33,815 nucleotides of DNA from Acidobacteriaceae bacterium (GTDB lineage Bacteria > Acidobacteriota > Terriglobia > Terriglobales > Acidobacteriaceae): positions 24,120 to 57,934 of the forward strand of contig PKUV01000146.1 of assembly GCA_003131315.1 (NCBI GenBank), given 5' to 3'. The position numbers and the translations under genes were made by a program. Below, one piece after another: positions 1 to 33,815 of the stretch. Each line of letters opens with the position of its first letter. Position 1 is the stretch's first letter. Below the pieces are notes generated by a model, which saw only the letters and a program-made list of their open reading frames with translations, searched no databases and was not told where the DNA came from.

Positions 1-15
1 CACGCGGTCGCGGCA

Positions 16-1536
16 CTAGTTCTCGCTCTCCACCGGCGCCGCCTTCGGAGCAGGCAGCGCTTTCGTCGGCTTGCCCGGTTTTGCCGGCGTGGCTGGCGGA
101 ATCGGCGCAGCCGGAGGAACCACTGCAACCGTCCCTTTACGGATCTCAATCGTTCCCTTTTCGCAGTTCATTACCAGCCGCGGGCCGTTCGTTCCGATCG
201 AACCGCTGGCGCTCGATTGGTGGTCGCGAGTGTCAACTTTGATCTCGTCGAAGTCGCTCTCGATCTCTCCTTCGCGCGTGCGCGCCTCAACCTTGATCGC
301 CGTATTCGGTGGAATCGAAACCTGCACGTCGCCCTTACGATTATCGATCTGGATGTTCCCCGGCTTGTGCAGCCCGACCTCGACCGTCCCGTTTTCATCT
401 TCCAACCGCAGATCGCCCGACAAACCTTCCAGCGCGACGTCCTTCGACCGGGTCGTCAGGCGCATCGGTCCGGTCAGCGAATCGGCGCGCAGGTCGCCGG
501 AATCCAGATCCAGCCTGCCATCCAGACGCGAAAATTCCATTTCCGTGCGCGACGAGTGGAAACTCACCGTCTTGCTGACTCGCATCAGCCGCACGCTTTC
601 CTGAAACTCTCCATTTAGATGAAGCGTGCCATCCACATCTTCCACCGCCACTTCGTTCGCCTTACCCTGAATGGTCACGTCGCCCTTCACATGTCCCAGC
701 CGGGTGGAACTGCCGTCCAGGTTCAACGAAACGTTTCCGGTGTGGTCGTTGATGTTGACTTCGCCGCGATGATGGTTGACCTCAACATTGCTGGCCATGC
801 CCGCGATGGTCACATCGCCTCTGCCCGAGGTGATCACCAGTGCGGTATTGACTGGCACATAAATATCCATGTCGGTGGTCACGCCCTTGTCGCCCGCGCC
901 TTGCGTGTTGGCGTTCAGCGTGACGACCTTGTCGGCGACGGTGATCTGCGGCTTGGTCCTGCTGTTGTAGTGTTCGGCGTCCTGTTCTTTTTCCGCGCGG
1001 ACCTTCTTGCGCACTGAGACTTTCATTTTCGTCTTGCTGTCCGCCACATTGACCGTAATCGTGCCGTGGTCGTCATTCACGTGCAGTGTGCTGCCCGCCG
1101 GAATTTCCTGGCTCAGTTCGTCGCTATAGTCGAACGTGGACCCGCCAAAGATCTCGTCCAGTCCTTCAGCATCGCCAATCTGGATGTGCTCCCCGATGCT
1201 CTTCCAGTCCAAACGTGCCGTCTGGGTTGCAATCAGTCCGGCCCCGATCAGGAACAGCATCAGGAAAACGCCACCGACCCCAATGCCGCGCACGGGTTGC
1301 CCGGAGTGCTTGGCCTGTTCGTATTCGATCAGCTTCAGCACGCCCCACAGGATCAGCAGCGCAGGCCAGAAGCGGGCAAACAGCGATCCGAGGTGGTGGA
1401 TGTCCATGATCCCCATCGTTCCCAGCAGGAACAGAATTCCCATCAGGATCAGCACCACGGGCCCGGCAATCGAACGATGCGGCACACGCGGAGTAGGCGG
1501 TATGGGCGGAGTCGGTGGAACTATTGGGCTAGCCAC
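16..1536 (-). CDS. LiaF-type TM module plus DUF4097-like beta-repeat membrane protein
   Basis: This 506-aa protein starts with GTG, preceded by a good Shine-Dalgarno (GAGGTG, 5 nt upstream). Residues 1-20 are proline-rich. Three hydrophobic segments lie near 24-44, 53-70 and 86-104, and the first two form a module of the LiaI/LiaF (DUF5668) type with an FWP motif. The rest (about 130-475) is a run of short beta-strand repeats with alternating hydrophobic residues and G/D turns, as in DUF4097 adhesin-like domains, and the tail is Pro/Ala/Lys-rich. In this family a membrane anchor presents a right-handed beta-structure, and relatives belong to envelope-stress operons such as LiaFSR. It is the last gene of an operon led by an ECF sigma factor and overlaps the preceding gene by 8 nt. 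The role in envelope stress output is inferred; ligand and exact topology are unknown. Confidence 0.82.
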   Translation of the reverse strand: MASPIVPPTPPIPPTPRVPHRSIAGPVVLILMGILFLLGTMGIMDIHHLGSLFARFWPALLILWGVLKLIEYEQAKHSGQPVRGIGVGGVFLMLFLIGAGLIATQTARLDWKSIGEHIQIGDAEGLDEIFGGSTFDYSDELSQEIPAGSTLHVNDDHGTITVNVADSKTKMKVSVRKKVRAEKEQDAEHYNSRTKPQITVADKVVTLNANTQGAGDKGVTTDMDIYVPVNTALVITSGRGDVTIAGMASNVEVNHHRGEVNINDHTGNVSLNLDGSSTRLGHVKGDVTIQGKANEVAVEDVDGTLHLNGEFQESVRLMRVSKTVSFHSSRTEMEFSRLDGRLDLDSGDLRADSLTGPMRLTTRSKDVALEGLSGDLRLEDENGTVEVGLHKPGNIQIDNRKGDVQVSIPPNTAIKVEARTREGEIESDFDEIKVDTRDHQSSASGSIGTNGPRLVMNCEKGTIEIRKGTVAVVPPAAPIPPATPAKPGKPTKALPAPKAAPVESEN

Positions 1537-2566
1537 GGTTCACCTCACTGGTCGGCGGAACTGGTGGAACAGGCGGATCGGGTGGTGCAGGCGGTACCGG
1601 AGGTACCGGAGGAATCGGCCCTCCCGCGGGGGTCGCGCATGACCCCAGGAACGGGTTGTGGCCCTCCGCCGATGCACTACTCTGGAACAGTTTCACGCCG
1701 CCGATCACCAGCAGCAGGATAGGCCAAGTGCGTCCAAACCCGATTCTGCCCATGCTCTCGAACAGAAACAGGAATCCCAATGTGAGCAGCACCACCGGTC
1801 CCATCAGGCGGCGAGAACGGCAGCGCGCGCACTGGCAACGTCCGGCACACTGGCCTGCCAGCCCCCAGTTGCGCGCGAACAGCCATCCTCCCACCGCGAT
1901 CAGGATGAACGGCCAGAAGCGGTCCAGGCCGAGTTCCAATCCCATCGTGTGCAGCAGGAACAGCACGCCAAGCAGGATGAGCACGATCGCGCCCATCGGA
2001 ATCTTGCTGGTCTCGATCTTTCCCCCACCCCCAAACGTTGCTGCCAGACCGTAAGGATCGGGAGCGGGCAGACCGGCTTGAATGGCGCGCGCGGAGCGGA
2101 CAGCGTCGATGATCTGGCAGACGATGAAGAATACCAGTCCGAATATCGAGATTGTCTCTAACGCATCTGAGCCATGACTGTCGGCAGCGTTGATGCCCGC
2201 TATCAGCAACGCAAAGATCGCCAAGTGCGCCAGTCCCTTGGCATATTGGCCGGTGTACACAGCGCCCACGCCGAAGGGAAAGAATCCGGCAAGAATTCCG
2301 GCCACGGTCGGGTTGGGTCCGCTGCCGCTGCCCGGAGGAGGCGGTGGCGGAACCTGCCCCGACGCTGCCGGCGATAACGTTGTCGGGGAGAAGCCGCCGG
2401 AAACAAATCCAGCCGCTCCCGCCGGGATGCCTTCCATCTTCGCTCCCAGGCAGTCCTCGCAGTAGATCACGCCCCGCACGGGACGTGTACAGTTCGCGCA
2501 CAGTGCCTTTCCGCAAGTGCGGCAATAGGCCACTGCTGACGCATCAGCATGATTGGCGCAGTTCAT
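1529..2566 (-). CDS. B-box zinc-finger protein with multiple LiaF-like TM modules
   Basis: This 345-aa protein has an N-terminal B-box-like zinc-binding cluster (C3, H6, C15, C18, C23, C26, C36, C39). A Pro/Gly linker follows (about 50-85), then a hydrophobic domain (about 86-155) starting NPTVAGILAGFFPFGVGAVY. Two tandem DUF5668-like modules follow (about 189-233 and 254-295), each shaped MG-x-hydrophobic-x-LGxLFL...FWP/TWP. Between them is a short Cys/Arg-rich loop with C240, C244, C246 and C249. The C-terminus is a PPVPP-type proline tail. The ATG start overlaps the anti-sigma stop as ATGA (4 nt), indicating translational coupling. The B-box probably mediates protein contacts on the cytoplasmic side. 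Function is not known; from context it is a membrane partner in the sigma/anti-sigma stress module. Confidence 0.8.
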   Translation of the reverse strand: MNCANHADASAVAYCRTCGKALCANCTRPVRGVIYCEDCLGAKMEGIPAGAAGFVSGGFSPTTLSPAASGQVPPPPPPGSGSGPNPTVAGILAGFFPFGVGAVYTGQYAKGLAHLAIFALLIAGINAADSHGSDALETISIFGLVFFIVCQIIDAVRSARAIQAGLPAPDPYGLAATFGGGGKIETSKIPMGAIVLILLGVLFLLHTMGLELGLDRFWPFILIAVGGWLFARNWGLAGQCAGRCQCARCRSRRLMGPVVLLTLGFLFLFESMGRIGFGRTWPILLLVIGGVKLFQSSASAEGHNPFLGSCATPAGGPIPPVPPVPPAPPDPPVPPVPPTSEVNRG

Positions 2567-3387
2567 ACAAACCTCCGATTCGTAGTCGCGGTCAACGCCA
2601 CCGTCACGGCAGGTGAAGCATCCCCCACCCCATCACGCAAAACCGGCGTGATGGGGGCCCCGGCCCGCAGCGCGGCTAACACCGGCTGGTTGTATTCCTG
2701 GGAGTAGTTACGATCCTGTCTCTGGTCTGGTTGCCCACTGGTATTGTTCTTGCGATTTTCTTTCTGTTGCTCGGGGCCGGGCTCGGCGGGAGTGTTGGCC
2801 CGCTTCAGCTCGCGCACCTTCGATTCGATCTCGTACACGAAGCGGATATTGTCGTAGTACTTCACGACCTTGATTTGCGCGTCGTTGTAAGCGTGCCGCA
2901 GCGCCGACGGCCGCAGGTCAACCTTAGCCACGTCCTTCGGCTTCACGCCCGCCGCGCTCAGCGCCAGCGAAAACGAGAAGAAGATCATCCCGAACGACAT
3001 CACAAACCGCGGCTGACGCACAAAGGCCGCCACCGGTCTGAACCAGGAAGCGGAGAAGGAATCCCACCACTCCCGCGCGCGCTCGCCGAACGGAGTTGTT
3101 CTGCCGTCGCGCGTTGCCGCCAGCGTCCGCGTGCTCACGACTCCACTGGTGGCTGCCAGAATGTTGTGTACCAGATTCACGGGCGGCTCGACCGGCTCCA
3201 ATGCCAATGACCGCAGCCACTGCCGCCCCGCCTGCACGTCCGTCAACAGCGGACCGCAAACCGCGCAGACGCGCCGATGAGCCTCGAAGCTCTCCTTGCG
3301 AGCCGCGCTCAACTTCCCTTCCAGGGCGTCGCTGAGCAGCGCTTCGAACTCGGTGCATTCGACCCCGTGTTTTGTTTCCTCTGGCAT
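2563..3387 (-). CDS. Zinc-finger (zf-HC2) anti-sigma factor, single-pass membrane protein
   Basis: This 274-aa protein carries the anti-sigma zinc-finger signature near its N-terminus: C11, then H37-x3-C41-x2-C44. A linker follows, then one predicted membrane helix at about 128-148 (after RQPRFVM), and a low-complexity Gln/Asn/Pro-rich extracytoplasmic tail of about 125 residues. Known members of this family bind the cognate ECF sigma factor through the zinc-finger domain and release it on an envelope signal. It lies directly behind the sigma gene, sharing one base of stop and start (TGATG), the usual arrangement for cognate pairs. The tail has no recognised sensor domain, so the signal cannot be named. 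Whether zinc or redox state controls release is not visible here. Confidence 0.85.
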   Translation of the reverse strand: MPEETKHGVECTEFEALLSDALEGKLSAARKESFEAHRRVCAVCGPLLTDVQAGRQWLRSLALEPVEPPVNLVHNILAATSGVVSTRTLAATRDGRTTPFGERAREWWDSFSASWFRPVAAFVRQPRFVMSFGMIFFSFSLALSAAGVKPKDVAKVDLRPSALRHAYNDAQIKVVKYYDNIRFVYEIESKVRELKRANTPAEPGPEQQKENRKNNTSGQPDQRQDRNYSQEYNQPVLAALRAGAPITPVLRDGVGDASPAVTVALTATTNRRFV

Positions 3388-3986
3388 CAGATCACCTGTT
3401 TATATGTACGTTGTAGGAGGCGTGCAAGTTCCGCTCGTCCCCGGTTAATTCTTGACTTGACGGTCCCCTCCGGAACCCTCAGAGCCGTGGCAATTTCCCG
3501 GTAGTCCATATCCTGCAAATCCCTCAAAATCACCGCCTCCCGCAGCTCCGGAGACAGTTTCTGCAGCGCCAAATGCACCATTTCCCGCGTTTCCCGGCTT
3601 TGCACCTGGGCGTCCGGCGGCAGTCCCCGGTCGGCGATCTGCTCGCTCAGGGGCTGCGCATCTTCATGCTCGGAGGGCGCCGAATCCAGCGAATCCGTGA
3701 TCCGGTCGCCTTTCGACTTCCGGAAGTGATCCACCAGCAGGTTGCGCGTAATCGTGGTTACCCAGGTCATGAACGCGCCCTTACCCGCGTCGTATGTGTT
3801 CAGGGTGCGATACATCTTGATAAAGACCTCCTGGGTGAGGTCCTGAGCATTGTCGGAATCCCCTGCAAACCGGTAGCAGACGTTGTAAATCCGCCGATGA
3901 TAGCGCTGCACAATTTCTTCCCAAGCCGCGGCATCGCCCCCAACGCAGCGACGGACCAGCAATCCGACAACCTGGGCTTCTTCCAA
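3387..3986 (-). CDS. RNA polymerase ECF-type sigma factor (sigma-E like)
   Basis: This 199-aa protein has sigma region 2 at about 25-95, including the DLTQEVFIKMYR helix and a WVTTITRNLLVDHFRK region 2.3-2.4. Region 4 lies at about 140-192 with helix-turn-helix DYREIATALRVPEGTVKSRI. The linker between them is acidic and variable, as usual for ECF sigmas. The start is TTG, supported by GGGGAG 7 nt upstream. An in-frame TAG lies about 12 codons upstream, with no ATG or GTG between. It directs RNA polymerase to a small regulon, probably including its own operon. It is followed without a gap by the anti-sigma gene and two membrane proteins of envelope-stress type. Confidence 0.93.
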   Translation of the reverse strand: MEEAQVVGLLVRRCVGGDAAAWEEIVQRYHRRIYNVCYRFAGDSDNAQDLTQEVFIKMYRTLNTYDAGKGAFMTWVTTITRNLLVDHFRKSKGDRITDSLDSAPSEHEDAQPLSEQIADRGLPPDAQVQSRETREMVHLALQKLSPELREAVILRDLQDMDYREIATALRVPEGTVKSRINRGRAELARLLQRTYKQVI

Positions 3987-4097
3987 AACCAGACTCCCCG
4001 AAATCCGCTTGAATGCCTAGAAATGCCTCAAACCCGACTGTCCGCCGCCGCTCGACCGCAGGCCGACCGCTGGCCCGCCTTTAACAGCACAGGAGAA

Positions 4098-4124
4098 GTA
4101 CGTTTCTGTCGGGCAGGAAGTTCC
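4098..4124 (-). promoter_or_regulatory. Candidate ECF-type promoter upstream of the sigma factor operon
   Basis: On the minus strand the motif GGAACTT (4124-4118) is followed after 15 nt by CGTAC (4102-4098). This matches the GGAAC-N16/17-CGTA/CGTC form used by many ECF sigma factors for autoregulation. It would give a leader of about 105 nt before the TTG start at 3986. The motif is seen directly; use by this sigma factor is inferred. Confidence 0.5.
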
Positions 4125-4171
4125 CTTGAATCATGGAGCTAGCGATTGTAGCAGGAGAAAAGCAGTGGTTT

Positions 4172-4236
4172 CGTATCAGGGCATCGCTTTAGCGATGCCG
4201 TAAGTTCGTCGAAATCGATGCCCCTTGAGGGGCTGG
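4172..4236. repeat. Palindromic repeat downstream of glpX, possible terminator
   Basis: Two adjacent palindromes occur here: GGCATCGC-TTTA-GCGATGCC at 4180-4199 and GCCCC-TTGA-GGGGC at 4220-4233. They sit in the 267-nt gap between the sigma operon leader and the glpX stop codon, in glpX transcription order just after the gene. Their form fits the dispersed repeat families of this window. A role in transcript ending or 3'-end protection is possible, but there is no clear U-tract. Confidence 0.55.
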
Positions 4237-4253
4237 CCATCGACCGCAGCCTG

Positions 4254-5288
4254 CTACGAGAACCTGACCTTCACATCCGGCCCTTTATCCAAATGGATGC
4301 TCTCAATAAATCGCACCCGTCCCGTCTTCAAAGTAAGAATCACGGAAGAAGTCCGCGTCCCTTCGCCGAAGAAGCGGACGCCTTTCAGCAGCGCGCCTTC
4401 GGTCACGCCGGTCGCGGCGAAGATCATCTGTTTTCCCGGAGCCAGGTCTTCCGCCTCGTAAATTTTGTTCTTGTCTTTAATCCCCATCTTCGCAATGCGC
4501 TCTTCCAACTCCGGCTTGTCGATCACCAGCCGTCCCTGCATGTATCCGTTGAGGCAGCGGATCGCGGCCGCTGTAATCACGCCTTCCGGGGCGCCGCCCG
4601 ATCCCATGACCACGTGCACTCCGGTTCCGATCACCGCCGCCGCAATGCCCGCCGACAGATCGCCGTCGCCAACCAGCTTGATGCGCGCGCCCGCCTTCCG
4701 AATATCGGCGATCAGCTTCTCGTGCCGCGGACGGTCGAGCACCACCACCACCAGGTCCTCCACGCCGCGATGCAGCCGCCGCGCGATATTTTTCAGGTTG
4801 ACGGCCACCGGAGCGTCCAGTTCCACCGCGTTCTTGCACGATGGCCCCACCACGATTTTTTCCATGTAGCAGTCGGGAGCATGCAGCAATCCGCCTTTTT
4901 CCGAAGCCGCCAGCACCGTGATCGCCCCCGGGGCGCCGGTGGCGCAGAGGTTTGTACCTTCCAGCGGATCGACGGCGATGTCGACGTGAGGAACATCGCG
5001 GCCGTCCGGATACGGGCCGCCCACCTGCTCGCCGATGTAAAGCATCGGCGCGTCGTCGCGCTCGCCCTCGCCGATCACAATCGTGCCGTGCATCGGGACC
5101 GTGTCCATCGTCTTGCGCATGGCCTCGGTGGCCGCCTGGTCACTCAGCGGTCGATCCCCTTGGCCCATGGTGCGCGCCGACTCGATGGCCGCGTTCTCCA
5201 CCACGCGCAAAAATTCCAGCGCCAGATCGCTTTCAATATTTTCCCCGAAATTCTTAGCGTGCGGTTCGGGACGGATTTGGGTTGGCAT
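4254..5288 (-). CDS. glpX: Fructose-1,6-bisphosphatase, class II (GlpX)
   Basis: This enzyme removes the 1-phosphate of fructose 1,6-bisphosphate in gluconeogenesis, in the cytoplasm, using divalent metal. Class II motifs are in order: GEGERDD (73-79), DPLEGT (107-112) with the metal-binding Asp/Glu, and GSGGAPEG (229-236). At 344 aa it is of normal length for the family. The frame is open further upstream to 5498, but the start at 5288 is chosen because AGGAGG lies 5 nt before its ATG and the protein then begins with the family's usual N-terminal region; the upstream extension looks non-coding. Some class II enzymes also hydrolyse sedoheptulose 1,7-bisphosphate, which cannot be decided here. 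It is monocistronic and divergent from the gene at 5501. Confidence 0.95.
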
Positions 5289-5293
5289 CAATG

Positions 5294-5299
5294 CCTCCT
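5294..5299 (-). promoter_or_regulatory. Shine-Dalgarno of glpX that decides its start
   Basis: A full AGGAGG is present on the minus strand 5 nt from the ATG at 5288-5286. It excludes the longer open frame beginning at 5498 as the main start. Confidence 0.8.
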
Positions 5300-5376
5300 G
5301 AATATAAATGCGCCTTGAAATATATTCCCTTCGGAGCAGAGATGGAAGTGCAGGTTCGTGTGGCAAGTTCGTGTGG

Positions 5377-5396
5377 CGCGGACACTCCTGTCCGCG
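5377..5396. repeat. Short palindrome in the glpX / AhpD-like divergent gap
   Basis: The arms CGCGGAC and GTCCGCG flank ACTCCT. It lies in the 212-nt gap between two divergent genes. I recognise it as a common dispersed palindrome in related GC-rich soil genomes; that link is from memory, not from this window, which holds only one copy. Confidence 0.5.
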
Positions 5397-5500
5397 TACT
5401 GTGTGCAGCGAGATGGACCGCCGAGCGTCCTCCGATTTCGCTTTTGCCGCGAGTCCAGAGCGCGCATCTTCTACGGCAAACCGTCTGCTAGTCTTCACTC

Positions 5501-5929
5501 ATGACCAGTGAACTCACGACCACTGAACTAACGACCAAAGACCGCAAAGAACCTACCTATCTCTTCTCCGAGAAGCAGGTTGCTGAAAAAAGTGCCCTCG
5601 CCCGGCATTTTCTCGACAATCGCAACCGTTTGAATGAAAACGTCGACAAAGCCGACAACTTCCTCGTCAAACGCTTCTATAACCTGGATCACAACACCTA
5701 CCTCGAAGGCGCTCTGCCCGCGAAATATAAAGAATTGATGGGGCTGGTTGCCTCCGCCAGTTTGCGTTGTGACGACTGCATTTCCTACCACGTGATCCAG
5801 TCCTATCGCCTCGGTGTGACCCGCGCCGAGCAGGAAGAAGCCATCAACGTGGCGCTGGTGGTAGGCGGCAGCATAGTGATTCCACACATGCGGAGGGCGT
5901 ATGAATTGCTGGGGGAGTTATACCGGTGA
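5501..5929 (+). CDS. Carboxymuconolactone decarboxylase / AhpD-like family protein
   Basis: This 142-aa protein has the AhpD-like fold signature: E78 in KELMGLVAS, then C90-x2-C93 (RCDDC) and H97. In AhpD these residues form the thiol peroxidase centre reduced by a lipoyl partner; in true carboxymuconolactone decarboxylases the cysteine pair is missing. The CxxC therefore favours a redox or alkylhydroperoxidase-like role over aromatic degradation. The first 20 residues are polar and Thr-rich and look unconserved, and no strong ribosome site precedes the ATG, so a slightly later start cannot be ruled out. It converges on the OLD-like gene with a 7-nt gap. No partner peroxiredoxin gene is nearby, so the substrate is unknown. 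Confidence 0.85.
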   Translation: MTSELTTTELTTKDRKEPTYLFSEKQVAEKSALARHFLDNRNRLNENVDKADNFLVKRFYNLDHNTYLEGALPAKYKELMGLVASASLRCDDCISYHVIQSYRLGVTRAEQEEAINVALVVGGSIVIPHMRRAYELLGELYR

Positions 5930-5936
5930 GTAAGCG

Positions 5937-7664
5937 TCAGTCCGGCTGTGCTGCCTCAGCAACTTTCACGATTGCGTCAAGCTTCTCGTGGATCTCCTTG
6001 TCAATTTCGTCGAGAGGGACCAAAAAGGCTAGCTCATAGAAGTTACGCTTGGCCATGAGATTTGGGATCCCCAGTTTCTTGAAGTAATTCTGGAAGAGCG
6101 GTGTCAAGAAATCATCGCTCACTTTTGTACCCGCATCCCATGCGGAGCCCTTGCCCAGCGTCTTGAGGGCCGTTTCCAATTCGGCAATCGATTCTTGCAT
6201 TGCGGCCAGCCGCCGCTGTGCCTCTGCTTCACTGAAGAGAGGTCCAGCGGCAGCATTTGCGCCACTCTGTGCGGCATACGCCTCCAAGGTTCTTGGGGAG
6301 CAGAAGTAGTTCTCAATCTCCCGCTTACGCCAACTCAGACCAGTTGCACCTAGGTTGTCGGGCAGAGGGCGTTCCAACTGATCGAAGATTGCTATCCCTT
6401 TCAGTTGGCCCACTGCTTCGCGGAGACCGTGGAAGTGCTTGAGCACTTCGATTGGTTGGTTCCCGACGTAGTGAACAAATGGGCGAGCGAGACAGTCTTT
6501 GGCGCTCTTGTGGTCCAGTCTCTCGGCGAATGCCCTCAAGACTGCGAGGTCAGTTGATCCTTCCAAATACAATATCCACTTGGTCTGGTCAGCTTGGTAG
6601 TACTGTTCGAAACCGATATCCTCCAATGACTTCATCACTTGACTGCCGCGGTCGGTTATTGCGTGGGGCTTGCCGACAAACGCGATAACGAGATCTCGCC
6701 CGGCTGCTTCGTTAAGCAGCACTTCGCTATGACTCGCCGCAATGACTTGGTTGCCGTTCGTTCTAGCCACGTCTGTCAACAGTTGGTAGATCTGACGTTG
6801 TCGAAGGATTTCCAGATGAGCATCAGGTTCGTCGAGCAGAAGTACCGAATTCGGGTTTGCGAACATATAAGCCAGCAGCAGCAATGTTTGCTGCAGCCCC
6901 CTGCCCGACGATGAGAGGTCGAGCTGGACATCTTCTTGATAGGTCATCTCCAACTCTCCCCTCTCGGGGATGTAGCGCGGGGGATCGAGGGTAGAACCGA
7001 ACAACGTCTTGATGTGTTCGACGAGCTTTTTCCATAGTTCCGGCTTACTCGTGTAGACGTTGTAACAGAGGTTTCTGAGCACGGCAGCGGTCTGGCCTTC
7101 TCCCACGCGTACGTTAATGGCGCCCTGATCCAAACGCGTTTCGTTTGCGGCCAACCCGGACATGGGTGGAAGAAATGCAACCAGCACTCCGGCTGCCTCC
7201 TCAGGTACGACCATCCGCGTGCTGGAGCCGCCGTTGACCCCTCGAAGTGGGCGACAGTAAAACGACTCCTCGTTGGCGTAGTAGAACTCCAGGCCACACT
7301 CCCATGGCTTGTCGTTTGTGACGCCTTCAACGATGATGTCAAAAAAGACATTTTGCGTGTCCTGGCCGGTCTCAGTTTTTCTCACGTCCCTGACGTGGAG
7401 GTTCCTCCACAGAAGGTTGGCGCTGGGGACAGGAACGGCGACGAGATCACGGCGGTTTATCGTGACCCCAGGCCTCTTTTCAGGAAGACCCTTCCCCTTC
7501 CTCCGCTCATTCCACCTGCTGAGCCCGACTTGCCACAAGGCGAGGGCCTGTAGTGCTGATGTTTTCCCGGAGTTGTTCGGGCCGATGAATACGACCGGAT
7601 TGCCGAGATCCACTTCCACATCGCCGAAGCGTTTAAAATTTCGGATCTTAACCTTGGTGAGCAT
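5937..7664 (-). CDS. OLD-like AAA ATPase with C-terminal TOPRIM-type domain
   Basis: This 575-aa protein has an ABC/SMC-like ATPase domain: Walker A GPNNSGKT (28-35), signature-like SSSGRGLQQ (251-259), Walker B LLLDEPDAH (275-283) and switch His in ASHS (310-313). After it comes a TOPRIM-like region with LYLEGSTD (366-372, E369 and D372), then IAIFDQLERP (about 425-433) where OLD nucleases usually have a DxD, and KREIENYF (447-454). OLD-family proteins are ATP-regulated nucleases, and many are phage-defence effectors (as in Gabija GajA). No UvrD-like partner is adjacent, so it looks like a stand-alone class 1 member. Sampled lines are 45-50% GC against 60-68% in neighbours, which suggests horizontal acquisition. 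DNA cleavage is not assured given the altered acidic motif. Confidence 0.85.
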   Translation of the reverse strand: MLTKVKIRNFKRFGDVEVDLGNPVVFIGPNNSGKTSALQALALWQVGLSRWNERRKGKGLPEKRPGVTINRRDLVAVPVPSANLLWRNLHVRDVRKTETGQDTQNVFFDIIVEGVTNDKPWECGLEFYYANEESFYCRPLRGVNGGSSTRMVVPEEAAGVLVAFLPPMSGLAANETRLDQGAINVRVGEGQTAAVLRNLCYNVYTSKPELWKKLVEHIKTLFGSTLDPPRYIPERGELEMTYQEDVQLDLSSSGRGLQQTLLLLAYMFANPNSVLLLDEPDAHLEILRQRQIYQLLTDVARTNGNQVIAASHSEVLLNEAAGRDLVIAFVGKPHAITDRGSQVMKSLEDIGFEQYYQADQTKWILYLEGSTDLAVLRAFAERLDHKSAKDCLARPFVHYVGNQPIEVLKHFHGLREAVGQLKGIAIFDQLERPLPDNLGATGLSWRKREIENYFCSPRTLEAYAAQSGANAAAGPLFSEAEAQRRLAAMQESIAELETALKTLGKGSAWDAGTKVSDDFLTPLFQNYFKKLGIPNLMAKRNFYELAFLVPLDEIDKEIHEKLDAIVKVAEAAQPD

Positions 7665-7797
7665 TTAACCCTCAACGCCATTTCTAAGAGGCATTGTATT
7701 ACTTCTCGGTTAAGCGTCGGACCGCGCTTCCGATACCCCGCGAAAATCTCACTGCGCCTATCGCTGCGGAAGGCACGCCCCCCAACAGCCTCCACCC

Positions 7798-8979
7798 TCA
7801 GAACGCGTCAATCCCGGTCACGCTCGCCCCAATAATCAGCGTGTGAATATCGTGCGTGCCCTCATACGTCTTGACGCTTTCGAGGTTCATAAGATGCCGC
7901 ATGATGGGGTAATCGTCGGCCACGCCGTTTGCTCCCAGAATATCTCGCGATAGCCGGGCACACTCGAGCGCCATCCAGACGTTATTTCTCTTCGCCATCG
8001 AGATGTGCTGGTGCTGCACTTTTCCGGCGTCCTTCAAGCGGCCGACTTGCAGCACGAGTAACTGCGCCTTCGTGATCTCGCTGATCATCCAGGCGAGCTT
8101 CTCCTGCACGAGCTGATGCGAGGCGATGGGCTGATCGCGCCATTGTTTGCGCAGCAGGGAATACTGCAGCGCGCAGTCGTAACACGCCATCGCCGCGCCC
8201 ACCGCACCCCACGCGATTCCGTAGCGCGCCTGGTTCAGGCACATCAGCGGTGACTTCAATCCATCCGACCCCGGCAACAGATTCGACTCGGGGATGCGCA
8301 CATCCTGCAGCGACAAGCCTGACGTCACCGAAGCGCGCAGCGACCACTTCCCATGGATGTCGTCGGCCTTGAATCCAGGACGGTCGGTCTCAACCAAAAA
8401 TCCGCGTACCTTGTCGCCTTCATCTTCGACCTTCGCCCAGATTACCGCTACGTCGGCGATCGTGCCGGAGGTGATCCACATCTTTTCGCCGTTCAGTACA
8501 TACTCTTTGCCGACTTTCTTCGCGCGCGTTCTCATGCCGCCCGGATTCGATCCGAAGTCCGGTTCGGTCAATCCGAAGCAGCCAAGCTTTTCGCCTTTCT
8601 GCATCGCGGGCAGCCAGGTGTTTTTCTGCTCGTCGGTGCCGAAGGTATAAATCGGATACATCACCAGCGCCGACTGCACGCTGACGAACGAGCGCACGCC
8701 GGAATCTCCGCGTTCCAGTTCCTGCGTGACCAGTCCGTATTCGACGTTCGACATGCCGGCGCAGCCGTAGCCGTTCAGCGAGGCGCCAAAGAATCCCAGA
8801 TCGGCCATGGGCTTCACCAGTTCGCGCGGGAATCGGCCGGCACGGTTGCATTCCTCAATGATCGGTACGAGATTGTCTTCGATGAACCTGCGCGCCGTGT
8901 CGCGCACCAGACGTTCGTCGTCATTCAGTAACGTGTCGAAGTCGATAAAGTCCACACCACGAAATTTGATGGCCGGCAT
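7798..8979 (-). CDS. gcdH: Glutaryl-CoA dehydrogenase (acyl-CoA dehydrogenase family)
   Basis: This FAD enzyme converts glutaryl-CoA to crotonyl-CoA and CO2 in lysine, tryptophan and benzoyl-CoA breakdown, passing electrons to ETF. The 393-aa protein has normal family length. GCDH-like features are SVQSALVMYPIYTFG (about 103-117), the flavin-binding segment CFGLTEPDFGSN, WITSG, and the C-terminal KTYEGTHDIH with catalytic base E373. The ending TGIDAF is also typical. Other acyl-CoA dehydrogenases differ at the SVQS and YEGTHDIH sites, so the assignment is fairly specific. A GGGG-TGAG ribosome site precedes the ATG. It is transcribed away from the cytochrome gene across a 194-nt gap that contains a dyad. 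No glutarate-specific neighbours are visible. Confidence 0.9.
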   Translation of the reverse strand: MPAIKFRGVDFIDFDTLLNDDERLVRDTARRFIEDNLVPIIEECNRAGRFPRELVKPMADLGFFGASLNGYGCAGMSNVEYGLVTQELERGDSGVRSFVSVQSALVMYPIYTFGTDEQKNTWLPAMQKGEKLGCFGLTEPDFGSNPGGMRTRAKKVGKEYVLNGEKMWITSGTIADVAVIWAKVEDEGDKVRGFLVETDRPGFKADDIHGKWSLRASVTSGLSLQDVRIPESNLLPGSDGLKSPLMCLNQARYGIAWGAVGAAMACYDCALQYSLLRKQWRDQPIASHQLVQEKLAWMISEITKAQLLVLQVGRLKDAGKVQHQHISMAKRNNVWMALECARLSRDILGANGVADDYPIMRHLMNLESVKTYEGTHDIHTLIIGASVTGIDAF

Positions 8980-9072
8980 TACGTCTCACCCCACAAAGTC
9001 AGCAGACAGAGAATGGGAAACTATTCAAAGTAGCAGAGCGGCGGGGAAGTCAGCAATGCGAAGAAATATTTG

Positions 9073-9099
9073 GTCTCCTAATCTGTTTTTATTAGAGAC
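9073..9099. promoter_or_regulatory. Imperfect dyad between divergent gcdH and the cytochrome gene
   Basis: GTCTCcTAAT and ATTAGAGAC form a 9-bp inverted repeat with one bulged base around CTGTTTTT. It lies about 94 nt upstream of gcdH and 75 nt upstream of the cytochrome start, where an operator could act on either gene. A hairpin role is equally possible. No regulator gene is adjacent. Confidence 0.35.
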
Positions 9100-9173
9100 A
9101 CCGCTTCCCGCAAAGCGATAACCTGTTGCAACCTTGGGGTGCAGGCTCTGATGTGCGCCTGCTGGAATCTGTC

Positions 9174-12089
9174 ATGTCTTCCGCCGGAAATTCTGTAAAT
9201 CGAGTGCTGCCGCCGCTGATCGGCTTCCTTGTCGTATCCGCGATTTACCTGTACGCGTTCCCACAAGCGAATGTCCTGTACGCCGGAGTAGTGTTGCTGC
9301 ACGCCGTTGGCGGCGTCGCGGCTTCAGTCTTGCTGCTGCTCTGGCTGGTGCGATCATGGCGTCAGGGTGGGCCTCTGGTCCGCGTCGGAATCGTTTTCCT
9401 GTTCCTCGGTGCAATCCCAGGACTGGCGCTGATTTACACCGGAACACTGCGCACGGAGTGGCCGCTCGTCTACGTCCATATCGGATTGAGTTTTCTCGGC
9501 GCCGGCCTAATCGCCGCGGCCCGACTAGCGGATCGCGGATGGTTGCCTCGTCATGCTGCCCTTCGCGTTGCAGCCGTGCTCGCTGTGCTGGCGGTGCTGG
9601 CGCCCGTGGCTCGTTATCTGCGCGAAGCTCGCTGGAACCAGCATGGGCGCATTGAAAATCCCGCCCTGCCGCCACTCACCATGGACGGCGAAGGCGATGG
9701 CCCGACGGGTCCATTTTTCCCCAGCTCTGCGCAGGTGTATGGCGGAGAAAAAATTCCCAGCAAGTTCTTCATGGAATCGGAATCCTGCAAGCGCTGTCAC
9801 GAGGATATCTACAACCAGTGGAACAGCTCGGCCCACCATTTTTCCTCGTTCAACAATCAGTGGTATCGCAAGGCGGTCGAGTACATGCAGGACACGATCG
9901 GCACCAAGCCTTCAAAGTGGTGCGGCGGATGCCATGACCCGGCCGTGCTCTACGCCGGCAAGATGGATACGCCCATCAAACAGATCGTGCACACGCCCGA
10001 AGCCCAGGCCGGACTCGGCTGCATGATGTGCCACTCCATCGCCGATGTAAAAAGCACGATGGGCCAGGGCGATTTCTACCTCGAGTATCCCAAGCTGCAC
10101 GAGCTCGCGGCCAGCAAGAATCCACTGGTTCGCGGCCTGCACGACTTCATGATCAAGCTGAATCCGGAGCCGCACCGCCGCGTGTTCCTCAAGCCGTTCA
10201 TGAAGGAACAGACGGCGGAGTTCTGCTCCTCCTGCCACAAGGTGCACCTCGACGCGCCGGTCAATCACTACCGCTGGATTCGCGGTTTCAACGAGTACGA
10301 CAACTGGCAGGCTAGCGGCGTCTCCGGAGAGGGCGCGCGCTCGTTCTACTACCCGGCGAAGCCGCAGCAGTGCGCCGATTGCCACATGCCGCTCGAACCC
10401 TCCAACGATATGGGTAACGTTGCCGGCAAAGTGCACTCCCACCGTTTCCCCGCCGCCAATACCGCGCTGCCCACGGCCAACGAAGATGCCGCGCAGTTGA
10501 AGGCCACCGAAGATTTCCTGACCAGCGGAGCTCTTACGGTGGATATTTTTGCGCTCTCGCCGGCAAGCACCCCACTGAAAGCAGGGGCGGTCACGCAACA
10601 CGAGCTCGCAACCACCTTTGCTGTGGGAGAAGAAGCAGAAGCAAAAATCACGCCCGGCGCCGCCGCTGAGGCTGCTCCCGTCACCGCGCCTGTCACTGCT
10701 CCTCTCAATCGCGTGCAGCCCGCCGTCCGCCGCGGCGACACCGTCCGCGTCGATGTCGTGGTTCGCACCAAGCGCATCGGACATTTCTTTCCCGGCGGCA
10801 CCGTGGACGCCTACGATACCTGGCTCGAACTCAAAGGTGTCGACGACAAAGGCCAGACGATTTTCTGGAGCGGCATGGTCGAGGACAACGGCAAAGGCCC
10901 GGTCGAAAAGGGCGCGCACTTCTATCGCTCGCTCCAGGTGGACGCGCACGGCAATCCGATTAACAAGCGCAACGCCTGGGCCACGCGCGCCGTCGTGTAC
11001 GTGCGGCTGATCCCGCCCGGCGCCGCCGACACGGTGCACTTCCGCATGAAGGTTCCCGAGAAAACGGGCAGCAAAATTACCCTGACTGCGCGGCTCTGCT
11101 ATCGCAAGTTCTCATGGTGGAACACGCAGTTCGCGTTTGCCGGCGAGCGCGACAACAGTCAATCGAAGCCCGGGGTCGCGCCTGGCTCAGTTACGCCCGC
11201 CTCCGTTACAGCCGACTATGACGATACAAAATTTGCGTTTACCGGATTGCTCCACGGAGTTTCCGCGAAGTCGGAGAAAATTCCCGATGTGCCGATCGTT
11301 GCGGTTGCGCAAAACGAAGTAGCCATCGACGTCTTGCCCGCGAACGCGCCGGCCCCGCAGCCGAAAACCCAGCTCGCGAAAGAAGACTGGCAGCGCTGGA
11401 ACGATTACGGCATCGGTCTGCTGCTGCAAGGCGATCTGAAAGCGGCGCAGGCTGCGTTCGAAAAGGTCACCGAGGTCGATCCCCAGAATCCCGATGGCTG
11501 GGTGAACATCGGACGCGCCGCCCTGCAGGAAGGCGACGTTGCCCGCGCCCGCACCGTTCTTGAGAAAGCGCTGGCGCTCAACCCAAAGCTGGCGAGAACA
11601 AATTTCTTCTATGGATCGCTGATGAAGACCGCGGGAGACTACGATCAGGCCGCCGCGCATTTCCAAATCGTACTCGCTCAGTACCCTCGCGACCGCGTGG
11701 CGTTGAACAATCTTGGCCGCGTTCTTTTTCTCGAGCGCAAGTATTCCGACGCAGTGAAAGTCCTGCAGCAGGTCCTCGCCGTCGATCCCGAGGATTTGCA
11801 GGCGCACTACAACCTCATGCTCTGCTACAACGGTCTAGGTGACGAAAAGATCTCCAAAGAGCACCAGGCTCGTTACCTGCGCTTCAAAGCCGACGAAGCT
11901 TCGCAAGCCATCACCGGTCCCTATCGCCAGCTCCATCCCGAAGACAACAATGAACGGCAGAGCATCCACGAGCACACGTCAGTCCCGCTGCCAATCACCA
12001 CGAACCACGTAGGGACGGCCGCCCTCGTCCGTCCAGCCGGGCAAAGCCCGGCAGCGGCCCGCGCCACCACGACCGGGGCCCCCAGGTGA
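9174..12089 (+). CDS. Membrane-anchored five-haem c-type cytochrome with C-terminal TPR domain
   Basis: The 971-aa product starts with about five hydrophobic helices (about 12-31, 35-58, 70-88, 98-115, 131-147). A large exported region follows with five CxxCH haem sites: CKRCH (205-209), CGGCH (250-254), CMMCH (283-287), CSSCH (351-355) and CADCH (400-404). The first fits cytochrome c554-like proteins (CxxCH...W..S.H). After a beta-rich middle region, residues about 737-902 form four or more TPR units. The start at 9174 (ATG) is preferred over an in-frame TTG at 9126 because the membrane segment follows closely. The last 26 residues are encoded by a dispersed repeat. It should take part in electron transfer at the membrane or periplasm; donor and acceptor are unknown. 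Its stop overlaps the next start (TGATG), so it is coupled to the FG-GAP gene. Confidence 0.9.
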   Translation: MSSAGNSVNRVLPPLIGFLVVSAIYLYAFPQANVLYAGVVLLHAVGGVAASVLLLLWLVRSWRQGGPLVRVGIVFLFLGAIPGLALIYTGTLRTEWPLVYVHIGLSFLGAGLIAAARLADRGWLPRHAALRVAAVLAVLAVLAPVARYLREARWNQHGRIENPALPPLTMDGEGDGPTGPFFPSSAQVYGGEKIPSKFFMESESCKRCHEDIYNQWNSSAHHFSSFNNQWYRKAVEYMQDTIGTKPSKWCGGCHDPAVLYAGKMDTPIKQIVHTPEAQAGLGCMMCHSIADVKSTMGQGDFYLEYPKLHELAASKNPLVRGLHDFMIKLNPEPHRRVFLKPFMKEQTAEFCSSCHKVHLDAPVNHYRWIRGFNEYDNWQASGVSGEGARSFYYPAKPQQCADCHMPLEPSNDMGNVAGKVHSHRFPAANTALPTANEDAAQLKATEDFLTSGALTVDIFALSPASTPLKAGAVTQHELATTFAVGEEAEAKITPGAAAEAAPVTAPVTAPLNRVQPAVRRGDTVRVDVVVRTKRIGHFFPGGTVDAYDTWLELKGVDDKGQTIFWSGMVEDNGKGPVEKGAHFYRSLQVDAHGNPINKRNAWATRAVVYVRLIPPGAADTVHFRMKVPEKTGSKITLTARLCYRKFSWWNTQFAFAGERDNSQSKPGVAPGSVTPASVTADYDDTKFAFTGLLHGVSAKSEKIPDVPIVAVAQNEVAIDVLPANAPAPQPKTQLAKEDWQRWNDYGIGLLLQGDLKAAQAAFEKVTEVDPQNPDGWVNIGRAALQEGDVARARTVLEKALALNPKLARTNFFYGSLMKTAGDYDQAAAHFQIVLAQYPRDRVALNNLGRVLFLERKYSDAVKVLQQVLAVDPEDLQAHYNLMLCYNGLGDEKISKEHQARYLRFKADEASQAITGPYRQLHPEDNNERQSIHEHTSVPLPITTNHVGTAALVRPAGQSPAAARATTTGAPR
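12009..12052. repeat. Palindromic repeat forming the 3' end of the cytochrome gene
   Basis: Two stems occur in tandem: GGACGG...CCGTCC (12013-12018 with 12029-12034) and GCCGGGC-AAA-GCCCGGC (12036-12052). The element lies inside the reading frame and encodes part of the last 26 residues (from residue 946), which are Ala/Thr/Pro-rich and unlike the TPR domain before them. Confidence 0.65.
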
Positions 12090-13849
12090 TGCTCTCTTCC
12101 AAAAAACAATCCACTACGGAGACACGGAGACACGGAGAGAAATTCGGTTTTTCTTTTCCGGTTTTTCTCCGTGTCTCCGTGTCTCCGTGGCGGGTGTTGG
12201 GTTTCCTGTTGGTGGCAAGTCTTTTCGGCGCTGCTCAGCACATCACCTTCCGCGACATCACCGCCCAAGCCGGCATCCGCTTCACCCACAACAACGGAGC
12301 CTTCGGAAAAAAATGGCTCCCGGAAACCATGGGCCCCGGCTGCGCGTTCATCGATTACGACAACGACGGCTTTCCCGACATCCTGCTCGTCAACGGACAG
12401 GACTGGCCCGGCCACGCCAAGAGCGGCGCGACCACCTTGAAGCTCTACCACAACAATCATGACGGTACCTTCACCGACGTGACTCGCAAGTCTGGCCTCG
12501 GCATTTCGCTCTTCGGACTCGGCGCGACCGTCGGCGACTATGACAACGACGGCTTCGACGACATTTTCATTACCGCCGTCGGCCAGAGCCATCTCTTCCA
12601 CAACAACGGCAACGGCACTTTCACCGACGCGACCAAGTCCGCGGGACTCTGGGGCCCGAACGAGTTCTCCACCGGCGCCGCCTGGGTCGATTACGATCGC
12701 GACGGCAAACTCGATCTCGTCGTCGCCAACTATGTGCAGTGGTCCGAGCAAACCGACCTCTACTGCACGCTCGATGGCTCGCACAAGTCCTACTGCACGC
12801 CCGAATCGTATAAGGGAACGTCGGGCCGCCTCTGGCATAACCTCGGCAACGGCAAGTTCGAAGATGCCACCCAGAAAGCCGGCCTTTACGATCCAACCTC
12901 AAAGGGTCTCGGTGTCGCCATTCTCGACTACAACAACGACGGCTGGCCCGACATCCTGATCGCCAACGACACTCAACCCAACAAGCTCTACCTGAATAAA
13001 AAGAACGGCGCCTTCGAGGAGCGCGCCGTTTCCGCCGGCATCGCCTTCAGCGAAGATGGCGTTGCCCGCGCCGGCATGGGCGTTGACGCCGCCGATTACG
13101 ACCGCTCCGGCAGCGCCAGTCTGATCATTACAAATTTCTCCAACCAGATGCTCTCGCTCTACCACAACGAAGGCAACGGCCTGTTCGTGGATGAAGCCGC
13201 GCGCTCGGAAGTCGGCCGCGCGACGCTCCTGACGCTCGGCTTCGGCTGCTTTTTCTTCGACTACGATAACGACGGCTGGCAGGACATCCTCATCGCCGAC
13301 GGTCACATCGAAGACCAGATCGAGAGCGTGCAAAAGCGCGTCAGCTACGCCGAGCCGCCGCACCTGTTCCGCAATCTCGCGAACGGCAAGTTTGAGGAAG
13401 TCACAAACAAACTCGGCAGCGCTTTTGGCGCTCCGAAAGTCGCGCGCGGCGCCGCCTACGCCGACATCAATAATGACGGAGCTCTCGACGTCCTGCTCAT
13501 GACCAACGGTGGCCCGCCGCATCTCTACCTGAACCAGGGCGGCACAAACCAAAGCCTGCGCATAAAACTCGTCGGGGCAAAATCGAACCGCGACGGCATC
13601 GGCGCCATCGTTCGAGTGGGCGCCGGGGGCGACAAGCAGTGGCTCACCATGAAGACCGGCTCCAGCTATCTTTCGCAAAGCGAACTAGTGCTGACCTTCG
13701 GCATGGGATCGAAAACCAAAGCCGACATCGTCGAAGTCGACTGGCCCAGCGGGCAGGTGGACAAGCTCTCAAACATTGCGACCGGTCAGACCGTCACGGT
13801 CCAGGAAGCAAAAGGCCAGATCGCCGCGCGGCCGTATGGAAAGAAGTAG
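12089..13849 (+). CDS. Exported seven-repeat FG-GAP/VCBS protein with ASPIC/UnbV domain (CRTAC1-like)
   Basis: This 586-aa protein has a hydrophobic export segment (VLGFLLVASLFGAAQ, about 36-50). Seven propeller-type repeats follow, each with a calcium-loop motif of the DxDxDG form: FIDYDNDGFPD, VGDYDNDGFDD, WVDYDRDGKLD, ILDYNNDGWPD, AADYDRSGSAS (degenerate), FFDYDNDGWQD and YADINNDGALD. The end (about 487-580) is an ASPIC/UnbV domain with LVGAKSNRDGIGA and VDWPSG. Relatives are secreted or surface proteins of unknown biochemical function, thought to use the calcium-stabilised propeller for binding. The gene shares one base with the stop of the cytochrome gene. The first 35 codons contain a perfect hairpin repeat, so the exact start is uncertain; a later in-frame GTG lies at 12194. 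Confidence 0.88.
   Translation: MLSSKKQSTTETRRHGEKFGFSFPVFLRVSVSPWRVLGFLLVASLFGAAQHITFRDITAQAGIRFTHNNGAFGKKWLPETMGPGCAFIDYDNDGFPDILLVNGQDWPGHAKSGATTLKLYHNNHDGTFTDVTRKSGLGISLFGLGATVGDYDNDGFDDIFITAVGQSHLFHNNGNGTFTDATKSAGLWGPNEFSTGAAWVDYDRDGKLDLVVANYVQWSEQTDLYCTLDGSHKSYCTPESYKGTSGRLWHNLGNGKFEDATQKAGLYDPTSKGLGVAILDYNNDGWPDILIANDTQPNKLYLNKKNGAFEERAVSAGIAFSEDGVARAGMGVDAADYDRSGSASLIITNFSNQMLSLYHNEGNGLFVDEAARSEVGRATLLTLGFGCFFFDYDNDGWQDILIADGHIEDQIESVQKRVSYAEPPHLFRNLANGKFEEVTNKLGSAFGAPKVARGAAYADINNDGALDVLLMTNGGPPHLYLNQGGTNQSLRIKLVGAKSNRDGIGAIVRVGAGGDKQWLTMKTGSSYLSQSELVLTFGMGSKTKADIVEVDWPSGQVDKLSNIATGQTVTVQEAKGQIAARPYGKK
12116..12188. repeat. Perfect inverted repeat (CGGAGACA type) inside the 5' end of the FG-GAP gene
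   Basis: A 23-nt arm at 12116-12138, made of tandem ACGGAGAC units, is matched exactly by its reverse complement at 12166-12188 across a 27-nt loop. It lies 27 nt downstream of the ATG and is read as codons for Thr-Arg-Arg-His-Gly on one side and Arg-Val-Ser-Val-Ser-Pro on the other. The RNA stem would form close to the start codon. Confidence 0.85.
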
Positions 13850-13880
13850 GTCTGCGTTCGAGCGCTCCTAATCCAAGATT

Positions 13881-13953
13881 TGTCATCCTGAGCGCAGCGA
13901 AGGACCTGCTTTTTGCCGCGGACAGCAGGTCCTTCGCTGCGCTCAGGATGACA
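13881..13953. repeat. Dispersed hairpin repeat, family A copy 1
   Basis: Perfect 30-nt arms (13881-13910 and 13924-13953), containing TCATCCTGAGCGCAGCGAAG and its complement, surround a 13-nt loop. The repeat lies in the 204-nt gap between two FG-GAP genes. Copies 2 and 3 in this window are at 17676 and 22214. The rest of the gap shows nothing else clear. Confidence 0.9.
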
Positions 13954-14053
13954 ATTCATGAAAAGGGGCATCCGAGCGGTTGTTGTCATTATGCGGAGCC
14001 TGAGCGACCGGACACGCACCCGCCACTCAGATAGAATCATTTCCGAACCCACG

Positions 14054-17000
14054 ATGACCAAGACACTCATCATCGGTCTTATCCCCACCTTTCTTCTCGC
14101 GCTACTCGCCGCGACCGGCGCCGCCACGAATCCCCAGGAGGCGGCCCGCCTCAACAACATCGGCGTCGCTTACATGAACCAGCAACTTTTTGAAAAAGCT
14201 TTGAAGGCGTTCGAAGACGCGGCTGCCAATGATCCGGCGTTAGAGGTGGTCGCCGTCAATCGGGGAGTGGCGCTGCTCAACCTGCAGCGCGGCGAAGAAG
14301 CGAGGATGCTGCTTGAAAAGGCGGCCAAAGACGATCCGAACGACGCCCACTCGTTTTACAGTCTCGGCCTCTACTACAAGAATTCCTCCAATCCCGAAGC
14401 GGCTGTCGCTGACTTCCGTCACGTCACTGAAATCGATCCGAACGACGCCGACTCCTGGTACTTCCTCGGATCGACCCACGCGCAGCTCAAGCAGTTTTCG
14501 GAAGCGGTCGCTGCCTTCGAGCGCGCGCTAAAGATTGACCCGCACCACGCCTCCGCCCAGTTTGGCCTGGCGCGGGCCTACCAGCAATCCGGGCAAGCCG
14601 ACCCCGCCCACGAAGCAATGAAGAAGTTCCAGTACATCACGCAAAACAAGCTGGGCTCGCCGATCAGCCTGGCATACGGCGAGCAGGGAAAGTATTCGCG
14701 CGCGGAAGAGTCGCCGGCGGCGGTGGAGAAAGTGGCGGCGGCAATTGCGGTTAAGTTTGTAGACGTGACGGCGGAATCGGGGATTGTTTCGCGACCTAAA
14801 CCCGCAATCTATTTGACTAAGCCATTTTTCGAGCCCGGCGCCGGTGCATGTTTTCTCGATTATGACAACGATGGCAAGATCGACGTTTTCATCGCCGATA
14901 ATGGTGCGCAGGGCGGGATCGCGCTATACCACAATCTGGGCAGCGGCAGGTTTGAGGACGTAACAAAGCAAGCCGGACTCGATCCCAATGTACATGCGAC
15001 AAGCTGTACCGCAGGCGACTACGACAATGATGGATTTGCCGATCTGGCAGTGAGTCTGAATACCGGGATTATGCTGCTGCACAACGAGAAGAACGGCACA
15101 TTTAGAGATGTCGCCGAGGCGGCAGGGATTCATAACGCGTACGAGCCTAACGTCATCACCGGCTTGACATTTATTGACTACGATCACGACGGCGACCTGG
15201 ACCTTTACGTTACGCGACCTAGCAGTGTTTCCGGCCAGTTCTCAACAGCGCCAATTGCCGCCGCCTACCGAGGGCACAACACGATGTGGCGCAACAATGG
15301 GAATGGCACGTTTACCGACGTCACGGAGGCCACTGGCCTTAAGGGCTGGGGTCTGAGCACGGCCGCAATCGGCACTGATTTCAATAATGATCGTGCCGTC
15401 GACGTGGTAATAACCGGGCGAGAGATTAGCGGCAGTATCGTAGGCAGTATCGCGCACTCTCCGATGCTTTTTGAAAACCCTCGCGAAGGACAATTCTTAC
15501 AACATTCCCCGATTCCATCTCTCGGGTCCACGACGGGTATTGCCGTTCTTGATTTCGATCACGATGGCTGGATGGATTTGGCGTTTACTCTCGACGGTTC
15601 ACCTGGCGTCAGTTTATGGCGCAACGATCACGGCAAAAACTTCGACCAAGTGAAACTGCCGGACACGGATTGGGTCAGGGCCTACGGTGTGGCCGCCATC
15701 GACTACGACAACGACGGCTGGGTCGATCTCGTCGCCGTCGGCGAGACGAAAGACGGCAAGGGCGAAGTCCGCCTCTTTCGCAATCTTGGTCCCGACGGCT
15801 TCAAAGACGTTACCGCCGAAACCGGACTCGACAAAATTCAACTCAAAGAGCCGCGCGCCATCATAGCCGGCGACTACGACAACGACGGCGCCGTAGATCT
15901 GCTGATCACGCAAAACCACGGCCCCGCCGTGCTGCTCCACAACGAAGGCGGAAACAAGAACAACTCGCTGCGCCTCGCGCTCAAGGGCCTGAACGATAAC
16001 AAGAGCGCCATCGGCACAAAAGTTGAAGTCTTCTCGGGCGGCCTGCGGCAGAAGTTCGAAGTGTACGGATCGTCCGGCTACCTCGGACAGAACTCGCCCT
16101 ACCTGACTATCGGTCTCGGACAAGCCAAAGAAGCCGACGTCGTCCGCATGACGTGGCCGACCGGCGTTCTGCAGGATGAAATCGAAGTCGCCGCCAACAA
16201 GCCGCAGACCTTTCTTGAAATGGACCGCCGCGGCAGTTCCTGCCCCACGCTCTTCGCCTGGGACGGCACGCACTACCAACTCGTCGGCGATATGCTCGGC
16301 GCGGGCGTCGTTGGACACTGGGTCGCGGCGGGCGAAGGCAGCGTTGTACCTCAGGGGCTAAAGCCCGTATTCTTCCAGGCGCTGAACGGCACGGCTGAAG
16401 CCGTGCCCTACCCAAAACCGATTTATGAAACCAGTTCTAAGACCGTGCGTAACATCGCGCGTCCTACCGAATCCATCAAGCTCGACCGTGCCTCGCTTCG
16501 CGCAAAAGATGGCAAGCTTAGCTTCCGCTTCATGGAGCCGCTCGAAGAGTCGGTTTACCTCGATCAGGTGCAATTGCTCGCCGTCGATCATCCCGCCGAT
16601 GTCGACGTCGATCCCAACGAATATTTCGCCAGCAATCCGCCTTACCCGCCGTTCAAGGTTGTGTTCAGCCGCGATGCGCGCCCGCCCGCCGGTGCTTGGG
16701 ATGAGCACGGCCACAACCTGCTTCCCGATTTGCTCGCGCATCGCTATTTCGGCGATTTCAAAGTGCTTTCATTCATGGGGTTCACCGAGCCCCACAGCCT
16801 GGAACTTGATCTCGGCGAGCCGTACCGCGGCGGTCCGCTGTGGCTGCTGATGCATGGCGAAATCGAATATTTCTCCGCGACCAGCATGTACGCTGCCGAT
16901 CAAGCGCACCTGCGTCCGTTTGCGCCTTATGTCGAAGCGCAAGTTGCGGGGAACGGCGGAAAAGGAAAATGGGTCCGCGTCGTCGATGACATGGGATTCC

Positions 17001-17653
17001 CCGCGGGCGGCGCGCGCACCATGACGGTCGACCTCACCGGCAAACTTCCGCCGGGTACGCGGCGCATTCGCATCACCACGAATCTGCAAATCTACTGGGA
17101 CAACATCCTGATCAGCCGGACGAGCCAGGATCAAAGCCAGGATCAGAGCGCCCGCCTGACGCCGGTTCCACTTGCTCGCGCCGAACTGAATTTCCACGGA
17201 TTCCCGCTGAAGATCGAAGACCAGCCGCCGGGCAATGTCAAATATATTTACGAAAAGGCCAGCGCCACCGGCCCGTACACGCGGCCCGCCGGCCCGTACA
17301 CGCGCTACGGCGATGTGCGGCCGCTGCTCGACTCGCTCGACGATAAGTTTGTCGTCTTTGGATCGGGCGATGAAGTGGCGCTCGATTTCGATCCGGCGAA
17401 GTTGCCCGCCTTGCCGCGCGGCTGGGTGCGCGACTATTTCTTCATTGCCAACGGATACGAAAAAGACATGGACTTCTACGCCTACCGCGGCGATACGGTT
17501 GACCCGCTGCCATTCCGCGACATGCGCAGCTATCCGTATCCCGGCCAATCTTTCCCCTCCGATGCCGAGCACCTGAACTACTTGCTCGAATACAACACCA
17601 GGTTCATGTCGGGGAATGAGGCGAGCGGATATTCCTTTCAGTACCCCAAGTAA
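14054..17653 (+). CDS. Large exported TPR / FG-GAP / ASPIC-UnbV protein with uncharacterised C-terminal region
   Basis: The 1199-aa product begins with a signal peptide (MTKTLIIGL..., about 1-24); the frame extends upstream to 13958, but the ATG at 14054 gives the export signal. Order of parts: TPR units (about 24-215), seven FG-GAP repeats (about 235-635, with FLDYDNDGKID, AGDYDNDGFAD, FIDYDHDGDLD, GTDFNNDRAVD, VLDFDHDGWMD, AIDYDNDGWVD, AGDYDNDGAVD), an ASPIC/UnbV domain (about 637-720) and about 475 further residues. That last part starts CPTLFAWDGTHYQLVGDM, contains LLAVDHPADVDVDPNEYF, and matches no family I can name. A dispersed repeat is inserted in frame at about 766-786. Codon use and GC change sharply in the first two thirds of the propeller. 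It is probably a surface or periplasmic binding or scaffold protein. Confidence 0.88.
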   Translation: MTKTLIIGLIPTFLLALLAATGAATNPQEAARLNNIGVAYMNQQLFEKALKAFEDAAANDPALEVVAVNRGVALLNLQRGEEARMLLEKAAKDDPNDAHSFYSLGLYYKNSSNPEAAVADFRHVTEIDPNDADSWYFLGSTHAQLKQFSEAVAAFERALKIDPHHASAQFGLARAYQQSGQADPAHEAMKKFQYITQNKLGSPISLAYGEQGKYSRAEESPAAVEKVAAAIAVKFVDVTAESGIVSRPKPAIYLTKPFFEPGAGACFLDYDNDGKIDVFIADNGAQGGIALYHNLGSGRFEDVTKQAGLDPNVHATSCTAGDYDNDGFADLAVSLNTGIMLLHNEKNGTFRDVAEAAGIHNAYEPNVITGLTFIDYDHDGDLDLYVTRPSSVSGQFSTAPIAAAYRGHNTMWRNNGNGTFTDVTEATGLKGWGLSTAAIGTDFNNDRAVDVVITGREISGSIVGSIAHSPMLFENPREGQFLQHSPIPSLGSTTGIAVLDFDHDGWMDLAFTLDGSPGVSLWRNDHGKNFDQVKLPDTDWVRAYGVAAIDYDNDGWVDLVAVGETKDGKGEVRLFRNLGPDGFKDVTAETGLDKIQLKEPRAIIAGDYDNDGAVDLLITQNHGPAVLLHNEGGNKNNSLRLALKGLNDNKSAIGTKVEVFSGGLRQKFEVYGSSGYLGQNSPYLTIGLGQAKEADVVRMTWPTGVLQDEIEVAANKPQTFLEMDRRGSSCPTLFAWDGTHYQLVGDMLGAGVVGHWVAAGEGSVVPQGLKPVFFQALNGTAEAVPYPKPIYETSSKTVRNIARPTESIKLDRASLRAKDGKLSFRFMEPLEESVYLDQVQLLAVDHPADVDVDPNEYFASNPPYPPFKVVFSRDARPPAGAWDEHGHNLLPDLLAHRYFGDFKVLSFMGFTEPHSLELDLGEPYRGGPLWLLMHGEIEYFSATSMYAADQAHLRPFAPYVEAQVAGNGGKGKWVRVVDDMGFPAGGARTMTVDLTGKLPPGTRRIRITTNLQIYWDNILISRTSQDQSQDQSARLTPVPLARAELNFHGFPLKIEDQPPGNVKYIYEKASATGPYTRPAGPYTRYGDVRPLLDSLDDKFVVFGSGDEVALDFDPAKLPALPRGWVRDYFFIANGYEKDMDFYAYRGDTVDPLPFRDMRSYPYPGQSFPSDAEHLNYLLEYNTRFMSGNEASGYSFQYPK
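16346..16411 (+). repeat. Dispersed repeat inserted in frame in the 1199-aa protein gene
   Basis: The segment holds CCTCAGGGGCTAAAGCCC (16349-16366) and CGGCTGAAGCCGTGCCC (16392-16408), the two halves of a repeat also found in non-coding DNA at 25121-25186. Here it is read without stop codons as QGLKPVFFQALNGTAEAVPY. Confidence 0.85.
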
Positions 17654-17675
17654 TTAACTTTTCATCGGTGATAAC

Positions 17676-17755
17676 TGTCATCCTGAGCGAAGCGAAGGAC
17701 CTGCTTTCTTTTCAGTGCAAGAGACAGCAGGTCCTTCGCTTCGCTCAGGATGACA
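17676..17755. repeat. Dispersed hairpin repeat, family A copy 2
   Basis: Perfect 30-nt arms (17676-17705 and 17726-17755) enclose a 20-nt loop. It lies between two FG-GAP genes, 22 nt after the stop of the first. The frame of the following gene is open through it, but the signal peptide begins later, at 17803. Confidence 0.9.
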
Positions 17756-17802
17756 AAGTTTGGCGGTGTATGGCGTCCCGGCCGGCGCTACAATCACTCT
17801 GC

Positions 17803-19593
17803 ATGCGGGCCGGCCAGACCACCATTTTGTTAATCGCCTTCACCGGCCTGCTGTCAGCGCAGACCGAGACACAAGGGCCGATGGGCCCGCCTGCGAAAAT
17901 TCCTCCCGCGCGTATTGAAAAGAAATCGACGGCGCCCAAACTCACCGCCCCCGTTCCAATCTTTCGCGACATTGCAGCCCAGGCTGGACTGACCGCTTCC
18001 CACATCTCCTCGCGCGAAAAATACTACGTTATCGAATCGATGAGCGGCGGCGTGGGTCTGTTCGACTGCGATAACGATGGCAAACTCGACATCGTGATGG
18101 TGAATGGTTCGAGTGTCGATCGCTATAAGCAGGGCGGCGATCTTCTCGTCACACTCTGGCATCAGGATGCCGGCCTCAAGTTCACCGACATCACCGAGAA
18201 AGCCGGACTCACGCGCAAAGGTTGGGGCATGGGCGTCGCCGTCGCCGACTTCGACAACGACGGCAACCTCGATCTCTTCGTGACCGGCTATGGCGGCAAC
18301 GCGCTTTATCGCAACAAGGGCAATTGCACTTTCGAAGATGTGACCGACAAGGCTGGAGTGCGTGGAGGCGGCTTCTCCACGGGCGCGGCCTGGGCAGACT
18401 ACGACCGCGATGGAAACGTCGATTTGTTCGTCTCACGATATGTGCACGTGGACATGAATGACTTGCCCGCTTTCGGCTCGACCAAGTTCTGCCAGTTCAA
18501 AGGGGCGCCGGTGCAATGCGGACCGTGGGGCATGGAGGGGGAAACCGATCTGCTCTACCACAACCGCGGCGACGGCACGTTTGAAGAAGTCTCGAGAAAG
18601 GCTGGCGTTGACGATCCCGAAAAATACTACGGACTGGGCGTGACCTGGGGCGACTATGACAACGACGGCTGGCCCGATCTGTTCGTCGCCGATGACGCCA
18701 CTCCCAATCATCTCTATCGCAACAATCACAACGGCACGTTCACTGACGAAGCCATGGTCGGCGGCATCGCGCTGAACAGTGAAGGGCAGGCGCTCGGCTC
18801 CATGGGCGTGACCTGGGGCGACTACGATCACAGCGGACGCCTCTCGATGTTCGTGACCGAATTTGCCGACCAGCCCAACACGCTTTATCGCAACCAGGGG
18901 CCGCGAGGATTCGAAGATGTCGCTATGCAATCGCATCTCGGCCAGCCCAGCTTGCCGTTCCTCGGCTGGGGCGCGACGTTTTTCGATATGGACAATGACG
19001 GCTGGCTCGATCTGTTCGTGGCCTGCGGACACGTCTATCCGCAAATGGACACGGTGAAGGGAAGCGCCGCCTACGCCGAGCCGATGCTGTTGCATCGTAA
19101 CTTGCGCAACGGAACGTTCGAAGAAGTTTCGAAGTCCGCGGGCCTGGCGGATATGCCGCTGAAATCCCGGCGGGGCGCCGCTTTCGGTGACATCGCCAAC
19201 AACGGCAACATCGACATCGTTGTACTCAACGTCGGTGAGCCGCCGTCGCTACTGCTCAACACCAATAAAATCCCGAACCACCGTGTGCTCTTTCATCTGG
19301 CCGGAACAAAAAGCAACCGCGCCGCGATCGGTGCGCGCGTCACTATTCAAGCCGGAGGAGTGACGCAGTTCGACGAAGTGCGTGGCGGTGGCAGTTATCT
19401 TTCGCAGAACGATCTGCGGCTTCATTTCGGCTTGGGATCGGCGACAAAAATCGACTCGGTTGAAGTGCGCTGGCCAACCGGAAAGACGGAAAGCTTCAAA
19501 GACGTGGCTGCGGACAAGATCTACGCCATCGTGGAAGGACACGGAATCCAAGACTCCGTGCCCTTCAGCGATCTCCCCGCTCACTTGCCATAA
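17803..19593 (+). CDS. Exported seven-repeat FG-GAP/VCBS protein with ASPIC/UnbV domain (third of cluster)
   Basis: The 596-aa product starts at an ATG giving a signal peptide (MRAGQTTILLIAFTGLLSAQ). The in-frame ATG at 17770 is an alternative, and the still longer frame runs through a hairpin repeat and is rejected. After a Pro/Lys-rich linker come seven calcium-loop repeats: LFDCDNDGKLD, VADFDNDGNLD, WADYDRDGNVD, WGDYDNDGWPD, WGDYDHSGRLS (degenerate), FFDMDNDGWLD and FGDIANNGNID. The C-terminal ASPIC/UnbV domain (about 500-590) has LAGTKSNRAAIGA and VRWPTG. Architecture is the same as the protein at 12089, down to the altered fifth repeat. It should act outside the cytoplasm; no catalytic residues are recognisable. 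Its end overlaps the convergent deacetylase gene by 13 nt. Confidence 0.88.
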   Translation: MRAGQTTILLIAFTGLLSAQTETQGPMGPPAKIPPARIEKKSTAPKLTAPVPIFRDIAAQAGLTASHISSREKYYVIESMSGGVGLFDCDNDGKLDIVMVNGSSVDRYKQGGDLLVTLWHQDAGLKFTDITEKAGLTRKGWGMGVAVADFDNDGNLDLFVTGYGGNALYRNKGNCTFEDVTDKAGVRGGGFSTGAAWADYDRDGNVDLFVSRYVHVDMNDLPAFGSTKFCQFKGAPVQCGPWGMEGETDLLYHNRGDGTFEEVSRKAGVDDPEKYYGLGVTWGDYDNDGWPDLFVADDATPNHLYRNNHNGTFTDEAMVGGIALNSEGQALGSMGVTWGDYDHSGRLSMFVTEFADQPNTLYRNQGPRGFEDVAMQSHLGQPSLPFLGWGATFFDMDNDGWLDLFVACGHVYPQMDTVKGSAAYAEPMLLHRNLRNGTFEEVSKSAGLADMPLKSRRGAAFGDIANNGNIDIVVLNVGEPPSLLLNTNKIPNHRVLFHLAGTKSNRAAIGARVTIQAGGVTQFDEVRGGGSYLSQNDLRLHFGLGSATKIDSVEVRWPTGKTESFKDVAADKIYAIVEGHGIQDSVPFSDLPAHLP

Positions 19594-20570
19594 TTCTTCG
19601 GCAATGCCTTTGCTAACTCCCTCCATCCCACCAGCACGAATCCCTGCTCTTTCAGAAACTGGCGGAACTCCGGACTCTTGACCATGTCCAGATCGTGTTG
19701 CCGCCAGGCGGCGCCCCAATCGGGATGACCGTACGTCGCGCCCCGCATCTCTTCGTCGTCGTATGCAAGATGCACAATGACCTGGTACACGCCCGGAGCG
19801 AGAGGTTCAAGTTGCTTTCGGTACCACGAGGTCCAGTCCTTGGCGTCGATTCCCGGATCGATTTCGATGACCTTCTCAACGAGGACTTCTTCCGCAGGCG
19901 GCGATGCTCCCTCGGGTGCATGAGTGCCCGCCCTCGCCTCCAAGATGGGCAGACCGTAGGTGTAGCCCATTTTCCGATAGACCTTGTAAAAATCGGTCGA
20001 ATCGAACAGTGCGCCCATGTGAGTGTCCAAATGCGTCAGGTGAATGCCCGCAGACTGGGCGCGATCGATTTGCGCCCGCAGTTCGGTCTCAACCTCGGAG
20101 AGTTTGGCGTTTTGCGCAACGGCAGGTGTGTCGAGTGGAAGATACCCGTCCGAGTCCAGTAGGGTAGGTACCTTGTCCTTTGGGCTCACCGGTCCCCAGC
20201 GAAAACTCGTCCATTCGCTGTTGAGGGCCTGGTGAATTCCGACATCGGCGCCGGGGTGCTCCCTGGCCCACTTCACCACCTCGGGAAACCACGGGCAGGG
20301 AACCAGGATGCTGGCCGAAGTAATCCATCCCTTATCGAGAGCCTCAAAAGTGGCGCGGTTGACGGAATGGTTCATGCCGAGGTCGTCGGCGTGAATCACC
20401 AGCAGGCGGGCAGAGGCCGGATAGCCCAGCCGCTCCTGTGCAGTCTTTCCCTCAACAGTCGTTTTTTGGACATTCTCTGCGAGGCTCTGCGCCAACACGG
20501 GGCAGCTCAGGCAGGCAAAGCTTAAGCAGGCAAAAAGAAACGGGAGTAGAAAACGCATTCTGAGGTTCAT
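19581..20570 (-). CDS. YdjC/ChbG-like carbohydrate deacetylase, exported
   Basis: The 329-aa product has an N-terminal export signal (MNLRMRFLLPFLFACLSF...), which can end in a Cys-containing LSC site, so a lipoprotein is possible. The YdjC family motif LLVIHADDLGMN puts the metal-binding and catalytic aspartates at 62-63, with further ligands H113 (DVGIHQALN) and H180/H184 (THLDTHMG). Characterised ChbG removes an N-acetyl group from chito-oligosaccharides; the exact sugar is not decided here. The frame opens at 20621, but the ATG at 20570 (or 20558) fits the signal peptide. It is divergent from an amino-acid-type permease and one gene away from a GH2 glucosaminidase-like enzyme, which supports an amino-sugar substrate. 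Confidence 0.82.
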   Translation of the reverse strand: MNLRMRFLLPFLFACLSFACLSCPVLAQSLAENVQKTTVEGKTAQERLGYPASARLLVIHADDLGMNHSVNRATFEALDKGWITSASILVPCPWFPEVVKWAREHPGADVGIHQALNSEWTSFRWGPVSPKDKVPTLLDSDGYLPLDTPAVAQNAKLSEVETELRAQIDRAQSAGIHLTHLDTHMGALFDSTDFYKVYRKMGYTYGLPILEARAGTHAPEGASPPAEEVLVEKVIEIDPGIDAKDWTSWYRKQLEPLAPGVYQVIVHLAYDDEEMRGATYGHPDWGAAWRQHDLDMVKSPEFRQFLKEQGFVLVGWRELAKALPKNYGK

Positions 20571-20659
20571 GACCGTGACTCGCGCTCCATCGAATTCTGC
20601 CGATTTCCTGAGTTTCACCAAAACTCGGCAAGAATCGTTTTAATGCAAGTGTTTTTTCA

Positions 20660-20687
20660 TTGACAGAATATCTCTTCCGTATAGAAT
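20660..20687 (+). promoter_or_regulatory. Near-consensus sigma-70 promoter of the APC permease gene
   Basis: TTGACA (20660-20665) and TAGAAT (20682-20687) are 16 nt apart. A start of transcription near 20694 would leave a leader of about 117 nt before the ATG at 20811. A GAGTTT-CACCA-AAACTC dyad at 20610-20626, upstream of the -35 and in the divergent deacetylase leader, may be an operator. Confidence 0.65.
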
Positions 20688-20757
20688 TCGAGAGGAATTT
20701 TGTGGAACTGCGGCTGGTTAGCTCTATGTGCGAACCCGCGACGCACGAGCATGCCTT

Positions 20758-20800
20758 CCCCAAACCTCGTTATCTCCGCAGGATAATGGGGTTTTGTTTT
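20758..20800 (+). promoter_or_regulatory. Hairpin plus T-tract in the permease leader, attenuator-like
   Basis: GTTATC (20769-20774) pairs with GATAAT (20782-20787, one G-U), extended by CCCC (20758-20761) with GGGG (20788-20791) across a 7-nt bulge. TTTTGTTTT follows immediately. The structure ends 10 nt before the start codon. It could be an attenuator or block ribosome access, but the stem is irregular. Confidence 0.3.
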
Positions 20801-20810
20801 GAGAGCACGA

Positions 20811-22205
20811 ATGAGTTCTACCGCCAACCCGCCCGCTAACGCCCCGCGCCTGAAGCGTTCTCTCACGCTTTGGGACCTGATCATGTACGGCATCATCGTG
20901 ATTCAGCCGACGGCGCCCATGCCCGCGTACGGAGTTTTCAGCAACGAGGGCCAGGGCCACGTAGTCACCTCCATCCTGATCGCCATGGTCGCCATGGTGT
21001 TCACGGCCATGAGTTACGGCCGCATGGCACGTGTGTATCCGAGCGCGGGATCGGCCTATACCTACGTGGGCCGCGAACTGCACCCCTCGCTCGGCTACGT
21101 CACCGGATGGAGCATGACGATGGACTACATTCTCAATCCGCTGATCTGCACCATCTGGTGCGCCAAGGCGATGGCCGATCTGCTGACCGGGACTCGCCTT
21201 CAGATTCCCTATCCGGGCCTGCTTTGGCCGGTGTTCTTCGCGGGGTTGTTCACCGTGCTCAACCTTCGCGGAGTTCAGACTTCCGCCCGCATCAACAAGA
21301 CCCTGTGCGCCATCATGGGCGCGGTCATCCTGGCGTTCTTCTGGTACACGATTCGCTACATCTTTCATCTGCCGCAATATCCGGAAGCGTATTTTCTCCA
21401 TCCGTTTTACAATCCCGAAACCTTTACCGTGAACCGCGTGTTTCACGGCACATCTGTGGCCGTGCTTACCTACATTGGTTTCGATGGTATTTCGACTTTG
21501 TCGGAAGAAGTGGAAAACCCCAAGCGGAACATTTTTCTAGCGACGGTACTGGTTTGCGTGGTCACAGGATTTCTAGCTGCCGCGGAAGTTTATGGCGCAC
21601 AATTGTTGAGTTACATTCATTTCGGCAAAGACTTCGGCGTCTTTACGGAATTTGGAGATGAGAACGTATTCAGCCACGTCGCCGGGATTGCAGGCGGTGT
21701 ACTCATGACCAGGATCATCAGTGTGACCTTGCTGATCGCCACCGTTGGCTCCGGCATGGGGTCGCAACTGGGCGCGGCGCGGCTGCTGTACGGGATGGGA
21801 CGCAGCAACGCGATTCCTAAAAAATTCTTTGGCGCCATCCATCCGAAGACTCGCATCCCCGCCAACAACGTGATGTTCGTGGGCGCGGTCGCACTGCTGG
21901 GGGCTTTTCTCATTACCTATGACAATGGCGCTCAGCTGCTTAACTTTGGGGCGCTGATCGCATTTATGGGCGTCAATCTGGCCGCCTTGACTCACTACTA
22001 CATCCGGGGCAACGACCGAACCTTAGGGCAACTCGTGCCGCCGATTCTGGGCTTTGTGATTTGCCTGTTCATTTGGATTCACCTGTCCAATCTGGCGCTG
22101 ATCGCGGGTTCTATCTGGATGGTTTGCGGGATTGGCTACGGCGCCTGGAAAACCCGCGGCTTCCGCGAGGACTTGGTGAACTTCGATATTCCGGCGGAAG
22201 AATAA
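20811..22205 (+). CDS. APC superfamily amino acid / polyamine permease
   Basis: The 464-aa product has about twelve hydrophobic helices and the APC N-terminal pattern LTLWDLIMYGIIVIQPTAPM, where helix 1 normally forms the substrate site. YPSAGSAYTYVGRELHPSLGYVTGW is the conserved helix 2-3 region, and GFDGISTLSEEVENPKRNI is the usual helix 6 and following loop. These features resemble PuuP-type putrescine or amino acid importers working with ion gradients at the inner membrane. The ATG at 20811 is used; the TTG at 20799 adds only four residues. The substrate cannot be read from sequence. The neighbouring amino-sugar enzymes do not clearly link to it. Confidence 0.88.
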   Translation: MSSTANPPANAPRLKRSLTLWDLIMYGIIVIQPTAPMPAYGVFSNEGQGHVVTSILIAMVAMVFTAMSYGRMARVYPSAGSAYTYVGRELHPSLGYVTGWSMTMDYILNPLICTIWCAKAMADLLTGTRLQIPYPGLLWPVFFAGLFTVLNLRGVQTSARINKTLCAIMGAVILAFFWYTIRYIFHLPQYPEAYFLHPFYNPETFTVNRVFHGTSVAVLTYIGFDGISTLSEEVENPKRNIFLATVLVCVVTGFLAAAEVYGAQLLSYIHFGKDFGVFTEFGDENVFSHVAGIAGGVLMTRIISVTLLIATVGSGMGSQLGAARLLYGMGRSNAIPKKFFGAIHPKTRIPANNVMFVGAVALLGAFLITYDNGAQLLNFGALIAFMGVNLAALTHYYIRGNDRTLGQLVPPILGFVICLFIWIHLSNLALIAGSIWMVCGIGYGAWKTRGFREDLVNFDIPAEE

Positions 22206-22213
22206 GAAGGTTT

Positions 22214-22293
22214 TGTCATCCTGAGCGAAGCGAAGGATCTGGTTTCTTGTCAGTGCATAAGACAGCAGGTCCTTCGCTTCGCTCAGGATGACA
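22214..22293. repeat. Dispersed hairpin repeat, family A copy 3
   Basis: The arms 22214-22243 and 22264-22293 match copies 1 and 2, but the left arm has two changes (AAGGATCTGGT for AAGGACCTGCT). It fills most of the 102-nt gap between the convergent permease and GH2 genes, where it may serve as a two-way terminator. Confidence 0.88.
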
Positions 22294-22307
22294 ATCGACT
22301 TGGAAAG

Positions 22308-25007
22308 TTACTCCACGTTCCAACCGCTCACTTCGATCTCTGGCGTCGCCGCTCCTATGCTGCTGGTGCGATAGGTTGCGGTGATCTCCCGCTTTTCACC
22401 GGGCAGTAGAGAAATGTAGTTGTCCTGCCAGACAACCGGCAGTATTTCCTCGCCACCCTTGCCCTTGTCGAGCTTCAGGCGCACGAAGAACGCCAACGTC
22501 TTGCCAGGATTTTCGACGGTGACACGCGTTACGGAATCATTCTCCTGTTTCTCCGTGTGTTTTGACACATTCAGCTTCACCTTGGGCAACTGCGCGAGCG
22601 CAGTGTAGTCCGCATACGACGCGGTTGGAGTCGTATACCAGTTCGACTTTGCCCAGTCGATGGTTTCCGGTTTCGTCGAGAGCCAGTAGAAGTTTGCCCC
22701 GACCAGCTTGCCGCTGCCGTCGGTGATGCGAAGATCCAGAAAATATGCCGGCGACAGTCCCTCGATCTGCGGAAGTTCAAAGACTTTTGCTGTGCTATCG
22801 GCGGCCGCATCGAGCGAGGTTTCTTTGGAAAACTTCTGCGTTCCATCCACATTGAACACGCGCGCCGCCAGCTTCAGGCCCTTGGCGTCCACATATTGGC
22901 TGCTGACCAGCCAGACGGAATGGTCGTCGTATCCATAGACGGGGTCGAGCGTCTGCATGGCTTTCTTCGCGCCGAAATATCCGCCGCCCGGCCGCAAATA
23001 GTAGTCGTAGAGATGCCAGATCATCGAAGGCCACCCGTTATTCAGCATCCACTGGATGACGCCCGTCGAAGTGTACTTGTTGCGACTGTAGGCCTCGAAC
23101 ATGGCGCGCACGCCCTCGTAGGTCATGAGCTGAGATTTGTAGGTGAAGTCTTCCGCGCTGCCAGCCTTTCCGTAGCGCGCATTCAGCGCATCGGTAAACA
23201 CCTGCATGGTCTTGAAGGCTCCGCCGCCCGCGTGGAAATTCCAATACTCATCCACCGGCCAGAGATGATCTTTGGGAACCATGCGCTCGACGCTCTCGAT
23301 CGGCGGAACCGCGGGCCCCATGCTGGTTTCGGTGTTGAAGCCGTAGGCGCCGCCACAGCCGCCCGCGTTGCAGGACTTTTCGTCCGTATGAAGATGCGGA
23401 TCCGTTGACCAGTACGAAGGCGCCACGTATTCGTAAGGCCCGCTCATCTTCACGCCGCTTCCGCCCGTCACCGTGGTCGGCTTCGCCGTTGCGGAAGACA
23501 CCACCGGATTCGGCCAGAGCAGGTCAGCTTCAATCTTCAGATACATCTCTTCCACGTCCGGTGGGGGAGGATTGTCACTGCCATTCAGCCACATCACCAG
23601 GCTCGGATGGCCCCTCAGCCGGTAAATCTGGTCGCGCAAAGAGGATTTCGCGATGTCGAAGTCCTCATCTTTCCAGCTTCCCCAGTGTTCCCAGAAATCG
23701 CAGCAGCACCATCCGGCCATTACCAGGATGCCTTGCTGGTCGGCCATCTCAAAAAAATCCTCGGTCTCGAGTTTGCCTTCCAGCCGGACCGTATTCAGTC
23801 CCATATCGCGCACGTAACGGAACTCATCGGCGAGCCGCTCCGAGGTTGCGCGCAGCATCATGTCGGGGGTCCAGCCGCCGCCGCGAATCAGGATGTTCTT
23901 GCCATTGACCTTGAACAGGCGTTTCAAGCGATCCGGCGCATGCTCGGCGACTTCGGATGTGATCTGGCGAATGCCGAACTTCGTACGGGACAAATCGGAA
24001 AGCTCGCCGCTCACCTCAAACGAAAGCTGCAGATCGTAGAGGTTCGGCGTCCCCATCTGCGCCGGCCACCACAGCCGAGGATTGCTCAGGTTGAGCTGCG
24101 GATACCGATCGGGCGAGAAGACCACGTCTTTCGACTCTCCCGCCGCCAGTTCCACCGGTTGCGCGAATTCGATGTTTTCGATCCTGCCTTTCAGCGTCCC
24201 TTTTACCGGGCGATCGCTGGCATTTTTCACCAGCGCCGTTACCGTCAAGTGGGCCGCGTTGTTCGCGGGCGAATCCACTTTCGAGAGCACTGCCGGATGC
24301 CGCAGCGCGACCGGTCCACTGGTCGTCAAATACACCTCACGCCACAAGCCCATGTTCTTGTCGGGCGGCGCGGGATTCCAGTCCACGAAAGTGATTGCCA
24401 GGCTGTTCTCGGTCGGCGCCCAGACCTGCACTGCGATCACATTCGTTCCGGGCTTGACGGCGGAAGTGATGTTGAACTCGTAGGTCCGCCATGCGCCGGC
24501 GACTTCGTTCGAGTTGGCGATCTGCTTTCCGTTGAGAAAAATGTTGGCGCGGTAGTTGATGCCGCGGAAGTTTAGCCACACGGTTTTTCCCGCGTACTCA
24601 TGGGGCAGCGTGAACTCTTTGCGGTACCACCACGAAACCGCGTAGGGACTGTCCGGCGGCATCGGAATATTCGAAAAATTGAAGCCAACGGGATAGCTGA
24701 CCCCTGGGTACTGCCGCAGATTCATGGCGTAAAAAGGGTCGGGCAGCAGCCCGCTCTTTACTTGCGCTGCCACTACCGTCGTCGGAACATCCGCCTGTAT
24801 CCAGTCGCTGGTCCGGGATGCGGCCTGGGACTTGGTCTGGAACGACACGCTGGAGATCGCTTCGCCCGTTGCCGTTACTTTCGCGGATGACTGCAGGGCC
24901 CACCCTTCGCGCAGAGGGAGCGTCAGGGCAGGAGCCGGCTGGAAACTTGGCTGGGCGGCTGCGACCGCAAGTGAAAAGAACGGGATCAAGAGCGTCAATA
25001 TCCTCAT
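22308..25007 (-). CDS. Secreted GH2 glycoside hydrolase, exo-beta-D-glucosaminidase-like
   Basis: The 899-aa product has a signal peptide (MRILTLLIPFFSLAVAAAQ). A GH2 sugar-binding jelly-roll follows (about 65-230, with WYRKEF and FRGINYRANIFLNGKQI), then immunoglobulin-like domains and a TIM barrel from about 360. RGGGWTPDMMLR, NTVRLEGKLE and GWCCCDFWEHWGSW match exo-beta-D-glucosaminidases (CsxA type). The catalytic pair is placed at D478 in WLNGSD and E560 in FNTETSMGP. The Ser-Asp pair in place of the usual GH2 Asn-Glu is the mark of the chitosan-acting subgroup. It would release glucosamine from the non-reducing end of chito-oligosaccharides. The start has AAGGA 7 nt upstream and a promoter at 25070-25098. 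A mannosidase-like alternative is less likely because of the Ser-Asp. Confidence 0.85.
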   Translation of the reverse strand: MRILTLLIPFFSLAVAAAQPSFQPAPALTLPLREGWALQSSAKVTATGEAISSVSFQTKSQAASRTSDWIQADVPTTVVAAQVKSGLLPDPFYAMNLRQYPGVSYPVGFNFSNIPMPPDSPYAVSWWYRKEFTLPHEYAGKTVWLNFRGINYRANIFLNGKQIANSNEVAGAWRTYEFNITSAVKPGTNVIAVQVWAPTENSLAITFVDWNPAPPDKNMGLWREVYLTTSGPVALRHPAVLSKVDSPANNAAHLTVTALVKNASDRPVKGTLKGRIENIEFAQPVELAAGESKDVVFSPDRYPQLNLSNPRLWWPAQMGTPNLYDLQLSFEVSGELSDLSRTKFGIRQITSEVAEHAPDRLKRLFKVNGKNILIRGGGWTPDMMLRATSERLADEFRYVRDMGLNTVRLEGKLETEDFFEMADQQGILVMAGWCCCDFWEHWGSWKDEDFDIAKSSLRDQIYRLRGHPSLVMWLNGSDNPPPPDVEEMYLKIEADLLWPNPVVSSATAKPTTVTGGSGVKMSGPYEYVAPSYWSTDPHLHTDEKSCNAGGCGGAYGFNTETSMGPAVPPIESVERMVPKDHLWPVDEYWNFHAGGGAFKTMQVFTDALNARYGKAGSAEDFTYKSQLMTYEGVRAMFEAYSRNKYTSTGVIQWMLNNGWPSMIWHLYDYYLRPGGGYFGAKKAMQTLDPVYGYDDHSVWLVSSQYVDAKGLKLAARVFNVDGTQKFSKETSLDAAADSTAKVFELPQIEGLSPAYFLDLRITDGSGKLVGANFYWLSTKPETIDWAKSNWYTTPTASYADYTALAQLPKVKLNVSKHTEKQENDSVTRVTVENPGKTLAFFVRLKLDKGKGGEEILPVVWQDNYISLLPGEKREITATYRTSSIGAATPEIEVSGWNVE

Positions 25008-25069
25008 GAAAGTGTCCTTGATGAAAAAATAGAAAGCCGGCGACCCATTCTGCCGGAGTCGCCCCCACG

Positions 25070-25098
25070 TTCATAGCACTTTTATTAATTCGATTCAA
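25070..25098 (-). promoter_or_regulatory. Sigma-70-like promoter of the GH2 gene
   Basis: On the minus strand TTGAAT (25098-25093) and TATGAA (25075-25070) are 17 nt apart. The resulting leader would be about 56 nt, ending at the AAGGA ribosome site of the GH2 gene. Confidence 0.5.
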
Positions 25099-25120
25099 TA
25101 CCGCATTTCTGCGCCGTTTA

Positions 25121-25230
25121 CCTCAGGGGCTAAAGCCCCATCTCTACTGGGTCGGGTTGCGGCGCGGCTGAAGCCGCGCCCCTTCAAAACAAAGTCAAAA
25201 CCCGAGTTGTTCCGCAGCCTGTGAAGCCGC
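25121..25230. repeat. Dispersed repeat (one full and one partial copy) in the GH2 / foldase gap
   Basis: CCTCAGGGGCTAAAGCCC begins the full copy, and GCGCGGCTGAAGCCGCGCC ends it before 25190. A second copy of only the right half, with GAAGCCGCGCCCCTTCAAA, follows near 25222. The 333-nt gap 25008-25340 otherwise holds the two divergent promoters. The first copy is the non-coding relative of the element at 16346-16411. Confidence 0.8.
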
Positions 25231-25263
25231 GCCCCTTCAAAGCATTTCTATCTGGGCCGCTAA

Positions 25264-25291
25264 TTTATGGGAGACAACACTAGTTTATAAT
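25264..25291 (+). promoter_or_regulatory. Candidate promoter of the parvulin foldase gene
   Basis: A perfect TATAAT -10 box lies at 25286-25291, with a weak -35 (TTTATG, 25264-25269) 16 nt upstream. The leader to the ATG at 25341 would be about 43 nt. Confidence 0.45.
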
Positions 25292-25340
25292 CATAAATTC
25301 GCGCTTCCAGCGTGGAGTAATCTGACGGAGTTATCCGACT

Positions 25341-27323
25341 ATGATTCGACAGCTTCAAAATGCAGGGCCAACACTGAAGATCATTCTGGGCGCACTGCTC
25401 GTCATTATCTGTGCGTCGATGGCGATCACGCTCATTCCGGGCGGGATCGGCTCCAGCCTCGGCATTGGCGCGCCTCCGGCTGGCGTTCTGGCCACCATTG
25501 GCGACCAAACCGTGACCGTGCCCGAGGTGCAGCGTGAGGCTAGGGCCATGATCCGGCAGCAGTTTCCTAAAGGCGGACCGCAGGCCAGCATGCTGCTGCC
25601 CTATTTTGCCAGTCAGGCTGCCGAGCAACTCATCAATGAGAAGGCTCTGGTTGCCGAGGCGCACCACATGGGTCTGCGCGTCAGCGACGACGAACTGCGC
25701 GAAGAGCTCCAGCACGGGCAGCTTGGCTCCATGCTCTTTCCCGACGGCAAGTTCGTCGGGCAGGAAGAGTACGAAAACTTCGTCCAGCGCAACGACCTGA
25801 CGGTTCCTCAGTTCGAAGGGCTGGAGAAGGATTTTATTCTTGTCCGCAAGTTGCGCGCCCTGGTTTCAAGCAGTGCCTTCGTGGGGGACACCGAAGTCCG
25901 CGACGAATTCAGCCGCCGCAGCACCAAGGTGAAGTTCGAATATGCCGTGATCACGCAGGCCGACATCCTGAAGGGGCTGCACCCCACCGATGAAGAACTG
26001 AAGGCTTTTTACGAACGCAATAAGGCGACTTACAACAACTCCATCGCCGAGAAGCGGCAGATTAAGTACGTCGTCGTGGATAACGCGAAACTAGCGGCTG
26101 CGACGGCTGTGACCGATCAGGACCTGCAGGCGTACTACGATCAGCACCGCGACGAATACCGCGTGGCCGAGCAGGTGAAGGTCAGCCACATTCTGATCAA
26201 GACTCCTCTGCCTGCGCCCGGCGCGAAGGAAGATGAGAAAGCCGTCGCCGATGCGCGCGCGAAAGCCGAAGGGGCGTTGAAGGAACTTAAGGCGGGCGGA
26301 GACTTTGCCAAGCTCGCGGAAAAATACTCCGACGATCCCGGCAGCGCCAAGAGCGGGGGCGAACTGGGCTGGATCGGCCGCGGCCGCACCGTCCCTGAAT
26401 TCGAGAAGGCCGCCTTTTCACTCGGCAAAGGACAGACCAGCGACCTGGTCAAGAGCAGTTACGGTTTCCATATCATCCACGTCGAAGACAAGCAGGACGC
26501 TCATCTCAAGATGCTGGCCGAGGTGAAGAGCGAGATCGAAGAGAAAGTGAAGCAGCAGAAAACGGCGCGCGCCACCGAAGCGGCAGCGAACGCCTTGCTC
26601 AGCCAGGCGCGTACTGACGGATTCGACAAGGCAGCCGCCGCCAAAGGTCAGGCTGCAGTCAGCACCGAATTCTTCAGCCGAACCGACAACTTGCCCGGAC
26701 TGGCTGCGAATCCGCAGTTTATGGATGCCGTCTTCAACGAAGCGGACAAGGCCCCGCCCGATGTGGTGCAGGTCCCGCAAGGCTACGTGGTTTTCCAGCT
26801 GCTCGGCATAAAGCCCCCGGCTACGCCCGCGTTCGAAGAGATTCGTTCGCGGGTTGAGAACGAGTTCAAGAACGAGCGCGCGGGCTTTCTGCTGCAACAG
26901 AAGACGCAGGAACTCTCCGACCGCGCCAAGGCTGCACACGATTTGAAAAAAGCTGCCAAAGATCTGGGTGCGACAGTGAAGACAAGCGACCTGGTTCTGC
27001 CGGATGGCCAGGTCCCCGACATCGGTTCGATGTCTGGCGCGGGTGCGATCTTGTCACTGAAGCCGGGCGAGATTAGCGGGCCGATCACTGCCGGAGGCAA
27101 TGGCGTGGTCGCTCAGCTTCTCGAAAAACAGGCGCCGACGGATCAGGAATTTGCCGAGAAGAAGGACGGGATTCGGCAGTCGCTCCTCGAAGCTAAGCAG
27201 AACGACTTGTTCGGGCTGTTCGTTACGAACCTGCGCAAGGACATGGAAAAGTCCCACCGGCTGAAGGTCAATCAGGAAGAGATGAAAAACCTGACCCGCC
27301 AAGGTAGGCAAGAAGGCTCGTAG
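25341..27323 (+). CDS. PpiD/SurA-like peptidyl-prolyl isomerase, membrane-anchored periplasmic foldase
   Basis: The 660-aa product has one N-terminal membrane helix (about 13-35, [20 protein letters not shown]) after a short basic stretch, the PpiD topology. A SurA/PpiD N-terminal chaperone region follows (about 45-210). One parvulin domain lies at about 275-380 with [44 protein letters not shown] and [11 protein letters not shown]. The last 280 residues are a helical chaperone region, with a second degenerate rotamase-like part possible near 545-610 ([10 protein letters not shown]). Such proteins assist folding of exported proteins at the periplasmic face of the inner membrane. It stands alone, with its own promoter. 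GGAG lies 10 nt before the ATG. Confidence 0.88.
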
Positions 27324-27330
27324 CGGGATG

Positions 27331-27412
27331 CAGTTCCCAGTTCTCAGTTCTCAGTCGATGCTGCGAGCTGGTAACCAACCACTGAGAACTGAGAACTGAC
27401 AACTGAGAACTG
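27331..27412. repeat. Clustered ACTGAGAACTG inverted and direct repeats between foldase gene and malQ
   Basis: CAGTTCTCAGT-type units on the left (27331-27355) face ACTGAGAACTGAGAACTG and AACTGAGAACTG units on the right (27381-27412). The cluster fills nearly the whole 96-nt gap and can form a long stem. It ends only 8 nt before the malQ start codon. Confidence 0.85.
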
Positions 27413-27419
27413 ATTTTGC

Positions 27420-28952
27420 ATGCCATTCCCACGCGCCAGCGGAATTCTGCTTCATCCCACCTCGCTGCCTTCGCGCGGCGGGATCGGCGACTTTGGTCCG
27501 TCGGCGTATGCGTTCGCGGATTTTCTCGCCTCCGCGCGGCAGGGTCTGTGGCAGGTGTTGCCTCTGGGCCCGCTCGGGTACGGAGACTCGCCGTATTCCT
27601 CGACTTCGGCGTTTGCCGGAAATCCGCTGCTGATCAGCTTGGAGCGGCTCGCCGATCGCGGCTGGATTGACCGCGCTCGGGTCGATGCTTTAGCCGACGG
27701 CGTCAAGCTCGTGGATTACACCGTGGTTTTCCACCAGAAGCTGCCTCTGCTTTTTGAAGCGGCGCGCAACTTCGTGCGCTCTGCTGCGCCGCACGCCCGC
27801 ACCCGTTACGAGACCTTCTGCCGGCAAAACCGGTGGTGGCTCGATGACTTCGTCCTCTTCGATGGTTTGCGCGCGCGTTTCCGGCTGGAAAGCTGGAACC
27901 GCTGGCCCCGCAAACTGAGTCATCGCGATCCGGTGGCGATCGAGAAGGCGCACGCGGAAATGCTCGACGATCTCGATGTCCGCCGCGCCGTGCAGTTCTT
28001 TTTCTACGAACAGTGGCAGGCGCTTCGAGCCTATTGCGCGCAACATTGCATTCGCGTCGTGGGCGACATCGCGATCTTCGTAAATTTCGACAGCGCCGAT
28101 GTCTGGACTCATCCCGATCTGTTTCGCCTGACCCCCGAACTCGATCCCGAAGTCATCGCCGGCGTGCCCCCGGATTTTTTCAGCAAAGACGGCCAGCGCT
28201 GGGGCAATCCTCTTTATCGCTGGGACGTGATGCAGGAGCAGGGATACTCGTGGTGGATCGACCGGATGCGCTGGGTCACGCACAATTTTGACTACATCCG
28301 CCTCGATCATTTCCGCGGGTTTTCGCAGTTTTGGGAGATTCAGGCGAGCGAACCAACCGCGATTCATGGCCGCTGGGTCGACGGCCCCAAAGACGATTTA
28401 TTCGTGAAGCTGCGCGAGGCGCTGGGCGGGCTCCCATTTTTCGCCGAGGATCTTGGATACATCACGCCCGACGTGCATGCCCTCCGCGAACGCCTCAAGA
28501 TTCCCGGCATGGCCGTGCTGCAATTTGGTTTTGGCGATGCCGGCGCGCACGCCCATCTGCCGCACACTTTCACAACCGACAAGGTCGTATACACCGGCAC
28601 GCACGACAACGACACGTTGCTCGGCTGGTGGGAATCGGGCGCAACGGAATACGAACGCCAGCAAGTGGAAGCGTACCTGGGCCGATGTGAAGACGGCATC
28701 AACTGGGCGATGATTCGCGCCGCCTCCAATTCCGTCGCCAGCCTTTGCGTGGTGCCGATGCAGGATGCGCTGGGGCTGGGAAGCGATGCGCGTATGAATG
28801 TGCCCAGCCGCGGAGGAGGGAACTGGCGCTGGCGTTTTGGCACCGAGTTACTGCGTCCGGAGTTGGCAAAAAAACTTGCCATGCTCGCCGAAGTCTCCGA
28901 CCGGCTTCCGCAGCCGCTGCCGGCGACCGCACGCGAAGAGTGGGTGGCCTGA
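27420..28952 (+). CDS. malQ: 4-alpha-glucanotransferase (amylomaltase, GH77)
   Basis: The 510-aa enzyme transfers alpha-1,4-glucan segments between maltodextrins in glycogen and maltose metabolism, in the cytoplasm. The N-terminal RASGILLHPTSLPSRGGIGD is diagnostic of GH77. The three catalytic acids can be placed: D296 in YIRLDHFRGF (nucleophile), E343 in FFAEDLGY (acid/base) and D396 in YTGTHDND. Their spacing agrees with the Thermus-type enzyme, and the length is normal for the short bacterial form. The ATG is only 8 nt after a repeat cluster and no clear ribosome site is seen, so translation may be weak or leader-dependent. Two ABC transporter genes follow 55 nt downstream. Their family does not transport maltodextrins, so shared transcription may not mean shared function. 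Confidence 0.93.
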   Translation: MPFPRASGILLHPTSLPSRGGIGDFGPSAYAFADFLASARQGLWQVLPLGPLGYGDSPYSSTSAFAGNPLLISLERLADRGWIDRARVDALADGVKLVDYTVVFHQKLPLLFEAARNFVRSAAPHARTRYETFCRQNRWWLDDFVLFDGLRARFRLESWNRWPRKLSHRDPVAIEKAHAEMLDDLDVRRAVQFFFYEQWQALRAYCAQHCIRVVGDIAIFVNFDSADVWTHPDLFRLTPELDPEVIAGVPPDFFSKDGQRWGNPLYRWDVMQEQGYSWWIDRMRWVTHNFDYIRLDHFRGFSQFWEIQASEPTAIHGRWVDGPKDDLFVKLREALGGLPFFAEDLGYITPDVHALRERLKIPGMAVLQFGFGDAGAHAHLPHTFTTDKVVYTGTHDNDTLLGWWESGATEYERQQVEAYLGRCEDGINWAMIRAASNSVASLCVVPMQDALGLGSDARMNVPSRGGGNWRWRFGTELLRPELAKKLAMLAEVSDRLPQPLPATAREEWVA

Positions 28953-29007
28953 GTAGTATATTCTCGCTTGCGAAGCAAATTGATCAAACTTTCTGGAGTA
29001 CGATGCC

Positions 29008-30348
29008 GTGACCGATCCCATCATTCGCGCCCAGGCTGTCGAAAAGTTCTATGTGCAGCCGGATGGGAACCGCATTGAAGTTATTGCGCCCGTCGATCTC
29101 GATGTAGAGCCTGGCAAAATTATTACCCTGCTCGGTCCCTCCGGCTGCGGCAAATCCACGCTGCTGCGGATTCTGACCGGACTCAGCAAGCCTTCGTCAG
29201 GCGAAGTCCTGTGGCATGGGCAGCCCATCGCGTCGCAGAACGCCGGCGTGGCCATCGTCTTCCAGAGTTTTGCGTTGTTCCCCTGGCTGACCGTGCTCGA
29301 CAACGTCGAAGCCCCGCTCGAAGCTCGCGGAGTGCCCGCTCTCGAGCGTCACAAACGCGCGTTGCGCATTCTCGATACCGTTGGACTGGATGGCTTCGAG
29401 AGCGCCTACCCGAAAGAGCTTTCCGGCGGCATGAAACAGCGCGTCGGCTTTGCGCGCGCGCTGGTGGTGGAGCCCGAAGTCCTGTTCATGGATGAGCCTT
29501 TTTCGGCGCTCGACGTGCTCACGGCGGAAAACCTGCGCAACGAATTGCTCGAACTCTGGCTCAGTAAGAAGATGCCGACCAGCGCGATTTTCATCGTCAC
29601 GCACAATATCGAAGAAGCGGTGCTGCTGGCGGACCGCGTGATTGTGCTGGGAAAAAATCCGGCGCGGGTGCGCGCCGATTTCCCCATTGAACTGTCTCAT
29701 CCCCGCGATCGCAAGTCGCCGCGCTTTGTCGAACTGGTCGATTACATCTACAAGATCATGACGCAGCCCGACCTCGCGCTCGCTGTGCCCGACGCGACCG
29801 CAGCCGTGCAAAAGCCCGCTCGTCAGAAATATCAGATGCTTCCGCACGCGCGCGTCGGGGGCGTCGCCGGTCTGCTGGAGCTGCTGCAGGACCGCGGCGG
29901 AAAGGAAGACCTGTATCGTCTCGCCGAAGTCCTCATCATGGATGCCGAAGACCTGCTCCCGATCGTCGAGGCTTCGGTGCTGCTCGGCTTTGCCACATTG
30001 AAGGAAGGCGATGTCGAAATCACCGCCGAGGGCATTCGCTTCGCGGAAGCCGACATCCTCACCCGCAAGATTCTTTTCCGCCAGGCCGCTCTTAAACACA
30101 TCGTGATCCTCCAGCAGATCGACAGCGTTCTGCACGCCAAGACGGATCACTCCATTTCGCAGGAATTTTTCTACGACATCCTCGACGAGCACTTCAGCCA
30201 GGATGAAGTGGAGCGGCAATTCGAAACCGCCATGAACTGGGGCCGCTACGCCGAGATTTTCGACTTCGATCGCGCATCGCACCGGCTGATCCTCGCCGAG
30301 CCCACCGGAGAGCCGCATCCGCCAACCACCACTCCGGTGCAGTTGTGA
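29008..30348 (+). CDS. NitT/TauT-type ABC transporter ATPase with C-terminal AAA-associated domain
   Basis: The 446-aa protein has a complete ABC domain: Walker A GPSGCGKST (43-51), Q-loop FQSFALFPW (Q86), signature LSGGMKQR (138-145), Walker B VLFMDEP (158-164) and switch His in VTHNIEEA. The best relatives are nitrate, sulfonate and bicarbonate ATPases (SsuB/TauB/NrtD). The ABC domain is followed, from about 275 to 440, by an extra domain resembling the 'AAA-associated' C-terminal domain, with LLELLQDRGGKEDLYRLAE and a winged-helix-like pattern, presumed regulatory. The start is GTG with GGAG 9 nt upstream. It overlaps the permease gene by GTGA (4 nt), so the two form one transporter. The substrate is unknown. 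Confidence 0.88.
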   Translation: MTDPIIRAQAVEKFYVQPDGNRIEVIAPVDLDVEPGKIITLLGPSGCGKSTLLRILTGLSKPSSGEVLWHGQPIASQNAGVAIVFQSFALFPWLTVLDNVEAPLEARGVPALERHKRALRILDTVGLDGFESAYPKELSGGMKQRVGFARALVVEPEVLFMDEPFSALDVLTAENLRNELLELWLSKKMPTSAIFIVTHNIEEAVLLADRVIVLGKNPARVRADFPIELSHPRDRKSPRFVELVDYIYKIMTQPDLALAVPDATAAVQKPARQKYQMLPHARVGGVAGLLELLQDRGGKEDLYRLAEVLIMDAEDLLPIVEASVLLGFATLKEGDVEITAEGIRFAEADILTRKILFRQAALKHIVILQQIDSVLHAKTDHSISQEFFYDILDEHFSQDEVERQFETAMNWGRYAEIFDFDRASHRLILAEPTGEPHPPTTTPVQL

Positions 30349-32087
30349 AGCGTCCGGAACGAATCGCTTTCCGGCCACTGGTTCGTATCTGGTCGGTCTT
30401 GCCGCGTCCAAACGCGGCGAGCTTGCCCGACCTCATCATGTTTTCCGGCGGGCTGGCGCTCTTCTATGGCGTCGTGGAAGTCGGACGCAACTGGCTCGGC
30501 CCGTTCACTCCGCATGTAGAGATCAGCCGCAGCCTCGGCGCCCTCCCGGTCTATGCCGGATACTCGCTGCTGCGCATCGCGCTAGCCTATGTGCTGAGCC
30601 TGCTCTTCGCCGTCACCTACGGATACATCGCCGCCTACCGCCCGCGCGCTGAACGTTTCATGATTCCGCTGCTCGACGTTCTCCAATCCATCCCAGTATT
30701 GAGCTTCCTTCCCGGCGTGATGCTGGCCATGGCCGCGCTTTTTCCGGGACGTCAACTGGGCGTCGAAATGGGCGCGGTGCTGCTCATTTTTACCGGACAG
30801 GTTTGGAACATGGCCTTCAGCTTTTATGCATCGCTGAAAAGTATTCCGCGCGAGATGCGTGAAGCGGCCACGATCTACCGTTTCAACTGGTGGCAGCGCT
30901 TCGTTCAGATCGAACTGCCCTTCGCCACCATCGGCCTGGTCTGGAATTCCATGATGTCGGTCGCCGGAGCCTGGTTCTTCCTGATGGCCTGCGAGCAATT
31001 TGGCGATTTCCGCCTGCCCGGTCTCGGCTCTTATCTACAGTCCGCTGCCGACAACGGCGACACTCGTTCCATTCTTTTGGGCATTCTCACCATGGTGGCC
31101 GTGATTGTGCTGATCGACCAGTTCGTATGGCGTCCCGTGATCGCCTGGGCGGAAAAATTCAAAATGGAGCAGGTCGAGAGCGCGAGCGCCCCAACTTCAT
31201 GGGTCCTCGATTTTCTCCAGCGTTCCCGTGGCGTCGCGCTTTTCCGTAAGCGGGCAATTCGTCCGCTCCGCGAACAGATGATTCACTACTTTGCGCCCAA
31301 GCACGAGGTTCGCGCCGAATCGGCGGGCGAGAACAAAGTGGTTTTGTGGCTCTGGCGATGCGTTGGAATCGCGGCTCTCGGTGCGATCGGCTACGCCGTA
31401 GTGCGGGTCGTCATGATCTTGACCGGCCTGCACGGCTCCGAATTCCATCAACTCGGCATCGGCCTGGTTGCGACCTTCCTGCGCGTGAACCTCACGCTTG
31501 TGCTCGGCGCCCTCTGGACGATCCCGGCCGGTGTCGCCATCGGATTCAACCCGCGCCTGGCGCGCATCGCCCAGCCGCTCGCGCAGATTGCCGCCTCGGT
31601 TCCGGCCACGGCGTTGTTTCCGGTTGTGCTGCTGGTGCTGATTCGCCTGGGTGGAGGTCTGGGATTGGGCTCGATCGTTCTGCTGCTGCTCGGCACGCAG
31701 TGGTACATTCTGTTCAACGTGATCGCCGGCGCTATCGCCATTCCCACCGACTTGAAAGAAGCCGCCAGCGTTTTCGGCATCCGCGGCTGGGAGCGTTGGC
31801 GCAAACTGATCCTGCCCGGAATCTTTCCTTTTCTCGTTACCGGCATGGTCACGGCCTCCGGCGGCGCCTGGAACGCCAGCATCGTCGCCGAATATTTCCA
31901 CTTCAAAGGCCAGACCTATTCGACCGTGGGCGTCGGCGCCATGATTTCCGAGGCCACCGATGCCAAGAATTTCGATCTCCTTCTCGCCAGCACCATCGCC
32001 TTGGCCGCCGTGGTAGTTACCACTAACCGCTTGGGCTGGCGGCGTCTCTATCGTCTCGCCGAAACGCGCTTCAAGCTCGAAGGCTGA
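30345..32087 (+). CDS. ABC transporter permease, two fused NitT/TauT-type permease domains
   Basis: The 580-aa product contains two homologous inner-membrane domains in one chain. Each has about five to six helices and an EAA coupling loop: REAATIYRFNWWQRFVQIELP in the first half and KEAASVFGIRGWERWRKLILP in the second. In most relatives the permease is one domain that pairs with itself, so the fusion makes a built-in heterodimer. A hydrophilic linker of about 50 residues (about 265-315) joins the halves. The GTG start overlaps the ATPase stop (GTGA). No periplasmic binding protein lies in the window, so it must come from elsewhere or be absent. The direction is expected to be import, from family membership. 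Confidence 0.88.
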   Translation: MKRPERIAFRPLVRIWSVLPRPNAASLPDLIMFSGGLALFYGVVEVGRNWLGPFTPHVEISRSLGALPVYAGYSLLRIALAYVLSLLFAVTYGYIAAYRPRAERFMIPLLDVLQSIPVLSFLPGVMLAMAALFPGRQLGVEMGAVLLIFTGQVWNMAFSFYASLKSIPREMREAATIYRFNWWQRFVQIELPFATIGLVWNSMMSVAGAWFFLMACEQFGDFRLPGLGSYLQSAADNGDTRSILLGILTMVAVIVLIDQFVWRPVIAWAEKFKMEQVESASAPTSWVLDFLQRSRGVALFRKRAIRPLREQMIHYFAPKHEVRAESAGENKVVLWLWRCVGIAALGAIGYAVVRVVMILTGLHGSEFHQLGIGLVATFLRVNLTLVLGALWTIPAGVAIGFNPRLARIAQPLAQIAASVPATALFPVVLLVLIRLGGGLGLGSIVLLLLGTQWYILFNVIAGAIAIPTDLKEAASVFGIRGWERWRKLILPGIFPFLVTGMVTASGGAWNASIVAEYFHFKGQTYSTVGVGAMISEATDAKNFDLLLASTIALAAVVVTTNRLGWRRLYRLAETRFKLEG

Positions 32088-32139
32088 CAGCCCACGGGCT
32101 GCTGGAAGATCCACCGAGGATTTGCCCCAGTACGCCCAA

Positions 32140-32166
32140 TTGACTAAAGACCGCCTTTGCTAAATT
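32140..32166 (+). promoter_or_regulatory. Candidate promoter before the 62-aa gene
   Basis: TTGACT (32140-32145) and TAAATT (32161-32166) are 15 nt apart, slightly short. It would start transcription near 32173, giving a leader of about 85 nt. A CAGCCC-AC-GGGCTG palindrome directly after the permease stop (32088-32101) may end the preceding transcript. Confidence 0.35.
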
Positions 32167-32258
32167 CGCCCGCCTGTTGAACAATGAATAGTGTTCCCTG
32201 GCTCGCGGCGGTCGGCTGCGATTCCGCTGGCGCGCCAGAGAAAACGCAAGGAGCCTTC

Positions 32259-32447
32259 ATGCCCGCAACTGGAGAACTTATCCGCCTGATGAATTACATC
32301 GACGACATCGCTACCACCCTGCGCCGTATCAGCGCCAGCATCCCGGCGATGACCAACGAGGAGTGCGCCCGCCTGGCCGAATATATCCGCAAGTCCGAAC
32401 CCAGCTATGAGAGCGTGCTTCAGCACCTCGAGCGGCCGGGGAAATAG
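32259..32447 (+). CDS. Small protein of unknown function (62 aa), coupled to the hydroxyacyl-CoA dehydrogenase
   Basis: The start at 32259 is fixed by AAGGAG 5 nt upstream of the ATG; the frame is open 25 codons further upstream but lacks such a site. The protein MPATGELIRLMNYIDDIATT... is short, charged and mostly predicted helical, with no membrane segment, no metal site and a single cysteine (C36). I do not recognise the family. Its TAG stop shares one base with the GTG of the next gene, so the two are translationally coupled and probably work in the same process. Confidence 0.65.
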   Translation: MPATGELIRLMNYIDDIATTLRRISASIPAMTNEECARLAEYIRKSEPSYESVLQHLERPGK

Positions 32448-33403
32448 TGGCTGAAGTCCGTACGATTGCAGTCATCGGCGCCGGCATCATGGGCCGGGGC
32501 ATCGCGCATGCTGCCGCTCTCGGCGGCTATCGCACCATTCTCGAAGACCTTCTTCCGAACGCCCTGCGCAAGGCCGAGACGGAGATCCGCGCCAATCTCG
32601 ACCAAGCCGTCGAACTCGGCAAGGTCGATGCCGCCGACGCCGACGCAGCTTTTTCCCGGCTGGAGTATGCCGGTTCGATCGATCAAGCCGCGCGCGAGGC
32701 CGATCTCGTCATCGAGGCCGTTCCCGAGGAAATGGAATCGAAGATCGAAATCTTCACCATGCTCGACAAGATCTGCCGTCCCACCACCATTCTCGCCTCG
32801 AACACCTCCTCGCTCAGCGTCACCGAGATCGCCAGCGTTACCTATCGCGCCAGGAAGTGCGTCGGCATGCACTTCTTCAATCCCGTGCACAAGATGAAGC
32901 TGCTCGAAATCGTGCGCGCGCTCGAAACCGACGACGACACGCTGGCGGCCGTCGTCGAAGTCGGCAAGCGCATGCGCAAGGAAGTTGTGGTGATCAAAGA
33001 GTCGCCCGGTTTCATCACCAGCCGCATCAACGCCATGATCGGCAATGAAGCTTTCTACATGCTCCAGGAAGGCGTCGCCAGCGCCGAGGACATCGACAAG
33101 GCGCTCAAGCTCGGCCTGAATCATCCCATGGGACCGTTCGAACTCGTGGATCTGGTCGGGCTCGACACGCGCCTCCACATTCTGGAATACCTGCACAAAA
33201 GCCTGGGCGAAAAATTCCGCCCCTGCCCGCTGCTGGCGCAATATGTGAAAGCCGGAAGGCTCGGCCGCAAGTCGGGACGCGGAGTGTTTGAGTATCCAGA
33301 GGCGGCGAAGGCGGAAGACGCCCCGGAGTCCGCGGTCGGCAAGAAGCTCGAAGTTATCCGCGCCACCGCTCAGAACTCCTTCCCTGTGCCTTCGGACCAC
33401 TGA
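32447..33403 (+). CDS. hbd: 3-hydroxybutyryl-CoA dehydrogenase family enzyme
   Basis: The 318-aa protein oxidises (S)-3-hydroxyacyl-CoA to 3-oxoacyl-CoA with NAD, or the reverse, in fatty acid or butanoate metabolism. The Rossmann motif VIGAGIMGRGIA (G11, G13, G16) is at the N-terminus. The catalytic His142 is in MHFFNPVHKM with E154 following, and SNTSSL and SPGFITSRI are family motifs. The C-terminal helical domain with NHPMGPFELVDLVGLD and GRKSGRGVFEY is complete. The length is slightly above the usual 280-290 because of a polar C-terminal tail of about 30 residues. The GTG start overlaps the stop of the 62-aa gene. The stand-alone form lacks a fused enoyl-CoA hydratase. Confidence 0.9.
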   Translation: MAEVRTIAVIGAGIMGRGIAHAAALGGYRTILEDLLPNALRKAETEIRANLDQAVELGKVDAADADAAFSRLEYAGSIDQAAREADLVIEAVPEEMESKIEIFTMLDKICRPTTILASNTSSLSVTEIASVTYRARKCVGMHFFNPVHKMKLLEIVRALETDDDTLAAVVEVGKRMRKEVVVIKESPGFITSRINAMIGNEAFYMLQEGVASAEDIDKALKLGLNHPMGPFELVDLVGLDTRLHILEYLHKSLGEKFRPCPLLAQYVKAGRLGRKSGRGVFEYPEAAKAEDAPESAVGKKLEVIRATAQNSFPVPSDH

Positions 33404-33714
33404 TTAGCCCCTTTTCCCTGGCTGTTAACTCCGAAGGTATTAACCCGTATTTTACCCCTACCCCCCTCCCCCCTATCTATTGGAATCATAGGGTTAGGAG
33501 GAAAATCCCGCCAAATCTTTGGGTTTAAAGGACTTATACGTAAAATATTCCGGAATAAGGACTTAGGTTGTCAAAGAGCGCTGAAAATGGCTTTGGGGCA
33601 GCTTCGAGGGCCGTCTTGGGAGATGGACACGCTCGTACACTGCCCCAATCAGATAGCTATCTGTCGCACAGGAGCGGTGGGCGTGTCTGTGATGGTGCGC
33701 ACAGCGGATTTGTG
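33404..33714. other. Non-coding stretch with C-rich tract and short direct repeat
   Basis: I see no convincing gene here. At 33444-33473 the plus strand has runs of C (3, 4, 6 and 6); read on the minus strand these form a G-quadruplex motif. At 33513-33536 and 33543-33565 two similar 23-24 nt units, both ending AAGGACTTA, repeat at a 30-nt period. A minus-strand open frame 33563-33805 has no family features and is not called. Confidence 0.5.
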
Positions 33715-33815
33715 ATGAAAAATCAGAAGTCGGAAGTGAAGACGCCGCCGGCGCGGAAGCTCGGGCAGAGCACCCTGACGGGTGGGGTGGTACGCACACA
33801 CCCACACATTCGCAA
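33715..33815 (+). CDS. Possible 5' end of an unknown gene, cut by the window edge
   Basis: An ATG at 33715 opens a frame that runs to the window end without a stop (MKNQKSEVKTPPARKLGQ...). It is basic and polar and is not recognised. No good ribosome site precedes it. It may be chance. Confidence 0.22.
   Translation, partial: MKNQKSEVKTPPARKLGQSTLTGGVVRTHPHIR

Follow-up and report, generated by a model that had tools for sequence, protein, structure and literature searches.

A membrane pentahaem cytochrome and the directly following CRTAC1-like propeller gene form a conserved pair in Acidobacteriota, pointing to an electron-transfer complex outside the cytoplasm

What may CRTAC1-like proteins do next to a multihaem cytochrome in a bacterium, and how many of the neighbouring genes belong together? 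The question is raised by four genes in a stretch of 33,815 nucleotides from an Acidobacteriaceae bacterium (contig PKUV01000146.1), the whole of which is called the window here. Passages of the open-licence literature assign no bacterial function to ASPIC/UnbV proteins, and no description of this cytochrome-ASPIC redox module was found in that literature. The original prediction treated all four genes as one system. However, the conserved unit is smaller than four genes: it is the cytochrome together with the directly following ASPIC/UnbV gene.

As predicted, the genes are consecutive and lie on the same strand, in ORFs 9126-12089, 12086-13849, 13958-17653 and 17668-19593. The starts within these ORFs are ATG 9174, ATG 12089 and, as judged on reading the ORFs, likely ATG 14054 and ATG 17770. 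The predicted TGATG coupling of genes 1 and 2 is present, with TGA 12087-12089 overlapping ATG 12089-12091. Cytochrome residues are numbered from TTG 9126, not from ATG 9174. The features are as follows.

9174..12089, plus strand: membrane cytochrome with five c haem motifs and TPR at its C-terminus (ORF extends upstream to TTG 9126)
9195..9611, plus strand: five hydrophobic segments, residues 24-162 (hydropathy, alignment, AF2 helices)
9786..10385, plus strand: CxxCH motifs for five c haems, residues 221, 266, 299, 367 and 416 (PF13435 match)
10713..11135, plus strand: beta-rich region, about residues 530-670, with invariant His553 and YRK 659-661 (conservation, AF2 strands)
11394..11915, plus strand: TPR region, residues 757-930
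12089..13849, plus strand: CRTAC1-like propeller, FG-GAP and UnbV_ASPIC (ASPIC domain 13595-13798); start codon and cytochrome stop overlap as TGATG
12112..12191, no strand: palindromic dispersed repeat in the signal-peptide region of the partner gene
13882..13952, no strand: palindromic dispersed repeat in the spacer preceding the giant
14054..17653, plus strand: TPR / FG-GAP / ASPIC giant, frequent accessory (ORF open from 13958)
16667..17134, plus strand: beta-sandwich in the C-terminus of the giant, discoidin / CBM32 / CBM35-like matches (AF2, VIA)
17677..17754, no strand: palindromic dispersed repeat, either ahead of the last ASPIC ORF or at its 5' end
17770..19593, plus strand: second stand-alone ASPIC protein, optional neighbour (ORF open from 17668)

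The description of gene 1 as a five-haem membrane cytochrome with TPR holds: it has five N-terminal hydrophobic segments, five CxxCH motifs and C-terminal TPRs. Its Cytochrome_C554 match (PF13435, Pfam) scores 32.2 bits against a cut-off of 20.8. Pentahaem c552 of Thermochromatium tepidum (5ze8) matches at profile E 1.8e-4 over about 90 positions; its structural match to the cytochrome model (VIA Z 9.0, rmsd 5.6, 224 aligned) involves a haem part modelled at low confidence. PF13435 and the several CxxCH motifs place the protein with the c554-like multihaem cytochromes, and its c domain is read as related to c552/c554 cytochromes. The AF2 bundle is helical, with a block mean pLDDT of about 82 over the first 150 residues, but the model is poor outside it (342 of the 725 residues of the whole model are under pLDDT 50), and haem ligands were therefore not taken from structure. 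A bundle row of VIA, 5oc0 (Z 10.9, rmsd 3.7, 125 aligned), was not used as proof, since helical bundles can reach such a range by arrangement alone. The beta-rich region has many beta-sandwich rows at Z 7-8 (VIA).

Window-type cytochrome loci (W) were compared with two other cytochrome sets, C and T. Two histidines of the W bundle, His59 and His118, are kept in 98% of 101 W rows, the other two in 2% and 5%; His59 and His118 may coordinate a single b haem near the periplasmic face. In the alignment all four transmembrane histidines are kept by the C and membrane T rows (29/29). As putative distal ligands for the five c haems, only His237, 350, 439 and 553 are universal among the W, C and membrane T rows. 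One b-type and five c-type haems are predicted for the cytochrome, and these sites are presumably occupied.

When 7,585 ORFs were searched with the C+T bundle profile, two stand-alone DUF4405-type proteins were found (E 1.3e-7 and 1.6e-7) with the four histidines aligned, and no further ORF outside the cytochromes. Both the homology of the sister bundles to DUF4405-type proteins and the conserved histidine pattern are thus demonstrable at the sequence level. The W profile does not find the DUF4405-type proteins, and the window-type bundle has no Pfam match at E 1. At E 0.001 the C+T profile picks up 4 of 101 W rows; in the other direction, four T rows and one C row are reached. Since the two kinds of bundle match in so few rows, the W link to DUF4405 runs through relatives.

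The partner propeller, gene 2, consists of six FG-GAP_3 stretches and UnbV_ASPIC (Pfam), and phmmer matches it to human CRTAC1 (9etn) at E 3.7e-21. In genes 2-4 UnbV_ASPIC (PF07593) follows FG-GAP above the cut-off, which places all three in the CRTAC1/ASPIC-UnbV family. Genes 2 and 4 had been described as near-identical in architecture, with seven repeats each. This is too strong, as they fall in different parts of the ASPIC tree, and Pfam finds six and five FG-GAP_3 stretches, respectively. The partner has predicted calcium-binding loops. A residue survey of the propellers, from which three rows were dropped (L016, the window giant and L157_np1), found no Cys/His cluster common to all partner types. 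C227 and C237 are common to W partners and mostly absent from T and C partners; W219, K273 and H407 do not vary among the W and T partners. Of 91 W partners, 7 fit a crude lipobox pattern, so lipoproteins look like a minority there. The predicted placement of the proteins outside the cytoplasm is supported.

The near W set comprises 80 loci, the best 80 of 446. The distant loci (20 W, 15 C besides L008, and 20 T) were chosen by hand among the matches listed, from a search in which 135 of 297 genomes matched. For the T set, which is paraphyletic, loci were selected by match range. Conservation of the cytochrome-ASPIC linkage beyond close relatives, on which the original prediction had staked itself, was observed. 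Among the matches listed, 89 of the 94 W loci that have room carry an ASPIC/FG-GAP ORF on the cytochrome's strand, starting no further than 1 kb downstream. In the control, taken from the other genes of the W, C and T loci, the figure is 29 of 790. In those W loci the stop-start spacing is exactly -4 in 23, -1 in 26 and 0 in 10, so that 49 partners overlap the cytochrome stop codon by 1 or 4 bases. C-type loci have the partner in 13 of 16, or 15 of 16 with L120 and L128, where it lies in overlong ORFs; one such pair sits in this same genome. Pairing is weaker in T-type loci (downstream in 10/19, plus upstream in L171), and two W clades, L135/L137 and L141/L144, have no partner.

Across the 20 distant W loci, ASPIC/giant alone, apart from the cytochrome, is present in a majority (16/20; next cluster 8/20), whereas near W loci share further neighbours too, in up to 42 of 81. 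Partner ASPICs cluster by cytochrome type in their tree, which covers 27 W partners, and the cytochrome tree, which covers 31 of 101 W cytochromes, corresponds. The cytochrome-partner distances correlate with r 0.69 (W), 0.93 (C) and 0.92 (T), and none of 500 permutations is as high, although the agreement of the trees in part reflects shared species history. The cytochrome-propeller partnership is well supported, and these comparisons point to a conserved electron-transfer complex outside the cytoplasm.

Membership of the other two genes is looser. Of the 45 near loci that have room, only 8 go on to a gene-4-like ASPIC, which speaks against one four-gene system. TPR domains, from which assembly of the cytochrome with the giant had been proposed, do recur, but shift between partners across loci. 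The giant contains TPR, six FG-GAP_3 stretches and UnbV_ASPIC (Pfam). Its long C-terminus has no Pfam match at E 0.001; the AF2 model of this part has pTM 0.75, and its best VIA rows are at Z 8-9. Gene 4 has, besides its five FG-GAP_3 stretches, UnbV_ASPIC (Pfam). The spacers after genes 2 and 3 (13850-13957 and 17654-17770) carry the palindromic dispersed repeats, and co-transcription of the four genes thus remains putative. Scans of the window found 3 promoters (2.9 expected) and 23 terminator-like sites (12.9 expected, sd 4.0). There are 13 ASPIC/UnbV hits in this genome; by eye, other ASPIC genes adjoin TonB-receptor-like genes with carboxypeptidase-regulatory N-termini.

Relatives of the cytochrome occur in other gene contexts. 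A molybdoenzyme gene run (molybdopterin oxidoreductase) lies beside relative L133; the window proteins scanned include no molybdopterin oxidoreductase. Relatives in other phyla were sought on plasmids, which gave six records; four places in them (H1, H2, H5 and H8) were examined, the second Nitratiruptor, the second Shinella and the Aeromonas record lying outside this set. Outside Acidobacteriota, one gene encodes the bundle and an adjacent one the haem protein, next to an FTR1 permease, in the order imelysin - DUF4405-type - multihaem cytochrome - FTR1 in Nitratiruptor and Shinella. With phmmer at E 1e-3, FTR1 and imelysin homologues were matched only in L174 and L175, and in none of the ORFs of 137 W, C and T loci or of L001-L007. 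In view of these other neighbours of its relatives, the cytochrome may be a general quinone-linked module, with the substrate determined by the partner. The C-type pair of this genome has an NO-related context. There is little recurrence of this context, with a RIC-like gene in L119 and a Crp-like gene in L128, and no family occurs in more than 4 of the 67 C-type neighbour proteins submitted to the Pfam scan, out of 89 listed. Two C-type loci have NO-reductase and PhsA-like contexts, which tips the balance slightly towards the reduction of a periplasmic substrate.

On balance, we consider it more likely than not that the two proteins form a periplasm-facing, quinone-linked electron-transfer complex of the inner membrane, with the giant as an accessory of this assembly. 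We infer the physical complex, the quinone exchange and the role of the propeller in the following form. The cytochrome would join a DUF4405-type membrane bundle to a pentahaem c domain; its b haem would exchange electrons with the quinone pool, and electrons would then pass along the c haems. The propeller, encoded by the next and usually overlapping gene, would be the dedicated partner of the cytochrome. With its predicted calcium-binding loops and no shared Cys/His cluster, it would most likely dock on the haem/TPR part, as a substrate-facing or scaffold subunit.

The lack of a Cys/His cluster common to all partner types would also fit the propeller and TPR proteins being assembly or maturation factors (haem loading, folding, membrane delivery) outside the working complex. 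TPRs are frequent in chaperone-like factors, and the two W clades without a partner gene retain the cytochrome. We regard this as unlikely, though worth weighing: every cytochrome subfamily retains its own partner clade, and in the stretches examined the pentahaem relatives beside FTR1 or the molybdoenzyme have no ASPIC annotated or detected, so haem maturation there does not need ASPIC. The Nitratiruptor and Shinella gene order suggests another role, in which the cytochrome oxidises or reduces iron or another metal bound by the propeller, which may also hold for the FTR1/imelysin version; passages of PMC3143127 connect imelysins with iron uptake. Absence of FTR1 and imelysin from the Acidobacteriota loci searched makes this quite doubtful.

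In a reading along the lines of the original prediction, propellers would capture a polymer or glycan at the cell surface, to be oxidised or reduced with the help of the haems. The CBM/discoidin-like sandwich matches in the giant and the TonB-receptor-like neighbours of other ASPIC genes agree with it. Nevertheless, the core pair looks tied to the inner membrane and a cell-surface site is unlikely for it, since the membrane bundle precedes the haems and the N-terminal anchors of C-type partners look uncleaved by eye. The window proteins scanned gave no match to a TonB receptor or porin family, and at a distance neighbours beyond ASPIC/giant are unconserved; surface capture therefore seems very unlikely. 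Finally, the genes might be together merely through inheritance, as all W, C and T loci come from one phylum and near loci share other neighbours. This is highly improbable: distant loci keep the pair and mostly lose the other neighbours, rather than conserving all equally, stop-start overlaps persist, and the pairing recurs with two separate ASPIC clades.

The electron-transfer complex has a wider implication, put forward tentatively and with less confidence than the complex itself: the bacterial CRTAC1/ASPIC-UnbV clades found here may be dedicated subunits of periplasmic multihaem redox complexes, in which the same module, DUF4405-type plus pentahaem, would serve with one partner or another (CRTAC1, molybdoenzyme, iron permease). 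If true, this would be the first assigned bacterial role for CRTAC1-like proteins. A two-gene unit with a membrane cytochrome makes ASPIC/UnbV function testable, and Acidobacteriota gain a candidate redox module.

Several known systems can be compared with the pair. A DUF4405 (PF14358) protein binds haem b in vitro, according to passages of PMC11334425. The sister (C, T) subfamilies share with DUF4405 cytochromes b the four transmembrane histidines and the profile match, and elsewhere the DUF4405-type and pentahaem parts are found as two genes, arranged in this same order. Here, however, the bundle is fused to five c haems, and the window protein has two of the four histidines and five hydrophobic segments, whereas the protein in those passages has six helices; the scan of window proteins gave no match to an ApbE-type gene. 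Likeness to 5ze8 and Cytochrome_C554 extends to the five haem motifs and the sequence match, but the window cytochrome adds the membrane bundle and TPR. Human CRTAC1 (9etn) shares the FG-GAP propeller and UnbV_ASPIC, while the bacterial protein is tied by gene order to one cytochrome. The HZS-like clusters of non-anammox bacteria, as described in passages of PMC12758564, hold a CRTAC1-family gene and likewise have haem proteins (C554 domains in clade I) next to it. The four proteins here have no Pfam match to HZS alpha or beta-gamma families at E 0.001; those clusters contain their own HZS alpha and fused beta-gamma homologues, whereas the pair described here has a membrane cytochrome instead.

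The window, one part of a 6.0-Mb genome in 194 contigs, carries four genes followed by a YdjC-like gene on the opposite strand. The stop codon of the cytochrome and the start codon of its partner, an FG-GAP/UnbV_ASPIC (CRTAC1-like) protein, hereafter ASPIC, overlap as TGATG. Palindromic repeats occupy both spacers downstream of this first pair, before the giant and before the last ASPIC gene.

9174-12089, membrane pentahaem cytochrome with C-terminal TPR
12089-13849, FG-GAP/ASPIC protein (partner)
about 14054-17653, TPR/FG-GAP/ASPIC giant
about 17770-19593, second FG-GAP/ASPIC protein
13882-13952, 17677-17754 and 22215-22292, palindromic GTCATCCTGAGCG-type repeats

Exact matches to the core pattern of the GTCATCCTGAGCG-type repeats number 80 forward and 78 reverse genome-wide, both arms counted. 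Another palindrome, CTCCGTGTCTCCGTG (12112-12191), falls where the partner gene encodes its signal peptide and contributes part of that sequence; the L021 and L027 relatives have similar residues at its position. Its 17-base core has 2 + 2 exact matches in the genome.

Cytochrome matches, part of them weak, were found in 135 of the 297 genomes searched in the phylum. The best 80 of 446 relatives from a contig scan were retained, and among these the nearest to the window cytochrome are, by name, MAGs of Acidobacteriaceae and Terriglobia. We analysed 101 window-type (W) loci, 16 loci of a second subfamily (C-type) and 20 loci of a third set chosen by match range (T-type). Loci were scored for pairing if they left 600 bases or more of room, and counted as paired when an ASPIC/FG-GAP ORF on the cytochrome strand started no further than 1 kb downstream. 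Such an ORF follows the cytochrome in 89/94 W, 13/16 C (15/16 once the overlong ORFs of L120 and L128 are included) and 10/19 T loci, against 29/790 for other genes of the same loci. W partners start at -4, -1 and 0 from the cytochrome stop in 23, 26 and 10 loci, respectively. The cytochrome and its ASPIC partner form a real, conserved two-gene redox unit, the mechanism of which we infer.

Among 20 distant W loci, the ASPIC/giant family is the only neighbour recurring in more than half (16/20; the next family, 8/20); in near W loci, those of the best-matching relatives, further neighbours are shared as well (up to 42/81). Pairing fails in the sister W pairs L135/L137 and L141/L144 and in L064, where the ASPIC gene is present on the opposite strand. 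Among T loci without the N-terminal membrane bundle, a downstream partner is found in L158 and L163 and is missing in L169-L173, of which L171 has an ASPIC gene 29 bp upstream; a Granulicella T-like gene has an annotated CRTAC1 gene immediately upstream. An additional stand-alone ASPIC gene lies just upstream of the cytochrome in 9/101 W loci (L051, L078, L081, L083, L085-L088, L142). The giant, an accessory of the two-gene unit, follows, where there is room, in 40/50 near and 5/17 distant W loci. An ASPIC gene like gene 4 follows in 8/45 near W loci and stands upstream in some others.

In the ASPIC tree, the C partners (15/15; support 100/100) and the T partners (10/10; 98/90) each form one clade, and the 27 W partners used group with the T partners and two non-partners (100/100). 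One of the latter is the L007 ASPIC of this genome, whose gene stands 3' of a gene that by eye is response-regulator-like. The cytochrome tree contains W (31/31 used) and C (16/16) clades, T being paraphyletic. Cytochrome and partner distances correlate with r of 0.69 (W, 21 chosen loci), 0.93 (C, 15) and 0.92 (T, 10), values reached in 0/500 permutations; part of this match is due to the common history of the species.

The window cytochrome has one clear paralogue in the genome (30-33% identity in two pieces; 32% by pairwise alignment). At this locus (L008) the last 10 bp of the paralogue gene are shared with the 5' end of another ASPIC gene, whose product itself bears a C-terminal TPR. Beside this second pair, L008 27-8663 encodes a NorB-type NO reductase, the RIC repair protein, a Crp/Fnr-like regulator and radical SAM TIGR04053; a gene named NnrS-like by eye has no NCBIfam match. 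The first haem motif of the paralogue is CX4CH, and all 16 aligned C-type cytochromes have four CxxCH and one CX4CH. The closest solved structure by sequence, also for the Shinella protein described below, is pentahaem c552 (5ze8). Across the W, C and membrane T sequences there are only four universal distal-histidine candidates for five haems, and thus one c haem may have no histidine ligand.

The membrane bundle of the C and membrane T cytochromes has four histidines invariant in 29/29 sequences, H-x17-H in the second helix and H-x13-H in the fourth. W bundles retain only the first of each pair (98% of sequences), and the predicted topology places these on the periplasmic side. Against 7,585 ORFs, the C+T bundle profile matched, besides cytochromes, only stand-alone DUF4405-type proteins of Shinella (E 1.3e-7) and Nitratiruptor (1.6e-7), whose four histidines align with those of the bundles. 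Pfam assigns DUF4405 to both, the Shinella score being under the family cut-off; according to the part of PMC11334425 consulted, DUF4405 binds haem b in vitro. The C+T profile reaches 4/101 W sequences at E 0.001. The W profile matched four T sequences and one C sequence and did not reach the DUF4405-type proteins; judged by sequence profiles, the W bundle by itself does not provide a link to them.

Both DUF4405-type genes lie directly 5' of a pentahaem cytochrome gene homologous to the window-type cytochrome (E 4e-61 and 2e-55). Therefore the fused cytochrome has a split-gene counterpart. The gene order is shared by plasmids of two phyla, and the set is a possible cytochrome-linked iron-uptake system. 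In a propeller-less C-type locus (L133), a long branch of the cytochrome tree, ASPIC is absent from the stretch examined, and the operon-like run encodes MoaA, two PhsA-like molybdoproteins, an Fe-S protein, a TorD-like chaperone and a rhodanese. This context supports a general quinone-linked role of the cytochrome.

L174 5407-10357 and L175 5242-10713, imelysin - DUF4405-type - pentahaem cytochrome - FTR1 permease
L133 433-10876, C-type cytochrome within a run of PhsA-like molybdoenzyme genes

The partner ASPICs retain the predicted calcium-loop aspartates. A residue survey of W, T and C partners revealed no common Cys/His cluster; W partners have two cysteines in common. By eye, the listed W partner N-termini resemble Sec signal peptides, a few with lipoboxes (7/91 by a crude pattern), and the listed C partner N-termini with a plausible start are anchor-like. 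The TPR columns of the cytochrome are occupied in 95/101 W, 20/20 T and 0/16 C sequences. In C-type loci the TPR sits on the partner (L008) or in a third TPR/FG-GAP gene (L123, L124 and L130, by Pfam); phmmer finds comparable third genes in L127 and L131. The C-terminus of the giant has no Pfam match and is predicted to contain a discoidin/CBM-like sandwich (16667-17134). Other ASPIC genes of this genome (L001, L003, L005) adjoin large genes that by eye are TonB-dependent-receptor-like, with TPR genes also nearby in L003 and L005.

An ASPIC/UnbV paralogue appears in tables of the 2011 Solibacter paper, in the part consulted (PMC3174227). In the portions of the open-licence PMC literature covered, the cytochrome-ASPIC pair was not found described. 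The nearest published case there, as excerpted, comes from non-anammox bacteria, where a CRTAC1 family gene lies between homologues of hydrazine synthase subunits (PMC12758564).
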